From: Bacillota bacterium
GTDB lineage: Bacteria; Bacillota; Sulfobacillia; JAJZIM01
Assembly (NCBI GenBank): GCA_021810565.1
Contig: JAJZIM010000014.1
Span: 1-58,812, forward strand
DNA length: 58,812 nt
Reading direction: 5' to 3'
Shown here: positions 1-58,812 of the stretch, one piece after another
How positions within the stretch are numbered: the first letter of the stretch is position 1
How the letters are laid out: each line of letters begins with the position of its first letter
The notes under the pieces: model-generated
The model's input: the letters and a program-made list of their open reading frames with translations, nothing else
Databases searched by the model: none
What the model was told of the DNA's origin: nothing
Position numbers and translations under genes: made by a program

Positions 1-81
<81 letters not shown>

Positions 82-118
82 ACGGTTCGTTGCCTCGCTC
101 ACTTCAAGCGCGCTGTTT

Positions 119-132
119 GGTTTTCAAAGACC
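119..132 (-). promoter_or_regulatory. boxA-like antitermination element of the rRNA leader
   Basis: The minus strand reads GGTCTTTGAAAACC about 40 bases before the 16S start. It resembles the TCTTTGAAAACT sequence common in Firmicutes rRNA leaders and the boxA sites bound by NusB/NusE. The match is by eye. Confidence 0.45.
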
Positions 133-152
133 AAGGGATCCGACAGGGGCTA

Positions 153-181
153 ACTTTAACACGGCCGCTGGGCCGTGTCAA
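153..181 (-). promoter_or_regulatory. rRNA operon promoter with palindromic spacer
   Basis: On the minus strand TTGACA (181-176) and TAAAGT (158-153) are separated by exactly 17 bases, as expected for a sigma-A promoter, with transcription starting near base 146 toward the 16S gene. The spacer is mostly an inverted repeat, ACACGGCC (159-166) against GGCCGTGT (171-178). It could also act as a terminator or processing hairpin for the upstream tRNA genes, although no clear T tract follows. Confidence 0.7.
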
Positions 182-193
182 GCAGGAAATGTG

Positions 194-269
194 TGGTGGC
201 CCAAACGGGAGTCGAACCCGTGTTACCGCATTGAGAGCGCGGCGTCCTAGGCCTCTAGACGATTGGGCC
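194..269 (-). tRNA. tRNA-Glu (CTC anticodon)
   Basis: The 76-base minus-strand gene folds into a full cloverleaf: acceptor GGCCCAA at the 5' end pairs with TTGGGCC before encoded CCA, anticodon stem CCGCG/TGCGG encloses loop CTCTCAA, and the T arm contains GGTTCGACTCC. The anticodon is CTC, which reads GAG. It lies 7 bases downstream of tRNA-Gln and upstream of the 16S promoter, so the two tRNAs are probably made from one transcript. Confidence 0.96.
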
Positions 270-276
270 GCATCGC

Positions 277-350
277 TGGCTGGGGAGGAAGGATTCGAAC
301 CCTCACTGACAGAGCCAGAATCTGTAGTGCTACCTTTACACTACTCCCCA
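277..350 (-). tRNA. tRNA-Gln (CTG anticodon)
   Basis: A 74-base minus-strand cloverleaf: acceptor TGGGGAG/CTCCCCA with encoded CCA, anticodon stem ACAGA/TCTGT and loop TTCTGGC, giving anticodon CTG (codon CAG), T arm GGTTCGAATCC. It follows the selenoprotein gene and gltX on the same strand. The glutamate and glutamine tRNAs beside gltX fit an organism that may charge tRNA-Gln by the GluRS/GatCAB route; the last point is inference. Confidence 0.96.
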
Positions 351-398
351 GCGCGCCGCCTATTATAGCACGGCCCCGGCCGGGGGGCAAGCCGTTTC

Positions 399-716
399 TC
401 AGCGGCAATCCACGCAGGCTGCGGGCAGTTGCACCCCGGAAACCGTCAGGCTGGAGAACCCGAGGATGCGCCGCGTGCGGATCTCCACTCCCTCGGGCAG
501 CACCGGCAACCCGCGGGGCATGAATACCTGCACCCCATCCACCTCGCAGCGCTCGTAGCCCTCCTCCTGCGCCGGGCGGCCCAGCTTCACCGAAGCCGGG
601 ATGACGCTGCCGCCCCCTCAGCCGCCGCTTAGGACCACCGGCGCCAACACGGTCAGCACGCCGCCCTTCTTGCGCACGAACTCTCCCGCCTCCGGCTGCA
701 CGCGCACCTGAGCCAT
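399..716 (-). CDS. small selenoprotein, CC/Se-motif type, with in-frame TGA (Sec33)
   Basis: A 105-residue protein is obtained when the in-frame TGA at 620-618 is read as selenocysteine. The start ATG (716) has a strong ribosome site AAGGAAGGTGG. The residues around the TGA read LSGG-U-GGS, and the C-terminus ends AACVDCR, giving a possible redox-active CxxC. Reading continues in frame without other stops to TGA at 399. A GC-rich hairpin directly follows the UGA. From memory the protein resembles the uncharacterised family annotated as CC/Se motif (seleno)protein in Moorella-like Firmicutes; its function is unknown. It starts 35 bases after gltX and is probably cotranscribed with it. A conventional annotation would start at Met43 (codon at 590) and lose the Sec. 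Confidence 0.85.
574..617 (-). promoter_or_regulatory. SECIS-like hairpin of the CC/Se selenoprotein
   Basis: Immediately after the UGA, GGGCGGC (615-609) pairs with GCCGCCC (580-574), AGC pairs with GCU inside it, and an apical CCG-GCUU-CGG loop caps the structure. Position and size fit a bacterial SECIS element read by SelB. Pairing was found by hand, without an energy calculation. Confidence 0.55.
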
Positions 717-751
717 GCCATCCACCTTCCTTGTTATTTTCTCTCCCCGAA

Positions 752-2224
752 TTATACCACGTTTTCCTCCAACCAGCGCTGCGCCCGCGCCAGCCGGTCC
801 AGCACCCGCTCGCGGCCCAGCAGCTCCAGCAGTTCGAACAGACCCGGCCCCATCGTGCGGCCCGTCACCGCCAGACGCACCGGGTGGATCAACGCTCCCC
901 GCGGCACCCCCCGCGCCGCGGCCAAGTCGCTGAAGGCGGCCTCCAGCGCCGCGGCCGTGAATTCCTCCGCCCCCGCCAGGCGCTCCCGCACGGCGGCCAA
1001 GAGCTCGGCCGCCCCCTCCCCCCGAAAGTGTTTGCGCACACCCTTCTCATCGTAGCCCTCCACCGGGCGGAAGAAGTAGTCGGCCAAGGCGGCCAGCTCC
1101 TCTAGGGTGTGGGCCCGTTCCCGTAAAAGCCCCACCACCCGCTCCAAATACTCCTGTTGCGGTCCCGCCAACTCCTCCGGGATCAACCCGGCGCGCCGCA
1201 GGAAGGGCGTCACGGCCCGGGCCAAAGCGGCGACCGCCATCTCCCGCAGGTAGATGGCGTTGAGCCAGGTCAGCTTCTGCACGTCGTAGACGGCGGCATT
1301 GTGGGTCACCCGCCCCAGGTCGAAATGCGCCACCATGAAGCCGCGGTCCATCTTCTCGGTCACCCCGTCGGGCGACCAGCCCAGAAGGGCCAGGTAGTTC
1401 ACCATGGCCTGCGGCAGAAAGCCCTGCTGCCGGAATTCTTCCAACGAGGTGGCTCCGTGCCGTTTGGACAACTTGGACCGGTCGGGAGCCAGGATCATGG
1501 GCACATGGGCGAAGCGCGGCGGCTCCTCCCCCAGGACCGCATAGAGCAGCAGTTGTTTGGGAGTGTTGGACAGGTGCTCCTCCGCCCGGACCACGTGGCT
1601 TATGCGCATGGCCGCGTCGTCCACCACGCAGGCGAAGTTGTAGGTGGGCATGCCGTCGGACTTCCAGAGGATGAAATCGTCCAGCACGGCGTTCTCGAAG
1701 CTCACCGAGCCCCGGATCAGGTCGTCCACCACCGTGGCCCCCGCCGCGGGAACGCGCAGGCGCAGCACGGGCTCGATGCCCCGCCCTTCCCGGTCGGAAC
1801 GCTCCTGCCGGGAGAGCGCGCGGCAGCGCCCGTCGTAGCGCGGGGGGCGCCCCGCCCGTCGCGCCTCCTCCCGCCGCGCCGCCAGCTCCTCAGGCGTGCA
1901 GTAGCAGGGATAGACCGCGCCCGCCTCCTCCAGTCGGTGCAGGTATTCCCGGTACACCGGCAGGCGCTGGGACTGATAGTAGGGCCCGTAGTCTCCCCCC
2001 CGCTCCGGTCCCTCATCCCAGTCCAGCTCCAGCCAGCGCATTCCCTCCAGAATCCCGCGGGCCGATTCCTCCCGAGAACGCGAGCGGTCGGTGTCCTCGA
2101 TGCGCAGCACCATGCGGCCGCCGTGGTGGCGGGCGAATAGCCAATTGAAGAGCGCCGTGCGGGCACCGCCGACATGCAGAGACCCCGTGGGACTCGGCGC
2201 AAACCGGACCCGGACCTGTGCCAC
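752..2224 (-). CDS. gltX: glutamate--tRNA ligase
   Basis: A cytoplasmic class I aminoacyl-tRNA synthetase that charges tRNA-Glu, and in many Firmicutes also tRNA-Gln before amidation. The 490-residue length is typical. The N-terminus reads RFAPSPTGSLHVGG (HIGH-type signature), and KLSKRHG is the KMSKS loop. A zinc-like cluster CYC appears near residue 108. The start is GTG, giving MAQVRVRFAPSP. A promoter lies just upstream (2283-2255), overlapping the end of bofA. The gene is followed by the small selenoprotein and by tRNA-Gln and tRNA-Glu, which are its likely substrates. Confidence 0.97.
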   Translation of the reverse strand: MAQVRVRFAPSPTGSLHVGGARTALFNWLFARHHGGRMVLRIEDTDRSRSREESARGILEGMRWLELDWDEGPERGGDYGPYYQSQRLPVYREYLHRLEEAGAVYPCYCTPEELAARREEARRAGRPPRYDGRCRALSRQERSDREGRGIEPVLRLRVPAAGATVVDDLIRGSVSFENAVLDDFILWKSDGMPTYNFACVVDDAAMRISHVVRAEEHLSNTPKQLLLYAVLGEEPPRFAHVPMILAPDRSKLSKRHGATSLEEFRQQGFLPQAMVNYLALLGWSPDGVTEKMDRGFMVAHFDLGRVTHNAAVYDVQKLTWLNAIYLREMAVAALARAVTPFLRRAGLIPEELAGPQQEYLERVVGLLRERAHTLEELAALADYFFRPVEGYDEKGVRKHFRGEGAAELLAAVRERLAGAEEFTAAALEAAFSDLAAARGVPRGALIHPVRLAVTGRTMGPGLFELLELLGRERVLDRLARAQRWLEENVV

Positions 2225-2254
2225 CCCGTCACCCCGTTCCCGAGCATTGACACC

Positions 2255-2283
2255 AGTCTAGCAAAGGGGGCCGGCGCGGTCAA
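2255..2283 (-). promoter_or_regulatory. probable gltX promoter
   Basis: Minus strand TTGACC (2283-2278), 17-base spacer, TAGACT (2260-2255), with transcription starting about 25 bases before the gltX GTG. The -35 box overlaps the bofA stop codon. Confidence 0.5.
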
Positions 2284-2561
2284 GGCATCCACACCCGCAG
2301 CGCCACCAGCAGGGCCAGGCCGGGCAAGCCCAAGACCCCCACCAGGAGGACGGTCAGGGGGTTGATGCCTACATGCACCCCGAGGGACGCCCCAGCCAGG
2401 TCCAGGACCCAGATGACCGCCCCTCCCACCGCCGCGCGCCACGCCAAACGCAGCATCCAGCCCAGGGGACGACGCAAGGCGCGCAACAAAAGCAGCGCCC
2501 CCAGGGCGGCCGGGACATACAGTCCGAGCAAGGCGTGGTTCAGGGTGATCCCCCCGACCAT
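2280..2561 (-). CDS. bofA: BofA family pro-sigma-K processing inhibitor
   Basis: A 93-residue membrane protein with two to three hydrophobic segments and the family's C-terminal block VGINPLTVLLVGVLGLPGL. In Bacillus BofA sits in the forespore outer membrane with SpoIVFA and holds the protease SpoIVFB inactive until the mother cell is ready to process pro-sigma-K. It follows yaaL by 27 bases, the usual Firmicutes pairing, although recR, the normal third partner, is not here. The gene implies endospore formation or descent from a spore former. Confidence 0.9.
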   Translation of the reverse strand: MVGGITLNHALLGLYVPAALGALLLLRALRRPLGWMLRLAWRAAVGGAVIWVLDLAGASLGVHVGINPLTVLLVGVLGLPGLALLVALRVWMP

Positions 2562-2588
2562 CCTACGGGACCACCCGCCGGCCTATGC

Positions 2589-2858
2589 CTAGCGCCGGGC
2601 CTGCTTCAGCAGGTACACGTAGCGCCGCTCCGCGGCGTTCAGAAGAAAGATGGCCTGCTCCACCAGATCCGGATCGCTGACGCTCTCGAAGTACCGCCGG
2701 CAGTTCTCCAGCTCCTCGCACGCCTCGCGGGCCAGGGCCCCCGCGTCCCAATCCTTCCCCGCCACTCCCTGCGACGCCCCTTGCCCAGACCAGTCCATGG
2801 CTGCCCACTCCTCTTCAGAAGGTGTGCAGGAAGTGTTCCCATCCTTTGGCTTTGCCAT
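2589..2858 (-). CDS. yaaL: YaaL-like protein (DUF2508)
   Basis: An 89-residue soluble, acidic protein. Its C-terminal half, with the pattern EELENCRRYFESVSDPDLVEQ followed by AIFLLNAAERRYVYLLKQAR, matches the DUF2508 family, a predicted helical hairpin of unknown role found next to bofA across spore formers. The start chosen is ATG at 2858; the longer upstream reading in this frame is antisense to the pyrophosphatase gene and is not believable. The N-terminal 40 residues are low in complexity and poorly conserved in the family. Confidence 0.85.
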   Translation of the reverse strand: MAKPKDGNTSCTPSEEEWAAMDWSGQGASQGVAGKDWDAGALAREACEELENCRRYFESVSDPDLVEQAIFLLNAAERRYVYLLKQARR

Positions 2859-2878
2859 GCATGAGGTCCCCGGGGGCG

Positions 2879-4894
2879 TCAGCGCCGCAGGAACATCGCC
2901 GCGAGGGCCGGTGCCAGCAGCAGGGCCACCACGTTCAGGATCTTGATCATGGGGTTGATGGCCGGACCCGCCGTGTCCTTGCACGGATCCCCCACCGTGT
3001 CCCCCGTCACCGCCGCTGCATGCGCCGCCGTCCCCTTGCCGCCGTAGTTGCCCTCCTCGATGTACTTCTTGGCGTTGTCCCACGCGCCGCCGCCGTTGGT
3101 CATCTGGATGGCCAGGAAGATGCCGGTCACAATGGCGCCCACCAGGAGCCCGCCCAGGGCCACGGGACCCAGGGTGAAACCCACCAGCACGGGTGCCAGT
3201 ACGGGCAGGACTCCGGGCACGATCATCTCCCGCAGGGCCGTGCGGGTCACGATGTCCACCGCCCGCGCGTAGTCGGGTCTGACCCGGCCCTCCCGCAGGC
3301 CCGCCGTCTCCCGGAACTGACGGCGCACCTCCTCCACCACCGCGGCGGCGGCCCGTCCCACGGACTTCAGGCTGAAGGAGGCCAGCAGAAAAGGCAGGAT
3401 GCCGCCCAGAAAGAGGCCCGCGATCACCAGCGGGTCCCCCAGGCTGAAGGTCAGCGGCCTTCCGGCTAGGTGGTCCAGCCGCTGGGTGAACGCCGCGAAC
3501 AAAACGATGGCGGCCAATCCCGCCGAACCGATGGCGTATCCCTTGGTGATGGCCTTGGTGGTGTTGCCCAAGGCGTCCAGGGGATCGGTCACCGCCCGGA
3601 TGGCCGCCTCCTCCCCGCTCAACTGGGCGATGCCGCTGGCGTTGTCCGCGATGGGGCCCAGGGCGTCCATGGCCACCACCAGGCCGGCCAGGGAAAGCAT
3701 GGCCACCGCCGCCACGCCCACTCCGTACAACCCGAAGGGCTGGGCCACGCCGTAAGCCGCCAACATCCCCAGGGCAATGATCAACACCGGCGGCGCGGTG
3801 CTCTCCATGCCCACCGCCAGCCCCGTGATGATGTTGGTGGCGTGGCCGGTTCGGGAGGCGCCGGCGATGGACCGCACCGGCGCGAAGGCGGCCGAGGTGA
3901 AATAGTCCGTGCTCAGGATCAGGGCCAGGGTCACTCCCAGGCCCACCAGGGCCGCCGCCAGCAGCTGTACCCCGCTGAGCGGCATCCCCGCCGGCAGCGC
4001 CCGGGTGACGGCGTAGAAGCCCACCGCCGTCAGGCCCAAGGTCACGGCCACTCCCCGATAGACGCCGTTCATGATCCGGCCCGCCGGCGCGGCGATGGCC
4101 AGGATCCCGGCCAGGGAGGCCAGCGCCGCCACCGCGGCCAGGGCCAGGGGATACCATACGGCCGCCGCCTGATCCGGAAAGAGCAGGTGGCCCAGCACCA
4201 TGGCGGCGATGGCCGTGACCGCATATGTTTCGAACAGGTCGGCGGCCATGCCCGCGTCATCTCCCACATTGTCCCCCACGTTGTCCGCGATCACCGCCGG
4301 GTTGCGAGGGTCGTCCTCGGGGATGCCCTCCTCCAACTTGCCCACCAGGTCCGCCCCCACGTCGGCTGCCTTGGTGTAGATCCCTCCGCCGAGCCGGGCG
4401 AAGATGCTGATGAGGCTCCCGCCAAAGCCGAACCCCAGCAGGGCGGCGGGGTCGCCCCCGGACCAGGCCAAAAGCGCCGCCAAACCCAAAAGCGCCAATC
4501 CCACCACGCTCAGTCCCGTCACGGCTCCCCCGCGCACCGCCACCTGCAGGGCCGCGCCCAAGCCGCTACGGGCCGCCCAGGCCGTGCGCACATTGCAGCG
4601 CACCGCCACGCCCATCCCGATGTACCCGGCCACCCCGGACGAGAGGGCGCCCAGGAGGAAATACAGCGCCTCCCGCCAGCCCAAAAGCCCTCCCAGGAGC
4701 ACGACGACTATTCCGGCCACCCCGGCGATGGTGCGGTACTGGCGGTGCAGAAAGGCGGCGGCACCCTCCTGGATGTCCCGGGCGATGGCCTGCATGCGCG
4801 CGTCGCCCGGCTCCCGCAGCAGCACCCACCGGGCCAAGATCCCTCCCGCCGCCAGGACGGCCAAGGCCACCAGGGCCACCAGCGTCAAAACCAT
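2879..4894 (-). CDS. hppA: membrane-bound proton-translocating pyrophosphatase, K+-insensitive type
   Basis: An integral membrane pump that uses pyrophosphate hydrolysis to export H+. The catalytic loop [20 protein letters not shown] and [15 protein letters not shown], rich in Mg-PPi-binding acids, is clear, and about 16 hydrophobic segments are visible. The segment [10 protein letters not shown] has Lys where K+-dependent enzymes have Ala, which marks the potassium-independent, proton-pumping subfamily. ATG 4894 is preferred because GGGGGGAAA lies 6 bases upstream; an upstream start at 4951 would overlap a terminator. The product is 671 residues. The pump could recover energy from biosynthetic PPi. 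Confidence 0.95.
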
Positions 4895-4948
4895 GGCGTT
4901 TCCCCCCACGACAAGCTTCGCAGCATCGCGGCGCGTTTCCTGCCGGCA

Positions 4949-4974
4949 CAAAAAGGCGGGGCCTTCACCCCGCC
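4949..4974 (-). terminator. rho-independent terminator of the TauE/SafE gene
   Basis: On the minus strand a GGCGGGG/CCCCGCC stem with a GTGAAGG-type loop is followed by TTTTTG. It lies between the permease stop (5016) and the hppA start, so hppA should have its own promoter. Confidence 0.8.
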
Positions 4975-5015
4975 TCCCGCGTCATCCCGGGCTCCCCCGC
5001 CGCGGCGGGAGCGTC

Positions 5016-5840
5016 TCACAATTTCGTCGTGGCCAGCACGTTGTCCCACATGAGGAACGCCACCAGCGTGATGACCACCGCCAGGGATACCCGCAGAACC
5101 TGCGCCGCCATCTTCTTGCTGGTGTTGCCGCCCAGCTGGGCCCCCGGTATGGATCCGACAACCAGAGCCGCGGCCGCCAGGTAGTGCATCTGGCCGCTGG
5201 CGATCTTGCCCACCAAGGTGGCGCTGGCCGAGACCATGGCCACGGCCAGGGAGGTGGCGATGGTCACCCGGGTGGGGATGCGCAGCAGGTAGATCATCAC
5301 GGGAATCAGGAGAAAGGCGCCGCCCGCTCCCACCAGCCCCGCCATGACCCCGATGACCAGGGCGGAAAACATCGCCAGAACACGGTTGAAGCTCACCCGA
5401 TCCGGATCCACCGGCCCGTCCTCCTCATGCTTGGGAATGAACATCACCACCGCCGCCAGCAGCGCCAGCACGGCGAAGACGATGTTCAGCAAGCTCCCGT
5501 GCATGGATCCGGATACCAGGGCGCCGGCCAGGGAGCCGATCAAGGTGGCCCCGCCCATGTACATCGCCAACTTGCCGCTCAAGAACCTGTTTTTGCGGTG
5601 GACCATCATCCCCGAGAGACTGGCGAAGAAGACCGGCGCGATGCTGATGGCGTACACCTCGTGCTTCGGCAGGCCCACATGCACCAACAGCGGCGGCACG
5701 TACAAAAGCATGGGGATCATCACCACCGCACCGCCGATCCCAAACAGACCCGAGAGGAAGCCCGCTCCGAATCCCAGGATCAAAAGAACCAAGATCAGAC
5801 CCAGGTCGATGTGCGCCAACCCCGCATTCGCCTCCTGCAT
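5016..5840 (-). CDS. TauE/SafE family sulfite/sulfur-compound exporter
   Basis: A 274-residue inner-membrane permease with about eight hydrophobic segments in two repeated halves. The first repeat contains GFGAGFLSGLFGIGGAVVMIP and the second VMAGLVGAGGAFLLIPVMI, the two glycine-rich repeats typical of the TauE/SafE/YfcA family, which moves sulfite, sulfoacetate, thiosulfate or other small anions. The substrate cannot be told from sequence; a sulfur compound would fit the large sulfur-relay cluster later in the window. It is monocistronic: a consensus promoter and a CRP/FNR-like palindrome precede it, and a terminator follows. Confidence 0.9.
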   Translation of the reverse strand: MQEANAGLAHIDLGLILVLLILGFGAGFLSGLFGIGGAVVMIPMLLYVPPLLVHVGLPKHEVYAISIAPVFFASLSGMMVHRKNRFLSGKLAMYMGGATLIGSLAGALVSGSMHGSLLNIVFAVLALLAAVVMFIPKHEEDGPVDPDRVSFNRVLAMFSALVIGVMAGLVGAGGAFLLIPVMIYLLRIPTRVTIATSLAVAMVSASATLVGKIASGQMHYLAAAALVVGSIPGAQLGGNTSKKMAAQVLRVSLAVVITLVAFLMWDNVLATTKL

Positions 5841-5888
5841 GATGACTCCCGCATGACGGTCAAAACGGAAAAGGGGTCGCGAAGGGCC

Positions 5889-5906
5889 TTGTGCTCCAGA
5901 TCACAA
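5889..5906. promoter_or_regulatory. CRP/FNR-like palindrome in the leader of the TauE/SafE gene
   Basis: The sequence TTGTG-N8-CACAA (on the minus strand TGTGATCTGGAGCACA) is close to the CRP/FNR-family consensus TGTGA-N6-TCACA. It lies about 45-60 bases downstream of the predicted start point, a position that would fit a repressor. Assignment is by eye. Confidence 0.35.
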
Positions 5907-5956
5907 AGCAAGCCCCAATCGACCCCCACCTCTTTTCCGCTATGTCGCCGCCCCAT

Positions 5957-5985
5957 ATTTTAAGGCCTGGACGGGCGGCTGTCAA
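5957..5985 (-). promoter_or_regulatory. promoter of the TauE/SafE gene
   Basis: Minus strand TTGACA (5985-5980), 17-base spacer, TAAAAT (5962-5957): a near-consensus sigma-A promoter giving a leader of about 110 bases. Confidence 0.7.
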
Positions 5986-6002
5986 CTGATCCTTTTTGCC
6001 TA

Positions 6003-6033
6003 TTGACGGCCCTCCCCCCCGGCATGCTACACT
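6003..6033 (+). promoter_or_regulatory. promoter of the thi4 riboswitch transcript
   Basis: TTGACG (6003-6008) with TACACT (6028-6033) at a 19-base spacing, or GCTACA at 17, upstream of the TPP riboswitch. The region 5841-6052 otherwise holds only the divergent permease promoter and its leader. Confidence 0.45.
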
Positions 6034-6052
6034 GTCCCCAATCGCATAGCGG

Positions 6053-6138
6053 CCGCTAGGGGAGCCTTCGGGCTGAGAAGAGGTCCATCCCAAAACCCTC
6101 GGAACGTGAACCGGGTAATACCGGCGTACGGAAGCGGC
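6053..6138 (+). promoter_or_regulatory. TPP riboswitch (THI element)
   Basis: The closing stem GCCGCT/AGCGGC encloses the conserved CTGAGA (6073-6078) and the GAACCGGGTAATACCGGCG-TACGGAA arm that bind the pyrimidine and pyrophosphate halves of thiamin diphosphate. It sits 105 bases upstream of thi4, which it should turn off when TPP is abundant. Confidence 0.93.
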
Positions 6139-6198
6139 AAAGCGATGTCCTTCGGGCATCGTTTGCTCTGAGGGTTGCCGTCGGCGCGGCAGCCCTTT
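6137..6198 (+). terminator. expression platform hairpins of the TPP riboswitch
   Basis: Two hairpins follow the aptamer: GCAAAGCGATG pairing across a TTCG loop with CATCGTTTGC (6137-6168), and GGGTTGCCG (6172-6180) with CGGCAGCCC (6187-6195) followed by TTTCGCTCT. The first shares bases with the 3' side of the aptamer stem. I infer transcription attenuation; which hairpin is the terminator is unresolved. Confidence 0.5.
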
Positions 6199-6243
6199 CG
6201 CTCTCCTCCCCTCGGCCACAGACGATAAAAGGAGGAGTTTTCC

Positions 6244-7013
6244 ATGCCGATCTTCCATCCCGTGTCCGAGAAGGACGTGACCCGCGCCATCGTAGGAGGC
6301 TTCCTGCGCCAGTTCGAAGCCTACACCGAAAGCGATGTGCTCATCGTGGGAGCGGGACCCAGCGGGCTGATGGCGGGACGCGACCTGGCCGCCCAGGGGC
6401 ACCGGGTGCTGCTGGTGGAGCGCAACAACTACCTGGGCGGCGGTTTTTGGATCGGCGGTTACCTGATGAACAAGGTGACCGTGCGCGCTCCGGCCCAAGA
6501 GGTCCTGGACGAGCTGGCCATCCCCTACGAGCAGGCCGCCCCGGGCCTCTACTTGACCGACGGTCCCCACGCCTGCTCCAAACTGATCGCCGCCGCTTGC
6601 GACGCCGGGGTCAAGGTGGTCAACATGACCTCCTTCGACGACCTGGTGCTGCGCGAAGGGCGCGTGTCCGGCACGGTGATCAACTGGACCCCGGTGAACG
6701 CCCTGCCCCGGGAAATCACCTGCGTGGACCCGGTGGCCATGGAGGCCCGGCTGGTGGTGGACGCCACCGGCCACGACGCCTGCGTGGTGCGCAAGCTGGA
6801 AGAGCGGGGCCTGTTCAAGTCGCCCGGCTACGGGGCCATGTGGGTGGAGCAATCGGAAGACCTGGTGGTGGAGCACACCGGCGAGGTGCACCCGGGCCTC
6901 CTGGTCGCGGGCATGGCCGTGGCCACCGCCTACGGCCTGCCCCGCATGGGCCCCACCTTCGGGGCCATGCTCCTGTCGGGACGAAAGGTGGCTGCGGCGG
7001 CGGCCGCTCTCCT

Positions 7014-7017
<4 letters not shown>
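6244..7017 (+). CDS. thi4: Thi4-type adenosine thiazole synthase
   Basis: Makes the thiazole half of thiamin from NAD+, glycine and a sulfur source. The 257-residue protein has the FAD/NAD-binding motif [18 protein letters not shown] (residues 32-49), the acidic end of beta-2 at [10 protein letters not shown] and the C-terminal [21 protein letters not shown] block. Cys160 in ITCVDP falls where yeast Thi4 donates sulfur from its own cysteine; sulfide-using archaeal enzymes usually have His there (alignment by eye). Ribosome site AGGAGG precedes ATG 6244. The TPP riboswitch upstream confirms a thiamin role. Confidence 0.93.
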
Positions 7018-9130
<2,113 letters not shown>

Positions 9131-9210
9131 TTAAAACTGACGTTGTCGAGCTGCGGCCATGGTTATGATAGCAGAAGGGAGCCGCTTTGGGAAGGCGTTC
9201 GATCGAGAGA

Positions 9211-10488
9211 TCAAGAGTAAAGCCGCTGGGCGCGCTCGGGGTTCCCGGCCTGCGCCGGCGCCTCCCGCACCCCCAGGAGCTCCTGCAAGCCGTCCACCAC
9301 CCGCGGATCGAAATCCCGGCCCTTGCCGCGCACCAGCTGCTCCAGCACCCGGGGATCCTCGCGGTGCTCCACGTAGTAGCGGACCACCCGCAGGATCCGG
9401 CTGCCCCGGGGCAACGCCTCTCCCCGCAGGGTGTGGCCGTCGCCGCCTCCGTAAAGGTGGTCCACCTGGCTCAAGATCCTTCCCACCCGGGCATAGAAGT
9501 AGACATCCGAGCGCAGGGCCGCCGCCGGGGACAGGTACTCCCAGTTCAACTCGGCGTCCCGACCGCCGGAAGAGTCCAATTCCTCCGTCAGGACGCTGGC
9601 CTGAAAGGTGGTGATGGCCGCCGCCTCCAAGGTCTGGTTGCGCTCCCCCGGCGGCAGGTCCAAAAGGTCGCAAAGTCCCCGGGTCAGCTCCATAGCCAGG
9701 GCATCCCGCCGTGGCAGGATCAGGGGAAGACGGTCATTGATGGCGGCCAGCACGTTGTGGATGTCCTCGTAAGCGTAGCGCGCCCAGTACACCCGCTCCA
9801 GGAAGGCGTTCAGGTGGCGCTCCCAGGCCATGGGCATCAGCACCCCCGTCGCCAGCAGGAAGACGCCGCCCAGGTTCAGCCACATTACCGGTCCGCCCGC
9901 CCACCCCGGACCGCGCAGGGCCAAGACGGTGAATTGCCCCACGGAGGCCGCCGCCACGGCGGCAAACCCGCCGGCCAGGGCGTAGGAGCGCAGGGCATTG
10001 GTCGGCAGGAAGACCTCCTTGCCGCAGCGGAAGAAGATCACCGCCGCCCATCCCGCGTAGCCCACCAGAAAGCAGCCGCTGGTTGCCCCGAACAGCAGCC
10101 GATCCCATTCCGGACCGCCGGGACCGCGCAGGATGATCGGGTACAGCGCAAAGGCCCCCGACATCAAAAGCCATGTCGCCACCGCATGGTTGCGCACCAA
10201 CGGCAGGAAACGACCGTGGCTCGGGGACAATTCCGCGATGAAGCGCCACAGGGCGGCCACCGCCCCCACCAGCGCCCCGCCGCCAACCAGCACCAGATAG
10301 GGGGCAAGAGCGGGATCCTCCCGGGCACCCAAGAAGCCGAGCAGGGCGCCCGCCAAGAGCGGGTAGGCCAAGGCGGTCCCCCGGTACTCCCGGTGACCGT
10401 TTGCGTCCCCGTTGCGGCGCAGGCTGACATAGGCAGCCGCCACCGCGCTTAGCGCCACTGCGGCGGTGGCGCCCTCCATCGGGGTCAT
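9211..10488 (-). CDS. seven-helix membrane protein with degenerate HD-GYP-like C-terminus
   Basis: A 425-residue protein whose first 240 residues contain seven hydrophobic segments (for example VALSAVAAAYVSL, APYLVLVGGGALVGAVAAL and GPVMWLNLGGVFLLATGVL). The cytoplasmic C-terminus includes ELTRGLCDLLDLPPGERNQ and ILRVVRYYVEHREDP followed by GRDFDPRVVDGL. The latter has the spacing of the last helices of HD-GYP domains but lacks the HD and GYP residues. The ATG at 10488 overlaps the protease stop (ATGA). The operon of HTH regulator, M78 protease and 7TM protein recalls actinobacterial modules with MAB_1171c-like transporters. Function unknown; a membrane sensor feeding the protease is an inference. 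Confidence 0.6.
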   Translation of the reverse strand: MTPMEGATAAVALSAVAAAYVSLRRNGDANGHREYRGTALAYPLLAGALLGFLGAREDPALAPYLVLVGGGALVGAVAALWRFIAELSPSHGRFLPLVRNHAVATWLLMSGAFALYPIILRGPGGPEWDRLLFGATSGCFLVGYAGWAAVIFFRCGKEVFLPTNALRSYALAGGFAAVAAASVGQFTVLALRGPGWAGGPVMWLNLGGVFLLATGVLMPMAWERHLNAFLERVYWARYAYEDIHNVLAAINDRLPLILPRRDALAMELTRGLCDLLDLPPGERNQTLEAAAITTFQASVLTEELDSSGGRDAELNWEYLSPAAALRSDVYFYARVGRILSQVDHLYGGGDGHTLRGEALPRGSRILRVVRYYVEHREDPRVLEQLVRGKGRDFDPRVVDGLQELLGVREAPAQAGNPERAQRLYS

Positions 10489-10982
10489 CCCTCTCCCTTT
10501 CCCCGGAGGGACGCGAAGAACTCCTCCAGCGTGTAGGAGATGTTGGCGACGCGCGGCCGCCGTACAGGCTCCAGCACCAACGCTCCCGAGGCCATGCGCT
10601 CCAGCAGATAGGAAGCGAAGACCTCCGCCTCCCGCTCCTCCTGGGCGGCCCGGCTCATCCCCCGCATCAGCACCTCTCCCTGCAGCGGCTCGTGCAGGAG
10701 CAGGTGGCCCCCCTCGTGGGCGAGGATGCGGTTTTGGTGCAGCCAGGAGGTGTTCACCCGGAAGGCGATGATGCTCTGCTCCCCCATGCGGACATAGGCG
10801 CCGAAAAAATCGGGAGCCTCGGCTGGAACCACGATGGGGCTGAGCTTGGTCTTGATCCCCTTGGCCCGGCTGTAAGCCTGTATGAACCGCCACGCATCGA
10901 AATCCTCCCCCAGGTGCAGCGCCTTGATCCGGCGATCCACCAGCCTGCGGATTTCGATGGAGCTGCGCATCCTGAGCGTCAC
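10485..10982 (-). CDS. ImmA/IrrE family metallo-endopeptidase (M78)
   Basis: A 165-residue zinc protease of the ImmA/IrrE type. The motif AHEGGHLLLHE has the HExxH pair, with a Glu-rich helix (EEREAEVFASYLL) supplying the third ligand as in ImmA. Members cleave cognate XRE repressors to relieve repression; the XRE gene lies 10 bases upstream and is the likely substrate. The start is GTG 10982, close behind GGAGGAGGG; ATG 10970 is an alternative. The membrane protein gene overlaps its stop codon by four bases. Confidence 0.85.
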   Translation of the reverse strand: MTLRMRSSIEIRRLVDRRIKALHLGEDFDAWRFIQAYSRAKGIKTKLSPIVVPAEAPDFFGAYVRMGEQSIIAFRVNTSWLHQNRILAHEGGHLLLHEPLQGEVLMRGMSRAAQEEREAEVFASYLLERMASGALVLEPVRRPRVANISYTLEEFFASLRGKGEG

Positions 10983-10992
10983 CCCTCCTCCA

Positions 10993-11394
10993 TCAGTCTC
11001 CGGCTGACCGCCCCTGCATCTCCGCCAGCCGCTTCTCCCGCTCCAGGATCAAAAGTACCAGCTTCTTCGTTTCGCTGTTCAAGCCGTGGCTGCGCAGGGC
11101 GATCTTCTTGATCAGCGGATCCTCCAGGGCCTCTTCCAGTTGACCGGTCTGGTCCCCCTCGGGTTCCGGCAGACCCTCACCGAAGAAGAACCCCGCCGGG
11201 ACCTGGAAGAACTCCGCCAGGGCATGCACCACCTGCGCGCTGGGGTTGTTTCGCTTGCCGCTCCGCAGCAGGGACAGATAGCCGGGAGAAATGCGCCCCC
11301 CCGTCGCCTCCGACACCTCCTGCAGGGTATACTCGTCGCCGTCCGGGCTCAGGAAGACTCGGAAAAGAAGGTTGACTTGCCGCGCGATGTTCAT
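10993..11394 (-). CDS. XRE-family helix-turn-helix regulator
   Basis: A 133-residue DNA-binding protein. Residues 20-75 form a HTH_3-like domain (YTLQEVSEATGGRISPGYLSLLRSGKRNNP), and the C-terminal half (LIKKIALRSHGLNSETKKLVLLILE) is predicted helical and may be the oligomerisation or cleavage region. It is first in a three-gene operon with an ImmA-like protease, the layout of ImmR/ImmA stress switches in mobile elements and phages, but no integrase or phage gene is near. GGGGAGGGG precedes the ATG. It may regulate its own promoter and the divergent Spo0A-like gene. Confidence 0.88.
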   Translation of the reverse strand: MNIARQVNLLFRVFLSPDGDEYTLQEVSEATGGRISPGYLSLLRSGKRNNPSAQVVHALAEFFQVPAGFFFGEGLPEPEGDQTGQLEEALEDPLIKKIALRSHGLNSETKKLVLLILEREKRLAEMQGRSAGD

Positions 11395-11415
11395 GGCTTC
11401 CCCTCCCCATCTTAA

Positions 11416-11515
11416 TTTCGTAAAACCGTCCGAAAGACCTTGACAGGCCGGGCGGTTACGGTCTAAAGTTAATTGTGGGACTTTTTAACATTGCTCACCT
11501 ATTCCTTTCGTAAAA
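11416..11515. repeat. pair of direct repeats, candidate operators
   Basis: TTTCGTAAAA occurs at 11416-11425 and again at 11506-11515, exactly 90 bases apart, in the 196-base divergent interval between the XRE gene and the Spo0A-like gene. The copies flank the plus-strand promoter at 11440. XRE binding is an inference from position. Confidence 0.4.
11440..11469 (+). promoter_or_regulatory. promoter of the Spo0A-like gene
   Basis: TTGACA (11440-11445) followed after 18 bases by TAAAGT (11464-11469), with an AT-rich start region downstream. The leader would be about 115 bases. Confidence 0.55.
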
Positions 11516-11590
11516 AAATATAACACGGACTGCCCTCCTAGGCAACCCTTTCCCCGCAAAATCTTGCTCGGTATGAGGAACTGGGAATAC

Positions 11591-12313
11591 ATGGCAATGG
11601 TCGTCAACAAGCTGGTGTGTGCCGATCCCGACCGGGGATTTTGCCGCAGCCTGCAGCAGGCCTTGGTCCTCCATTCCGACTTCTCTCTCGTGGGCACGGC
11701 CCACGACGGACCGGAGGCCATGGCCCTGCTGGCCGGTTTCTTGCCGGACACCATCCTGGTGGATCCCGCCCTGCCCTTTCCCGGCGGCGGCGACCCCCTG
11801 GGGCGCATCCGCTCTGCCGCTCCCGGGGCCGTCCTGCTGGCGGCAAGCCACTTCGGTTCGGAACACACCTTGGGCCACTGCGCGGCCGCCGGTGTGGACT
11901 ACTTTTTCCTCAAGCCCTTGGACTGGGATGTGCTCTTCCGCCGCTGCGCCCAGCTTTTGGCCCGCCGCCCCCTCAGTGCCTCGCCGCTCTTCCAGGAAGC
12001 GTCCTGCCTGCTGCTCGAGCTGGGCATCCCCGCCAACATCAAGGGCTTCATCTTTCTGCGGGAGGTGCTGCTCCACACCATGGAGCGCTCCTGGCCCGGC
12101 TTCTTACCCCTGTGTGAGATGATCGCCCAACGTCACAAGACTACGCCCGGCCGCGTGGAACGGGCCCTGCGCCACGCCTTGGCGGTAACGACGACCCGGG
12201 GTGGGCTCTGCGACTACTGGAGTCACAAGCCGACGCTCCTGGAATTCATCTTCGAGTTGGTGGTCCGACTGCAGCAACGCTCTGGGAGGTTCCGACACGG
12301 CTGCATCAAATAG
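11591..12313 (+). CDS. Spo0A-like response regulator
   Basis: A 240-residue regulator with an N-terminal receiver domain (ADPD acidic pair, phosphoacceptor Asp in TILVDPAL, Lys in FFLKPLD) and a C-terminal Spo0A DNA-binding domain, recognisable from LGIPANIKGFIFLREVLL and KTTPGRVERALRHALAVTTTRG, the recognition helix for 0A boxes. It may be the master sporulation regulator or a paralogue: spo0A normally follows spoIVB, and here it stands next to a CpaE-like ATPase gene that starts 17 bases later. ATG 11591 has GAGGA upstream; ATG 11597 is also possible. Confidence 0.85.
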   Translation: MAMVVNKLVCADPDRGFCRSLQQALVLHSDFSLVGTAHDGPEAMALLAGFLPDTILVDPALPFPGGGDPLGRIRSAAPGAVLLAASHFGSEHTLGHCAAAGVDYFFLKPLDWDVLFRRCAQLLARRPLSASPLFQEASCLLLELGIPANIKGFIFLREVLLHTMERSWPGFLPLCEMIAQRHKTTPGRVERALRHALAVTTTRGGLCDYWSHKPTLLEFIFELVVRLQQRSGRFRHGCIK

Positions 12314-12330
12314 CCTCGGGAGGTGACATC

Positions 12331-13596
12331 TTGAACAAGAGTTTCAGCGCTTTCCTCGCCGATCCCGATCCCCGGTCCCGGGAAAGTCTGCGCTCCGCCT
12401 TGGCTCAGCTCGGCTCCAGCCAGATCGTGGGCGAGGCGGACAGCGGGCAGGAGGCGGCACGGCTGGTCTTGTGGCTAAAGCCGCAGGTGGTGTTCCTGAG
12501 CACCGCCCTGGAGGAGCCCGGTTGGGTGGAGACCGCAACCTCCATCCTCGCAGCCACCGAGACCCGCCTGGTGGTCCTGACCGATCGGGACGACGTGGAA
12601 GTCGCCCGCGCCGCCCTGCAGGTGGGCGCCCAAGACCTGTTGCACCGCCCAGTGGACGTGCAGGAGTTACGGCAGGCCCTGGGTCTCGCCACCGCACCGA
12701 CCGCCGCTCCCACCCTGCCGGCCGTCACCAGCAACGTGCTGGCCTGCTTCTCCTCCAAGGGCGGCGTGGGCAAGACCACCCTCTCGGTCAACCTGGCCAC
12801 CGCCATCGCCCGGCAGATCGGCCGCAGCGTGGCCCTCTTGGACCTGGACCTGGAGTTCGGCAGCGCGGCCACCTTCTTCGGCCTGCGCCCCAAGCAGACC
12901 CTGGCCGACCTGTGCGCGGACGGCGATATCGACCGGGCGAAGCTGCACCACGCCATGGAGCACCCCGTGGGCACCCACGTGGACCTTCTGGCCGCTCCCG
13001 CCGACCGGGAAGGGGCCTCCCGGGTGGACGGGGAGAACCTGCCCACGCCAGCCCAGGGATTGCCGGATCGCGTGGCCCGCATCCTCACCCTCCTGCGCCG
13101 GGAGTACCCGTGGATCGTGGTGGACATGGGCTGCAGCTTCCGGCGCGCCACCCTGACCGCCTTGGACCAGGCGGACACCATCTTCCTGGTCACCACCCCC
13201 GACGTCCAATCCCTGGAGAACGCCCGCAGCTCCCTGGACGTGCTGCTGAACAAGCTGGACTATGCGCCCGGGAAGGTGCGGGTGGTCCTGAACCGCAGCA
13301 ACTCCTCCCTGGGCTTCACCTACAACACCATCAACCGCGTCCTGGGCACCAACGTCTCCTTCTCTCTACCCAGCGACCCCCAGGCCACTTTCACCGCCCT
13401 CACGGCGGGCCGCCCCCTGGTGCTGCACCCCGATCCGGGTCCCCTGTCCGATGCCATCCGCCAGCTCGGCAGTCTGGTCATCGGCGCTTTGCCGCCGCCG
13501 CAGCAGTCCGCGCCTCGCCCTTGGGCTGGATGGGCGCGCCACTTCTGGCAGACCTTTGACCGTCTGGTGTCTTCCCTCAGCCGAAACTCCGGCTGA
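12331..13596 (+). CDS. CpaE/TadZ-like protein: receiver-like domain plus ParA-type ATPase
   Basis: A 421-residue protein starting at TTG with GGAGGTGA six bases upstream. Residues 5-115 form a receiver-like domain whose expected phosphoacceptor position reads LSTAL rather than an Asp, so it is probably a pseudo-receiver, as in TadZ/CpaE. Residues 130-390 form a MinD/ParA ATPase with deviant Walker A SSKGGVGKTTLSVN and DLDLEFGSAATFFG. CpaE/TadZ proteins localise pilus machines at the pole, but no pilus genes are present. The location beside a Spo0A-like regulator suggests a positional or developmental role (inference). Confidence 0.85.
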   Translation: MNKSFSAFLADPDPRSRESLRSALAQLGSSQIVGEADSGQEAARLVLWLKPQVVFLSTALEEPGWVETATSILAATETRLVVLTDRDDVEVARAALQVGAQDLLHRPVDVQELRQALGLATAPTAAPTLPAVTSNVLACFSSKGGVGKTTLSVNLATAIARQIGRSVALLDLDLEFGSAATFFGLRPKQTLADLCADGDIDRAKLHHAMEHPVGTHVDLLAAPADREGASRVDGENLPTPAQGLPDRVARILTLLRREYPWIVVDMGCSFRRATLTALDQADTIFLVTTPDVQSLENARSSLDVLLNKLDYAPGKVRVVLNRSNSSLGFTYNTINRVLGTNVSFSLPSDPQATFTALTAGRPLVLHPDPGPLSDAIRQLGSLVIGALPPPQQSAPRPWAGWARHFWQTFDRLVSSLSRNSG

Positions 13597-13603
13597 GGCC
13601 GGC

Positions 13604-14950
13604 CTATGCCCACTCCGCCTCCGGCGGCACCCCCCCGGCGGCGCGCTCCAGGTTCAAGAACTTCGCCCATTCCCCCTTGAAGACCAGCTCCACGCTTCCC
13701 GTGGGGCCGTTGCGCTGCTTGGCGACGATCAGCTCGGCGACGTTCTTGCGCTCGCTGTCCGGATTGTAGTAGTCGTCGCGGTAGATGAAGATCACCACGT
13801 CCGCATCCTGCTCGATGCTGCCCGACTCCCGCAGGTCCGACAATAGCGGCCGGCGGTCCTGGCGGCTCTCCACGGCTCGGGACAGCTGGGACAACGCCAG
13901 AAGGGGCACCCCCATCTCCCGGGCCAGGGCCTTCAAAGAACGCGAGATGTAGGATATCTCCTGCTGCCGGTTCTCCTGCCGGCCGCCCACATGCATGAGC
14001 TGCAGGTAGTCCACCACCACCAGGCCCAGGTTGCCCTCGGCCTGGATGCGCCGCGCGCGGGCTCGCAGCTCCAGCGGGGACAGGGCCGGCGTGTCGTCGA
14101 TGAACAGGGGCATCTCGCCCAGACGGCCCGACGCCGCGGTGATCCGCCGCCAGTCCTCCTCGTCCAGGGTCCCCGTGCGCAGCCGCTGGGCGTCTACCCC
14201 CGCCTCGCCTGCCAGGATGCGCTGCACCACCTGCTCCCGGGACATCTCCAGGCTAAAGACGGCCACCGCCGTCCCCTGCAGGGCGGCCTGGGCGGCGATG
14301 TTCAAACACAGGGTGGTCTTGCCCATGGAGGGCCGCGCCGCCACCACCACGAGATCCTGATGCTGAAACCCGGAGGTCAAAAGGTCCAGGTCGCGGAAGC
14401 CGCTGGCCAGCCCCGTGATCCCCTGCCTCAGGCTGAGGGTGTCCAGCCGGTCCAGAAACTCCAACAGCACCTCTTTCAGCGAGGCGAAGCTGCGCTGGGT
14501 GCGCCGCTGGGACAGCTCCTCGATGGTGGCCGCCGCCTCCTCCAGCAGGCGGCTTACTTCTTCTTGGGCCGCGTAGCCCCGCTCCACCAGCTTCCCCGAC
14601 GCCCGGATGAGGGAGCGCAGGAGGGCCTTCTCCTCCACCACCCGGGCATAATGCTCCACGTTGGCCGCCGTCGGTACGAACTGGGCCAACTCCGCCAGGA
14701 AGGCGACGCCGCCCACCTGGTCCAAATTGCCCGCCGCCCGCAGCGCCTCGGTCAGGGTGACCAGATCCACCGGTTCCGCCCGGCCGAACAGCTCCCGCAT
14801 CTGCTCGTAGATCAGGCGGTGGGCCTCCAAGTAGAAATCCTCGGGCCGCAGGATCTCCGCCACCTTGGCCACCGCGTCCGGGTCCAGGAGCATGGCCCCC
14901 AAAGTGGAGCGCTCCGCCTCCGCGCTCTGGGGCAAGATCTTGTCCATCAT
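13604..14950 (-). CDS. dnaB: replicative DNA helicase
   Basis: The hexameric helicase that unwinds the replication fork (DnaC in Bacillus). The protein has 448 residues, with an N-terminal helical domain (SAEAERSTLGAMLLDPDAV) and a RecA-type motor with Walker A ARPSMGKTTLCLN, Walker B LVVVDYLQLM and the H4-like loop LSQLSRAVESRQDRRPLLSD. It lies 55 bases downstream of rplI in the same operon, as in most Firmicutes, and converges on the CpaE-like gene seven bases away. No intein is seen. Confidence 0.97.
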   Translation of the reverse strand: MMDKILPQSAEAERSTLGAMLLDPDAVAKVAEILRPEDFYLEAHRLIYEQMRELFGRAEPVDLVTLTEALRAAGNLDQVGGVAFLAELAQFVPTAANVEHYARVVEEKALLRSLIRASGKLVERGYAAQEEVSRLLEEAAATIEELSQRRTQRSFASLKEVLLEFLDRLDTLSLRQGITGLASGFRDLDLLTSGFQHQDLVVVAARPSMGKTTLCLNIAAQAALQGTAVAVFSLEMSREQVVQRILAGEAGVDAQRLRTGTLDEEDWRRITAASGRLGEMPLFIDDTPALSPLELRARARRIQAEGNLGLVVVDYLQLMHVGGRQENRQQEISYISRSLKALAREMGVPLLALSQLSRAVESRQDRRPLLSDLRESGSIEQDADVVIFIYRDDYYNPDSERKNVAELIVAKQRNGPTGSVELVFKGEWAKFLNLERAAGGVPPEAEWA

Positions 14951-15005
14951 CGGCCCGACCGCACTCCCTCGGGGGCTTCGGCACCGCGCCGGCGCGGGGA
15001 GGACC

Positions 15006-15452
15006 TCATTCCGGCACCAACTCCACCATCACCCGTGCCGGCGCCGCGGCGTGGAAGCGCACCAACACCTCCCGCGTCCCCAGGGCCCGTAACGGCTCCG
15101 CCAACTCCACCCGCCGCTTGTCCACGGCCGTGCCCAATTCCCGCTCCAGGGCCTGAGCCACATCCTTGCTGGTCACGGCTCCGAAAACCTTGCCGTCCTC
15201 CCCGCAACGCACCCGAAAGCGCAGGTGCATCCCCCCGACCCGCTCCGCCGCCGTGCGCGCCTCGTCCAGCTCCCGCTCCTGGCGGCGGCGTTCCCGTTCC
15301 GCCGTCTGGGCCAGGACGCGCAGATTGGCCGCCGACGCCTCCACCGCCATGCCTCGCGGCAGCAGGAAGTTGCGCGCGTACCCCTCCGCGACCTCCACGG
15401 CCTCCCCCTGGTGTCCCAGTCTGGCCACATCTTGGCGCAAGATGACCTTCAA
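15006..15452 (-). CDS. rplI: 50S ribosomal protein L9
   Basis: A 148-residue L9 with the two-domain layout: N-terminal MKVILRQDVARLGHQGEAVEVAEGYARNFLLPRG, a long connecting helix rich in Arg and Glu, and a C-terminal rRNA-binding domain. The TTG start at 15452 overlaps the upstream stop (TTGA), so it is coupled to the MazG-like gene; AAGGGGGG a few bases earlier can serve as ribosome site. L9 binds 23S rRNA near the L1 stalk. Confidence 0.95.
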   Translation of the reverse strand: MKVILRQDVARLGHQGEAVEVAEGYARNFLLPRGMAVEASAANLRVLAQTAERERRRQERELDEARTAAERVGGMHLRFRVRCGEDGKVFGAVTSKDVAQALERELGTAVDKRRVELAEPLRALGTREVLVRFHAAAPARVMVELVPE

Positions 15453-15820
15453 CCTCCATCCCCCCCTTCCCCCGCCGTTCCCCGACGTCCCTCCCAGAAC
15501 CGCGCCAGGGCGGACAGGTCGCCGCCCTCCTCCTCCACCGCGTGTCCTCCTTCGATCAGGGCGGAAAGCCGCGCCCGCACCCGCAGGTCCAGGCGCACGA
15601 AATGGATCCCCAGCCGGCGTCCCAACACGTAGTCGGCGATGATCACCGCCGCCAGGGCGTCCAGCACCTCCTCCTCCCGCTCCCGCTGCAGGGCGCGAAA
15701 AACCGACGAAACCCCGCTCAGGAGTTCCGTCTTCAGCCACTCCACCCCAGCCAACCTACCGGCTACGTCGATCTCCTGCTCCGGCGGCAATGGCTCCCCC
15801 TCCTCGCGGGGATATTCCAC
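15449..15820 (-). CDS. MazG-like family protein
   Basis: A 123-residue helical protein with the block GVEWLKTELLSGVSSVFRAL and EEVLDALAAVIIADYVLGRRLGI, as in the short MazG-like proteins encoded between rpsR and rplI in thermophilic Firmicutes. MazG-type folds hydrolyse non-canonical NTPs, but the acidic metal-binding EExxE set is only partly visible here, so activity is uncertain. It lies 23 bases after rpsR and is coupled to rplI. Confidence 0.65.
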   Translation of the reverse strand: MEYPREEGEPLPPEQEIDVAGRLAGVEWLKTELLSGVSSVFRALQREREEEVLDALAAVIIADYVLGRRLGIHFVRLDLRVRARLSALIEGGHAVEEEGGDLSALARFWEGRRGTAGEGGDGG

Positions 15821-15843
15821 GAGACGGGGGAGTTTCCCTGCCG

Positions 15844-16074
15844 CTACTCCATGGTGAACGGCAAGAGGGCCACGTTGCGGGCACGCTTGATCGCCACCGT
15901 CAGCTGCCGCTGATGGCGCGCGCAGTTTCCCGAGATGCGCCGCGGCAGGATCTTGCCGCGCTCGGTGATGAACCGCCGCAGCTTGACGGCCTCCTTGAAG
16001 TCCACCTGCTCGATCTTATCCACACAGAAGCTGCACGCCCGCTTGCGGGAGCGCTTGCCTTTCTCCTTGCGCAA
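15844..16074 (-). CDS. rpsR: 30S ribosomal protein S18
   Basis: A 76-residue S18 with the signature [25 protein letters not shown]. The N-terminus keeps CSFCVDK plus NCARHQ, a cysteine-containing (zinc-binding, C+) form of the protein. It is third in rpsF-ssb-rpsR; S18 and S6 bind each other on the 30S platform. Confidence 0.97.
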
Positions 16075-16089
16075 CTTCCTCCTCCTTCC

Positions 16090-16485
16090 TCAAAACGGCA
16101 ACACATCCTCGCCCGGGACGACTTCCTCCCCCAGGCCGGCCAGATCGTCTCCCGCCGCGCTTTCCCGCGGCCGGTCCAGAAAACGCACCGTCTGGGCCAC
16201 CACCTCGGCGGCCCGCCGCTTCTGCCCGTCCTGCCCCTCCCAGCTGCGTATCTGCAGCCGACCGTCCACCGCCACCAACCTGCCCTTGTCCAGGTGCTGG
16301 GCGCAGACTTCCGCCTGCCTCTCCCACACGCTGATGTCGATGAAGTCCACCCCCGCCTCCTGTCCGTCGGAGCGGCGCGGGCGGTCCACCGCCAGTCCGA
16401 AGTGCGCCACCGCCTTTCCTCCTGGCGTATAGCGCATCTCCGGCTTGCGGGTCAGCCGGCCGATGAGGATCACTCGGTTCAGCAT
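16090..16485 (-). CDS. ssb: single-stranded DNA-binding protein
   Basis: A 131-residue SSB with an OB fold from MLNRVILIGRLTRKPEMRYTP to about residue 105 and an acidic tail ending EEVVPGEDVLPF, the conserved tip that recruits replication and repair proteins. ATG 16485 is preferred over a TTG two codons upstream because GGGGGGT is suitably placed. It coats single-stranded DNA at forks, and lies between rpsF and rpsR as in most bacteria. Confidence 0.96.
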   Translation of the reverse strand: MLNRVILIGRLTRKPEMRYTPGGKAVAHFGLAVDRPRRSDGQEAGVDFIDISVWERQAEVCAQHLDKGRLVAVDGRLQIRSWEGQDGQKRRAAEVVAQTVRFLDRPRESAAGDDLAGLGEEVVPGEDVLPF

Positions 16486-16510
16486 CCCCAACCCCCCCTA
16501 TGGGACCCGG

Positions 16511-16798
16511 CTACTCTCCCTCCCGGACCACCAGGTGCCGCAGCACGTCCTCGCTGAGCTTTAGCACCCGCTCCAACTCCGCCGGCACGCCGGCCTCTCC
16601 CTGGAACTTGAGCAAGAGGTAGTACCCCTCCCGGAAACCCCCTATCTCATAGGCCAGCCGCCGCTTCCCCCATCGGTTGACCTCCGACAGGGTGCCGCCC
16701 TGACCCGTCACCACCGCTGACAGCCGCTCCACGGTGCCGTTCAGGACCTCTTCCTCCTGATCCGGCTTCAGGACCACCACACATTCGTAAGCACGCAA
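16511..16798 (-). CDS. rpsF: 30S ribosomal protein S6
   Basis: A 95-residue S6 with RAYECVVVLKPDQEEE at the N-terminus and the middle motif RWGKRRLAYEIGGFREGYY. It starts at TTG with GGAGGTGAGAG upstream. It binds S18 and 16S rRNA. A promoter (16947-16918) and a GC-rich hairpin precede it. Confidence 0.96.
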   Translation of the reverse strand: MRAYECVVVLKPDQEEEVLNGTVERLSAVVTGQGGTLSEVNRWGKRRLAYEIGGFREGYYLLLKFQGEAGVPAELERVLKLSEDVLRHLVVREGE

Positions 16799-16849
16799 AG
16801 GCTCTCTCTCACCTCCTCCCCGTGGACTCCCCGGGATGCCTCCCGGGAG

Positions 16850-16870
16850 GCTCCGACCGAAGGCCGGAGC
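16850..16870 (-). promoter_or_regulatory. hairpin in the rpsF leader, possible S6:S18 autoregulatory site
   Basis: A GCTCCG/CGGAGC stem with a CCGAAGG-containing loop lies in the rpsF untranslated leader, about 50 bases before the start codon. Many bacteria regulate rpsF by an S6:S18-binding leader hairpin; identity is suggested only by location. Confidence 0.3.
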
Positions 16871-16917
16871 GGGGAACGGAGCCTCTCTCCCGCCGCAGCC
16901 TGGGGCCGCAGCAGATC

Positions 16918-16947
16918 ATTATAGCACCGCACCCGCACCCCTGGCAA
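16918..16947 (-). promoter_or_regulatory. promoter of rpsF-ssb-rpsR
   Basis: Minus strand TTGCCA (16947-16942), 18-base spacer, TATAAT (16923-16918), in the 170-base gap between the DUF951 gene and rpsF. Confidence 0.65.
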
Positions 16948-16968
16948 TGCCGGCTGCGGCCCGCGGAA

Positions 16969-17169
16969 TCAATCCACCGCCTGGCGTTCCACGATGCAGC
17001 GCACGCTCTTCTCGAACTTGGGCCGCGGCACCATCACCCGCCGCCCGCAGCCCCGGCAGACCACGACGAAATCCACTCCCGTGCGGGTGACCTCCCAAAG
17101 ATCGGAGCCGCAGGGATGGGCCTTCTTGAGCCGCACCACGTCCCCCACCCGGTAGCGCACCAGGTTCAA
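16969..17169 (-). CDS. DUF951 family protein
   Basis: A 66-residue protein with the family pattern YRVGDVVRLKKAHPCGSDLWEV, then CRGCGRRVMVPRPKFEKSV. The Cys residues (PCG and CxxC) suggest a small zinc-ribbon/SH3-like fold. The family (YyzM in Bacillus) sits near rpsF and parB in many Firmicutes; its role is unknown. TTG 17169 overlaps the stop codon of the YedF-like gene (TTGA). Confidence 0.85.
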   Translation of the reverse strand: MNLVRYRVGDVVRLKKAHPCGSDLWEVTRTGVDFVVVCRGCGRRVMVPRPKFEKSVRCIVERQAVD

Positions 17170-17582
17170 AGCACCACCAGCCTCCCCGCCTCCAGGACAC
17201 GCCTGGCGAGCTCCCCCAGCTCCAGGACGGTTCCGGCGCAGGGCTGAAGGGACAGGTACCGCAGGGAATCCGCGCAAACCCACAACTCTACCCCCCTGCT
17301 CTCCAGCAAAGCCATCTGGGGCAGCACCGGGGATTCCGGTGCCACCAGCCGCACGCCGGTGTTCACCAGGAGCACCCGGCGTACCCGCGCCTCCTCCAGG
17401 CTCAGGTAGTCCAGCAGCAGGCGCATCAGCTTCCTGCCCAAATCCTCCGGCCCCCGGCCCAAGCCCTCGCCCACCAGCAGCAGCGTCACCTCAGGCCCAG
17501 CGGCCAGCTCCGCCCGCAGACCGGGCAGGTCCTCCTGCGCCAGCGGTGCCCCGCCCAGCCGGGGTAGAGTCCCTGCGTGCAC
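17166..17582 (-). CDS. YedF-like DsrE-fold protein without TusA domain
   Basis: A 138-residue DsrE-fold protein: VTLLLVGEGLGRGPEDLGRKLMRLLLDYLS, then RRVLLVNTGVRLVAPESPVL and GVELWVCADSLRYLSL, matching the C-terminal domain of YedF, the sulfurtransferase-like protein associated with selenium metabolism. The N-terminal TusA domain of YedF is absent. A Cys (WVCADSL) sits at the usual reactive position. GTG 17582 has GGGAGG eight bases upstream. In selenium users YedF is usually beside selD; here it leads the DUF951/rpsF block under its own promoter. A selenium or sulfur carrier role is inferred. Confidence 0.7.
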   Translation of the reverse strand: MHAGTLPRLGGAPLAQEDLPGLRAELAAGPEVTLLLVGEGLGRGPEDLGRKLMRLLLDYLSLEEARVRRVLLVNTGVRLVAPESPVLPQMALLESRGVELWVCADSLRYLSLQPCAGTVLELGELARRVLEAGRLVVL

Positions 17583-17617
17583 CCAGTCTTCCTCCCGACT
17601 CGACCACGATTTTTTTC

Positions 17618-17646
17618 ATTATACCAAGCCTTACCGACTCCGGCAA
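17618..17646 (-). promoter_or_regulatory. promoter of the YedF-like/DUF951 genes
   Basis: Minus strand TTGCCG (17646-17641), 17-base spacer, TATAAT (17623-17618), leading to the GTG at 17582. Confidence 0.65.
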
Positions 17647-17787
17647 TGCGCCCGGAAGAAACGGGTGCCCGGCCGTAGCTTCCCGGCAGCGGCGGCGGCA
17701 AGCTGGGCCGCGCCCGGCGCCCACCCATGTATAGCCGCGCCTGCTTCTCCATATGCTTCTAGCACCGCGATCGATGGGGAGGCAGCG

Positions 17788-18432
17788 ATGGCACCTACCG
17801 GACTCCCGCATCCCGGCGCCGTCCCGCGCGAGTGCCGGGTCGCCGTGCACGACAGCCGCGGCGCCCTGATCCTGGCCTCCTTCCTGCGCCACGCCCTGGG
17901 GTACAGCCGGCGATCCGGCGAGGGCGGACTCACCGTCCTTTGCATCGGCACCGACCGGGCCACCGGCGACGCCCTGGGCCCGCTGGTGGGTACCCTGCTG
18001 CACGAGCGGCCCCCGGCAGGGGCGGAGATCCTCGGTACCCTGGAGGCGCCGGTGCATGCCTCCAACCTGGCGGAGGTCGCCGCTGGACTGCACCGGCGTC
18101 AGCCGTCTCCCCTAGTGCTGGCCGTGGACGCCTGCCTGGGCCGCTCGGAGGCGGTGGGCACCGTCACCGCCGGCTTCGGCGCCCTGCGGCCAGGGGCGGG
18201 GGTGAACAAGATCCTGCCCGCCGTAGGCGACCTGCACGTCACCGGCACCGTGAACGTGGACGGTTTCATGGAGTATTTCGTCCTGCAGAACACCCGGCTG
18301 CATCTGGTCCTCACCATGGCCAGGCTGATCGCCCAGAGCCTGCGCCTGGCCCTGGAGGACGGGGACGCTCAAGTCTCCCCGTTGCGCCGTGCCGCCGCGA
18401 TGGCCTCCTCCTCCTCCTTGGAGAGCGGGTAG
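17788..18432 (+). CDS. yyaC: spore protease YyaC
   Basis: A 214-residue protein of the YyaC family, related to the germination/[NiFe]-hydrogenase maturation protease fold. The core is VLCIGTDRATGDALGPLVGTLL, then APVHASNL, VLAVDACLGRSEAVGTV and LRPGAGVNKILPAVGDLHVTG. Acidic residues in GTDRATGD and VDACLG are where the related proteases bind metal. ATG 17788 has GGGGAGG upstream; a longer reading to 17665 looks non-coding. Position near parB matches Bacillus. Its 3' end overlaps the DUF4446 gene by 64 bases on the other strand. Confidence 0.9.
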   Translation: MAPTGLPHPGAVPRECRVAVHDSRGALILASFLRHALGYSRRSGEGGLTVLCIGTDRATGDALGPLVGTLLHERPPAGAEILGTLEAPVHASNLAEVAAGLHRRQPSPLVLAVDACLGRSEAVGTVTAGFGALRPGAGVNKILPAVGDLHVTGTVNVDGFMEYFVLQNTRLHLVLTMARLIAQSLRLALEDGDAQVSPLRRAAAMASSSSLESG

Positions 18433-18851
18433 GAGGAGCGCCCCTCCCGCACCGGCTTGGCGAACACGCGGCTCTCCTCCCTCCCCCACAGCCCGGTAAC
18501 CACCAAGCCGTCCCCGTTGCGGTCCAGAAGCGCCACCGAGAAGCTTAGGTCGCTGCCGGCCTCCCCGAAGGCGTTGAAGCGCATGATGCCCACCTGCTGC
18601 AGGCAGCGGCCCATCTCCTGCCGCAGCTGGGCCACCCCTCGTTCGGCCTGCTCCACCGTGGCGGCCTGCTCATCCAGCGTGCGCTCGATCTCCAGCACGC
18701 CCCGGTTGCGCCGCAGCCGCTCCAGGCGGTGGGTGAACTGGGCCAGACGCCGATGCAGCGCGGTGATCCAGACCAGGATGAGGAGCACGAGGACGCTCAG
18801 GACGGGGAGCACCCCCGGCGCCAGTTGGCGTGCGATGTGCAAATAGTCCAA
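18369..18851 (-). CDS. DUF4446 family membrane-anchored protein
   Basis: A 160-residue protein with one N-terminal transmembrane helix (VLPVLSVLVLLILVWITAL), a coiled-coil region (residues 40-90) and a small conserved domain, VGIMRFNAFGEAGSDLSFSVALLD then NGDGLVVTGLWGREESR, diagnostic of DUF4446. The family is typical of Firmicutes and encoded near parB/yyaC; no function is known. The start is TTG 18851. Confidence 0.88.
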   Translation of the reverse strand: MDYLHIARQLAPGVLPVLSVLVLLILVWITALHRRLAQFTHRLERLRRNRGVLEIERTLDEQAATVEQAERGVAQLRQEMGRCLQQVGIMRFNAFGEAGSDLSFSVALLDRNGDGLVVTGLWGREESRVFAKPVREGRSSYPLSKEEEEAIAAARRNGET

Positions 18852-18874
18852 TGCCAGTCTCCTTCTCGTCTAAA

Positions 18875-18903
18875 TTGACGCTCCCGCGGGCCTCTGCTAT
18901 ATT
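18875..18903 (+). promoter_or_regulatory. larBC promoter
   Basis: TTGACG (18875-18880), 17-base spacer, TATATT (18898-18903), ending 24 bases before larB. It lies between divergent DUF4446 and larB. Confidence 0.75.
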
Positions 18904-18927
18904 CAGGCCGGAAGGAGCGTGGTTTTC

Positions 18928-19689
18928 ATGGACCGCTCCACCCTGCTCGGGCTTCTGGAGCAGGTCAGGGAAGGCACCCTAACCCCGGGATCCGCCTTGG
19001 AGCGCCTGGCCGCCTGGCCCTACGAGGACCTGGGTTTTGCCAAGGTGGACCACCACCGCTGGCTGGGGCAGGGGTTCCCCGAGGTGATCTACTGCCCCGG
19101 CAAGGCGCCGGAGCAGGTGGTCGCCATCGCCGCCCGGCTGCGCGCGGCCGGAGCCCCCGTCCTGGTCACCAGGGTGACGCCGGAGGCGCTGGCGGCCCTG
19201 GGCGAGGCCTTCCCCGACCTGGACTACCGGCCGGTGGCCCGCCTGGCCCACCTGGGCCCACCCATCGCTCCCCGCCGGCGCGGCACCGTCGCCGTGGTCA
19301 GCGCCGGCACCGCCGACCTGCCCGTGGCCGAGGAAGCCGCCGTGTGCGCCGAGGTCATGGGCAATCCCGTGGAGCGTTTGTGCGACGTGGGCATCGCCGG
19401 CCTGCACCGGTTGCTGGACCAGCGGGAGTCGTTGCGCCGCTGCCGGGTCATCGTAGCCGTGGCCGGCATGGAGGGCGCCCTGCCCAGCGTGCTGGCCGGC
19501 CTCACCCCCCGCCCGGTGGTGGCCGTGCCCACCAGCGTCGGCTACGGCGCGTCCCTGGGCGGCATCGCCGCCCTCTTGACCATGCTGAACAGCTGCGTGC
19601 CCCGGGTGGGCGTGGTCAACATCGACAACGGCTTCGGCGCGGCCTCCCTGGCCGACGCCATCAACCGCCTGGTGGAGGACCAACCGTGA
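18928..19689 (+). CDS. larB: nickel-pincer cofactor biosynthesis protein LarB
   Basis: LarB carboxylates nicotinic acid adenine dinucleotide at C5 and cleaves the phosphoanhydride, the first step toward the nickel-pincer nucleotide of lactate racemase and related enzymes. This 253-residue protein has the PurE-like C-terminal domain: AVVSAGTADLPVAEEA, AVAGMEGALPSVLAGL and VGYGASLGGIAALLTMLNSC. ATG 18928 is chosen with GGAAGGAGC upstream; GTG 18919 would be too close to that site. larC overlaps its stop. Confidence 0.95.
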   Translation: MDRSTLLGLLEQVREGTLTPGSALERLAAWPYEDLGFAKVDHHRWLGQGFPEVIYCPGKAPEQVVAIAARLRAAGAPVLVTRVTPEALAALGEAFPDLDYRPVARLAHLGPPIAPRRRGTVAVVSAGTADLPVAEEAAVCAEVMGNPVERLCDVGIAGLHRLLDQRESLRRCRVIVAVAGMEGALPSVLAGLTPRPVVAVPTSVGYGASLGGIAALLTMLNSCVPRVGVVNIDNGFGAASLADAINRLVEDQP

Positions 19690-20858
19690 GCCACCTGTAT
19701 CTGGACTGCAGCCGGGGCATCAGCGGCGACATGGCCGTGGCGGCTCTGCTGGACCTGGGCTTTCCCGAGGTGGCGTTGCGGGAGACCGTGGCGGCCCTGG
19801 GCCTGTCCGGGCAGGTTCGCCTGGCGGTGTCCGCCACCTCCCGCTGCTGCGTCGGCGCCACGGGCCTCGCCGTGTCCTGGGACGCCCCCCCACCCCTGCG
19901 CCGCCTGAGCGACGTGCTGTCCCTCATCGAGGAGGGCCGCCTGCCGGCCCCGGTGGCGGCCCGGGCCGCAGCCACCTTCCGGCTCCTGGCCGCCGCCGAG
20001 GGCCGGGTGCACCGGGTTCCTCCGGAGGAGATCCATTTCCACGAGTTGGGCGCCCTGGACACCCTGGTGGACGTGGTCGGCTTCACCGCGGGGCTGCACC
20101 ACCTGGGCGTAACGCGGGTCAGCGCCTCCCCGGTGCCGTGGTTCCGGGGCCGGGTGGCGACCAGCCACGGCCCGCTGCCGCTGCCCGCTCCCGCGGTGCT
20201 GGAACTCCTGCGGGGCGCCACCTTTTTCCCCGGCGAGGCGGAGGAGGAACTGGTGACCCCCACCGGCGCCGCCCTGCTGGCCACCCACGCCGCCTCCTTC
20301 GGACCGCCCCCGCCGCTGCGTCTGACGGCGGTGGGCTACGGGGCGGGAACACGGGACGGTTCCCTTTTGCGGGCCGTCTTGGGCGAAGAATACCCCGGAG
20401 CCACCGAAGCAGGGTGGGAGGAGATCGTCGTGCTGGAGACCAACCTGGACGACCTGGACCCCCGCCTGTACCCACCCCTCCTGGAGCGCCTGCTGGGCGA
20501 GGGCGCCCTGGACGCCTTCCTCACCCCGACCCTGATGAAGAAGGGAAGGCCGGGAACGCAGCTGACTGCCCTCGCTCCCCCCGCCGCCGCCCCCGCCCTG
20601 TGCGACCTGCTGCTGCGGGAGACCAGCACCTTGGGGGTGCGGGTCCGTCCGGTCCGACGGCGCACCGCGGGCCGACAGATCCGTCCGGTGGAGACCGCCT
20701 ACGGAACGGTGCGGGTGAAGCTGTCGCTGCTGGACGGCACGGTGGTGGGAGCCACCCCGGAGCTGGAGGACTGCCGCATCCTGGCGCAAGAACGAAGCGT
20801 ACCCCTGAAGCGCGTCCTGGCGGCGGCCCAGGCGGCGGCCGCCGCCCTCCTCCCCTAA
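19686..20858 (+). CDS. larC: nickel insertion protein LarC (single reading frame)
   Basis: LarC uses CTP to insert nickel into the dithio-pincer precursor. The 390-residue protein begins LYLDCSRGISGDMAVAAL and contains EIHFHELGALDTLVDVVG, VTPTGAALLATHA and the C-terminal ETNLDDLDPRLYPPLLERLL and TPTLMKKGRPG. In Lactobacillus the protein is made from two frames by programmed frameshift; here it is one continuous frame. GTG 19686 overlaps the larB stop (GTGA). larE, needed for sulfur insertion, and a larA-type enzyme are not in the window. Confidence 0.94.
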   Translation: MSHLYLDCSRGISGDMAVAALLDLGFPEVALRETVAALGLSGQVRLAVSATSRCCVGATGLAVSWDAPPPLRRLSDVLSLIEEGRLPAPVAARAAATFRLLAAAEGRVHRVPPEEIHFHELGALDTLVDVVGFTAGLHHLGVTRVSASPVPWFRGRVATSHGPLPLPAPAVLELLRGATFFPGEAEEELVTPTGAALLATHAASFGPPPPLRLTAVGYGAGTRDGSLLRAVLGEEYPGATEAGWEEIVVLETNLDDLDPRLYPPLLERLLGEGALDAFLTPTLMKKGRPGTQLTALAPPAAAPALCDLLLRETSTLGVRVRPVRRRTAGRQIRPVETAYGTVRVKLSLLDGTVVGATPELEDCRILAQERSVPLKRVLAAAQAAAAALLP

Positions 20859-21709
20859 CCTCCCCCGGATGTTCCACGTGGAACATCGCCCAGGATCACG
20901 GCCGCCAGCCGGTCCAGGTCCTCCAGGTCGGAGAAGGCGATCTCCACGGTGCCTCTCCCGCGACCCATGCGGATGACCGTAGGCGACCCCAGCCGACGCA
21001 TGAAGGCCTCGGCCAGCGCCCGCACCTCCGGATCGCCCGCGGACCGCGGTGCGGGCCTGCGCCCCACGCGCCGCACCACCTCCTCCGTCTCCTTGACCGA
21101 CATGCCGCGGGCCGCCGCTCGCGTCGCCAGCTCCCGCCGCCCCGCCCCGGCGGGCAGACCGAGGAGCACCTTGCCGTGGCCGGCGCTGAGCTCCCCCCGG
21201 GCCAGCAGCTGCCGCACCTCCGGCTCCAGAGTCAAGAGGCGCAGCGCGTTGGCCACGTAGGGCCGGCTCTTCCCCACCGCCTGCGCCACCGCCTCCTGGG
21301 TTAGCTGAAAGTCGTCTATCAGGCGGCGGTAGGCCGCGGCCTCCTCCAGGGGATTGAGATCCGCCCGCTGCAGGTTCTCGATCAGGGCCAACTCCAGCAT
21401 TCGCCGATCATCCAGCTCTCGCACCACCGCCGGCACCCGGGAAAGGCCCAGCAGCTTGGCCGCCCTCCAGCGCCGCTCCCCCGCCACCAGTTGGTAACCC
21501 GCACCGACCCGCCGCAGCACCAGGGGCTGCAGGATGCCGTGCTCTCGGATGGACGCGGCCAGCTCGGCCAGCTCCGCTTCCCGGAACTCCCGGCGGGGCT
21601 GGAAGGGGTTCGGCTCGATTCGGGAAACCTCCACCTCCCCCTCGCCCGGGACCTCGGTCACCTCCGGCAGCAGGGCCTCCAAGCCCTTCCCCAATCCCCG
21701 CTTAACCAC
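20855..21709 (-). CDS. parB: ParB/Spo0J chromosome partition protein
   Basis: A 284-residue CTP-dependent clamp that loads at parS and spreads, feeding ParA and SMC. It has the N-terminal ParB/Srx domain with GERRWRA (CTP-binding box C) and ENLQRADLNPLEEA, then a HTH (LTQEAVAQAVGKSRPYVANAL) and a dimerisation tail. GTG 21709 overlaps the end of parA by eight bases. A perfect parS lies inside its own last codons. It converges on larC with a four-base overlap. Confidence 0.96.
   Translation of the reverse strand: MVKRGLGKGLEALLPEVTEVPGEGEVEVSRIEPNPFQPRREFREAELAELAASIREHGILQPLVLRRVGAGYQLVAGERRWRAAKLLGLSRVPAVVRELDDRRMLELALIENLQRADLNPLEEAAAYRRLIDDFQLTQEAVAQAVGKSRPYVANALRLLTLEPEVRQLLARGELSAGHGKVLLGLPAGAGRRELATRAAARGMSVKETEEVVRRVGRRPAPRSAGDPEVRALAEAFMRRLGSPTVIRMGRGRGTVEIAFSDLEDLDRLAAVILGDVPRGTSGGG
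20870..20885. other. parS centromere-like site
   Basis: TGTTCCACGTGGAACA is a perfect 16-base palindrome matching the Firmicutes parS consensus TGTTNCACGTGAAACA. It lies in the 3' end of parB, where it encodes VPRGT, about 6.4 kb from dnaA. No second copy was noticed in the window. Confidence 0.93.
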
Positions 21710-22463
21710 CCCTCATCACCTCCGCCGCCAGTTCCCGGTACACCTCCGCCCCCCGGGACCGGGGGTCGTATCGCAGGATGGGCAGCCCATGGCTGGGCGC
21801 CTCCGCCAAGCGCACGTTGCGCGGCACCACCGACTGGTACACCTTCCCCCGGAAATGCCGCTTGACCTCGTCCACCACCTGGATGGACAGGTTGGTGCGC
21901 CCGTCGAACATGGTCAGCAGCACCCCCTCCAGCTCCAGTTGCGGGTTCAAGTGCTTCTGCACCAGCCGCACGGTGTGCATCAGCTGACTCAGACCCTCCA
22001 AGGCGTAGTACTCGCACTGGATGGGAATGAGCACCGAATCCGCGGCCGTCAGGGCGTTCAAGGTCAAAAGGCCCAGGGAGGGAGGACAGTCCACCAGCAG
22101 AAAGTCGTAGCGGGAGCGCACGGCCTGCAGCGCCTGCCGCAGGCGCGTCTCCCGCGCCACCGCCCCCACCAGCTCTATCTCCGCCCCCGCCAGGTCGAGG
22201 GTGGCCGGCACCAAGTGCAGATCAGCCACCGCCGTCGGCACCACCGCGTCGACGATGGATGCCTGCTCCAAAAGCACCTGGTAGATGGAGGTCTCCACCG
22301 CCGCCTTGTCCACTCCCAGCCCGGCGGTGGTGTTTCCCTGCGGATCGCTGTCCACGGCCAGCACCCGTCGCCTGGCATCCGCCAGGTAGGCGCCCAGGTT
22401 GATCACGGTGGTGGTCTTCCCCACCCCGCCCTTCTGATTGGCAACCGCGACCACCTTGCCCAC
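21702..22463 (-). CDS. parA: ParA/Soj chromosome partition ATPase
   Basis: A 253-residue ATPase with deviant Walker A NQKGGVGKTTTVINLG, Walker A' VDSDPQGNTTAGLG and Walker B DFLLVDCPPSLG. It dimerises on DNA with ATP and is stimulated by ParB; in spore formers Soj also controls DnaA. The start is GTG 22463 with AGGGGGAG in front, giving the usual VGKVVAVANQKGG beginning; an upstream ATG (22526) adds a tail unlike the family. Confidence 0.96.
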   Translation of the reverse strand: MGKVVAVANQKGGVGKTTTVINLGAYLADARRRVLAVDSDPQGNTTAGLGVDKAAVETSIYQVLLEQASIVDAVVPTAVADLHLVPATLDLAGAEIELVGAVARETRLRQALQAVRSRYDFLLVDCPPSLGLLTLNALTAADSVLIPIQCEYYALEGLSQLMHTVRLVQKHLNPQLELEGVLLTMFDGRTNLSIQVVDEVKRHFRGKVYQSVVPRNVRLAEAPSHGLPILRYDPRSRGAEVYRELAAEVMRGG

Positions 22464-22569
22464 ATCGCTCCCCCTGCCCGCGCCGTCCTGGGCCGGCCTT
22501 AGCTCGGCGCACCGGATATCTTCCACATCCCCCGCCGCATTCCCTCCCGAAACGGCAAAAGAGACGGAC

Positions 22570-23304
22570 CTACCGCGAGGCGCTGTGGTAGAGCACCACG
22601 ATGTCGACCCGGCGGTTCGCCTGCCGGCCCGCGGGAGTGGCGTTGGTGGCCACGGGGTGGTACTTGCCGAAGCCGCTGGCCGACAAGCGGGTCGGGGCCA
22701 CCCCTTGCCCCACCAGGAAATGCACCACGGCGGTGGCCCGCAGCAGGGAGAGCTCCCAATTGGACGGGAAGCGGGCCGTGCGGATCGGCCGACTGTCGGT
22801 GTAGCCTTGCACCGCCACCTGGTTGGGCAGTTGCCGCAAAAGGGCGGCTACCGCAGTCAGGGTTCGGCGCGCTCCGGGCAGCAGGGTGTCCTGGGCCGAG
22901 GGGAACAGCGCCTGCCCGGGGATGCTCACCACCACCCCCTGAGGAACCAGCCGCACGCTGGTCTGGTCGGCCAGCTGCCGCTGGCGAATCAGCAGCTTGA
23001 GCTGCTCGTACAGCTGCGCCAGCGCGGGAGCCGCGGGGTTCGTAGCCGTGCTCTGGGTCCCCAGGCGCCGGTTCTGCGGCATCTGGGTGGTCACATGCAC
23101 GATGGCCGGTCGACCGTTGAATGCCTGGCGCATGGAGGTGGACAAAAGCTCGTACCGCTGGGTGTTGATGCTAGAGATGGCGTACATGATGACGAAGAAG
23201 GCCATCAGGAGGGTGATCAGGTCGGCATAGGTCAAGAGCCACCGCATCATGCCGGTGGCCTCGTGGGCCGCCTGGTCCGACCCTCCCCGCCTGCGCTTGC
23301 GCAT
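22570..23304 (-). CDS. motB: flagellar motor stator protein MotB
   Basis: A 244-residue stator subunit: cytoplasmic basic N-terminus, one transmembrane helix WLLTYADLITLLMAFFVIMYA carrying the proton-binding Asp, and a periplasmic OmpA-like peptidoglycan-binding domain (VQGYTDSRPIRTARFPSNWE, SASGFGKYHPVATN). It starts 15 bases after motA. Placement between rsmG and parA is not the usual Firmicutes location; no other flagellar gene is in the window. Confidence 0.93.
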   Translation of the reverse strand: MRKRRRGGSDQAAHEATGMMRWLLTYADLITLLMAFFVIMYAISSINTQRYELLSTSMRQAFNGRPAIVHVTTQMPQNRRLGTQSTATNPAAPALAQLYEQLKLLIRQRQLADQTSVRLVPQGVVVSIPGQALFPSAQDTLLPGARRTLTAVAALLRQLPNQVAVQGYTDSRPIRTARFPSNWELSLLRATAVVHFLVGQGVAPTRLSASGFGKYHPVATNATPAGRQANRRVDIVVLYHSASR

Positions 23305-23319
23305 CTTCCTCGGCTCCCC

Positions 23320-24126
23320 TCAGTCCGCCACGTCCCGCTGCTCCCCGCCCTGGGCGCCGCCCCGCTCCCGGTGCCGCCGGTCCCCGGGGGGCAGGAAGGC
23401 CAGGAGCTTCTCCTCCAGCATCCGCGGGTTCTCTCCCGCCTGGATGGACAGGATCCCCTCCAACATGATCTCCCTCACCAGCACCTCCTGGCGGTGCCGG
23501 TTCTTCAACTTGGCCGCCAGCGGCAGCCAGAAAAGGTTGGCCGTGCCGATGCCGTAGAGCGTGGCGGTGAAGGCGGTGGCGATGGCCGGTCCCAGCGCTG
23601 CGGCGTTGGTCAGGTTGGCCAGCACGTGGACCAGCCCCATGACCGTCCCCATGATGCCCATGGTGGGGGCATACCCGCCGGCGATCTCCAAGATCGAGGC
23701 GGCGTTCTTATGACGATCCTCCAGAAAGGACAGCTCCGTCTCCATCAGATTCTTCACCAACTCGGGGTCCACCCCGTCCACCACCGCCTCCAGCCCGGAC
23801 CGGGCGAAACGGTCATCCAGCTCGTCCAGCCGCGCCTCCAGGGCCAGGAGTCCCTCGCGCCGGGCGAACTCGGCGAAGGTCACCAGTTTGTGGATCACCT
23901 CCACCGGGTCCATCTCGTGGGCCACGAAGGCGATCCGGAACAGCTGCCCCACCGCCCGCAGATCCTTGCCCCGGAAGGAAATGACGGTGGCGGCGATGGT
24001 GCCCCCGAAGACCAGCACGAAAGCGGACAGGTTCATCAGGGACAAAAGCGATCCCTTGTCGATGAACACCGACACCAACAAGGCGACCACGGCCCCGATT
24101 AACCCCAGCACGGTGGTAAGATCCAA
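23320..24126 (-). CDS. motA: flagellar motor stator protein MotA
   Basis: A membrane stator subunit with four hydrophobic segments (VLGLIGAVVALLVSVFI, SAFVLVFGGTIAATVIS, GYAPTMGIMGTVMGLVHVL, IATAFTATLYGIGTANLFWLP). The large cytoplasmic loop carries the charged residues that contact FliG. TTG 24126 is chosen because GGAGGGGGG lies about ten bases upstream; GTG 24150 would add eight residues and start upstream of that site. It forms a pair with motB and may be read through from rsmG, 62 bases upstream. Length 268 residues. Confidence 0.92.
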   Translation of the reverse strand: MDLTTVLGLIGAVVALLVSVFIDKGSLLSLMNLSAFVLVFGGTIAATVISFRGKDLRAVGQLFRIAFVAHEMDPVEVIHKLVTFAEFARREGLLALEARLDELDDRFARSGLEAVVDGVDPELVKNLMETELSFLEDRHKNAASILEIAGGYAPTMGIMGTVMGLVHVLANLTNAAALGPAIATAFTATLYGIGTANLFWLPLAAKLKNRHRQEVLVREIMLEGILSIQAGENPRMLEEKLLAFLPPGDRRHRERGGAQGGEQRDVAD

Positions 24127-24188
24127 GGGTGACCCCCCTCCGCTCAGCACCCGCCTTTATCTTTTATCGAGCGAATCCCCCAAGGATT

Positions 24189-24884
24189 TTAGCGCCCGGC
24201 CAGCGGCCGCCGGGAGGGCACCCCGGCGCGCCGCGGCAGTTCTGCAGGGGTGGGGCGCACCTTGCGGTAGATCACAATCCGCCGTGGTCCGCCCCCCAGG
24301 GGCAGCCGGTACTCGTAGGCACTCTCCCGGCGTGCCCCCAACCGCGCGGCCACTTCAGGCGCCGCCGAGTCGCCGCGCGTCCCCTCCATGGCCAAAAACA
24401 CCCCGCCCGGGGACACGAAGGGCAGGGCATACTCCAGCACCACCGCGGGGGGAGCGACCGCCCGGGCCACCACGGCGGCGAAGCTCTCCCGCACCCCCAG
24501 GCGGTGCCCCCAGTCCTCCGCCCGCCCCTCCAGCACGACCGCCTCCGTCAGGTCCAACACGCGCAGCAGCCGCTCCAAGAACGCGGCCCGCCGGCGGGAA
24601 CTCTCCAGCAGGGTCAGGGACAGGTCGCCGCGCACGATCCGGATGGGCACCCCGGGAAAGCCGCCGCCGGAACCCACATCCAAGAGCCGCCCGCCAGCGG
24701 GCAGCGCACCGCTGGCCACGCAGGCCAGGGAGTCCAGGAAATGGCCCACCCGCACCGCGTCGGGCGCTTCCATGGCGGTGAGTCCCGCCCGGGGATTCCC
24801 CGCCGCCAACTCCCGCAGATACAACTCGAAAGCCGCCGCCTCCCGCGGCCCCAAGGCCACGCCCAACTCCTTGGCCAAGTCCAC
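24189..24884 (-). CDS. rsmG: 16S rRNA (guanine-527-N7)-methyltransferase RsmG
   Basis: Methylates G527 in the 530 loop of 16S rRNA using S-adenosylmethionine. The SAM-binding region reads LLDVGSGGGFPGVPIRIV, followed by LTLLESSRRRAAFLERLL and VVARAVAPPAVVLEYALPFV. The start is uncertain: GTG 24884 has GGAGGAG nine bases upstream (231 residues), while CTG 24902 has GGGAGG and is in frame. rsmG directly follows jag; mnmE and mnmG, which usually lie between them, are absent. Confidence 0.93.
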   Translation of the reverse strand: MDLAKELGVALGPREAAAFELYLRELAAGNPRAGLTAMEAPDAVRVGHFLDSLACVASGALPAGGRLLDVGSGGGFPGVPIRIVRGDLSLTLLESSRRRAAFLERLLRVLDLTEAVVLEGRAEDWGHRLGVRESFAAVVARAVAPPAVVLEYALPFVSPGGVFLAMEGTRGDSAAPEVAARLGARRESAYEYRLPLGGGPRRIVIYRKVRPTPAELPRRAGVPSRRPLAGR

Positions 24885-24940
24885 GAAAGCCGACTCCTCC
24901 AGCGCCCTTCGCCTCCCATAAAAAAAGGGTGGCCCGCACC

Positions 24941-25561
24941 CTACCGCCGCGGTTCGATCACCACCCGCCGGTGCGGCTCCTCCCCCTCGCTGTGGGTCTC
25001 CACCGCCGCCAGCTCCTGCAAGGCCAGATGCACCACCTTGCGCTCGTGGGCGTTCATAGCCTCCAGCACGGCCCTTTCTCCGGTCCGCTGCACCTTCTCC
25101 GCCACCTGCAGGGCCAGGTGCCGGACGGCCTGCTCCCGCTTGGCCCGAAAGCCATCCACATCCACCACCAGGCGCTTGCCTCCGCCCACTGCCCGGGAGG
25201 TGGCCACATTCAAGAGGAACTGCAGCGCGTCCAAAACCTCCCCCTGCTTGCCGATCAGCCTGACCGTGGCTTCGCCGGAGACCTCCAGGCGCAGACACTC
25301 CTCCTCCTCCGCCCCGTCCACCACCGCTTCGAAACCCAGCGCGGTCAAAAGCCGCATCAAAAAGTCTCGCGCCGTATCCAGCTTGTCCACCAGGGGCGAT
25401 ACCCGCACCAGCGCCTCCTTGTTCCCCAGGAGGCCGAAAAGCCCCCTGCTACCCTCGTCCAGCACCTCCACCTGCGCGTGCTCTCGCGCCAGGCCCAATT
25501 CCGCCAGGGCGGCAGCGGTCGCCTCCTCCACCGTCCGCCCGCTCTTCTCCAACGCCTTCAT
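24941..25561 (-). CDS. jag: RNA-binding protein Jag/KhpB
   Basis: A 206-residue protein with an N-terminal Jag domain (MKALEKSGRTVEEATAAAL and GLFGLLGNKEALV), a KH domain (RLIGKQGEVLDALQFLLN) and a C-terminal R3H domain (MNAHERKVVHLALQE). KhpB binds RNA with KhpA and is linked to cell division and envelope growth. Its ATG overlaps the yidC stop (ATGA), the standard pairing of membrane insertase and Jag. Confidence 0.95.
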   Translation of the reverse strand: MKALEKSGRTVEEATAAALAELGLAREHAQVEVLDEGSRGLFGLLGNKEALVRVSPLVDKLDTARDFLMRLLTALGFEAVVDGAEEEECLRLEVSGEATVRLIGKQGEVLDALQFLLNVATSRAVGGGKRLVVDVDGFRAKREQAVRHLALQVAEKVQRTGERAVLEAMNAHERKVVHLALQELAAVETHSEGEEPHRRVVIEPRR

Positions 25562-26205
25562 GAATGCGTTACCCCTCCCTTGAGTCCCGGCAGGTGCTTC
25601 AGCAGGACGACCTGCTGCGCATAGGTGAAGAGGTTGCTCACCACCCAGTACAGGGACAGGCCGGCGGCGTAGTTGGCGCTGAAATATCCGAAGACCACCG
25701 GCAGGATGAGGAAGGTGATCCGTTGCGAGGAATCCGTGGTGGTGGTGGGTGATGCAAAGCGCATGGACAGGTAGGTGGTCACCGCCACCAAGACCGCCAT
25801 CACGTAGCTGGGGTCGGGATGGCTGAGGCTCGGGATCCAGAGGAATCCAGCCGACGCGGCGATGTAGTGGTAATCCCGAAAGGTGTAGAACAGCGCCCAG
25901 AGAAAGGGCATCTGCAGCAAGAGGGGCAGACATCCCGCCGCCGGGTTTACATTGTTCTTCTTCCAAAGCGCCAGGATCTCCTTCTGCTGACGCTGCGGAT
26001 CCTGCTTGAATTTCTCCTGCAGCTTCTTCATGGCCGGCCCGATCTCGGCCATCTTTCGGGTCATACGCAACTGCGGGATGGTCAGGGGTACCAGCACCAG
26101 GCGCAGGAGCAAGGTGAGCAGGATGATAGCCAACCCGTAGCTGCCGAACCAGTGGAACAACACCGTCAGCAAGGTACCCAACAGCCCGCTCAGCTGGGTG
26201 ATCAC
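25558..26205 (-). CDS. yidC: membrane protein insertase YidC/SpoIIIJ
   Basis: A short Gram-positive YidC (215 residues) with the five-helix core. The groove arginine is in LLLRLVLVPLTIPQ, the coiled-coil hairpin is QLRMTRKMAEIGPAMKKLQEKF, and the later helices include PLLLQMPFLWALFYTF and GLSLYWVVSNLF. No signal peptide or lipobox is apparent. GTG 26205 is given as start, but CTG 26217 overlaps the yidD stop (CTGA), has AGGTGA six bases upstream and would add four residues. It inserts proteins alone or with SecYEG and is needed in the forespore. Confidence 0.95.
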   Translation of the reverse strand: MITQLSGLLGTLLTVLFHWFGSYGLAIILLTLLLRLVLVPLTIPQLRMTRKMAEIGPAMKKLQEKFKQDPQRQQKEILALWKKNNVNPAAGCLPLLLQMPFLWALFYTFRDYHYIAASAGFLWIPSLSHPDPSYVMAVLVAVTTYLSMRFASPTTTTDSSQRITFLILPVVFGYFSANYAAGLSLYWVVSNLFTYAQQVVLLKHLPGLKGGVTHS

Positions 26206-26213
26206 CGGAATGT

Positions 26214-26450
26214 TCAGCTGCTTTCACCTGCCTTATGGAGTTCGGGCACCGGGTCGTATCCGCCCGGGTTCCAGGGATGACAGCGCAGCACACGCCGCGT
26301 GGCCAACCATGTCCCCCGCAAAGCGCCGTGACGGCGCACGGCCTCCTCGGCGTAGGCGGAGCAGGAGGGATAGAAGCGGCACGTCGCCGGCTTCAGCGGA
26401 GACACGAAGCGCCGATAGCCCTGGATGGCCGCCAAAAGCAGGGCTCTCAC
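26214..26450 (-). CDS. yidD: membrane protein insertion efficiency factor YidD
   Basis: A 78-residue protein with the full family signature [20 protein letters not shown] and [13 protein letters not shown], then [16 protein letters not shown]. It helps membrane protein insertion next to YidC and rnpA. GTG 26450 overlaps the rnpA stop (GTGA). Confidence 0.95.
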
Positions 26451-26782
26451 GGCCGCTGCGTCGCAAGGCCGCCCCGCTCCAACAGTTCGCGCACTCCGCG
26501 CTCCACCCCCTCCAGGGTTCCCTCGACCGTGCGACGCCGCGCGATCACTACCAAGTCCGCTCCTTCCGGCGCCCGGGGCGCCAACCGGCGTAACGCCTCC
26601 CGCAGCAACCGCTTGGCCCGATTGCGCACATGAGCCTTGCCCAGGCGCTTCCCGGCGGCCACCCCCGCGCGCAGCCCGCCTTGCTCCCGGCGCAGCGTAT
26701 ACAGCACCGCCCACGCGTTGCTCACGTTGCGCCCCTCCCGGATGACTCGGGTGAACTCGTTTCCCTTTTTCAGGCGCTCCAT
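26447..26782 (-). CDS. rnpA: ribonuclease P protein component
   Basis: A basic 111-residue protein that assists the catalytic RNA of RNase P in maturing tRNA 5' ends. It carries [11 protein letters not shown] near the N-terminus, and the RNR motif [21 protein letters not shown] 26782 is chosen over GTG 26788 because GGGGGGCGG is better spaced. It lies 71 bases after rpmH and is coupled to yidD. Confidence 0.94.
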
Positions 26783-26853
26783 GGCCACCGCCCCCCGCCG
26801 CGCAAAAAAGCAGCGGCTCCCCGCGCCGGTTCACCGCCTGTTCCCGCATCGGC

Positions 26854-26988
26854 TCAAGCCGAGAGCTGCTTCCTTCCCCGCAACCGCCGCCGCTGCAGCA
26901 CCCGCCGACCGCCCTTGGTGCGCATCCGCACCATAAAACCATGGGTTTTCTGCCGATGCCGGCGATTGGGCTGGTAGGTCCTTTTCAT
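26854..26988 (-). CDS. rpmH: 50S ribosomal protein L34
   Basis: A 44-residue, very basic protein translating as [18 protein letters not shown], then [13 protein letters not shown] and [12 protein letters not shown]: an unmistakable L34. ATG 26988 to TGA 26854. It heads the rpmH-rnpA-yidD-yidC-jag operon, driven by a consensus promoter in the origin region and divergent from dnaA. Confidence 0.97.
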
Positions 26989-27040
26989 GCTCAGTCCCTC
27001 TTCTTTCCTTACAATACCAATTTAAACCTAGCGCACGAAA

Positions 27041-27069
27041 ATTATAGACTATGGCTCCGGACGTGTCAA
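27041..27069 (-). promoter_or_regulatory. rpmH operon promoter
   Basis: Minus strand TTGACA (27069-27064), 17-base spacer, TATAAT (27046-27041): a perfect consensus sigma-A promoter about 50 bases before the rpmH ATG. Confidence 0.9.
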
Positions 27070-27110
27070 GGAAGACTCGGCGGCGACCGCGAGGCCGCTG
27101 GGAGAATCTA

Positions 27111-27139
27111 TTGCGAACCCCCGTCCCTTTTGGTATTAT
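27111..27139 (+). promoter_or_regulatory. dnaA promoter
   Basis: TTGCGA (27111-27116), 17-base spacer, TATTAT (27134-27139). The predicted start near 27146 gives a leader of about 170 bases that contains the upstream DnaA-box cluster, which would permit autorepression. Confidence 0.7.
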
Positions 27140-27158
27140 GACTTGGGGGTTCCGTCGG

Positions 27159-27209
27159 GTGTCCACAGGTTGTTGATAAGCCTGTGATTAACTTGTGATT
27201 TGTTTATAA
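27159..27209. other. oriC, upstream DnaA-box cluster (rpmH-dnaA interval)
   Basis: Within 51 bases there are several relatives of the DnaA box TGTGGATAA: GTGTCCACA at 27159 (opposite orientation), TGTTGATAA at 27171 (8 of 9), TGTGATTAA at 27183 and TGTTTATAA at 27201, in an AT-rich setting. The rest of the 327-base interval 26989-27315 holds the divergent rpmH and dnaA promoters and a pyrimidine-rich leader. Confidence 0.7.
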
Positions 27210-27315
27210 AATTTCCCTTTTTCCCACCCCTTCTTTCATCACAAAACTCCCCTTGCTTGCGCCGTTTTCCTTTTTCCTCTCCCTATTCGTCCCTGCATAA
27301 AGGGGGTGCGCCGCC

Positions 27316-28638
27316 GTGTCCCAGGATGCCGTGTCCCTGTGGGGCCAGACCCTGCGGGTCCTGGAAAAGGAGCTTTTGAAGACAAGTTTTTCCTCCTGGC
27401 TAAAGTACACCAAACCGGTTGCCCTCTACAAGGACACCATGATCGTGTCCTTGCCCAATGATTTCTCCCGGGAATGGGTGGAATCAAAGTACGCCGCCTT
27501 GCTCAAGAAGACCGTCTCCCAGTTGGCCGGCACCGAGATCTCTCTCCAGTTCGTCTCCGCCTCCGCCGAAGCCTCCCCCGCCCCTGCGGATAGCCGTGCC
27601 CCCTCGGGTCACCCCTCTTCCCTCAATTCCCGCTACGTCTTCGACACCTTCGTGGTGGGCAACTCCAACCGCTTCGCCCACGCCGCCGCCCTGGCCGTCG
27701 CCGAGATGCCAGCTCGAGCCTACAACCCTCTTTTCATCTACGGCGGGGTGGGTTTGGGAAAGACCCACCTGATGCACGCCATCGGCCATCACGCCCTGCT
27801 GCATCATCCTTCCCTCCGGGTTCGCTACGTTTCCTCGGAGAGCTTCACCAACGAACTTATCGACTCCATCAGGGACGACCGCATGGTGCAATTCCGCAAC
27901 CGGTACCGCAACGTGGACGTGCTGCTTATCGACGACATTCAGTTTATCGCCGGCAAGGAGCGAACCCAGGAGGAGTTCTTTCACACCTTCGAGGCCCTCC
28001 ACGGCGCCTCTAAACAGGTGGTTATCTCCTCCGACCGCCCTCCTAAGGATATCCTAACTTTGGAAGAGCGCCTCCGTTCTCGCTTCGAGTGGGGCCTGAT
28101 CAGCGACATCCAGGCGCCTGATCTCGAGACCAGGATTGCCATCCTCCGGAAGCGAGCTCAGGCCGGATCCCTCGACATCCCCGACGAGGTCATTCAGCAT
28201 ATCGCTTTCCGCATTGAGACCAACATCCGAGAACTGGAGGGTGCCCTCATCCGAGTGGTCGCTTTCTCCGACTCCATGCACTGTCCCATCTCCATCGAGT
28301 CCACCGTCATGGCCCTGCGGGATATCGTTCGCGACAACGCCTCCCAACAACTCTCCATCCCGGTGATCCAGAAGGTGGTGGCCGATTTCTTCAACGTCTC
28401 GGTGGAGGATCTCAAGATCAAGCGGCGCACCCGGGTGATTACCTTTCCGCGACAAGTGGCGATGTACCTGTGCCGCGAACTTACCAAGGCCTCCTACCCC
28501 ATCCTCGGAGAGGAATTCGGCGGTCGGGATCATACCACGGTTATCCACGCTTATGAGAAGATCGCCGCCGAGATGCAGGAGGACCCTGCCCTCCGTTCGA
28601 CGGTCGAGGAGTTGACGGTGCGTCTGAAGCGGCCCTGA
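27316..28638 (+). CDS. dnaA: chromosomal replication initiator DnaA
   Basis: A 440-residue AAA+ initiator. Domain I (1-80) begins with DAVSLWGQTLRVLEKELLK; domain III has Walker A GGVGLGKTHLMHAIG, Walker B VDVLLIDDIQFI and sensor motifs; domain IV ends with the DnaA signature EEFGGRDHTTVIHAYEKI, which binds DnaA boxes. The domain II linker is short. GTG 27316 has a weak AAAGGGGGTG ribosome site. Origin elements lie on both sides of the gene, as in Bacillus. Confidence 0.98.
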   Translation: MSQDAVSLWGQTLRVLEKELLKTSFSSWLKYTKPVALYKDTMIVSLPNDFSREWVESKYAALLKKTVSQLAGTEISLQFVSASAEASPAPADSRAPSGHPSSLNSRYVFDTFVVGNSNRFAHAAALAVAEMPARAYNPLFIYGGVGLGKTHLMHAIGHHALLHHPSLRVRYVSSESFTNELIDSIRDDRMVQFRNRYRNVDVLLIDDIQFIAGKERTQEEFFHTFEALHGASKQVVISSDRPPKDILTLEERLRSRFEWGLISDIQAPDLETRIAILRKRAQAGSLDIPDEVIQHIAFRIETNIRELEGALIRVVAFSDSMHCPISIESTVMALRDIVRDNASQQLSIPVIQKVVADFFNVSVEDLKIKRRTRVITFPRQVAMYLCRELTKASYPILGEEFGGRDHTTVIHAYEKIAAEMQEDPALRSTVEELTVRLKRP

Positions 28639-28680
28639 CCCGCCTTGAGGACAACCCTTCGGACAGCGTGGGGTCTTTTT

Positions 28681-28830
28681 TGTGGACAACTTCCCCCTGT
28701 GGATTACCACCTCCGCCCAACCTATCTTTCCCCCAACGTCCTCCACAGCCAAACCGGCGGCCCGCCGCCTCTCCTTCCACTTTTCCACCCTTTCCACCGC
28801 CCCTACTACTACTCCTACTTCTTTTTATAC
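28681..28830. other. oriC, unwinding region between dnaA and dnaN (DnaA boxes, DnaA-trios, AT-rich DUE)
   Basis: The 247-base dnaA-dnaN gap carries boxes TGTGGACAA (28681) and TGTGGATTA (28699). Further on are TTTTCCACC (28781) and CTTTCCACC (28790), weak boxes in the opposite orientation. These are followed by CTACTACTACTCCTACTTC (28803-28821) and AT-rich TTTTTATACT. The complement of the CTA/CTC repeats is the 3'-GAT-GAT-GAT-GAG-GAT-5' pattern of DnaA-trios, the single-strand binding element of the Bacillus basal unwinding system. Confidence 0.8.
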
Positions 28831-28885
28831 TGATGTGCTCCGCCCTTTCCCTTGGGGATATTCCGTGCGGGAGGTGTCGTTCAAG

Positions 28886-30004
28886 ATGCAGGTGTTCGTA
28901 TCCCAGGAGGCTCTTGCGGCCATGCTGAGTCTGGTTACGCGTGCCGTAGGGTCCGGCAACATCAACGCGGCGCTCGGAGGCGTACTGGTGCGCGCGGAAG
29001 AAGGGCGCCTGCTGTTGATGGCCACGGATATGGAGATGGCTATCCAAGGAGAGGTGGCGGCGACGGTGGACGCGGGCGGAACCATCTTGCTGTCCGCTCG
29101 GCACCTATCGGAACTGGTTCGTCACTTCGAAGCCGGAACCTTGGAGTTGACCGATGACGGGGATGGTTCTGCCCGGGTACGTCAGGGGAAACGCAATTTC
29201 TCCCTCCAAGTGATGGATCCGGAATCGTTTCCGGAACTGGAGGAGGAGGGAGGGGCAGCGTTCATTTTGCCGCAACGAGAGTTGCGCCGGATGGTGCGAC
29301 ACGTGCAGGCGGCTTTGTCAAAGGACACCTCTCCCAGCCGGGCGGTGTTGACGGGGGCGTGGTACAAGCAATCCGGGAGGGAGATAGAGATGATCTCCAG
29401 TGACGGCGTGCGGGTGGCCTGGGCCCGGGAGGAAATGAAGGAGGAGCTCCCGGGGGAACGGGAACTCGTGCTCCCCGGAAGGACGCTTCAGGAACTGGAC
29501 CGGGTCTTAAGCGAAGAAGGAACCTTGCGAATGAGCGTCGGTGATCGGATGATCTTTGTGGAGGTGGGAGCGGTGACCCTGGCCACCCGCCGCATGGAGG
29601 AGAATTACCCCAAGGTGAAGGAATATCTCCCTAAGGAGTACGGCGTACGCCGGGTGGTGTCCAGGCGGGAGCTGGAGAAAGCCTTGGAGCGCATTTTTCT
29701 CATCGCTCGCGAGGTGGAGACCAGCCCCATGGATTTTGCCCTGGAAGAGGAGCGCGTGGTGTTGCAGACCCAGACACCCCAGGTGGGAAGCGGTTACGAG
29801 GAGGTAAGTGCCGCCGGCGATGGCGCCAGCACCGAGGCGAAGTTCAACACCCGATATCTCTTGGAAGGTGTGCGGGTGATGACGGGCGAGGAACTGCAAT
29901 TGGAGGCTACGGAGGAGGGAAGCGCCTTGTGCTTGACGCCGCTAGAGCGCCCGCAGTACAAGTATGTGGTGTTGCCGATGCGCAAAGAGCGCAGGCGAAC
30001 CTGA
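28886..30004 (+). CDS. dnaN: DNA polymerase III beta sliding clamp
   Basis: A 372-residue clamp subunit made of three similar domains; it encircles DNA and tethers polymerase and repair proteins. It begins MQVFVSQEALAAMLSLVTRAV at ATG 28886 with GGAGGTG nine bases upstream and ends with the usual hydrophobic PQYKYVVLPMR. An apparent upstream extension of the frame covers the origin unwinding region and is not coding. The next gene starts immediately after its stop. Confidence 0.97.
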   Translation: MQVFVSQEALAAMLSLVTRAVGSGNINAALGGVLVRAEEGRLLLMATDMEMAIQGEVAATVDAGGTILLSARHLSELVRHFEAGTLELTDDGDGSARVRQGKRNFSLQVMDPESFPELEEEGGAAFILPQRELRRMVRHVQAALSKDTSPSRAVLTGAWYKQSGREIEMISSDGVRVAWAREEMKEELPGERELVLPGRTLQELDRVLSEEGTLRMSVGDRMIFVEVGAVTLATRRMEENYPKVKEYLPKEYGVRRVVSRRELEKALERIFLIAREVETSPMDFALEEERVVLQTQTPQVGSGYEEVSAAGDGASTEAKFNTRYLLEGVRVMTGEELQLEATEEGSALCLTPLERPQYKYVVLPMRKERRRT

Positions 30005-31093
30005 TTGCGCCTCTCGCAATTGGAGCTGCGGGACTTTCGCAACTATGTCCGGGAGGAGGTGGAGCCCGGGCCGGGTATGAACATCTTCTCCGGGGACAAC
30101 GGCCAGGGCAAGAGCAACCTGCTGGAGGCGGCGGCCTGGCTGGCGGTGGGGCGCTCCCCGCGCCGTGCCCGGGAAGCCGACGCCGTTCGTCACGGCGCGA
30201 GCGGATTCCTGGTGCGGGCCGTTGGCCAAGGACTAGCCGGCAGAATGGTTAGGGAAATGAGCTTCAGGAGTGAAGGAGGACGGCGGCTGACGCAGGACGG
30301 GAAATGCCTGCGGCAGGTGCGGGACCTCCTAGGGGGAATGCGGGTGGTGCATTTCTCACCCGACGATCTTTTTCTGGTTGGGGGGGGGCCGGAACGGCGG
30401 CGGCGTTTTCTGGACTTGATGATCGCCCAAGTCTCCGTGGGGTACGTGGGCGCGCTGACGGCCTACCATCGCTTTCTCCTGCAGCGAAACGCCCTGCTGA
30501 AGGAGATCAGGCAGCACCGACGCCCGGTGTCGGTGCTGGCGGCACTGGAGGAGGGGATGGCGCGGGAGGGGGCCAGGGTAACCGCCGAGAGAGCCCGGGT
30601 GCTGGAGGCGGCGGGGAAGCTTGCGGAAACGGCCTATCGCCAGGTGTCGGGGGGCCGGGAGGAATTGGGAATCTCCTACGCGCCCAGCGCCGCGGACGAG
30701 GAGGCTTTGCGCGTAGGACTGGAACGACGGCGGGGAGAGGAGTTGGCCCGGGGAACCTCCCTGGTGGGACCGCATCGCGACGAGGTGAGGATCACCCTGA
30801 ACGGTCGCCCGGCCCGGCTGTATGGATCCCAGGGGCAGATGCGTTCGGCGGCGCTCTCCCTGCGGCTGGCCGAGCGGCGTTGGATGTGCGAACGCACGGG
30901 AGAGGAGCCGGTCATGCTCTTGGACGATCTCTCCTCGGAGCTTGACCCCGGGCGCCGCGGCGCCATATTGCGCCTGTTGGCGGGGACGGCCCAGGTGTTC
31001 CTGACCTGCACCGACCCGGGCGAACTGCCCAGGGAACCGGAGGAAGCGCGATATTTTCGGGTGGAGGAGGGAACGGTCCACCGGGAAAGATAA
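30005..31093 (+). CDS. recF: DNA replication and repair protein RecF
   Basis: A 362-residue SMC-like ATPase that, with RecOR, loads RecA at gaps. It has Walker A FSGDNGQGKSNLLEAAAWL, the signature loop YGSQGQMRSAALSLRLAE and Walker B EPVMLLDDLSSELD. TTG 30005 abuts the dnaN stop codon. Canonical place between dnaN and remB/gyrB. Confidence 0.96.
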   Translation: MRLSQLELRDFRNYVREEVEPGPGMNIFSGDNGQGKSNLLEAAAWLAVGRSPRRAREADAVRHGASGFLVRAVGQGLAGRMVREMSFRSEGGRRLTQDGKCLRQVRDLLGGMRVVHFSPDDLFLVGGGPERRRRFLDLMIAQVSVGYVGALTAYHRFLLQRNALLKEIRQHRRPVSVLAALEEGMAREGARVTAERARVLEAAGKLAETAYRQVSGGREELGISYAPSAADEEALRVGLERRRGEELARGTSLVGPHRDEVRITLNGRPARLYGSQGQMRSAALSLRLAERRWMCERTGEEPVMLLDDLSSELDPGRRGAILRLLAGTAQVFLTCTDPGELPREPEEARYFRVEEGTVHRER

Positions 31094-33352
<2,259 letters not shown>

Positions 33353-33397
33353 GGTCCGGTAGGCGGCGGGGACGGCAACAGCGGGAGGTGGGTTTTC

Positions 33398-35821
33398 CTG
33401 GAGGCGGCACAGAAGATAATCCCTAGGGACGTGGTGGAGGAGATGCGGCAGTCCTACCTGGACTACGCCATGAGCGTCATCGTCAGCCGGGCGCTGCCCG
33501 ATGTGCGGGACGGGCTGAAGCCGGTGCATCGGCGCATCCTCTTCGCCATGCGGGAGGGCGGTTACACCCCCGACAAGGCCCATCGCAAGTCGGCGCTCAC
33601 CGTCGGCGACGTGCTGGGCAAGTACCACCCCCACGGGGACGCGCCGGTGTACGACGCCCTGGTGCGCATGGCCCAGGATTTCTCCATGCGCTATCCCCTG
33701 GTGGACGGCCACGGCAACTTCGGCTCCATGGACGGGGACCCGCCGGCGGCCATGCGCTACACCGAGGCCCGGCTGTCCCGCATCGCCATGGAGTTGTTGA
33801 CCGACCTGGACCGGGACACGGTGGATTTCCAGCCCAACTTCGACGGCCACGACCAGGAGCCGGTGGTTTTGCCCAGCCGGTTTCCTAACCTCTTGGTCAA
33901 TGGTTCCGCCGGCATCGCCGTGGGCATGGCTACCAACATACCACCCCACAACCTGGGGGAGGTGGTGGAGGCCGTATTGGCCTTGGCGGACAACCCCCAC
34001 CTCACCAACCAGGAGCTGATGCGCTGGGTGAAGGGGCCGGATTTTCCCACCGGCGCCCTGATCCTGGGGCGGGAGGGCATCCAGGCCGCCTACGAGCGGG
34101 GGCGGGGCAGCGTCACCATGCGCGGGGTGGCCCAGATCGAGCCCCTGGACGGGGGCAAGCAGCGCATCGCCATCACCGAGATCCCCTACCAGGTCAACAA
34201 GGCGCGCCTGGTGGAGCGCATTGCCGAGCTGGTGCGCGAGAAGAAGGTGGAAGGGGTCACGGACCTGCGGGACGAGAGCGACCGCAGCGGGCTGCGGGTG
34301 GTGGTGGAGCTTGGCCGCGGGGCCAACCCGCGGGTGGTCTTGAACCAGATGTACAAGCACACCCCGCTGCAGTCCAACTTCGGGATTATCATGCTGGCCC
34401 TGGTGGGCGGCAGCCCGCGCATCCTGACGCTGCGCGAGATGCTCGTGGCCTACCTGGAGCACCAGAAGGAGGTCATCGTCCGGCGCAGCCGCTACGACCT
34501 GCGCAAGGCCGAGGAGCGCTCGCATATCCTGGAAGGGCTGCGCATCGCCCTCACCCATCTGGACGAGGTGATCCGCCTGATCCGGCGGTCCGCGGACGCG
34601 GAGGCGGCGCGCCGGGGTCTGGAGGAGAGCTTCGGTCTCTCCGAGGTGCAGGCCCAAGCCATCCTGGACATGCGGCTGCACCGGCTGACGGCCCTGGAGC
34701 GGGACAAGCTGGAGGCGGAGTACCAAGAACTGCAGCGCATCATCGAGTACCTGCGGGCGCTTTTGGCCAGCGAGGCCATGGTGCTGACGGTGATCAAGCG
34801 GGAGCTCGGGGACATCAAGAGTCGCTTTCAGGATCCGCGGCGCACCCGCATCGTCCAGGCCACCGGGGAGCTGGAGCTGGAGGATCTCATCGCTCCGGCC
34901 GATGCCGTGGTCACCATCACCCACAACGGCTACGTGAAGCGGCTGCCGGCCGACACCTACCACAGCCAGCGCCGGGGTGGGCGCGGCATCATCGGAATGA
35001 ACGTCAAGGCAGAGGACTACCTGGAGCACTTGTTCGTGGCCAGCACCCACGATCAGTTGCTGTTCTTCACCGACCGGGGCCGGGCGTATCCCCTGCGGGT
35101 GCACGAGATCCCCGAGGCCGGTCGGCAGGCCAAGGGTACCGCCCTGGTGAACCTGATCCGGCTGGGGGAGGACGAGAAGGTGACCACGGTGATCCCGGTG
35201 CGGGATCAGGGGGAGGGGGGCTATCTGTGCATGGCCACCCGCCGCGGCGTGATCAAGCGCCTGGAGATGGCCGACGTGACCTCCATCCGCATCTCGGGAC
35301 TGATCGTCATCTCCCTGGAGGCGGAGGACGCCCTGATCGGGGTGGAGCGCACCTCCGGTCAGGACCAGTTGCTGCTGGGCAGCCGCATGGGGAAGGTGAT
35401 CCGCTTCGCGGAGAGCGAGGTACGCGCCATGGGGCGCGCCGCCCGCGGCGTCAGCGGCATGCGGCTGGTCAGGGGAGACCAGGTGGTGGCCTTGGCGGTG
35501 GGCCGCCCGGGAGAGCAGGTGCTGACGGTCACCGCCAGGGGCTTCGGCAAGCGCACCCCGCTGAAGGAGTTTCGGCGCACCGCTCGGGGCGGCCAGGGCG
35601 TGCGGGCTATGAGCGCCACGGAGCGCAACGGCCATCTGGTGGACCTCAAGTCGGTGCGGGAGGACGACGCGGTGCTGCTCATCTCCTCCGAAGGCATCCT
35701 CATCCGGCTGCGTGCCGGCGACATATCCTCCCAGGGCCGCGCCGCCCACGGGGTGACCCTGATGCGTTTGGAGCACGGCGAGGTGGTGGCCGTGGCCATG
35801 GCCTCTCGGGAAGAGGGCTAG
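33398..35821 (+). CDS. gyrA: DNA gyrase subunit A, probable CTG start
   Basis: The DNA breakage and wrapping subunit (807 residues from CTG). The usual N-terminus [20 protein letters not shown] is in frame 12 codons before the first internal GTG; the only well-placed start is CTG 33398, with GGAGGTG seven bases upstream. The catalytic Tyr is in [11 protein letters not shown]. The quinolone pocket reads [13 protein letters not shown], with Ala at the E. coli Ser83 position. The GyrA box QRRGGRG in the C-terminal pinwheel marks a true gyrase rather than topoisomerase IV. Confidence 0.96.
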
Positions 35822-35823
35822 GC

Positions 35824-36702
35824 ATGTCCTGCGAGTGCCTGGCGTTGGGCAGGGTCTATCTGGACCTGATCTTCGCCGGGGCGCAGTCTTTCCCCGCGCC
35901 GGGGGAGGAGGTCTATGCCCGGGAGCTGGCGGTCCTGCCCGGGGGGGGCGCCTTCCACGTGGTCGCGGCGCTGCGGCGCTTGGGAAAGACGGCCCGACTG
36001 GCGGCCTTCGTGGGGGAGGATCCGGTGGGTGCGCTGTTGCGAGGGCTGCTGCGACAGGAGGGGGTGGAGCAAGCGACGCTCCTGGCCGAAGGCCATCCTC
36101 GGAATGTCACGGTGGCCCTGTCGGCCGGCGGCGAGCGGTCCTTCGTGAGCTATTGCGCACCCCAGGACGAGGGAGCGTGGGTGCGGCTGCTGGAGCAGGC
36201 CCTCCGGCGCCACCGGCCCCGCCACGTGCACCTGGCCGCCCTGCCGGGGGTGGCGCGGCTAAGCCGCGTGGCTCGGGCGGCAGGCTGCACCGTGTCGCTG
36301 GATCCGGCGGGCCTTGGGGCGGCGGACCTGGCGGGCGGGACGGCGGACCTGCTCCTGCCCAACCGGCGGGAGGCCACCCGCCTAACGGGGGAGGAGGATC
36401 CCGGGGAGGCGTGCCGGCGCCTGGGGGAGCGCTTCGCCTGGGTGGCCGTGACCCTGGATCGGGAGGGAGCGGTGGGCTGCCACGCCGGGGAGTCGGTCCG
36501 GGCGGGGGCCTTTGCGACCGGGGTGGTGGATGCCACCGCCGCCGGGGACTGCTTCGACGCCGGCTTTCTCCTGGGCTTTTTGGAGGGCGAGCCGTTGGGG
36601 CGCTGCCTGGCTCTGGGCAACGCCTGCGCCGCCGGTTGCCTCGGGGGATACGGCAGCGAGGCGGCTCCCGATCGGCGCACGGTGGAGGAGCGGTTGCGAT
36701 GA
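35824..36702 (+). CDS. PfkB-family carbohydrate kinase
   Basis: A 292-residue ribokinase-fold sugar or nucleoside kinase. Near the N-terminus GGGAFHVVAALRRLGKTARLAAFVGEDPVG is the PfkB_1 pattern, and near the C-terminus VVDATAAGDCFDAGFLLGF holds the catalytic Asp and anion hole, with Ala instead of the usual first Gly of GAGD. ATG 35824 is two bases after the gyrA stop. The GH4 gene overlaps its own stop, so kinase and 6-phosphoglycosidase-like enzyme probably act in one sugar pathway; the substrate is unknown. Confidence 0.88.
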   Translation: MSCECLALGRVYLDLIFAGAQSFPAPGEEVYARELAVLPGGGAFHVVAALRRLGKTARLAAFVGEDPVGALLRGLLRQEGVEQATLLAEGHPRNVTVALSAGGERSFVSYCAPQDEGAWVRLLEQALRRHRPRHVHLAALPGVARLSRVARAAGCTVSLDPAGLGAADLAGGTADLLLPNRREATRLTGEEDPGEACRRLGERFAWVAVTLDREGAVGCHAGESVRAGAFATGVVDATAAGDCFDAGFLLGFLEGEPLGRCLALGNACAAGCLGGYGSEAAPDRRTVEERLR

Positions 36703-38042
36703 AGGTGGCGGTGCTGGGCGGCGCCGGGGTGCGGGTGCCGCTCTTGGTGCGGGGACTGGTGCGGCGCCTGCCGCAGCTGGGGGTCGACCAGGTGGCGCTG
36801 TGCGATCTCGACCGGCCGCGGCAGGAGATCATCGGACGCTTCTGCGCCGCCCTGGCGGGGGAGGCGTTCCGGGTCAGCTGGGGCGCGGCGCCCGAGGAGG
36901 CTTTGGCAGGAGCGTCCTTCGTGATCGCGGCCATCCGCGTGGGCCAGGAAGCCGGGCGGATCCTGGACGAGCGGGTGGCCCTGGAGCGGGGCTACCTGGG
37001 GCAGGAGACCACCGGCCCGGGCGGTTTCGCCTTCGCCCTGCGCACGGTGCCGGTGCTGGTGGAGTACCTGCGATTGGTGCAGCGGGTGGCACCTGGGGCG
37101 TGGTTCGTCAACCTGACCAACCCCGTGGGGCTGACCACCGAGGCCCTGGTCCGCCGGGGCTTAACCCGCGTGGTGGGCATCTGCGACGCTCCGGCGCTCC
37201 TGGCCCGGGAGCTGGGGGAGTACCTGGGGCGGCCGGTGGAGCTGGAATACGCCGGGTTGAACCACTTGGGCTGGACCCGGGGGGTTCGGGAAGGGGAGGG
37301 CGAGCGGCTAGGGGAGCTTCTGACCCGCGCCGGCCGGCTGGCGGACGCATGCCGCAGCCTGCGCCCCTTTCCGGGGGAGTTCCTGCAGCAGCTGGGGCTT
37401 TTGCCCAACGAGTACCTGTACTACTACTACTTCCGGCGGGAGGCGCTGCGGGCCCTTACCGGCGCGGCGGACACCCGGGGGGAGCAGGTGGCGCGGATCA
37501 ACGCGGCCCTGCTGGAGGAACTCGCCGCGCGGCTGGCGGCGGGGGACCCGGCGGGGGCGCGCACGGCCTACACCCGGGCCATCGAGGGCCGCAGCGCCAG
37601 CTACATGGCCCGGGAGACCGGGACCGAGCCGACCGGGGAGCTGCCCGGCCGGCGCCTGGAGGAGGAAGGGGGCTACGAGGGGCTGGCCCTGGCGGTGCTG
37701 GAGGCTCTGCAGGGCGGGGGACGCCGTCGCCTGGTCCTGAACGTGCCAGGCTCGCTTGCGGGCCTGCCGCCCGACCGAGTGGTGGAGCTGCCCTGCCAGG
37801 TGGATCGGGACGCCGTGCGGCCAGAGGCGGGGGGGCCGCTGCCGGAGCACGCCCGGATCTTGGTCACCGCGGTGAAGGCCTACGAGGAGCTCACGGTGGA
37901 GGCGGCCCTGGCCGGGGACCGGCGGTTGGCCGTGGAGGCGCTGCTCACGCATCCCCTGGTGGGCTCCTATCCCGGCGCCCACGACCTGGTGGAGGCCTAT
38001 CTGGCGGCCCACCGTGCCTTCCTGCCCCGCTTCCATCGGTGA
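36699..38042 (+). CDS. glycoside hydrolase family 4 protein (6-phospho-glycosidase type)
   Basis: A 447-residue NAD+- and metal-dependent glycosidase. It has the Rossmann start KVAVLGGAGVRVPLLVRGL, NLTNPVGLTTEALV, the metal-binding Cys in VGICDAP and His in GLNHLGWTRG, and the C-terminal motif LNVPGSLAGLPPDRVVELP. GH4 enzymes cleave 6-phospho-glucosides or galactosides by a redox mechanism. ATG 36699 overlaps the kinase stop (ATGA). No PTS or ABC transporter is nearby, so the substrate is open. Confidence 0.9.
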   Translation: MKVAVLGGAGVRVPLLVRGLVRRLPQLGVDQVALCDLDRPRQEIIGRFCAALAGEAFRVSWGAAPEEALAGASFVIAAIRVGQEAGRILDERVALERGYLGQETTGPGGFAFALRTVPVLVEYLRLVQRVAPGAWFVNLTNPVGLTTEALVRRGLTRVVGICDAPALLARELGEYLGRPVELEYAGLNHLGWTRGVREGEGERLGELLTRAGRLADACRSLRPFPGEFLQQLGLLPNEYLYYYYFRREALRALTGAADTRGEQVARINAALLEELAARLAAGDPAGARTAYTRAIEGRSASYMARETGTEPTGELPGRRLEEEGGYEGLALAVLEALQGGGRRRLVLNVPGSLAGLPPDRVVELPCQVDRDAVRPEAGGPLPEHARILVTAVKAYEELTVEAALAGDRRLAVEALLTHPLVGSYPGAHDLVEAYLAAHRAFLPRFHR

Positions 38043-38043
38043 G

Positions 38044-38072
38044 TTGCCAGGGTCGGCGCCGGTGGTTATAAT
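38044..38072 (+). promoter_or_regulatory. promoter of the MNT/HEPN-ccdA operon
   Basis: TTGCCA (38044-38049), 17-base spacer, TATAAT (38067-38072), starting just after the GH4 stop codon and about 26 bases before the nucleotidyltransferase ATG. Confidence 0.75.
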
Positions 38073-38097
38073 GGGGCGGTGGGAGGAGGCGGGCCCC

Positions 38098-38442
38098 ATG
38101 CGGGGGATGCGGGAACTCTTGGCGGAAAAAACCCGGGCGGATGAGGCGCGCCGGGAACTGCTGTGGTCGGAGGCCCGCCGGGCCGCGCGGGTGTTGCGCT
38201 CCCTGGGGGCCGCGCGGGTGCTGGTTTTCGGGTCTTTGGCTCGGGACCTCGCGGTAGCCGACAGCGATCTGGACCTCCTGGTGGTGTGGGACACCGTCTT
38301 GCCGTACTGGGAGCGCACCCAGGCGGCGCTCACGGCCATCCGGCCGGGGGTGGCCATGGATCTGCTGGTCGCGACGCCGAGGGAGTTGGCGGCGCCTACG
38401 GACTTCCTGAAGGAAATCCTGCGGGAAGGGGTAGAGGTGTGA
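38098..38442 (+). CDS. MNT-type nucleotidyltransferase (MntA-like antitoxin)
   Basis: A 114-residue minimal nucleotidyltransferase with VLVFGSLARDLAVADSDLDL, the GSxxRxxxxxSDxDL active site. MntA-like partners AMPylate and neutralise HEPN toxins. ATG 38098 has GGAGG upstream; ATG 38107 is possible. It is followed with a one-base overlap (TGATG) by a HEPN gene: the standard MNT/HEPN pair, here with its own promoter. Confidence 0.87.
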   Translation: MRGMRELLAEKTRADEARRELLWSEARRAARVLRSLGAARVLVFGSLARDLAVADSDLDLLVVWDTVLPYWERTQAALTAIRPGVAMDLLVATPRELAAPTDFLKEILREGVEV

Positions 38443-38900
38443 TGCGCCGGGAGCCCTTGGAGCAGGCGCGGCCGTGGCTGGACCAGGCATGGGCCGACCT
38501 GAAGGTGGCCGAAGGGCTTGAGACCACGGCTCCCTTCGCCGCTTGTTTCCACGCCCAGCAGGCGGCCGAAAAGGCGTTGAAGGCCGTCTATGTGGCCCAC
38601 GGCTTGCCCTTTCCCTGGACGCACTCCGTTCAGGAGCTCTTGCGCAGCGCGGCGCAGGAGCATCCGGAGTTGGAAGCCTTCGTGGAGGGCACGCTGCTGT
38701 TGGACAGCTTCTACACCGGCACCCGGTACCCCAGCCTCGGATTGGCTTCCCTGGAGGCTCCCGAGAAGCGCTACGCGGCCTCCCATGCCCGCCAGGCCAT
38801 CTCCACGGCACGGCCGGTGGTGGAGGCCGGTCAAAGAATCTGGGAAGAACTAGTCCGCCGGCGGCCCTCGGCGGAGGGGAAGGAGGAAGCGGGGCGATGA
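38442..38900 (+). CDS. HEPN domain protein (putative HepT-like toxin)
   Basis: A 152-residue all-helical HEPN protein. QARPWLDQAWADLKVAEGLE and AACFHAQQAAEKALKAVYVAHG are the hallmark helices, with THSVQELL afterwards. The strict RxxxxH RNase motif of HepT toxins is not evident, so this may be the PF05168 subtype that binds nucleotides. It pairs with the upstream MNT gene. Its stop overlaps the ccdA ATG (ATGA), placing a cytochrome-maturation gene under the same promoter. Confidence 0.83.
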   Translation: MRREPLEQARPWLDQAWADLKVAEGLETTAPFAACFHAQQAAEKALKAVYVAHGLPFPWTHSVQELLRSAAQEHPELEAFVEGTLLLDSFYTGTRYPSLGLASLEAPEKRYAASHARQAISTARPVVEAGQRIWEELVRRRPSAEGKEEAGR

Positions 38901-39601
38901 ACGTGTCGGTGGCCGCAGCCTTCGGGGCGGGTCTCGTGTCCTTCGTGTCCCCCTGCGTGTTGCCCCTCATCCCCACCTATATCACCTACCTGGCCGGCAG
39001 CTCGGTGGAGGAGTTGAACCGCGAGGCCTTGTCGGGTATGGCCCGCCGGCTGCTCCTGAACGCCCTGCTTTTCGTGGCCGGCTTCTCCCTGGTGTTCATT
39101 CTCCTGGGGGTGGCGGCCACCGGCATCGACCGGCTGCTCCTGGCCTTTCACGACCCGCGCCTGTTGGACGAGGTGGCGGGGGTGGTGGTGATCTTCTTCG
39201 GCCTGCAGTTGATGGGCGTCTTCCGCCTGGGCTTCCTGCAGCGGGAGAAGCGCTGGGAGTATCGGCCCGGCAAGGCGGGCCCCCTCAACTCCTTCCTCAT
39301 CGGCCTGGCCTTCTCCCTGGGCTGGACGCCCTGCGTGGCGCCGATCCTGGCCTCCATCCTTTCCCTGGCGGGCACCAGCGGTCAGACGGGTTATGGAGCG
39401 TACCTGCTGGCGATCTACTCCGCGGGGCTGGCCGTGCCCTTCCTCCTGACGGCCTTCTCCCTGCGCTGGCTCCTGCCCCTGTTCTCCCGCTGGGCGGCCT
39501 ACCTGCGCTGGGTGACGGTGGTCAGCGGCGCCCTATTGGTGATCCTGGGCGTGCTGATCTTCCGGGGCGAGTTCATCCTGCTGTCGGGGCTGTCGGCCTG
39601 A
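38897..39601 (+). CDS. ccdA: cytochrome c biogenesis protein CcdA
   Basis: A 234-residue membrane protein with six hydrophobic segments and the two redox cysteines, in FVSPCVLPLIPTYITYLAG and FSLGWTPCVAPILAS. CcdA passes electrons from cytoplasmic thioredoxin to extracytoplasmic thiol-disulfide proteins of the ResA/TlpA class. The adjacent downstream gene encodes exactly such a membrane-tethered thioredoxin, so the two likely form one reducing pathway for haem c attachment or spore-coat disulfides. Confidence 0.94.
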   Translation: MNVSVAAAFGAGLVSFVSPCVLPLIPTYITYLAGSSVEELNREALSGMARRLLLNALLFVAGFSLVFILLGVAATGIDRLLLAFHDPRLLDEVAGVVVIFFGLQLMGVFRLGFLQREKRWEYRPGKAGPLNSFLIGLAFSLGWTPCVAPILASILSLAGTSGQTGYGAYLLAIYSAGLAVPFLLTAFSLRWLLPLFSRWAAYLRWVTVVSGALLVILGVLIFRGEFILLSGLSA

Positions 39602-39602
39602 G

Positions 39603-40868
39603 ATGGTGACCTACGCCGCCTTCGTGCACCTGGGTCCCCTCACCGTGTCTCTCTTCGGCCTGACGGCCCTGGCCGGGCTGGCAGCGGCGATGGTCCTGGC
39701 GGGGAGGGGAACGGCGCGCTTCGGGCTGCCCCGGGAGTCCGCGGGAGACCTGATCTTCGCGGCCGGCGTGGGGGCGGTGGTCCTCGGCAAGCTTTGGCCC
39801 TGGCTGCAGGGCGGGCTGGTCGGCGGGGTCGGCGGGCTGGTTTTCGGGCCGGTGTCCTCTCTCGGGGCGGCGTTGGGCGGGGCGGCGGGCCTGGGGTGGG
39901 CGCTGTGGCGGAGTCGGCTGGCGCCGCGGCCGGCCTTGGAGTCGCTCTTGGCCCCCCTGGCCGGCGGGGCGGCGGTGGCGCTACTGGGCTGGGACCGCTA
40001 CGGTCCGGCCTGGAGCGGGCCGGGGGCGGTGCAAATCGGCGGGGCGCGCCTGCTCCCCCTGCCGCTGCTGGCCGCCCTTGGCTCCTGGGCGCTTTTCGCC
40101 TGGCTGTGGCAGGGGCCGCCCCGGGAGGTGCTTCCCCGGGCGCTGGCGGGCGGCGGGGCGGTGGTGCTATTGCTGGACGAGGTGACGCGATTCTCTCTCC
40201 TGTCCATCTGGTGGCCCTTGGCGGCCCTGGCGGTGGGAGGGTGGCGGTGGCGATGGGAAGGAGGTTCACGGATGCAGGACGGGGTGCAGACGACGGAGGA
40301 GAGGCAGCAGACGACCGGAGGGCCGCAAAGCGGCGGCTCGCGCTGGCGGGGCCGAGGCCTGATCATCGGCGTCGTGGCGGTGCTGATCCTGGGCGGAGCC
40401 GCCGCCTGGGCCCTGAAGGCGCCGGCGAAGGTCCAAGTTGGTCCCCTGCCGGGGATGACTGCGCCCAACTTCACCTTGCCGGAGCTGTCCGGGGGGAGCC
40501 TTTCCCTGGCCTCCCTGCGCGGGCATCCGGTGTACGTGAATATCTGGGCCACCTGGTGCCCGCCCTGCCGGGCGGAGATCCCCAACCTGATCCGACTGAA
40601 GAAGCAGTACGGATCGCGGCTAACCATCGTGGGAGTGGCGGAGCCGGGCACGGGGGTGACCCCCGCCTCGGTGGCCGCCTTCGTCAAGCAGGAGAAGATG
40701 AACTACCCGGTGCTCTTGGACCTGTCGGCCCAAGTGGGCAACCAATACCTGGTCAGCGCCATCCCCACCAGCATCTTCATCAACGCCAAGGGACAGGTGG
40801 TGCAGCGCTTCACGGGAGAGATGACCCTGCCGCTGATGCGCCAGTACGTCAAGAGCATCCTGCCTTGA
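39603..40868 (+). CDS. fusion of Lgt-like membrane domain and TlpA/ResA-type thioredoxin
   Basis: A 421-residue protein. Residues 1-215 hold about six hydrophobic segments and resemble the prolipoprotein diacylglyceryl transferase fold (FVHLGPLTVSLFGLTALAGL, then GKLWPWLQGG), but the conserved Lgt Arg/His catalytic residues are not evident. A charged linker (220-250) and another transmembrane helix (GLIIGVVAVLILGGAAAWAL) lead to a thioredoxin domain with VYVNIWATWCPPCRAEIPNL and cis-Pro in SAIPTSIFINAKG. It is expected outside the membrane, reduced by CcdA one base upstream. The enzymatic role of the first domain is unknown. Confidence 0.82.
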   Translation: MVTYAAFVHLGPLTVSLFGLTALAGLAAAMVLAGRGTARFGLPRESAGDLIFAAGVGAVVLGKLWPWLQGGLVGGVGGLVFGPVSSLGAALGGAAGLGWALWRSRLAPRPALESLLAPLAGGAAVALLGWDRYGPAWSGPGAVQIGGARLLPLPLLAALGSWALFAWLWQGPPREVLPRALAGGGAVVLLLDEVTRFSLLSIWWPLAALAVGGWRWRWEGGSRMQDGVQTTEERQQTTGGPQSGGSRWRGRGLIIGVVAVLILGGAAAWALKAPAKVQVGPLPGMTAPNFTLPELSGGSLSLASLRGHPVYVNIWATWCPPCRAEIPNLIRLKKQYGSRLTIVGVAEPGTGVTPASVAAFVKQEKMNYPVLLDLSAQVGNQYLVSAIPTSIFINAKGQVVQRFTGEMTLPLMRQYVKSILP

Positions 40869-40933
40869 GGCGGGTGGGAGTCTATCTGGCCGGGGCGCTG
40901 TTGCTGGCGGCGGCCTTCTACCTGATGCACTAG
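40865..40933 (+). CDS. possible small single-span membrane peptide
   Basis: A 22-codon frame begins at TTG 40865, overlapping the thioredoxin fusion stop (TTGA), and encodes MRRVGVYLAGALLLAAAFYL plus MH: two arginines then a single hydrophobic helix. The coupling geometry is the one used by many real genes in this window. No family is recognised, and chance cannot be excluded at this length. Confidence 0.4.
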   Translation: MRRVGVYLAGALLLAAAFYLMH

Positions 40934-41304
40934 CGGGGTGGGCGGCGCGCTTCGGCGATCCGTTGCGCTGCCAGCTCCGCCAGGCGCCGGTCCACCCCCA
41001 GGTGGCGGGCGAAGGTAACCTCCAGCCCGGGAAAGCGCTCCCGCAGCGTTTGGATCTGGCCGGGGATATCCCGCCGCACGTGCATCCCCGGGAAGAGGAA
41101 GAAGGGCATCACCACGACTTGGCGCGCGCCGGCGGCGGCCAAGCGGCTCACCGCCTCCTCCAAAGACGGCCGGGCCAGCTCCATGAAGGCCGGCTCCACC
41201 ACGGGCCACCCGGTGTGCTCCCGGATCAGGCGGGCCACGGCGGCCAAGTCCGTGTTGGCTTGGGCGGAGCGGCTGCCGTGGCCCAGCAGGACTACGGGCA
41301 CCAT
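40930..41304 (-). CDS. cbiX: CbiX-type sirohydrochlorin cobalto-/ferrochelatase
   Basis: A short 124-residue, single-domain chelatase (CbiX-S type; SirB is twice as long) with VVLLGHGSRSAQANTDLAAV carrying the metal-binding His and VVMPFFLFPGMHVRRDIPGQ with the second. It inserts Co2+ or Fe2+ into sirohydrochlorin on the way to cobalamin or sirohaem. The upstream cobalamin riboswitch argues for the cobalt pathway. ATG 41304 has GGGAGG about 12 bases upstream; TTG 41313 is less well spaced. Confidence 0.9.
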   Translation of the reverse strand: MVPVVLLGHGSRSAQANTDLAAVARLIREHTGWPVVEPAFMELARPSLEEAVSRLAAAGARQVVVMPFFLFPGMHVRRDIPGQIQTLRERFPGLEVTFARHLGVDRRLAELAAQRIAEARRPPR

Positions 41305-41329
41305 CGGACGCAAAACCTCCCTTGTGCTG

Positions 41330-41361
41330 AAAAGCCCCCGCCGCGCAGGCGAGGGCTTTTC
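41330..41361 (-). terminator. riboswitch-controlled terminator upstream of cbiX
   Basis: On the minus strand AAAAGCCCTCGCC pairs with GGCGGGGGCTTTT around a TGCGC loop and ends in a T run, between the cobalamin aptamer and cbiX: a transcription attenuator. Confidence 0.8.
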
Positions 41362-41400
41362 GGGTGAGAGGCTCTCCCTGTGCCGCGCAGGTCGAAGCGC

Positions 41401-41510
41401 AAGGCCCAGAGCGCAGGTTCCTGGCTGGCGGTCCGGAAAGAACCGCTCACAGTTGCGGGACAGCGCCGGATTCGCACCGGCTTCCCTGGCCGCTCTCGGC
41501 CGAGGCCTAT
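41401..41510 (-). promoter_or_regulatory. cobalamin riboswitch
   Basis: The minus strand shows the conserved core GGGAAGCCGGTGCGAATCC followed by CCGCAACTGTGA and the B12 box AGCCAGGAACCTGCGC (41426-41411), closed by an AGGCC/GGCCT stem. It should repress cbiX when adenosylcobalamin is high. The rest of the 378-base gap 41305-41682 holds the terminator and the presumed divergent promoters, including TTGGCT-N18-TATCCT before selD. Confidence 0.92.
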
Positions 41511-41682
41511 TTTTCCCCCAGACTTCGCCGCGCCGGCCGCTTTCTCCTGCCGGGGGGAGAGATATAAGCGGAGAGAAAGGGGTTTCGCGCAATTCGAACC
41601 TCACGGTTATGAATGGCGGCGCATTCGGCATTGGCTCCCCGCCCCTTCCTGTGCTATCCTCAATCCGAGGGGGGACGCGGCC

Positions 41683-42714
41683 ATGGCGGAGCCCGAGCTC
41701 ACCACCTACTCGCCCGGATCGGGGTGAGGGTGCAAGATAGGTCCGGCGGACCTGGAGGAGATCCTGCGCCTTTTGCCCCGGAGCACCGACCCGAATCTGC
41801 TGGCGGGGCGGCACGACGACGCCGCGGTGTACCGGCTGACGGAGGACCTGGCCCTGGTGCAGACGGTGGACTTCATCACCCCCGTGGTGGATGATCCCTA
41901 CGACTTCGGGGCCGTGGCGGCGGCCAACGCTTTAAGCGACGTCTACGCCGTGGGGGGACGGCCGCTGTTGGCCTTGAACCTGGTCAGCTACCCGGTGCGC
42001 ACCCTGCCCTTGGGCACCCTGAACCGGACCCTGCAGGGGGGGGCGGAAAAGGCGGCCGAGGCGGGGGTGTGCATCGCGGGGGGACACTCGGTGGACCTGC
42101 CCGTGCCCGTGTACGGCTTGGCGGTGACCGGCACGGTGGATCCGCGCCGGATGGTGGGCAAGGGCGGCGGTCGGGCGGGGGACCGGCTCTACCTGACCAA
42201 GCCCCTGGGAAGCGGGGCCTTGGCCACGGCGGCCGACCGGCGCCTGTTGGGGGAGGAGGAGGTGGCCCTCCTGGTGCGAACCATGGCGCAACTCAACGCC
42301 GGGGCCAGCCGGGCCATGCTGGCCGCGGGGGCCCGCGCGGCCACGGACGTGACCGGCTTCGGCCTTTTGGGCCACCTGCACGAGCTGGCCCGGGAGAGCG
42401 CGCTGGCCGCGCGGCTTCAGGCCGGGGCGGTTCCCTACCTGAAGGGGGCGGTGGCGGCGGTGGCCCGGGGAGCGGTGTGCACCGGCACCCGCAACAACCA
42501 GAGCTTCGCCGCGGGGTTCACCCTATGGCGGGCCCATCCGCCGCGGGAGGAGCAGGTCCTCTTGTGCGACGCCCAGACCTCGGGAGGGCTGTTGATCGCC
42601 GTGGCGCCGGAGGATGCCGGGACGTTGGAGGAGCACCTCGCCCGGGAGGGCGTTCCCGGGTGGCCCGTGGGCGAGCTGACCCAGGGCCGGCCCGGTGCCG
42701 TGGAAGTGGTGTGA
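41683..42714 (+). CDS. selD: selenide, water dikinase SelD, itself a selenoprotein (Sec15)
   Basis: Makes selenophosphate, the Se donor for Sec-tRNA, from selenide and ATP. ATG 41683 (GAGGGGGG upstream) opens a 343-residue frame in which TGA 41725-41727 occupies the catalytic position: YSPGSG-U-GCKIGP, where other SelDs have Cys or Sec. Downstream motifs AVYRLTEDLALVQTVDF, AVAAANALSDVYAVGG, GGHSVD and ATDVTGFGLLGHL confirm the family. Annotation that stops at TGA would begin at Met31 and lose the active site. A hairpin follows the UGA. It leads a plus-strand group with TusA-like and DsrE-like genes. Confidence 0.93.
41728..41775 (+). promoter_or_regulatory. SECIS-like hairpin in selD
   Basis: About 11 bases after the UGA, AGGUCC-GGC-GGACCU forms a perfect stem-loop, with an outer GGUGCA/UGCGCC pairing around it. 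Location and size fit a bacterial SECIS. Drawn by hand. Confidence 0.6.
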
Positions 42715-42727
42715 GAGGAGGAGCGTG

Positions 42728-42961
42728 ATGGAGGTGCAGGAAGTGGTGGATGCCCGGGGACGCCGGTGCCCTTGGGGCATCGTGGAGGCGGGGAAGCGGT
42801 TTCGGAACCTGGCGGCGGGGACGGTGCTGGCCATCGACAGCGACGATCCGGTTTCCGCCACCCAGGTGCCGGCCTGGTGCCAATTGACGGGGCACGAGTA
42901 CCTGGGGGAGGAGGCCGCCGCCGCCGGGTGCACCCGCTACCTGGTGCGCCGGAAGGAATAG
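42728..42961 (+). CDS. TusA-family sulfur carrier protein with variant CPWG motif
   Basis: A 77-residue TusA/SirA fold protein: VVDARGRRCPWGIVEAGKRF, then AAGTVLAIDSDDPVSATQVPAWC. The persulfide-carrying Cys is present, but the usual CPxP is CPWG. TusA proteins hand sulfane sulfur between enzymes; beside selD, a selenium-carrier role is conceivable. GAGGAGGAG precedes ATG 42728, 13 bases after selD. Confidence 0.88.
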   Translation: MEVQEVVDARGRRCPWGIVEAGKRFRNLAAGTVLAIDSDDPVSATQVPAWCQLTGHEYLGEEAAAAGCTRYLVRRKE

Positions 42962-42963
42962 CC

Positions 42964-43437
42964 ATGGCGGGCAAGGTGACCATCCTTTTGACGGATGACA
43001 GCCTGGACAAGGCGTGCGTGGCCTTCAACGTGGCCCTGGGGGCCGCGGCGGCGGAGAAGGAGGTGGCCATCTTCTTCACCTGCTGGAGCCTGCGGGTGCT
43101 GCGCCGGGCAGGGCGCTCCGCCGGGCGGGGGCTTGTGCCGCGGATGATGGATTGGACCACCCGGGGCGGGGCGGCGCGGCTGCCCCTGTCCCGCTGGAAC
43201 TTCTTCGGCCTGGGGGCGTGGATGATGCGCCGCGCCATGCGCCGGGGACACCTCGACCTGGTGCCGCAGCAGATCGCCACCGCCCGGGAGCTGGGCGTGA
43301 AGTTCTATGTGTGCGACAAGCCGGCCCAGCTCTTCGGGCTGGGCCTGGAGGACCTGCTGCCGGTGGTGGACGGGGTGGTGGGGGTACCCTCCCTGCTCCT
43401 TTGGACCACCACCTCCCAGACCACCCTGTGCTTCTAG
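42964..43437 (+). CDS. DsrE/DsrF/DrsH-like (DsrE3-type) sulfur-transfer protein
   Basis: A 157-residue protein of the DsrE3/DrsH type: KVTILLTDDSLDKACVAFNVALGAAA, EVAIFFTCWSLRVLR, ARELGVKFYVCDKPAQLFGL and DGVVGVPSLLLWT. Two conserved Cys (FFTCWSL and FYVCDKP) are the likely sulfur-binding residues. DsrE3 with TusA forms a cytoplasmic sulfur-transfer pair in sulfur oxidisers. It lies two bases after the TusA-like gene and ends at a palindromic terminator. Confidence 0.85.
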   Translation: MAGKVTILLTDDSLDKACVAFNVALGAAAAEKEVAIFFTCWSLRVLRRAGRSAGRGLVPRMMDWTTRGGAARLPLSRWNFFGLGAWMMRRAMRRGHLDLVPQQIATARELGVKFYVCDKPAQLFGLGLEDLLPVVDGVVGVPSLLLWTTTSQTTLCF

Positions 43438-43447
43438 CGGAAATACC

Positions 43448-43473
43448 GGGGGGCCTGCCGCGGCAGGCCCCCC
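43448..43473. terminator. 26-base perfect palindrome between convergent genes
   Basis: GGGGGGCCTGCCG is followed directly by its exact reverse complement. It separates the selD-DsrE3 unit (plus) from the OsmC end of the minus operon and probably stops transcription both ways, although no T tract is present. Confidence 0.6.
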
Positions 43474-43497
43474 AGTGACGTACGCTGGCCGACCGCC

Positions 43498-44019
43498 TCA
43501 GGCGAGGCGCGCCGACAGCCGCACGGGATGGGTCAGGCAGAAGGAGGCGGGGCAGCGCTCCTCGGCCTCGCGCAGCACCTCGGCCAGCGCTTCGGGCGAG
43601 GCATCTCCCTGCGCTTGCACCACCAGGCGCACCTCCTCCATGATGGGTCGCTGGGACAGGCCGAGGGTGCGGGACAGGTCCAGGTCCATCTCGGCCGCAG
43701 TCTCCAGGCGGGACAGTTCTATGCCCTGCTCAGCGGCCAGGGTGGCGAAGGTGGCGGTGAAGCAGGCGGCCAGCCCGAAGAGCGCGTATTGAATCGGACC
43801 GGGGCGGCTGCCGGAACCGCCGAGGAAGGGAGGCTGGTCGGCCTCCAGAGAGACGCTGCCCCCCGGCAGGCCGACTTGGGCGCGAAACTGCGGCTCTCCC
43901 GGAGTGAAGCTCCAGGCTCCCTCCAGGCGCTGGGTGCGCCGGGCCTGGGCCGGATCCGTGGCCGCCGCCTGCTGGAAGCGGCGCAGGGCCGCCAGATCCA
44001 CCTTGTTTTGCTCCGCCAT
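43498..44019 (-). CDS. OsmC family protein
   Basis: A 173-residue OsmC-fold protein: FLGGSGSRPGPIQYALFGLAACFTATF, containing the first reactive Cys in AACF, and a second in CPASFCLTHPV. OsmC/Ohr proteins reduce organic peroxides with cysteines; members in sulfur clusters may bind acyl-persulfide or act on sulfur species. It is the last gene of the minus operon, 44 bases after the lipoate-binding protein, with AAAGGAG upstream of ATG 44019. Confidence 0.9.
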   Translation of the reverse strand: MAEQNKVDLAALRRFQQAAATDPAQARRTQRLEGAWSFTPGEPQFRAQVGLPGGSVSLEADQPPFLGGSGSRPGPIQYALFGLAACFTATFATLAAEQGIELSRLETAAEMDLDLSRTLGLSQRPIMEEVRLVVQAQGDASPEALAEVLREAEERCPASFCLTHPVRLSARLA

Positions 44020-44063
44020 TCGGTCAACGCTCCTTTGCCTAGAATTTTGACGGAAAAGTCGGC

Positions 44064-44504
44064 CTACTTCAGGAAGCCCTCCCGGCGGTAGCGCTCCAGC
44101 TCCTCCGCCAGGAAGGCGTCCACGGCCTCGGGACCGTGGACCAATCCCTCCAGATCCTGCGGGTCGGTGGGCTCCAGCACCGACAGCCAGCCCTCGCCGT
44201 AAGGATCCGTGTTCACCAGGCCGGGCTGCTCCAGCACCCGGGGGTTGACCTGGACCACCGTTCCGCCCGCGGGGGAACGCAGGGCGCCCACGAACTTGCC
44301 GGCCTCCATGGACCCCAAAAGCTTCCCCCGCAGCACGGCGCTGCCCGGGGGCTTGAGTTGCACATGCTTCACCTCCCCTGCCGCCGCCTGCCCGATGGCG
44401 TCCAGGCCCACGCGCCAAAGCTTGCCCTCGGGTCGCACCCAAAGGTGGTGCTGCCGGTCGTAGTGGAGCTCGTCCGGCAGTTGGTAGCCGCTGGCTTCAG
44501 CCAT
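44064..44504 (-). CDS. GcvH-like lipoate-binding protein (LbpA type)
   Basis: A 146-residue lipoyl-domain protein like glycine-cleavage H protein: DRQHHLWVRPEGKLWRVGLD, AAGEVKHVQLKPPGS and LGSMEAGKFVGALRSP, with Lys70 as the lipoylation site. No other glycine-cleavage gene is present. In sulfur oxidisers LbpA proteins carry sulfur on lipoate for the sHdr complex. It overlaps the stop of the iron-sulfur gene by eight bases, so the two products likely work together. Specific LbpA function is inferred from context. Confidence 0.85.
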   Translation of the reverse strand: MAEASGYQLPDELHYDRQHHLWVRPEGKLWRVGLDAIGQAAAGEVKHVQLKPPGSAVLRGKLLGSMEAGKFVGALRSPAGGTVVQVNPRVLEQPGLVNTDPYGEGWLSVLEPTDPQDLEGLVHGPEAVDAFLAEELERYRREGFLK

Positions 44505-45636
44505 TTGATGATCCCTCCTGGCGTGATCGTTGGAGGATCTGGGCCAGGTCCCACACGGGGAGCTCCTCCCCCAGGCGGTGGAGACCCTCCTGGAGCATCC
44601 GCTGGCACTGGGGGCAGGCGGTGGCCACCGCCTGCGGCGCGGTCTCCCGCACCATCCGCGCGAGGCCCGCCGCCACCTCCCCCGCCGCCGCGGCGTCGCG
44701 CATCTCGAAATCGCCACCCCCGCCGCAGCACACCCCGTCCAGGTGGTGCTCGGGCAGCTCCCTGAGCTTAAGCCCCGGCACCGCCGCCAAGAGGCGCCGG
44801 GGCGCCTCGAAGACCCCGCAGCCGCGCCCCAGGTCGCACGGGTCGTGATAGGTGACGCTCAGGTTCAACGGGCCCAGAGCGAGCCGGCCCTCCCGCACCA
44901 GAGCGTCCAGGAACTCGGCGGCGGAGAGCAGTTCCACCTGCGTCACGCCGTAGTGTTCCCGCCACTCCCGCAGGCAGGAGGGGCAGGTGAACACCACTCT
45001 TTGGGCGCCGATGGCCGCCAGGCGCTCCAGGTTGTGGCGGCGCAGGGCCTCGGTCTGGGGCGCGAGGCCGGCCACCCGCAGCGGAAAACCGCAGCACCAC
45101 TCCTCTCCCCCCGCCAGGGTGAAGTCCACCCCGGCGGCGGTCAAAAGCCGGGCGAAGTCCTGGGGGATGCCCTGCACCGCCGGGGAGAAGGAGGAGACGC
45201 AGCCCACGTAGTAGAGCACTTCGGCCCGGGGGCGGGTGAAGGCGTCGGCGGGGGCGTCGGTCATGAAGGCCACCCACTCGGCCCGCTCGTCGTTGGGCAG
45301 GTCGAAGACGTTCTTGGCCGCGTCCACCGTCCGGGCGAGCCGCTCCACGAAAGGCGGCGCGGTGGCGGCCTCGACGGCCTTGCCCCGCAGGTGGTGCCAC
45401 AGGGCCGGCAGGTCGTAGTCCACGGGGCAGACCTGAGCGCAGCGGCCGCAAAGGGTGCAGTCGTAGCGGCGGCCCGCCGCCCCCAGGTCGCGCCTTCCCT
45501 CCGCCGCCGAGCGCAACCGCCCGCGCGGGGAGGACGACTCCCATCCCAGGACGGCATAGGTGGGGCACACCGCGTTGCAGTAGCCGCAGCGGGCGCACGC
45601 GGCGAAATCGCTGGCCGAGGAAGGCACACGTGGCAT
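44497..45636 (-). CDS. GlcF/HdrD-like iron-sulfur protein with two CCG domains
   Basis: A 379-residue protein with two 4Fe-4S sites (C14, C17, C20, C24 and C60, C63, C66, C70, each CxxCxxCxxxCP), then two cysteine-rich CCG domains: CVSS with EEWCCGFPLR, and HDPCDLGRGCG with VCCGGGGDFEMRD. This is the layout of glycolate-oxidase GlcF and heterodisulfide reductase HdrD/HdrCB; CCG domains bind the non-cubane clusters that act on disulfides. Partner candidates are the adjacent lipoate-binding protein and the GlcD-like flavoprotein of the divergent operon. Confidence 0.88.
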   Translation of the reverse strand: MPRVPSSASDFAACARCGYCNAVCPTYAVLGWESSSPRGRLRSAAEGRRDLGAAGRRYDCTLCGRCAQVCPVDYDLPALWHHLRGKAVEAATAPPFVERLARTVDAAKNVFDLPNDERAEWVAFMTDAPADAFTRPRAEVLYYVGCVSSFSPAVQGIPQDFARLLTAAGVDFTLAGGEEWCCGFPLRVAGLAPQTEALRRHNLERLAAIGAQRVVFTCPSCLREWREHYGVTQVELLSAAEFLDALVREGRLALGPLNLSVTYHDPCDLGRGCGVFEAPRRLLAAVPGLKLRELPEHHLDGVCCGGGGDFEMRDAAAAGEVAAGLARMVRETAPQAVATACPQCQRMLQEGLHRLGEELPVWDLAQILQRSRQEGSSNG

Positions 45637-45638
45637 GA

Positions 45639-45884
45639 TCAGCCCTCCCGCAGGGCTTCCTCGATCTGGCGGCGCACCTCGGAGCCGAAGCCGATGAAGA
45701 TCCGACCACCCAGGTCGATCACCGGCACGGTGCGGGCTCGGGACAGCTCATACATCTCCACGCGGCCCCGGGCGTCGGCGGCCACGTCCACCTCCTCGTA
45801 GGCCAAGCTGCGGCCGGCGAAGAAGGCCTTGGCCGAGCGGCACTGGGCGCACTCGGGGGTGGAGAAGATCCGGATGCGTGGCAT
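45639..45884 (-). CDS. glutaredoxin-like protein
   Basis: An 81-residue thioredoxin-fold protein: RIRIFSTPECAQCRSAKAFFAGR with a CAQC active site, and TVPVIDLGGRIFIGFG with cis-Pro. It resembles NrdH/Grx small reductases fed by thioredoxin reductase. ATG 45884 overlaps the upstream DsrE stop by one base (TGATG). It presumably keeps sulfur carriers or the lipoamide reduced. Confidence 0.9.
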   Translation of the reverse strand: MPRIRIFSTPECAQCRSAKAFFAGRSLAYEEVDVAADARGRVEMYELSRARTVPVIDLGGRIFIGFGSEVRRQIEEALREG

Positions 45885-46327
45885 CAGAAGGTTACCGCCA
45901 CGTCGTGGCGGGCCAGCTCCCGGGCCACCTGGGCCAGGGGAACCGGTTCCACGCCCTCGAAGAGGTCTTCCGGTTCCAGCCCTCGGGCGGCGAGGGCGCT
46001 GCGCACCGCCACCACCCGCCCACCCAGGTCCAGGAAGTCCCGGATGAAGCCCGCGTTGTTGGCGTAGCCGATCCCGACGGGATCCTGCTCCCGCAGGGCG
46101 AAGTACACCCCGTCCTCCAACAGGACCAAGGTGGCGTCCCCCTCCGAGGCCAGCACGGCGTTGCCCACCTGGATGGCGCTGTAGCCGTCGTCGTAGCGGC
46201 CGTAGGTGCCGCGGGCCAGGAGGATCAGCACCGAGAAGCTGGCCGGACCGCGGGGCCGGTTCTTCAGCTTCGAGAGGTCGATGACGCATTCGGGGCATTC
46301 CTCGGCAGTCTGGTTCTCGTCGGCCAT
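45884..46327 (-). CDS. DsrE-fold protein, apparently without the usual reactive Cys
   Basis: A 147-residue protein: SFSVLILLARGTYGRYDDGYSAIQ, then TLVLLEDGVYFALREQDPVG and the C-terminal LARHDVAVTF, a DsrE-fold pattern. The position normally holding the active Cys reads VVAVRSALAARGL. The N-terminal extension has ECPEC, a possible metal or redox site. GGGAGG lies upstream of ATG 46327. It could be a structural partner of the neighbouring DsrE in a TusBCD-like ring. Confidence 0.8.
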   Translation of the reverse strand: MADENQTAEECPECVIDLSKLKNRPRGPASFSVLILLARGTYGRYDDGYSAIQVGNAVLASEGDATLVLLEDGVYFALREQDPVGIGYANNAGFIRDFLDLGGRVVAVRSALAARGLEPEDLFEGVEPVPLAQVARELARHDVAVTF

Positions 46328-46343
46328 CGTCGCTACCTCCCTT

Positions 46344-46694
46344 TCAGCCGGTGAAGGTGAGCACCTGATCGGAGCTCTTCAGCCAGTTGATGAAATCGAA
46401 TAGACCTACCTGGGGAATGCCGGGCAGGGTGTCCTCCGGGGTCACGTCCCGGGATTCGGCGCAACGGGCGCACACCTTCACTTCCACCCCCCGCGCCATG
46501 GCCTCCCGCAGCAGTCGTCCCGCATTCTCGTAAGGCTTGTCGGCCTTCACGTGCGGCGCCCACACGCCGTCGATGTAGCAGTACAGGTTAACGGCGTAGC
46601 CCTTCTCCCGGGCCTTGAGGGCCACCTTCAGAGCCAGGTCGGCGTACTCGGAGACGAAGGGTCCCCGGTTGAGCAGCACGGTCAGCGTTTTCAC
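46344..46694 (-). CDS. DsrE/TusD-like sulfurtransferase
   Basis: A 116-residue DsrE-fold protein: KTLTVLLNRGPFVSEYADLAL, VNLYCYIDGVWAP and GVEVKVCARCAESRDVTPED, the last containing the Cys at the position of the active site of DsrE/TusD. GTG 46694 overlaps the stop of the upstream selenoprotein gene (GTGA). Together they appear to form a persulfide or selenopersulfide relay. Confidence 0.85.
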   Translation of the reverse strand: MKTLTVLLNRGPFVSEYADLALKVALKAREKGYAVNLYCYIDGVWAPHVKADKPYENAGRLLREAMARGVEVKVCARCAESRDVTPEDTLPGIPQVGLFDFINWLKSSDQVLTFTG

Positions 46695-47284
46695 AGCACC
46701 ATCACCTTGTCCCACTCCTCCATCACTCGGTCCACCAAGACGTCCAGGGCTTCCTCCACGGCCACGGCCCCCGGCACCAGGCGCTCGGGGGACAGCCCGC
46801 CGGCGCGCAGGTGCGGGGCGCTCACCAGAACCTCGCCGCCGCGGCGCAGCACCGTCTCCAGCTGCTCCGCCGTGGGCCCGTGCTGGTTCCGGCAGGCGGC
46901 CAGCACGCCGTCGCTGAGGCAGAAGATGCAGGCCTGGTCCCCCCAGGCCAGGGCCTCGGCCGCGGTGCCCAAAGCGCTGGCCGCCTCGCCGCCCGGCGGC
47001 TTGGTGAGGATGATGCCCAGGCGGGAAGGCTTGGCCTGATTGATGAGCTCCAGGATCTCCTCGCGCTCCAATTGGCCGTAGGCCGACAACTTGCGGTTGA
47101 CCACCAGGGCCGGAGCGGAACGAACCCCCAGGGACGCCGCCTCGGGCGAGGCCACCGGCAGAAAGCGCACCTCCACCTGCTCGTCGGCCAAGTGGTCCCT
47201 CACAACGTCCACGACGTTTTGCGTGAGGGTGAGTCAGCGCTTTCCGCAGGGCGTGTTGCGGATCACGTCCAGCTGCAGCTTCAT
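46691..47284 (-). CDS. thioredoxin-fold/DsrE fusion selenoprotein (CGKRU, Sec17)
   Basis: Reading the in-frame TGA at 47236-47234 as Sec gives a 197-residue protein from ATG 47284 (AAGGGGG upstream): MKLQLDVIRNTPCGKR-U-LTLTQNVVDVV. Residues 1-75 form a thioredoxin-like fold with Cys13 and Sec17 after the first strand and cis-Pro in SAPALVVNRK. Residues 82-197 are a DsrE-fold domain (ACIFCLSDGVLAACR). The CxxxU spacing is unusual. A very strong hairpin follows the UGA. Without recoding the gene would start at 47212 and lose the redox site. First gene of the seven-gene minus operon. Not a family I can name. Confidence 0.78.
47197..47233 (-). promoter_or_regulatory. SECIS-like hairpin in the thioredoxin-DsrE gene
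   Basis: Four bases after the UGA begins CCCUCAC (47229-47223), which pairs perfectly with GUGAGGG (47203-47197); inside, after a 4-base bulge GCAA, AACGUC-GUG-GACGUU forms a second perfect stem. The bulge, short apical loop and distance from UGA match bacterial SECIS elements well. Confidence 0.75.
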
Positions 47285-47311
47285 CCGGAAACCCCCTTCG
47301 TCGAAAGGCTA

Positions 47312-47341
47312 TTTACAGCCTAGCACAGGCCAAGGTATAAT
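47312..47341 (+). promoter_or_regulatory. promoter of the LysR-type gene
   Basis: TTTACA (47312-47317), 18-base spacer, TATAAT (47336-47341) in the 118-base interval between the divergent operons. Operators for the LysR protein would be expected here. Confidence 0.6.
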
Positions 47342-47402
47342 TCCAGTAGAAATAAAGCGAAAGATGCATACCCATCAGGTTATGATTAGAGGGGGACGGC
47401 AG

Positions 47403-48305
47403 ATGAACCTGCTGCGCCTGCAGGTGTTCCAGGCCGTGGCCCAGCACCTCAGCTATTCCCGGGCCGCCCAGGAGCTGTTCGTCAGCCAGCCTGCGGTCTC
47501 CAAGCAGGTTCGCGAGCTCGAGCGGGAGCTGGGGGTGCACCTGTTCGCCCGGGCGGGCCGCGGCATCCGCCTCACGGAGGCGGGGCGGGTGATCTTCGCC
47601 TACGCCCGGCAGGTCCAGGTCCTGACGGAGGAGGCCCGTTGCGCCCTGCGGGACCTGGAGCAGCTGGAACGGGGGTGCCTGCGGGTGGCGGCCACCCCGG
47701 GGCTGGCCCCCTACTACCTCCTGCCGGCCCTGGCCCGCTTCGCCCGACGCCACCCGGCCCTGGAGCTGGAGGTGCAGGTGGCGGATGCCGGGCGGATCCG
47801 GGGCCTCCTGGAGGAAGGGGAGGCGGACCTGGCCTTGGTCGGGGAGCTGCCCTCGACGCCGGCCCTGGGGGTGCTGCCCCTGGGCGAGGAGCGGCTGGTG
47901 GTGGTGGCCGCGCCGACGCATCCGTTGGCCACCGGCAGGGAGGATCTGGCTGCGGCGGACTGGCTGTGGCGGGAAGAGGGATCGGCCACCCGGCGGTTGG
48001 GCGAGGAGATCTTGACCTCGTTGGGGGTGGCTCCCCGGCGTGGCATCACCCTTCCGGGGCCGGAGTTGGTGAAGCGGGCCGCCGCGGCGGGGCTGGGCAT
48101 CGCCTTGGTGGGGGAGGGCTGCGTGGCGGCGGAGTCGGCGCGGGGCGAGCTGGCCCTTGTGCGGACCCTGGGGCGGCGGCCCCTGTCCTTGCTGTCCCGC
48201 AAGGGTGCCCGGGTGCCGGCGGCCGCCTTGGCCTTCACCGCCCTGCTGGAGAAGCACGGCCCGGGGGAGGAGCCCGATGCAAGCGCAGCGCCGCATGCTC
48301 GATAA
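47403..48305 (+). CDS. LysR-type transcriptional regulator
   Basis: A 300-residue regulator. The N-terminal winged HTH reads NLLRLQVFQAVAQHLSYSRA and AQELFVSQPAVSKQVREL; the C-terminal effector domain begins LRVAATPGLAPYYLLPALARF. LysR proteins usually activate divergent neighbours on binding a small ligand; here the targets would be the two sulfur-relay operons, and the ligand may be a sulfur metabolite (inference). ATG 47403 follows AGAGGGGGA. Confidence 0.93.
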   Translation: MNLLRLQVFQAVAQHLSYSRAAQELFVSQPAVSKQVRELERELGVHLFARAGRGIRLTEAGRVIFAYARQVQVLTEEARCALRDLEQLERGCLRVAATPGLAPYYLLPALARFARRHPALELEVQVADAGRIRGLLEEGEADLALVGELPSTPALGVLPLGEERLVVVAAPTHPLATGREDLAAADWLWREEGSATRRLGEEILTSLGVAPRRGITLPGPELVKRAAAAGLGIALVGEGCVAAESARGELALVRTLGRRPLSLLSRKGARVPAAALAFTALLEKHGPGEEPDASAAPHAR

Positions 48306-48322
48306 GGAGGGTGAGGGGGGTG

Positions 48323-48673
48323 ATGGACACGAGACCGGGGACCATCGGCATCCTGCTCACGGCCTCTCCGGCCCATGCGGCTTCCCGCGCCGCCCTGGCC
48401 CTGGCGGAGGCGGCCCTGGAGGCGGGCCATGCCGTGGAGCTGTTCCTGATGGAGGACGGATTGTACCATGCCCTGCCCACCGGTTACCGGGACGATCCGG
48501 CGGCGCGGCTGGAGCGGCTGGCGGCGCGCGGGATGAGGGTGGCGGCCTGCACCTTCAACGCCACGGTGCGGGGGTTGGGCCGGGGTCGGGCCGCGCCGGT
48601 GGTGGAGCTGGCGGGGCAGGAGGAGTTGGCTCGCCTGGTGGAGAATTGCGATCGGTTCCTGAGCTTCGGCTAG
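48323..48673 (+). CDS. DsrE/TusD-like protein
   Basis: A 116-residue DsrE-fold protein: TIGILLTASPAHAASRAALAL, AVELFLMEDGLYHAL and MRVAACTFNATVRGLG, with the conserved Cys at the TusD/DsrE active position. It is the first of a DsrE-DsrF-DsrH-like trio on the plus strand, starting 17 bases after lysR with GGAGGGTGAGG upstream. Confidence 0.87.
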   Translation: MDTRPGTIGILLTASPAHAASRAALALAEAALEAGHAVELFLMEDGLYHALPTGYRDDPAARLERLAARGMRVAACTFNATVRGLGRGRAAPVVELAGQEELARLVENCDRFLSFG

Positions 48674-48686
48674 GGGGTGACGGAGG

Positions 48687-49022
48687 ATGCGGGAAGTGGT
48701 GGTGGTGCTGCGGGGCCGGCCGCTGGAGCGCGGCTACGGGGCCGAGGCCTGCCGGGTGGCCGTGGGGCTGACCCAGGCCGCCAATCGGCCCACCTTGCTA
48801 TGCCTGGAGGACGGGGTGGAGGCGGTGGGACCGCTGGGCCTCGAGGAGGAGTTGGCGCGGCACCTGTCCCGCTTCGCCCGGCAGGGCGTGGGCTTGGCGG
48901 CGGACGCGGCGGCCCTGGCCGAGCGGAAGCTGACGGCCCAGGTGCCGGACGTCAGGGTGCTGGAGCATGCCGCGTGCCTGGAGCTCTTGGCCCGGGCGGA
49001 CCGGGTGGTGGTCTTCCGGTGA
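48687..49022 (+). CDS. DsrF/TusC-like protein
   Basis: A 111-residue DsrE-fold protein lacking a Cys at the reactive position, as is usual for TusC/DsrF: EVVVVLRGRPLERGYGAEACR, PTLLCLEDGVEAVG and ARADRVVVFR. It follows the DsrE-like gene by 13 bases. A hetero-hexameric ring with its neighbours is the expected structure. Confidence 0.8.
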   Translation: MREVVVVLRGRPLERGYGAEACRVAVGLTQAANRPTLLCLEDGVEAVGPLGLEEELARHLSRFARQGVGLAADAAALAERKLTAQVPDVRVLEHAACLELLARADRVVVFR

Positions 49023-49264
49023 GGCCGGCGATCCTGCACCTTTGGACGCGTCCGGATGATCCGTTGGCCCGGGAGCTTTTGGCGCCGGGGGACTGCGTGC
49101 TGCTGCTGGGGGAGGCGGTGGCGGCCGCGGGTCCCTTCCCGGGAGAGGTTTTCGCCGCCGCCGCCGACGTGCGGGAGCGGGGACTGCAAGTCCCCTGGAC
49201 CCTGGCGGAGTATCGGCAGCTGCCAGAGCTGCTCTTTCGCTGGGAGCGGGTGCTGTGCTGGTGA
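49019..49264 (+). CDS. DsrH/TusB-like protein
   Basis: An 81-residue protein, AILHLWTRPDDPLARELLAPG, DCVLLLGEAVAAAG and ends FRWERVLCW, the size and pattern of TusB/DsrH. GTG 49019 overlaps the DsrF-like stop (GTGA). It completes a TusBCD-like set. Confidence 0.75.
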   Translation: MRPAILHLWTRPDDPLARELLAPGDCVLLLGEAVAAAGPFPGEVFAAAADVRERGLQVPWTLAEYRQLPELLFRWERVLCW

Positions 49265-49278
49265 AGGAGGTGAGAAGG

Positions 49279-49527
49279 ATGAAGCTGTCGGAAAATGCGC
49301 CGGACCGCAGCTTGGACATTCGCGGGGTGGTGTGCCCATATACCCTGATCGACACCCGCGAGGCCTTGCAGGAGATGGATAAGGGGCAGCTGCTGGAGGT
49401 CTGGACCGACTGGGAACCCGCGGTGCTCGAGACGCTGCCCAACTACTGCCGCACCCAGGGATATCCCTGCCAGGTGGTGGACCTGGAAGACGGCACCTGG
49501 CGGGTGCTGATCCGGAAAGGGGATTGA
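49279..49527 (+). CDS. TusA-family sulfur carrier with CPYT motif
   Basis: An 82-residue TusA-fold protein: SLDIRGVVCPYTLIDTREAL, QLLEVWTDWEPAVLETLPNYC and a C-terminal strand. The first Cys is the persulfide carrier; CPYT replaces CPxP. GGAGGTGAGAAGG precedes ATG 49279. It likely exchanges sulfur with the DsrEFH-like complex upstream and with the lipoate protein of the divergent operon. Confidence 0.88.
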   Translation: MKLSENAPDRSLDIRGVVCPYTLIDTREALQEMDKGQLLEVWTDWEPAVLETLPNYCRTQGYPCQVVDLEDGTWRVLIRKGD

Positions 49528-49529
49528 GG

Positions 49530-50945
49530 ATGGCCTTGCCGGAGCTGTACTGCGACGATCCCTTCGAGCGCGGCTTCTACGACCGGGATCTGGCGCCGGT
49601 GCCGGAGGCCTTGGTGCGCCGGCTTTTCCGCACCGTGCCGGATTTGGTGGCCAGACCGCAGGACGGGGAGGGGGTGGCCCGGGTGTTGGAGCGGGCCCGC
49701 CGGGAGGGGCGGGGCGTCACGCCACGGGCGGCGGGCACCAGTGCCTACGGCAACGCCGTGCCCGCCCGGGGGGGCATCCTCCTGGACCTGAACGGTCTCA
49801 GAGGTAGGGCCGAGCTCTTGCCGGAGGCGGGTGCCGTGGCGGTGGACGCGGCCACCCGTTGGGGCGAGTTGGAGCGCTGGCTGCGCCGGCGCGGCTGGGC
49901 GCTGCTGTCCTACCCCACCAGTGCTCCCGGCTCCACCGTGGGGGGCTGGTTCAACCAGCAGGGCTTCGGGGTGGGCAGCCTGCGCCACGGCCGGATGCAC
50001 GAGCAGGTGCTGGCGGCGCGGATCGTGCTGAGCGACGCCCGGGTGAGGGAGCTTGGGCCCGACACGGATCCGCCCCTGGGGTGGTTCGCCGGCAGCGAGG
50101 GGACCCTGGGGGTGGTGACGCGCCTCACCCTGCGGGTGCGGCCGGCGCCGGAGCGGGAGGCCCACCACCTGGTGGCCCTGCCCGACGCGGCGGCCCTGGA
50201 GGACCTGTCCCGGACCCTGGCCGGTTGGGATCCGCCCCCTTTCAGCCTCCATTTTGCCGACGGGGAGTTCCACCGCCTTCTGGAGGAGGCGGGGCATCCC
50301 GCGGCCCAGGGACTCACCCTGCGGGTGGACCTGGACGGATCGGCCGAGTACCTGGAGGACGCCCGAGCGCGGCTGGCATCCGCCGCGGGCTTGCGGGGCG
50401 GGCGGGTCCTGGGCGGTCCCGCGGCCCTGGAGGATTGGCTGGAGCGCTGCTTCGAGGTGCGGGTGAAGCGCGCCGGCCCGGTGCTGGTGGGAGCGGAGGT
50501 GTGGCTGCCCCTGGCCTCCCTGGGACGCTTCCTGGAGGCGGCGCAGGCGGTGGGACGGCGCCGGCGCCGCCGGGTCTTCACCTACGGCACCGTGGCCAGC
50601 CGGGACCACTGTCTGGTCAACGCCTTCTTTCCGGTGGACGCCGTGGGCTGGCGGGAGCTGCCGTCCCTGGGCCTGGTGGAGGAGCTGCAGTCCTGGGGCC
50701 TGCGCCTGGGAGGTCACCCCTACGGCGGGGTGGGCCTTTGGAACGCCCCCTACCGGACGGCCATCCTCTCCGCCCAGGAGCGCGCCGAGCTTTCGCGACG
50801 CAAGGCGCGGTTGGACCCTGGCGGACTGCTCAACCCCGGCAAGCTGTACGCTCCGGCGCATCTTTTGCTGCGCCCCGGGCTGTTCCGGCCGGGCCTGCGG
50901 GCCTTGGGGTCCGTGCGGATATCTGGTCGCCGAGATGGGTCTTAG
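49530..50945 (+). CDS. GlcD-like FAD-binding oxidoreductase
   Basis: A 471-residue flavoprotein of the VAO/PCMH class: RGVTPRAAGTSAYGNAVPARGG and SAPGSTVGGWFNQQG for FAD_binding_4, and a C-terminal oxidase domain ending RLDPGGLLNPGKLYAP. It resembles glycolate/D-lactate dehydrogenase GlcD, whose electrons pass to a GlcF-type Fe-S protein like the one in the divergent operon. The substrate is unknown; context suggests lipoate-bound sulfur or a hydroxyacid. ATG 49530 is used, with TTG 49524 (TTGA overlap) as alternative. Confidence 0.88.
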   Translation: MALPELYCDDPFERGFYDRDLAPVPEALVRRLFRTVPDLVARPQDGEGVARVLERARREGRGVTPRAAGTSAYGNAVPARGGILLDLNGLRGRAELLPEAGAVAVDAATRWGELERWLRRRGWALLSYPTSAPGSTVGGWFNQQGFGVGSLRHGRMHEQVLAARIVLSDARVRELGPDTDPPLGWFAGSEGTLGVVTRLTLRVRPAPEREAHHLVALPDAAALEDLSRTLAGWDPPPFSLHFADGEFHRLLEEAGHPAAQGLTLRVDLDGSAEYLEDARARLASAAGLRGGRVLGGPAALEDWLERCFEVRVKRAGPVLVGAEVWLPLASLGRFLEAAQAVGRRRRRRVFTYGTVASRDHCLVNAFFPVDAVGWRELPSLGLVEELQSWGLRLGGHPYGGVGLWNAPYRTAILSAQERAELSRRKARLDPGGLLNPGKLYAPAHLLLRPGLFRPGLRALGSVRISGRRDGS

Positions 50946-53121
50946 GGGTCGGGTACTGCTCCTCTTGGGGGCGGTGTTGGCCTTGACCATCGCCGCCGGC
51001 GTGCTGCTGATCATGGCCGAGGTCCGCGCGGACCAGCGGCACCAGTACCGGCTGCAGGGGGCCCACGTGCTGTCCATGTTGGACGAGGCCGCCGCCGACC
51101 TGCAGGTGGGGAAAGACAGGGCGGCGGCCGCTCGCGCGGCCTTCGCCCGGGCGGCCTTTCCCGACGTGCGCCGGGTTTCGGTGCGCCTGCCCTCGGGCCA
51201 GGAGGTCGCCGCGGGGCCGCCGGTGCGGCCGGGCTGGCTGGCGGTGCGGGGAGCGCTTCCCGGCGGCGGGCGCGGCGCGGTGTACCTATCCCGTAATCGG
51301 GAGGACGCCCTGCTGCGCGCGGATGCCGAGCGCTGGGCGGCATGGGGGCTGGGCGGGCTGGTCCTGGCCACCGGTGCCGCCTACTGGGCCCTGGACCGGC
51401 TGCTCCTGCGGCGGCTCCATGGGCTGCGCCGGGCGGTGCAGCGCATGGCGGCGGGGGAGCTGGGGGCGGCCCTGGCACCTTCCGGCACCGACGAGCTGGC
51501 CCAGGTGGAGGAGGACGTGGAGCGGCTGCGGCGCACCTTGGGGGAGCGGCTGGCGGAGCTTTCCCAGCGGGAGGAGGACTTTCGCACCGCGGTGGCCTCC
51601 CTGGCGGAGGCGGCGGCGGGCCGCCTGCCCCTGCGCCAGCGTTGCGCCCACATCCTGGAGGCCACGATCCGGGCCACTCGCGCTCAGACGGGCGCCTTCT
51701 ACCTGGCGGGCCAGCCGGGGGAGCCACTGGAGGCGGCGGCGGTGCGGGGGGTGCCGGCCCGGGCCTTCAATCCGGCGGTGCTGCGCCGGGAGGGCCGCAG
51801 CCACGATCCGGTCTTCTGGCGGACGGGAGGCGAAGACGAGTTCGGCCTGGGGATCCTGCTCTTCGCCGGCAGCCGCGAGTTGGCGGCCCTCTTGGTGGCC
51901 CGCCGGGCGGCTCCCTTCGGGTCTGCCGAGGGAGAGGTGTTGCGGGTGCTGGCCGATCAGGCCGCCGTGGCCCTGGAGAGCGCCCGGCTCGAGGCGACTA
52001 TGGAGGAGCACCTGCGGGAGGATCCGGCCACCGGTCTGCCGAACTACCGGGAGATGGAGGAGTTCCTGCGCCAGCGGATCGACCGCGGTGAGGGGCTGGC
52101 CCTGGTGCTCTTGGACATCGATCACTTCCGCCGGCTCAACGCGCGCCTCGGACGGCCCACCGGGGACGCCGTTCTGCGTCGGCTGGCCCGCCGGGTGCGA
52201 CTGGCGGCAGGGCCTGCGGATCTGGTGGCCCGGGTGGGAGGGGACGATTTGGCGGTGGTGCTGCCGGGAGCCGGCGAAGCGCCGGCCTGCCTGGCCGCCG
52301 AGCGGCTGCGCTCGGCGGTGGAGGAGATGGCCTGGGGGGAGCTGTTGGAGCCGGAGGAGAGGATCACCGTCTCCGCGGGCATGGCCTTCTTCCCCGCCTC
52401 GGCGGACAGCTACTCCCGCCTGGTGCAGGCGGCGGAAGACGCCCTCTTCGCTTCCAAGCTGCTCGGGGGCAACTGCGTATCGAGCTACCAGCCGGCCTAC
52501 GCCGCCCTGAAGGAGTTGGACCCCGCCCAGGTGCAGCAGCAGCTGCGGGGCGGCGATCCGCAGACGGTGCGGGTGCTGGCCGCGGCGGTGGACCTGCGCG
52601 ACGCGTACACGGCTCGCCACGGCGCGGTCATGGCCGCTCTGGCCGCCGCGGTGGGCCGGCGCCTGGGCCTGTCGGCCGCGGAGCAGTCTTCCCTGCGCAC
52701 CGCCTGCCTTTTGCACGACGTGGGCAAGATCGGCGTCCCCGATCACATCCTGGGCAAGCGCGGGCCGCTCACCGCGGCGGAGCGGCGGGTGATGAACGGC
52801 CACGCCCAGATGGGGGCGGAGTTGATCGGGAACCTTTCCGCCCTGGCGGCCGCGCGCCTGGGCGTGCTGCACCATCACGAGCGTTGGGACGGCCAAGGCT
52901 ATCCCGAAGGCCTGGCCGGCGAGGCGATACCGCTCTTGGCGCGGGTGGTGGCGGTGATCGACGCCTATGAAGCCATGACCTCGGATCGCCCCTACCGCTC
53001 GGCCATGGACCCGGCGGCGGCGGTGGCGGAGGTGGAGGTCCATGCCGGCACGCAGTTCGACCCGCGGGTGGTGCGGGCCCTTTTGGAGGAGCTGGCGGCG
53101 CGGGAGGCCCGGACCGGATGA
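50935..53121 (+). CDS. membrane GAF-GGDEF-HD-GYP signalling protein
   Basis: A 728-residue c-di-GMP protein. Transmembrane helices near residues 8-28 and 138-158 flank an extracytoplasmic domain; then HAMP (160-212), GAF (about 225-365), GGDEF (375-525) and HD-GYP (540-725). The cyclase signature reads GGDDL, so synthesis may be weak or lost. The phosphodiesterase keeps LLHDVGKIGVPDHI and HHERWDGQGYPEGL. ATG 50935 overlaps the GlcD-like gene by 11 bases and the next gene overlaps its stop, so it is cotranscribed with the sulfur operon and may sense its state. Confidence 0.9.
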   Translation: MGLRGRVLLLLGAVLALTIAAGVLLIMAEVRADQRHQYRLQGAHVLSMLDEAAADLQVGKDRAAAARAAFARAAFPDVRRVSVRLPSGQEVAAGPPVRPGWLAVRGALPGGGRGAVYLSRNREDALLRADAERWAAWGLGGLVLATGAAYWALDRLLLRRLHGLRRAVQRMAAGELGAALAPSGTDELAQVEEDVERLRRTLGERLAELSQREEDFRTAVASLAEAAAGRLPLRQRCAHILEATIRATRAQTGAFYLAGQPGEPLEAAAVRGVPARAFNPAVLRREGRSHDPVFWRTGGEDEFGLGILLFAGSRELAALLVARRAAPFGSAEGEVLRVLADQAAVALESARLEATMEEHLREDPATGLPNYREMEEFLRQRIDRGEGLALVLLDIDHFRRLNARLGRPTGDAVLRRLARRVRLAAGPADLVARVGGDDLAVVLPGAGEAPACLAAERLRSAVEEMAWGELLEPEERITVSAGMAFFPASADSYSRLVQAAEDALFASKLLGGNCVSSYQPAYAALKELDPAQVQQQLRGGDPQTVRVLAAAVDLRDAYTARHGAVMAALAAAVGRRLGLSAAEQSSLRTACLLHDVGKIGVPDHILGKRGPLTAAERRVMNGHAQMGAELIGNLSALAAARLGVLHHHERWDGQGYPEGLAGEAIPLLARVVAVIDAYEAMTSDRPYRSAMDPAAAVAEVEVHAGTQFDPRVVRALLEELAAREARTG

Positions 53122-53660
53122 CCGACTGGCACGCCCGCCTGGGGGTGCGGCCGGGCGCCGACGCGGCGGAGCTGCGGCAGGCGTACCGCTTGCTGGTGCA
53201 CTTGTACCACCCGGACAAGCACCGCGGCACCTCGGGAGAGGCCCAGGCCTGCGCGCGCCTGCGGGAGGTGACCGAGGCCTACCACGAGCTGCGGCGGCGG
53301 GCGCCGCGAGGGCGGCGGGGCGGACCTGCCGGCTGGCTGCGTTTCCGATGGCGGGGGGAGGAGGTGGCCTTGGGCCTGGAAGGGGTGCGGGAGGTGGCGC
53401 CCCGCGGGACGCTGCGGCAGCTTCCCGGAGCGGGTCCTCCCTTCGGCGGCTGGCTGGAGCTTCGGGGAGAGTTGCTGCCGGTGGTGGTGCCCCCGGGGCG
53501 GCAGGGGTGGCGCTGCGTGCTGATCCTGGAGCAAGCCGGGCGGTGCTGGGGGATCGCCCTGGAGGACCTGCCCCGGCTGGAGACCGGAGGCGAGCCGGGT
53601 ATGACCGTCCGCCGGGTGGAACCGCAGGAACTGCGGGGGGAGGAGACGGCCCCGGACTAG
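53118..53660 (+). CDS. J-domain protein fused to a CheW-like domain
   Basis: A 180-residue protein. Residues 1-65 are a J domain (DWHARLGVRPGADAAELRQA, with the HPD motif in LYHPDKHRG) that would stimulate a DnaK ATPase. Residues 75-165 look like CheW: VALGLEGVREVAPRGTLRQL, then GWLELRGELLPVVVPPG and CWGIALEDL. CheW domains couple receptors to CheA kinase. The fusion is not a standard architecture. ATG 53118 overlaps the signalling protein stop (ATGA), suggesting a scaffold or chaperone in that pathway (inference). Confidence 0.75.
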   Translation: MTDWHARLGVRPGADAAELRQAYRLLVHLYHPDKHRGTSGEAQACARLREVTEAYHELRRRAPRGRRGGPAGWLRFRWRGEEVALGLEGVREVAPRGTLRQLPGAGPPFGGWLELRGELLPVVVPPGRQGWRCVLILEQAGRCWGIALEDLPRLETGGEPGMTVRRVEPQELRGEETAPD

Positions 53661-53711
53661 CCGGCACATGCTCGGATCGGCGGCTTGCGAAGCCAGATGG
53701 GGGGAAACCGC

Positions 53712-55460
53712 ATGCGTTTCTACGGGCTGCTTTCCAATGCCTACACTGCGGCCCTGGTGGGTCCCGACGGTTCGGTGGACTGGTATCCCGTGCCGCGCTT
53801 CGACAGCCCCACCGTCTTTTGCCGTCTTCTGGACGAGGAGCGGGGCGGTTTCTTCCGGGTGGCGCCGGTGCGGGAGACGGACCAGGTCCGGCAGCGGTAC
53901 CTGCCGGGCACCAACGTGCTGGAGACTACCTTCGGCACGCCGCAGGGCGGGGTGGTGGTCACGGATTACCTGCCCGTGGGGCGGCCGGAGGTGCGACGGC
54001 TGGTGCTGGCGACCACGCCCGTGGCGGTCTCCCTCCAGCCCGCCTTCGGCTACGGCGAGGCGAACCCCGCCTACGACCTGACCGACAGCGGGGGAGTGTT
54101 CCGCAACCCCGAAGGCAACGAGGGGCTGCGCCTGGACATCCGCGGCCCCGGGACGCCGGGGGCGGGCCGGGGCCGGCGCGGCCAGTGGGTGTTGCCCCCC
54201 GGCGAGTACGAGTTGGTCCTGCGCTACGCCGCCCATTGGGTGCAGGAGCGCCTGGAGTTGGGGGACGGGGATCTGCCGGCCCGGGAGACCCTCGATCGGG
54301 AGGTGGATTTCTGGCGGCAGGCGGCGGCGGGGGTCGACCAGGGGCTGGAGCGCTCCCTCTTGGTGCTCAAGGGGCTCACCTACCGGACCGGCGGCGGCAT
54401 GGTGGCGGCCGCCACCACCTCCCTGCCCGAGGCCCTGGGGGAGGAGCGGCAGTGGGACTACCGCTTCGTTTGGGTGCGCGACGGGTGCTACGCCGCGGAG
54501 GCCCTGCTGGCGACGGGAGACGTGGTGGCGGCCCGGCGCTTCCTGGAGTTCTTGTTCAACCTGGTGGACATCCACGGCAAGCCCTTCAACTATCCCTTCT
54601 ACCGGGTGGACGGCACGGCCAGCCTGGGGGAGCGGGAGCTGGGCTGGTTGGCGGGCTACCGGGGCTGTCGGCCCTGCCGGGTGGGCAACGCGGCCACGGC
54701 CCAGACCCAGTTGGACATGGAGGGCAGCGTCCTGTCGGTCCTGGGCCGCTACTTCGACCTGACGGGGGACCTGGCCTTCCTGCGGGACTACTGGTGGGCT
54801 GTGGTGAGCATCGTGAACTGGGTGTCCCGGAACTGGGCGACTCCGGACGCGGGGCTTTGGGAGTTTCGCGGTCGCGCGGAGCGCCATGTGCACTCCGGGG
54901 TGCTGTGCTGGGTGGCACTGCGGGAGGGCAGCCGGCTGGCCGCGGCCCTGGGCCACGCCGCGGAGGCCGCAGCGTGGGATGCGGCGGCGAAGGCGGTGCG
55001 CTCGGAGGTGCTGCGGGAGGGGTACTCCTCCCGCCTGGGCCGTTTCCAGCAGGGCTTTCGGCAGCCGGCCCTGGACGCGGCCCTTTTGACCTTGCCCCTT
55101 TACGGTTTCATCGATCCCCGCGATCCGCGCTTCGAGGGCACCTTGTCCAGCATCGAGCGCGAGCTGGTTCAGGGGCCCTTCGTCTTCCGCTACGCCGAGG
55201 ACGAGTTCGGCACGCCTCGGCACCCTTTCCTCCTGGCCAGCTGCTGGTTGGCCCGGGTCTACCTGCGCCGGGGGGAGGAGGAGAAGGCTCGGGAGGTGTT
55301 GGAGGGGATGCGCCGGGGGGCCACCGATCTCGGGCTGTTCAGCGAGCATTTCGACCAGGAGCGCGTGGAGCCCCGGGGGAACTTTCCCCAAGCCTTCGTC
55401 CACGCCGCCTATCTCCACAGCCTGCTGGAGCTCCGCGCCGAGCGTCCCCCTGGTGTATAA
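53712..55460 (+). CDS. glycoside hydrolase family 15 protein
   Basis: A 582-residue enzyme with the N-terminal beta-sandwich (FYGLLSNAYTAALVGPDGSV, DWYPVPRFDSPTVFCRLLD) and a C-terminal (alpha/alpha)6 barrel with EERQWDYRFVWVRDG, FRYAEDEFGTPRHPFLLAS and NFPQAFVHAAYLH. GH15 members are glucoamylases, glucodextranases or trehalases; bacterial proteins of this layout often hydrolyse trehalose. The exact substrate is not decided. No signal peptide, so cytoplasmic. ATG 53712 has GGGGGG upstream. Confidence 0.92.
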   Translation: MRFYGLLSNAYTAALVGPDGSVDWYPVPRFDSPTVFCRLLDEERGGFFRVAPVRETDQVRQRYLPGTNVLETTFGTPQGGVVVTDYLPVGRPEVRRLVLATTPVAVSLQPAFGYGEANPAYDLTDSGGVFRNPEGNEGLRLDIRGPGTPGAGRGRRGQWVLPPGEYELVLRYAAHWVQERLELGDGDLPARETLDREVDFWRQAAAGVDQGLERSLLVLKGLTYRTGGGMVAAATTSLPEALGEERQWDYRFVWVRDGCYAAEALLATGDVVAARRFLEFLFNLVDIHGKPFNYPFYRVDGTASLGERELGWLAGYRGCRPCRVGNAATAQTQLDMEGSVLSVLGRYFDLTGDLAFLRDYWWAVVSIVNWVSRNWATPDAGLWEFRGRAERHVHSGVLCWVALREGSRLAAALGHAAEAAAWDAAAKAVRSEVLREGYSSRLGRFQQGFRQPALDAALLTLPLYGFIDPRDPRFEGTLSSIERELVQGPFVFRYAEDEFGTPRHPFLLASCWLARVYLRRGEEEKAREVLEGMRRGATDLGLFSEHFDQERVEPRGNFPQAFVHAAYLHSLLELRAERPPGV

Positions 55461-55473
55461 TCGGGGAGGGGGG

Positions 55474-57189
55474 ATGAGGATGCGACCCTTGCGGGTGGCC
55501 CTGGCCCAATACAACTTCACCGTGGGGGACCTGGAGGCCAACGCCCGACGCATCCTGGAGGGCGTCGAGCGGGCCCGGCAGGCGGGGTGCGATCTGGTGG
55601 CCTTTCCCGAGCTGGCCCTGTCCGGCTATCCTCCCGAGGACCTGGTTTTCAGGGCCAAATTCGGCCGGGACAATCGGGCTTACTTGGAGCGCGTCGCCGC
55701 CGCCTGCGGCGGAGTCACGGTGGTGGTGGGCTTCGTGGAGGCCGCCGACGACGTGTACAATGCGGCGGCCGTCATCCACGAGGGACGGATCCACGTCCAG
55801 CGCAAGCGGCTGTTGCCCACCTACTCCGTCTTCGACGAGGACCGCTACTTCCGGGCGGGGGACGAGCACCTGCTCTTCACCCTGCGGGGGGTGCGGCTGG
55901 GGGTCACCATCTGCGAGGACATCTGGTATGACGGGGGACCGGCGCACCTTTTGGCCGAGTGGGGGGCCGAGGTGATCCTGAACATCTCCTCCTCCCCCTA
56001 CTACACGGGCAAGCACCGCTACCGCCGGGACATGCTGGCCGTGCGCGCCCGGGACAACGTGGCCGCGGTGGCCTACGTCAACCTGGTGGGCGGCCAGGAT
56101 GAGCTGGTCTTCGACGGGCACAGCATGATCCTGGACGCGGCCGGGGAGCTTTTGGCCCAGGGCCAGGCTTTCGCCGAGGATTTCCTGGTGGTGGACCTGG
56201 ACGCCGACGCCGTGGCCCGGCGCCGCCAGCAGGACCCGCGGGGGCGCAAGGAGCCGCACCAGGGTCCGGTGCGGGCGCTGACCCTGTCCGCCGAGCCGGG
56301 GCCTGCCCGGCCGCCCTCCCCGGCCATCCCGGTTCCCGCCGAGGACGACGTGGCCCTGGACTACCAGGCGCTGACCCTGGGCGTGCGCGACTACGTGGAG
56401 AAGAACGGTTTTCGGCGGGTGATCGTGGGCCTGTCCGGCGGCATCGACTCGGCGTTGACGGCCGCGGTGGCCGCCGACGCCCTGGGGCCGGAACGGGTCC
56501 TGGGCGTCTCCATGCCCTCCCCTTACTCCTCCCGGGCCAGCTGCACCGACGCCCGGCGGCTGGCCGAGAACCTGGGCATCTCCTTCCTGGTGCTGCCCAT
56601 CCACCGGATCATGGCCGCCTACGCCCGGGCCCTGGCCGTCCCCTTTCGGGGCTATCCTCCCGACGTCACCGAGGAGAACCTGCAGGCGCGCATCCGCGGC
56701 AACCTGCTCATGGCCCTGTCCAACAAATATCCCGGCCACCTGGTATTGTCCACCTCAAATAAGAGCGAGGCGGCCGTGGGCTACACCACCCTCTACGGAG
56801 ACATGGCCGGGGGCTTCGCGGTGCTCAAGGACGTGTACAAGACCCGGGTGTACGAGCTGGCCCGCTGGCGCAACGCGCGGGAGGCGGTGATCCCCCAGCG
56901 GTGCCTGACCCGGCCGCCCTCGGCGGAGCTGGCTCCGGGGCAGCTGGACCAGGACACCCTCCCCCCCTACCCGATCCTGGATCCCATCCTCGAGCTGTAC
57001 ATCGAGCAGGATCAGGCGGCGGAGGAGATCGCCACCCGGGGCTTCGAAGAGGGGGTCGCCCGGCGGGTGGCGCGCATGGTGGACCAAAGCGAGTACAAGC
57101 GCCGCCAGGCCCCGGTGGGGATCAAGATCACTCCCAAGGCCTTCGGGCGGGACCGACGGCTGCCCATCACCGACCGCTACCCGGGCTGA
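55474..57189 (+). CDS. nadE: glutamine-dependent NAD+ synthetase
   Basis: A 571-residue two-domain enzyme converting nicotinic acid adenine dinucleotide to NAD+ with glutamine nitrogen. The N-terminal nitrilase-like domain has Glu in AFPELALSGYPPEDL, Lys in KRLLPTYSVFDEDRYF and the nucleophile Cys in VTICEDIWYD; the synthetase domain has the PP-loop IVGLSGGIDSALTAAV and STSNKSEAAVGYTTLYGD. ATG 55474 follows GGGGAGGGGGG; ATG 55480 is nearly as good. It supplies NAD for Thi4, GH4 and LarB chemistry among others. Confidence 0.96.
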   Translation: MRMRPLRVALAQYNFTVGDLEANARRILEGVERARQAGCDLVAFPELALSGYPPEDLVFRAKFGRDNRAYLERVAAACGGVTVVVGFVEAADDVYNAAAVIHEGRIHVQRKRLLPTYSVFDEDRYFRAGDEHLLFTLRGVRLGVTICEDIWYDGGPAHLLAEWGAEVILNISSSPYYTGKHRYRRDMLAVRARDNVAAVAYVNLVGGQDELVFDGHSMILDAAGELLAQGQAFAEDFLVVDLDADAVARRRQQDPRGRKEPHQGPVRALTLSAEPGPARPPSPAIPVPAEDDVALDYQALTLGVRDYVEKNGFRRVIVGLSGGIDSALTAAVAADALGPERVLGVSMPSPYSSRASCTDARRLAENLGISFLVLPIHRIMAAYARALAVPFRGYPPDVTEENLQARIRGNLLMALSNKYPGHLVLSTSNKSEAAVGYTTLYGDMAGGFAVLKDVYKTRVYELARWRNAREAVIPQRCLTRPPSAELAPGQLDQDTLPPYPILDPILELYIEQDQAAEEIATRGFEEGVARRVARMVDQSEYKRRQAPVGIKITPKAFGRDRRLPITDRYPG

Positions 57190-57202
57190 GGGGGCGGGAG
57201 CC

Positions 57203-58597
57203 GTGGAGCTGCGCGCGGTGGGACCCAACCGCTACGAACTGGTGCCGCAGCCGGGGATGCGGGTGCGGGCCGTGGTATATCTTGGGCCGGGCCTGCCGCT
57301 TCCGGAGGAGGGTGCCTTACGTCAGCTGGCCGCCGCGGCGTCCCTGCCGGGGCTGGCCGGCCCGGTGGTGGGGATGCCGGACCTGCATCAGGGTTTCGGC
57401 CTGCCCATCGGGGGGGTGATGGCCTGCGACGCGGCGGAGGGGCTGGTGTCCGCCGGGGCCGTGGGAATGGACATAAACTGCGGGGTGCGCCTGCTTCGCA
57501 CGCCGCTGCGGCGGGAGGAGTTGGGGGAGGAGAAGCTGGCCGAGCTGTTGGCGGAGCTGACCAACCGGGTGCCTGCCGGGGTGGGCAAGGCCGGTCGTCA
57601 TCGGGAGTTTGGTGGTCCGGCCCTGGAGCGGGTGCTGCGGCGGGGAGCCGCCGCGGTGGTGGCGGCGGGTTTTGGGGAGGCGCCCGACCTGGAGCATGCC
57701 GAGGAGGGGGGGGCCCTCGCCGGGGCGGATCCGGGGGCGCTGAGCCGGGAGGCGCGGGAGCGGGGGGACCAGCTGGCCACCCTGGGCGGCGGCAATCACT
57801 TCCTGGAGATCGGCTTTGTGGCCGAGGTGTATGATCCGGAGGCGGCGGAGGCCTTCGGCCTGACCCCGGGCGGGGTGACCGTGCTGGTGCACACCGGCTC
57901 CCGCGGCATGGGCCACCAGGTGTGCACCGACTACACCCGCCGCTTCGCCGCCGCCGGCGGGGCGGGCGGGCGCAACCTGGCGGCGGTGCCCATAGCCTCG
58001 GCCGAAGGGGCGGCGTATCTTGCGGCCATGGCCGCCGCCGTCAACTACGCCTTCGCCAACCGACAGTTGTTGACCTGGGAGGTCCGGGAGGCCTTCCGCC
58101 GGGTGCTGGGGCCGGGAGACCTGAAGGTGGTGTACGACGTGGCCCACAACATCGCCAAGTTCGAGGAGCACGCCGGAAGGCGGGTGCTGGTGCACCGCAA
58201 GGGAGCGACCCGGGCCCTCCCGCCGGGGCATCCCGGCAACCCGCCGGCCTACCGGAACACGGGGCATCCCGCCCTGATTCCCGGCAGCATGGGCACGGCC
58301 TCCTACGTGGTGGTGGGCACCCCGGCGGCGGCGGAGACCTACTACTCGGTGAACCACGGGGCCGGCCGGGTGCTGTCCCGGCACGCCGCGCGCGAGACCC
58401 TGTCGGAGGCGGCGGTGCGGGAAAGCCTGGGCCGGGTGCGGGTGGCGGGGCGCCTGGGCAGGCTTTTGGACGAGGCCCCCGCGGCCTACAAGGACATTGC
58501 CCTGGTGGTGGCGACCCTGAGCGACATCGGGTTGACCCGCCAGGTGGCCCGGATTCTGCCCCTGGCGGTGCTCAAGGGGGAGGGGGAGGAGGCTTGA
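57203..58597 (+). CDS. rtcB: RtcB family RNA ligase
   Basis: A 464-residue GTP- and Mn-dependent ligase that joins 2',3'-cyclic phosphate or 3'-phosphate ends to 5'-OH, acting in RNA repair. Metal and guanylate motifs are present: GAVGMDINCGVRLLRTPL, LGGGNHFLEIGFV, HTGSRGMGHQV and YSVNHGAGRVLSR. The start is GTG 57203 with GGGCGGGAG upstream, 13 bases after nadE. No archease gene is adjacent. A terminator follows at 58670. Confidence 0.94.
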   Translation: MELRAVGPNRYELVPQPGMRVRAVVYLGPGLPLPEEGALRQLAAAASLPGLAGPVVGMPDLHQGFGLPIGGVMACDAAEGLVSAGAVGMDINCGVRLLRTPLRREELGEEKLAELLAELTNRVPAGVGKAGRHREFGGPALERVLRRGAAAVVAAGFGEAPDLEHAEEGGALAGADPGALSREARERGDQLATLGGGNHFLEIGFVAEVYDPEAAEAFGLTPGGVTVLVHTGSRGMGHQVCTDYTRRFAAAGGAGGRNLAAVPIASAEGAAYLAAMAAAVNYAFANRQLLTWEVREAFRRVLGPGDLKVVYDVAHNIAKFEEHAGRRVLVHRKGATRALPPGHPGNPPAYRNTGHPALIPGSMGTASYVVVGTPAAAETYYSVNHGAGRVLSRHAARETLSEAAVRESLGRVRVAGRLGRLLDEAPAAYKDIALVVATLSDIGLTRQVARILPLAVLKGEGEEA

Positions 58598-58669
58598 CAG
58601 GCCTGAAGCATGAGTTATGAAGAGGCCCTGTGGCGCGGGTTGTGGGCGATCTGAAGAAAATTTCGCCGC

Positions 58670-58699
58670 AAAAGGGGCTGGACTTAATCCGGCCCTTTT
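58670..58699 (+). terminator. terminator after rtcB
   Basis: AAAAGGGGCTGG pairs with CCGGCCCTTTT around ACTTAAT and is followed by TTTTG, ending the nadE-rtcB transcript. Confidence 0.75.
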
Positions 58700-58737
58700 G
58701 TTATGATCAACTGGGGTGTCCTGATTGGAGGTGAGTC

Positions 58738-58812
58738 GTGTTGTCGCGTTGCAATTTGGTTCCTCCTTTTTGGGTGGGCGATCGGCTTTTCACCGACGAG
58801 GACCTGGTCTTG
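58738..58812 (+). CDS. start of an unidentified gene, cut by the window end
   Basis: GGAGGTGA lies 3 bases before GTG 58738 (TTG 58741 also possible), and the frame stays open to the end, giving MLSRCNLVPPFWVGDRLFTD plus EDLVL. The strong ribosome site and position after a terminator support a real gene. Twenty-five residues are too few to assign a family. Confidence 0.5.
   Translation, partial: MLSRCNLVPPFWVGDRLFTDEDLVL

Follow-up and report, generated by a model that had tools for sequence, protein, structure and literature searches.

A predicted CC/Se-family selenoprotein with a likely IscA/SufA/HesB fold in a bacterium of the Sulfobacillia

The CC/Se motif family of (seleno)proteins (NF041239, Moor_selen_rel) appears in the available text of two reviews as a hypothetical protein of Moorella thermoacetica (PMC13188914, PMC9312934), one of the two giving its motif as CxxU with one Sec. 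Mutagenesis and 75Se labelling led to the identification of a related HesB-like selenoprotein in Methanococcus maripaludis, for which no clear function is given (PMC11097638). For IscA, with its motif CXnCGCG, the available part of a coupling analysis supports a position of the first Cys near the terminal pair at the cluster, as ligands (PMC5471300). In the open-access literature no paper was found linking the CC/Se family to the IscA fold or reporting adjacent Sec residues (UU) in this family.

The gene described here lies in a 58,812-nucleotide stretch of DNA, referred to as the window, from a Bacillota bacterium of the class Sulfobacillia. Its predicted product is like the NF041239 family in its full-length match above the cut-off and in Sec at the family site, but it differs from the CxxU motif, as given in the accessible review text, in having no Cys within three residues of Sec and in adding a C-terminal CxxC. 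The family resembles the HesB-like selenoproteins (TIGR01911, NF038090; within PF01521) in a profile-profile comparison (E 1.5e-10) with Sec aligned, although the window protein matches neither TIGR01911 nor PF01521 and is without the UxGP motif. IscA, SufA and ErpA (PF01521) are similar in predicted fold, in the position of their first conserved Cys, at which Sec33 is found, and in a similarly placed C-terminal Cys pair, but the window protein has CxxC where these carriers have CGC and does not reach Pfam membership.

The reading frame, its UGA codon and the family

The features of the window discussed below are as follows.

1-79, minus strand: 5' end of 16S rRNA, truncated at the contig boundary
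194-269, minus strand: tRNA-Glu (CTC)
277-350, minus strand: tRNA-Gln (CTG)
362-390, minus strand: promoter-like TTGCCC-17-TATAAT preceding tRNA-Gln and lying 8 nt past the stop codon of the Sec33 gene
399-716, minus strand: predicted CC/Se-family (NF041239) selenoprotein CDS, from the frame and an NF041239 match in which both halves score
408-419, minus strand: C-terminal CVDC (Cys100, Cys103), Cys100 aligning with the first Cys of the IscA CGC
574-615, minus strand: predicted SECIS hairpin, from folding of the sequence downstream of the UGA and synonymous-codon controls
618-620, minus strand: in-frame UGA, predicted Sec33, at the family Cys/Sec column and the position of the IscA first conserved Cys (GGC-SG)
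722-730, minus strand: ribosome-site-like GGAAGGTGG upstream of the ATG, read from the sequence
752-2224, minus strand: gltX, glutamate--tRNA ligase (TIGR00464, 521 bits), 35 nt upstream of the Sec33 gene on the same strand
41698-42615, plus strand: Sec-containing selD, whose matched stretch has an in-frame TGA as its residue 10 (SGUGCKIG)

The coding sequence runs from 716 to 399 on the minus strand, stop codon included, and would encode 105 residues with Sec33. It opens with ATG at 716-714, has an in-frame TGA at 620-618 (codon 33), the sole in-frame stop before the end, and closes with TGA at 401-399; a mechanical ORF list gives only 63 residues, starting from GTG at 590. The frame and its interrupting codon are therefore as the first-pass annotation of this DNA had described them, and the strong ribosome site proposed there has its counterpart in the ribosome-site-like sequence at 730-722. 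Residues 3-95 match NF041239 (E 6.1e-18, 64.7 bits against a cut-off of 40, profile positions 2-91 of 91), the only family matched by the window protein alone. A family profile from which the window protein had been left out gave 17.3 bits for the 32 residues preceding the TGA and 50.3 bits for those that follow it; the best place elsewhere in a six-frame search of the window scored 0.4 bits. Homologues do not begin after the TGA, and the segment upstream of it is conserved.

Searches covered 154 genomes of the class, of which 11 gave a match, and 398 of the phylum, of which 90 did, and 153 of the 155 listed places were read as the family set, two of the 153 containing TAA or TAG. At least one TGA was present in the matched region of 110 of the 153 members, and all 121 in-frame TGAs in these regions are confined to two adjacent columns, the first holding 106 of them and the second 15. 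This pair of columns is occupied by CC in 36 members, UA in 36, UC in 27, UG in 14, UU in 11 and CU in three, with rarer forms making up the remainder, and the Sec column aligns to the first Cys of CC. Alternation of Cys and Sec, the check proposed for residue 33, is thus present at exactly that column, both across the family and within the genome of the window. Where Sec occupies the first column (106 members), 22 proteins, the window protein included, have neither Cys nor another Sec at a distance of up to three residues. The first column holds neither residue in five of the 153 members; four members with AG or a gap at this position (L116, L128, L169 and L194) are possibly structural or inactive forms.

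Eleven members (L154-L164, for example L161 and L156) carry two consecutive TGA codons, corresponding to two adjacent Sec residues. Read with stops, several of these stay under the NF041239 cut-off; with Cys replacing Sec, four of the five tested pass it. They form a single branch of the tree (99/96), which counts as one origin, and several origins of the UU form were accordingly rejected. Copies of the family gene lie within about 3.5 kb of each other at L107, L165 and L120 (genomes G190, G502 and G197, respectively), and in the last of these a CC copy adjoins a CU copy. A diverse 16-sequence alignment was too variable for a genome scan; a five-sequence alignment gave 14 named loci, including loci from Moorella, Desulfofundulus and Desulfovirgula. 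A scan of viral contigs with the window protein gave 23 pattern matches, none of them a relative.

The sequence immediately following the UGA is predicted to form a SECIS-like hairpin with an outer stem GGGCGGC/GCCGCCC (7 pairs), a 9-nt 5' bulge, an inner stem CCGGCUUC/GAAGCUGG (8 pairs) and, 26 nt downstream of the UGA, an apical GGU loop (591-589). Folded alone, the 45 nt after the UGA gave -26.1 kcal/mol (z -2.56, the second lowest z among 110 Sec members), and comparison of the hairpin with synonymous-codon controls gave z -2.87. Among 5,000 synonymous recodings 0.56% were as stable and 1.06% had the GGU loop, but none combined the two. Of the 1,014 TGA triplets on both strands of the window, four have a fold of this stability after them, and the codon-33 TGA is alone in adding a GGU loop. 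Across the family, the post-UGA fold of Sec genes is more stable than that at the same place in Cys genes (mean z -0.66, n = 110, versus +0.22, n = 36; p 4e-6). The GC-rich hairpin of the earlier annotation is hence real when downstream sequence alone is folded, whereas a fold of 625-560, which includes the 5' flank, has z 0.05 and a different structure; another fold is favoured over the hairpin once at least 3 to 6 nt before the UGA are included. With the UGA in the ribosomal A site, the sequence on its 5' side is not available for folding, and for this reason the competing fold was discounted. Rfam gave no SECIS-type family in L001 or in window positions 1-2500.

The genome (3.18 Mb, 115 contigs, 99.4% complete) encodes SelA (597 bits), SelB (332 bits, or 368 with a second piece) and tRNA-Sec with anticodon TCA. 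Two SelD genes each contain one in-frame TGA, one at window position 41698-42615 on the plus strand and the other at G000:C113:5609-6535, and the in-frame TGA of the window selD is, at the level of sequence, independent evidence that this organism reads UGA as Sec. The surroundings of selD (window 38840-45636) encode a DsbD_TM (CcdA-like) protein, ResA/Redoxin-like proteins, a CbiX-domain protein, a DrsE_2 protein and an OsmC protein that comes near the OsmC_like_Se model but stays below its cut-off, and have a redox- and selenium-flavoured character. By every computational test available the window gene belongs to the CC/Se family of selenoproteins, as the first-pass annotation had proposed, the NF041239 match, the Cys/Sec alternation, the SECIS-like hairpin and the Sec machinery all being consistent with this, and judged from these sequence features it is near certain to be a selenoprotein gene.

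Predicted fold and the position of Sec33

The window protein was modelled with AlphaFold2, supplied with 14 further family sequences taken from named records. The resulting model has a pLDDT of 80.7 and a pTM of 0.69 and is least confident in the loop that holds Sec33 and at the five C-terminal residues. Top Foldseek matches of this model were SufA and IscA, the best being SufA 2d2a (E 3.3e-3, probability 1.00), and in VIA-align IscA 1r94 aligned over 84 residues with Z 8.9 and rmsd 2.7. All ten rows of the VIA-align listing are IscA, SufA, DsrR or relatives of the Fe-S/HesB kind, whether annotated or putative, and the best structural alignments show 12-14% identity to IscA and SufA. The model of a second member (L081, pLDDT 92.4) matched IscA with E 2.0e-4 in Foldseek and with Z 10.1 and rmsd 2.6 over 85 residues, its first unrelated Foldseek match appearing only at E 0.6.

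In a profile-profile comparison the family matched a set of nine Sec-containing PF01521 (HesB-like) proteins with a probability of 96.9 over 86 columns and a score of 59.0, against at most 19.5 in 60 column shuffles and 19.7 for the reversed set. With six TGA-free PF01521 (IscA-type) proteins the probability was 77 (E 2e-5), and the score of 33.2 compares with at most 15.7 in 60 column shuffles and 14.2 for the reversed set. Some family members match IscA_HesB_Se, SufA, ErpA_rel, TIGR01911 and PF01521 (Fe-S_biosyn) below cut-off, and one matches TIGR01911 and NF038090, again below cut-off. The window protein itself gave no match to PF01521, for which the best of ten family proteins scored 23.1 bits (Pfam gathering cut-off 26.3 bits), and IscA was not recovered from the PDB in a sequence-only search with a 16-member family profile. 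In the alignments Sec33 corresponds to the GGC-SG Cys of IscA, and Cys100 to the first Cys of the terminal TCGCG.

The structure predictions indicate that the CC/Se family likely has the IscA/SufA/HesB fold. Such an assignment is probably new, the reviews listing the family without a fold in their available text; the earlier description of the family as uncharacterized agrees with these reviews (PMC13188914, PMC9312934) but no longer holds for the fold, which can now be assigned.

Genomic setting and relatives

In a tree of 146 rows and 95 columns, midpoint-rooted and weakly resolved, the window protein and the two CC paralogues from the same genome form a group (98/86), and the three nest in a 16-row group of which 15 are CC (89/89, drawn open). 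The window gene thus looks like a local Cys-to-Sec switch (CC to UG), a reading of sequences under midpoint rooting and with few columns. The two Cys paralogues (SEGCCKT; L094 and L095 on contigs C26 and C18 of genome G000) are 40% and 37% identical to the Sec protein and carry C-terminal extensions without Cys. The paralogue on C18 adjoins genes for a DsbD_TM (CcdA-like) protein and a thioredoxin-fold protein. A close orthologue of the window gene did not turn up, and the genomes listed include no second one from its taxonomic family.

The six nearest ORFs were surveyed at each of the 153 places (834 ORFs). A thioredoxin-fold cluster, mostly directly downstream, accompanies 21 of 99 single-Sec members and one of 36 CC members (single-Sec versus rest, p 4.4e-4, p-values here being optimistic because the genomes are related). 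CC members have ACR3 (7/36) and ArsR (5/36) neighbours, and UU members have aldehyde:ferredoxin oxidoreductase (AFOR; 8/11), Fe-hydrogenase C-domain (7/11) and 4Fe-4S (6/11) protein neighbours. Among the six ORFs nearest to the window gene there is no thioredoxin, ACR3 or AOR, but only gltX. The placement with gltX, tRNA-Gln, tRNA-Glu and the rRNA promoter noted in the first-pass annotation is true of the window and is not conserved: a gltX homologue was found among the six nearest ORFs at none of the other 152 places. Since it occurs at one place in 153, this setting carries little functional weight and is probably incidental, and gltX linkage as a conserved operon was dropped.

The position of Sec or Cys at the IscA cluster corner, together with the thioredoxin, arsenic-efflux and AOR neighbours, points to selenol redox or soft-metal(loid) binding. 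Our preferred reading, to which we give a probability of roughly 0.6, is that the CC/Se family is a divergent branch of the IscA/SufA/HesB fold and that the window gene encodes a selenoprotein of this branch with Sec33 at the first cluster Cys, acting in selenol redox or soft-metal(loid) handling. Family, Sec codon, SECIS-like hairpin, machinery, fold and Sec position are supported by sequence and structure computations. The UGA would be decoded by SelB and tRNA-Sec via the hairpin at 615-574, and Sec33 would replace the first cluster-binding Cys of IscA and serve as a reactive nucleophile or ligand. A resolving thiol from CxxU does not fit the window member, which has no Cys within three residues of Sec33; for the same reason the Cys100/Cys103 pair, or an external thioredoxin, is invoked as the partner that may resolve or complete the Sec33 site. 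We infer the chemistry, the role of Cys100 and Cys103, the partner and the substrate, and the function most likely lies in selenol-based redox or in soft-metal (metalloid), possibly Fe-S, handling.

Alternative readings and meaning

Were the TGA a true stop, a nonsense mutation of TGC or TGT would have broken a Cys-type gene and left a pseudogene or a 63-residue C-terminal protein. The step from a Cys codon to TGA needs one base change only, the window copy is placed among Cys-type relatives in the tree and GTG at 590 opens the short ORF, but the TGA falls exactly on the family Sec column, the profile scores on both sides of it with no further in-frame stop, none of the 5,000 synonymous controls matches the hairpin with its GGU loop, and the genome has complete Sec machinery with two Sec-containing SelD genes, all of which makes such a stop scarcely credible. 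A functional tie to the tRNA/rRNA genes and gltX is also very improbable; in such a role the protein might, for instance, sense redox state or selenium and couple this to tRNA-Glu charging. The Sec33 gene does follow gltX by 35 nt on the same strand, with the tRNA promoter-like site 8 nt past its stop and no terminator-like site found between gltX, the Sec33 gene and that promoter-like site; against this, no other place has a nearby gltX homologue and the two paralogues of the same genome are located elsewhere.

A working A-type Fe-S carrier, in which Sec33, Cys100 and Cys103 rebuild CXnCGCG and the selenolate ligates the cluster in place of a missing canonical carrier, is an unlikely but not negligible reading. 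It draws on the predicted IscA fold, on the alignment of U33 and C100 with IscA Cys residues, on the ligand role that the available coupling analysis supports for the first Cys and terminal pair (PMC5471300), and on the lack of any PF01521 match in the genome of the window (99% complete), but 50 of 61 sampled genomes of the phylum are likewise without a match (11 have one). No Fe-S assembly gene adjoins, and the thiol pattern U33...C100xxC103 has the spacing CxxC rather than the CxC of the A-type carrier site. A C-terminal CxxC is found only in the window protein (1/153; any Cys in the last 20 residues, 14/153), and since the pair is missing from the other 152 members Fe-S carriage cannot be the general function of the family. 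It is speculative and unlikely that the protein carries an Fe-S cluster or a soft metal on the IscA fold through ligation by the Sec33 selenolate with Cys100/Cys103, and that the wider family forms a large overlooked Sec-using branch of this fold, including the UU form encoded beside AFOR.

The preferred reading, a divergent IscA-fold selenoprotein, offers a concrete site to test, namely a Cys/Sec pair at the first cluster Cys of a likely IscA/HesB fold. The natural series at this one site (CC, UC, CU, UU and lone U) lets the benefit of selenium be asked, and the occurrence in one genome of one Sec and two Cys copies of the same protein provides a clean case of a Sec switch.

Follow-up and report, generated by a model that had tools for sequence, protein, structure and literature searches.

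A mechanical ORF finder starts one minus-strand gene of the window (i.e., of the whole 58,812-nt stretch of DNA that was analysed) at GTG 47212. As ordinarily annotated, this gene would appear as a headless DsrE protein. Followed further upstream, the same frame (47284..46691) holds a single in-frame TGA (47236-47234) before it reaches an ATG. The question is whether this UGA is decoded as selenocysteine (Sec), and, if so, what the extended protein does. The respective features are:

46691..47284, minus strand: Thioredoxin_3-DsrE fusion gene, 197 residues with Sec17, stop 46693-46691 (translation, Pfam, AF2, fold matches)
47234..47236, minus strand: in-frame TGA, proposed Sec17, 4 residues past Cys13 (CGKRU), aligning with the second Cys of CxxC in all homologues of alignment A1
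47292..47299, minus strand: ribosome-binding-like GAAGGGGG, 7 nt spacing to ATG 47284 (sequence)
47197..47229, minus strand: bSECIS-like hairpin, 7 bp + 5' bulge + 6 bp, loop GUG 47212-47210 (folding, model check)

From the ATG, the fusion reads MKLQLDVIRNTPCGKR-TGA-LTLTQNVVDVV... and stays open to its stop. The preliminary description of this DNA had named such a single-TGA frame to ATG 47284 with a good ribosome site and a CGKRU motif, and coordinates, frame and GAAGGGGG all agree with it. A GAAGGGGG-like site is found only before ATG 47284, i.e., the apparent start at GTG 47212 has no comparable ribosome site upstream. With regard to codon usage, the coding signal that flanks the TGA on both sides ranks 2nd among 439 candidates, that is, among the TGAs of the window with an open frame on either side.

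The strong evidence for reading through the TGA is given by homology and a predicted fold that run across it, with the TGA placed at the column of a redox Cys. Homologues from the Thioredoxin_3 family (PF13192) align on either side of the TGA (GxGC-xxC-xTLxxN vs. NTPC-GKRU-LTLTQN). In alignment A1, whose homologues are single-domain proteins of other genomes, 8/8 Thioredoxin_3 sequences have Cys, the second of CxxC, at the TGA column, and the invariant columns include C13, L20, P58 and G70. Homologues with Cys at the TGA position, which the preliminary description had named as a check, thus exist for the domain; orthologues of the fusion were not found in the genomes listed below. Thioredoxin_3 relatives from named genomes follow the same pattern with the sole exception of one Deferribacteraceae protein (L136, 5881-6117), whose active site reads CCKKS and is without a second Cys. 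The Thioredoxin_3 protein of Ndiopella massiliensis (Clostridiales) is found with identical sequence at two loci (L098 and L127). A genome that encodes it belongs to the phylum of the window's own genome, which is in line with the latter being probably a member of Bacillota. Relative to the CxxC of Thioredoxin_3, the active site of the fusion has one residue inserted, resulting in the longer motif CxxxU (C13-G-K-R-U17). Most thioredoxin-type selenoproteins carry Sec at the first (nucleophilic) position. We count both the second position of Sec in the fusion and its extra spacer residue against the Sec reading.

The Thioredoxin_3 Pfam score amounts to 22.1 bits when starting from the GTG and to 23.3 bits with X at codon 17. 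Residues 1-87 with Cys at U17 reach 26.2 bits against a gathering cut-off of 24.8; the whole protein scores 23.4. The extension adds just about 4 bits. The AF2 model shows a pLDDT of 90.6 and a pTM of 0.74, based on an alignment of 16 sequences, few and partial. Here, the extension contributes strand 3-9 as well as the initial half of helix 15-31, with Sec17 near the helix start, and the predicted thioredoxin fold is complete only with the extension, as expected from the earlier claim that the added residues supply a first beta strand and a Cys/Sec pair. In this predicted model, residues 1-88 match thioredoxin (VIA Z 11.4, 85 residues, 2.0 A to 1v98), and residues 85-197 match DsrE/YchN/DsrH/TusD folds (VIA Z 16.1, 110 residues, rmsd 2.0 A to 3mc3; Z 15.1, 98 residues, 1.8 A to DsrH 2hy5_C). 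The DsrE-type C-terminus that had been described is thereby recovered at the level of the predicted fold, and the product is, as modelled, a two-domain protein with a complete thioredoxin fold of Thioredoxin_3 type (residues 1-86) followed by a DsrE fold (86-197).

With regard to sequence, the DsrE domain (PF02635) of the fusion scores below the gathering cut-off (17.5 and 19.2 bits vs. 22.7) and lacks the conserved DsrE Cys: it reads VLVSAPH where the neighbouring DsrE_A protein has VKVCARC, with Ser155 in place of the Cys. The domain thus probably carries no sulfur itself. No selenoprotein model of NCBIfam matched the fusion, and a likeness to DUF166 (PCGAT) was dropped for want of Pfam support.

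The hairpin following the UGA was evaluated by folding, which confirms the bulged shape with perfect 7- and 6-base stems that had been described. Its 7-bp lower stem (CCCTCAC/GTGAGGG) is followed on the 5' side by the bulge gcaa and then by an upper stem of about 5-6 bp (AACGTC/GACGTT, 6 bp) that closes the GTG loop. The loop begins 21 nt past the UGA, and the hairpin has an MFE of -17.1 kcal/mol (z = -1.8). The published bSECIS model expects a loop of 3-9 nt with a stem of 4-16 bp, G in the first two loop positions, a spacing of 16-37 nt and an MFE of at most -7.5 (PMC13188914). The bSECIS search that had been advised finds the fusion-gene hairpin within all four of these limits. The same holds for 39% of the 1014 TGAs of the window, which has 69% GC, and for 21% when using G[GU]. 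A stricter version, with limits picked after seeing the fusion-gene hairpin, retains 3.8% of the window TGAs, and hairpins with at least 6 bp and GU are found at 0.8%. Given this high chance level in a GC-rich window, the hairpin alone is modest evidence, i.e., supportive and not decisive. Among the other Sec genes of the genome, the hairpin of selD conforms to the model (loop GGC, 17 nt) and that of the PDO gene fails it as implemented here. No known RNA of Rfam matched at the fusion-gene hairpin.

Whether or not the organism can insert Sec may be judged from its genome. It encodes selA (524.6 bits), selB (332 bits; 368 with the C-terminal part included) and a tRNA-Sec with UCA anticodon (69.2 bits). 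The fourth gene is located in the window:

41683..42714, plus strand: selD, TGA 41725-41727 at the catalytic residue, SPGSG-U-GCKIG (selD model 352 bits with Cys)

This selD is a selenoprotein gene itself, with its own conforming hairpin. In addition, a PDO/Grx-like protein of the same genome reads TPTUPYCP, i.e., has a UGA within a thioredoxin fold, and its U is kept in 18 further related loci from other genomes of the class. The preliminary description would have been given up had selA, selB and selC been missing elsewhere in the genome; all three are present along with selD. Given selA, selB, tRNA-Sec, the TGA-bearing selD and the Sec-PDO, UGA is very probably decoded as Sec in this organism, thioredoxin folds included.

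For the UGA of the fusion gene in particular, we consider Sec decoding highly probable, and two other explanations of the TGA have to be weighed against it. If it were a true stop, it would end a 16-residue leader peptide, to be followed by a separate DsrE-type protein from GTG 47212, and the hairpin would be an attenuator or due to chance. This reading, which we regard as very unlikely, agrees with the 39% of window TGAs that have a model-conforming hairpin and with the ORF being open from GTG 47212. However, the latter codon sits in the hairpin loop without a ribosome site, its use as a start would leave the thioredoxin fold without strand 1 and with just half of helix 1, homology extends over codons 13-23 on either side of the TGA, and no U run is observed after the hairpin. 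An assembly or sequencing error, such that the codon is really TGC or TGT and the protein an ordinary CxxxC thioredoxin-DsrE fusion, is highly improbable: a single base would change the codon and the sequence stems from one genome in 115 contigs, but assembled contigs contain few errors, the same genome uses Sec in SelD and PDO, and a model-conforming hairpin follows the TGA.

The chief weakness of the case is that the fusion is an orphan in the genomes searched. No fusion orthologue was found in about 620 distinct genomes, which cover 101 relatives, the whole class (154), a 398-genome sample of the phylum and a second class (83). These sets yielded relatives with either a Thioredoxin_3 or a DsrE domain alone, or weak and unrelated matches. 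Nor was the fusion among the matches listed for two peptide-pattern scans of 84,980 species genomes, which reach near relatives only. Within these genomes, the full-length protein thus has no counterpart for a direct Cys/Sec pairing. Several TGA-bearing matches were examined and rejected as counterparts. The TGA of locus L013 is a true stop after a CxxC protein. In genome G013, two DsrE proteins (L011, 1-700; L016, 1435-1803) have an in-frame TGA within VAT-U-GSCCEARGL, i.e., UxxC, and represent a known family. Many TGA-bearing Thioredoxin_3 matches were observed in the class, and the 19 loci that were read encode Sec-PDO/Grx-like proteins of the type already known, with TPTUPYCP or a close variant of it.

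The claim that the protein matches no known selenoprotein family holds in part. Neither the CxxxU motif nor the Thioredoxin_3-DsrE fusion is contained in a 2026 inventory of 119 selenoprotein families, while this inventory already lists Sec in PF13192 (CxU, UxC) and in a DsrE-like protein (UxxC; PMC13188914). What is new about the fusion is therefore its architecture and its motif; it is not of a kind unrelated to known selenoproteins. No co-mention of CXXXU and selenoprotein was found in the literature searched. Thioredoxin-like selenoproteins Sec.1/Sec.2 (PF13192; PMC9312934, PMC13188914) belong to the same Pfam family and have Sec in the redox motif, but show CxU and UxC instead of CGKRU and are listed without a DsrE fusion. 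The DsrE-like selenoprotein of the Sargasso Sea set (PF02635, UxxC; PMC1088965) shares the DsrE fold; its Sec is in the DsrE domain, whereas the fusion has Sec in the thioredoxin domain and has lost the DsrE cysteine. YedF (PMC5322559) likewise combines a sulfur-carrier domain fused to DsrE with a genomic link to SelD, but its carrier domain is TusA and not thioredoxin, its CGxC is located in the DsrE domain, and it is without Sec. The nearest sequence relatives of the N-terminal half are redox-active disulfide protein 2/MTH895-ArsE-like Thioredoxin_3 proteins (TIGR00412) with Cys at the Sec column; those compared are single-domain CxxC proteins without Sec. DsrEFH/TusBCD (2hy5, 2d1p) are a close fold match of residues 86-197, and DsrE-fold subunits share the operon here as well, but these complexes have neither a thioredoxin domain nor Sec; a respective complex for the fusion is a proposal. 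Among the fold matches is also 1tho, an engineered E. coli thioredoxin in which an additional Arg lengthens the active-site loop, presumably to CxxxC; this laboratory mutant uses Cys and not Sec. If our reading is right, the inventory would gain two items that it does not contain, thioredoxin + DsrE as a selenoprotein architecture and CxxxU as a redox motif.

To judge what the protein might do, its neighbourhood is needed:

46344..46694, minus strand: DsrE_A, motif CARC (Pfam DsrE 2.8e-16)
45884..46327, minus strand: DsrE/DsrH-like protein (Pfam DsrE 4.5e-11, homologues)
45639..45881, minus strand: glutaredoxin-like, CAQC (nearest YruB/Uxx-star families)
44497..45636, minus strand: Fe-S/CCG protein, HdrD/GlcF/TfrB kind (profile matches)
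44064..44504, minus strand: GcvH-like, lipoate-binding (Pfam GCV_H 8e-30; lipoyl Lys motif SMEAGKF by eye)
43498..44027, minus strand: OsmC-like protein (Pfam)
47403..48305, plus strand: LysR regulator, divergent (resembles selenium-linked LysR subfamily, NF040786, below cut-off)
48323..48673, plus strand: DsrE protein C (Pfam)
48687..49022, plus strand: DsrE-like protein D (below Pfam cut-off)
49279..49527, plus strand: TusA sulfur carrier (Pfam)
49524..50945, plus strand: FAD-linked oxidase, GlcD type (Pfam)
42728..42961, plus strand: TusA-family protein after selD (profile matches)
42964..43437, plus strand: DsrE2-family protein, PF13686 (profile match)

The fusion gene and DsrE_A overlap in the sequence GTGA (46694-46691), which contains the stop of the former and the GTG start of the latter. 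HdrD/GlcF-like, GcvH-like and GlcD-like genes (44064..45636 and 49524..50945) cluster with those for DsrE and TusA. Such a cluster recalls sHdr-type sulfur metabolism, with different subunits.

We give about even chances to the complete explanation that joins Sec17, the two domains and a sulfur-relay mechanism, i.e., to a selenol-based persulfide/disulfide reductase tethered to a DsrEFH-like relay. A selenol-based role in sulfur transfer or persulfide reduction had been put forward in the preliminary description. Translation would start at ATG 47284 with UGA codon 17 read as selenocysteine, such that the N-terminal thioredoxin domain would present the active site Cys13-Gly-Lys-Arg-Sec17 along with the conserved Pro58. 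Through its DsrE domain, the protein would probably join a DsrEFH-like complex, together with the DsrE/H protein and with DsrE_A (CARC), whose gene is translationally coupled to that of the fusion. Here, the selenolate of Sec17 would attack a persulfide or disulfide on a sulfur carrier (DsrE_A, TusA), and the resulting Se-S bond would be resolved by Cys13. The glutaredoxin of the operon or the general thioredoxin system could then reset the CxxxU pair from its oxidised state. Judging by the GcvH-like, HdrD-like and GlcD-like genes, the last step of the relay may be a redox reaction linked to lipoate or flavin, comparable to sHdr-type sulfur metabolism. If this explanation is right, the position of the fusion gene among sulfur-carrier genes close to selD would offer a handle on the role of selenols in persulfide chemistry and on the carriers that bring selenium to SelD in vivo.

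The vicinity of selD is also seen in other genomes. The block selD - LysR - divergent DsrE - DsrE/H is conserved in several families of the class (L119, 6314-9255; L122, 5591-8859; window, 41683-49022). In two genomes that represent other families of the class, G081 (L119) and G066 (L122), selD-LysR adjoin the divergent DsrE-DsrE/H genes and no space is left for a fusion gene. This suggests that the fusion gene was added to a selD-LysR-DsrE block of older origin. When scored with the LysR_Se model NF040786 (curated cut-off 250), the LysR of the window reaches 182.8 bits (its second-best family), that of L119 205 bits, and that of L122 224.6 bits (its best match). The conserved block suggests that DsrE carriers take part in selenium metabolism.

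Two other functions of a Sec-containing protein compete with the sulfur relay. A general disulfide/peroxide reductase for thiol homeostasis, in which the DsrE domain is merely a dimerisation module, is compatible with a thioredoxin fold with a CxxxU pair and with the glutaredoxin and OsmC genes of the operon. We consider it a minor possibility, with the translational coupling to DsrE_A and the cluster of five other DsrE-type and two TusA proteins favouring a sulfur-carrier substrate instead. It is unlikely, too, that the selenoprotein serves selenium, i.e., that the Sec thioredoxin and DsrE/TusA proteins pass it (as perselenide/selenotrisulfide) to SelD under the selenium-linked LysR. The genes selD-TusA-DsrE2 are about 3-5 kb from the fusion, selD has LysR and the divergent DsrE-DsrE/H pair as immediate neighbours in two further families of the class, and NF040786 ranks first or second for the L122 and window LysR. 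Furthermore, a link to SelD is described for YedF, which fuses TusA to DsrE (PMC5322559), and the in vivo selenium donor of SelD is called unresolved in a 2026 review, its carriers being incompletely elucidated (PMC13188914). On the other hand, every LysR score is below the NF040786 cut-off, the HdrD/GlcF-like, GcvH-like, GlcD and OsmC genes point to sulfur/redox metabolism, and all evidence for a selenium function comes from the neighbourhood. We deem it quite unlikely that the fusion acts as the selenol reductase of a DsrE/TusA relay for selenium, where carriers would hold persulfide/perselenide and the CxxxU thioredoxin would release selenide or hand it to SelD; if so, a selenoprotein would help to supply the selenium for its own class.

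Beside this locus, the window encodes two further proteins of unusual composition. One (53118..53657, plus strand) pairs an N-terminal DnaJ domain with a CheW-like domain, and the other (39603..40868, plus strand) seems to join a weakly matching Lgt-like membrane part to a TlpA/redoxin domain.

Follow-up and report, generated by a model that had tools for sequence, protein, structure and literature searches.

The window, the whole 58,812-nucleotide stretch of Bacillota DNA that was analysed, contains a 180-residue open reading frame with an ATG start on the forward strand (53118–53660, +), which we refer to as J-CheW. Its product consists of a J domain (residues 3–62; 53124–53303, +), a truncated CheW-like domain (residues 74–149; 53337–53564, +) and a tail without CheW similarity (residues 150–180; 53565–53657, +). 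The J domain matched Pfam PF00226 (DnaJ) with 42.1 bits (E = 9e-11, cut-off 27.8), was also found in the genome search with PF00226, and resembles the PDB J domains of Escherichia coli DnaJ (1bqz) and CbpA. The translation reads LYHPDKH around the HPD motif, which is intact at residues 31–33 (53208–53216, +). The CheW-like domain was delimited by profile and alignments and matched Pfam PF01584 with 30.3 bits (E = 4e-7, cut-off 23.5); the J and CheW domains are both above the curated Pfam cut-offs. DnaJ and CheW were the only Pfam domains detected in the protein, with no G/F region, no C-terminal substrate-binding domains as in class A and B DnaJ proteins, and no receiver domain as in CheV. The NCBIfam DnaJ_bact model scored 37.6 bits against a cut-off of 377. 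Two NCBIfam adenylosuccinate lyase models, NF006504 and NF006502, also match the J domain (window 53118–53300, translated) at the C-terminal end of the models, which hints that these models include a J-like stretch.

The relationship of the second half to CheW was examined with an independent profile made from eight other CheWs, J-CheW itself being left out. The CheW half scored 29.6 bits, compared with a maximum of 5.0 bits among 5000 shuffles, and when the profile was applied to 511 ORFs of the window the runner-up after J-CheW reached 5.2 bits. A chance match through biased composition is thus ruled out by both the shuffled sequences and the window's own ORFs. Alignment of the CheW half to CheWs with hhalign gave an E-value of 2e-6, and identity to other CheWs is only 25–29%. 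Two AlphaFold runs on the single sequence without an alignment gave a pLDDT of 36. Codon scores were 0.403 for the J half and 0.288 for the CheW half, with every other frame negative. These values are inside the range of the five neighbouring genes used as the reference, where trusted segments had a minimum of 0.248 and a median of 0.381. The GC3 of the CheW half was 0.86, against 0.97 for the J half.

The CheW domain is incomplete, spanning positions 3–86 of the 138 in the PF01584 profile. Alignments to full CheWs showed that ∼8 residues are missing after the β4–β5 hairpin, together with the last third of the domain, and that similarity stops after a strand ending near residue 149. J-CheW therefore does not have the two five-stranded subdomains of a complete CheW; the part that has been lost is presumably mainly from subdomain 1. 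We found neither an internal stop nor a frameshift in the gene, and a frameshift hiding the rest of CheW was rejected as the three frames after residue 150 show nothing CheW-like. The original prediction was of an N-terminal, HPD-containing J domain followed by a CheW-like fold. The first element was confirmed in full. For the second, similarity to CheW was upheld by PF01584, the shuffles and hhalign, but the domain proved to be truncated and residues 150–180 are not CheW.

Within the part that is kept, Glu92 and Arg116 correspond to Glu38 and Arg62 of E. coli CheW and are invariant in the alignment; in E. coli this pair forms a salt bridge that keeps the sites for receptor and kinase aligned with each other (PMC3828127). 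Arg116 is inside the segment GGWLELRGELLPVVV (residues 109–123; 53442–53486, +), which aligns with, and is the putative counterpart of, β4–β5 of CheW, the strands contacting CheA P5 (PMC6952110). It is nonetheless doubtful that J-CheW behaves as a normal CheW, bridging receptor and CheA, because the domain is truncated. Since about a third of the domain is absent, the CheW part may fail to adopt the CheW fold, or may no longer bind partners.

The ATG of J-CheW overlaps the stop of the upstream gene (50935–53121, +) by 4 nt in an ATGA arrangement; the overlap itself was noted in the original prediction, which had described that gene as encoding a GGDEF/HD-GYP, c-di-GMP protein. The description was correct: the product is a membrane protein with two hydrophobic segments and HAMP, GGDEF and HD-GYP domains, plus a weak, sub-threshold match to GAF. 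The HD-GYP motifs are intact (HDVGK and HHERWDGQGYP) and the GGDEF signature reads GGDDL, which suggests that the protein is likely to be a c-di-GMP phosphodiesterase with a non-canonical cyclase domain. The gene overlap provides a weak link between J-CheW and this protein. None of the HD-GYP orthologues in the loci inspected has a J or CheW gene alongside. At one locus of the class (L195 in genome G038, 232–4208), a full-length cheW and then the beginning of cheA come after a GAF-GGDEF-HD-GYP gene, and HD-GYP next to cheW thus occurs elsewhere in the class.

The neighbours of J-CheW are a FAD oxidase gene and the HD-GYP gene, with GH15, NAD synthase and RtcB genes downstream; the last three say nothing about its function. 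Relatives of the GH15 gene occur in 50 genomes of the class, and neither HD-GYP nor J-CheW was present beside them at any of seven loci inspected. No chemotaxis gene adjoins J-CheW. Many CheWs are orphans, so a position outside a chemotaxis cluster is not decisive.

The genome itself (G000) encodes chemosensory and chaperone components. It has four CheW matches: two full CheWs, a CheA and J-CheW. The CheA, on contig C53, has all five domains (Hpt, P2, dimerisation, ATPase and CheW), and a CheC/CheX-like gene and a chemoreceptor are located near it. There are seven MCP signalling matches, six of them above the cut-off, nine J-domain matches, one full-length DnaK and two partial HSP70 matches. 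Among the CheWs of the genome, the lone CheW on contig C107 is closest to the CheW half of J-CheW (19.2 bits), followed by that on contig C53 (14.8 bits). The score to the P5 domain of the genome's CheA was −1.4 bits, and a derivation of the CheW half from CheA P5 is not supported.

We searched for other proteins with the same domain order using the full J-CheW protein as query against 154 genomes of the class, 393 genomes of the window's phylum and 345 genomes of the phylum around a Desulfobacterales genome, and using the CheW half against 398 genomes of the window's phylum. A further search of 388 genomes produced the same three matches at the same coordinates as the 393-genome sample, with which it overlaps. 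Overall, about 900 distinct genomes were searched; for the 345-, 388- and 393-genome searches, results refer to the matches listed with E < 1e-8. GTDB contigs were scanned twice with degenerate patterns, which detect close relatives only. No second J-CheW fusion was found in the ∼900 sampled genomes, the two GTDB contig scans, viral contigs or plasmids, and among the CheW-encoding ORFs of the retrieved loci J-CheW alone has an HPD motif. Viral contigs also yielded no CheW genes for a structure alignment.

Several candidates for a second fusion were rejected. Among the matches listed, none of the J proteins of 130–400 residues from the class, a second phylum or the window's phylum was fused to CheW; these were DnaJ/CbpA types, proteins with TPR or Cys-rich tails, zinc-finger-like proteins and membrane J proteins. 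The three loci from the second GTDB scan had DnaJ-type or Cys-rich-tail J genes, all without a CheW domain. Literature searches joining 'DnaJ domain' with 'CheW domain' found no description of the combination. J-CheW is a singleton from one assembly, and its not being found elsewhere is not the same as its being absent. The suggestion in the original prediction that this architecture had not been described is in agreement with the literature searched, and the search for the same domain order that it proposed gave no further example; at the level of sequence, the J and CheW combination is real and apparently undescribed.

J-CheW can be compared with several known systems. Like class C (DnaJC-like) J proteins, it has an N-terminal HPD J domain, no G/F-rich or zinc region, and then a different domain; it differs in that its targeting domain is CheW-like, a type for which we found no example, whether described or sequenced. 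CheV likewise joins a CheW adaptor to a second domain, but there the second domain is a C-terminal receiver, whereas in J-CheW it is an N-terminal J domain attached to a truncated CheW. FrzB of Myxococcus xanthus is, like J-CheW, a CheW-like protein with strands missing: it is a divergent natural CheW that is without β4–β5 and fails to bind its CheA (PMC6952110). J-CheW is the opposite case, having kept the kinase-docking strands and lost the C-terminal third. In hormogonia of Nostoc punctiforme, the Hsp70 system DnaK1/DnaJ3 is associated with a motility apparatus (PMC9239167), which resembles the role proposed here for J-CheW. In N. punctiforme, however, the association is with type IV pili and the secretion of polysaccharide, and a CheW domain is unreported (PMC9239167).

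The targeting domain of a class C J-domain protein decides where Hsp70 acts. The most natural reading of J-CheW is that it would recruit DnaK to a signalling complex. More specifically, we tentatively favour a J protein of class C that would deliver DnaK to the chemosensory array by means of its CheW remnant, and whose amount would be tied to that of the HD-GYP protein. The J domain would recruit and stimulate DnaK, and the CheW remnant, with its CheA-docking hairpin and salt-bridge pair, would hold the complex at the array through CheA P5, CheW or the receptor tips. DnaK could then help in array assembly, remodelling or turnover. Translation of J-CheW right after the membrane HD-GYP phosphodiesterase would tie the amounts of the two proteins together.

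This reading is consistent with the CheA, chemoreceptors and DnaK encoded in the genome, and with a precedent in E. coli, where CheA is a client of the Hsp90 protein HtpG and the interaction is lost without DnaJ and CbpA (PMC3708813). Because the CheA–HtpG interaction needs DnaJ/CbpA, a route from a J protein to CheA has a precedent. The CheW domain itself has been reported exclusively from chemosensory systems (PMC10782961). The order of HD-GYP, cheW and cheA genes at locus L195 also speaks for this reading. A bolder version, which we consider possible but unlikely, is that J-CheW represents a new class of chaperone adaptor, in which a CheW-derived module docks DnaK on the array and expression is coupled to a c-di-GMP phosphodiesterase; this would tie array assembly and folding state to the level of the second messenger.

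Two rival explanations stay alive because the CheW domain is truncated and J-CheW has no relatives. The first, which is credible enough to be weighed although we think it rather unlikely, is that J-CheW serves its operon partner: the CheW remnant would be off the array, binding the HD-GYP protein or another client for folding, assembly or removal by DnaK. The 4-nt ATGA overlap, the absence of chemotaxis genes nearby and a CheW that is missing its last third would all fit such a role, as would the short and varied tails, for example Cys/His-rich ones, that J domains of the class often carry. Retention of the salt-bridge pair and the CheA-docking hairpin is harder to reconcile with it, a gene overlap is by itself weak evidence of interaction, and the inspected loci of HD-GYP orthologues have no adjoining J or CheW gene.

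The second rival is a fusion that is young or in decay and has no settled function, in which a J gene captured a piece of cheW, or a fusion lost its CheW 3′ end. That only one example is known and that its CheW is truncated would be expected of such a gene, and the CheW half is slightly below the J half in both GC3 and codon score. Even so, the CheW half has a codon score in the range of the neighbouring genes, and the reading frame has neither a frameshift nor an internal stop. Moreover, the key CheW residues are kept at 25–29% identity, which suggests long constraint and not recent capture, and we regard this explanation as improbable. An assembly chimaera joining a J gene to a cheW gene is very improbable: the genome is a single assembly split into 115 contigs, and its contamination is estimated at 2.55%, but the frame is continuous, both halves share native composition with the flanking genes, and the deletion within CheW lies away from the junction.

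If J-CheW works as it looks, in recruiting DnaK to the array, it would connect protein folding and chemosensory signalling physically and directly. To our knowledge, general J proteins are so far the only route by which chemotaxis is known to depend on chaperones. A fusion occurring in nature would identify the partner and show that the coupling is direct. It would also indicate what portion of CheW is enough for targeting and provide a small tool with which to ask whether Hsp70 acts on assembled arrays. Its value is limited while it is known from one species and by sequence.

Several further features were noted in the retrieved loci. Short J proteins with a Cys/His-rich, B-box-like tail, some with membrane helices, turn up repeatedly in the class (loci L006, L007, L011, L013, L017, L022, L037, L039, L041–L043 and L045–L050). 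At L008–L010, L094, L259 and L260, the J proteins have a middle part that is short or TPR-like and a C-terminus very rich in cysteine. Proteins of ∼490–575 residues with apparently at least two CheW domains in tandem are encoded at L070, L071, L072, L087, L088 and L093. One in-frame TGA was present in each of two genes: an HD-GYP paralogue in the genome of J-CheW (G000:C48:14751–16007, −) and a GH15 relative (L227, G041:C125). The window also has a sulfur-relay-like neighbourhood, comprising genes for a protein with a weak thioredoxin and DsrE match (46691–47212, −), a DsrE protein (45887–46378, −), a weakly DsrE-like protein (48687–49022, +) and a TusA protein (49255–49527, +).
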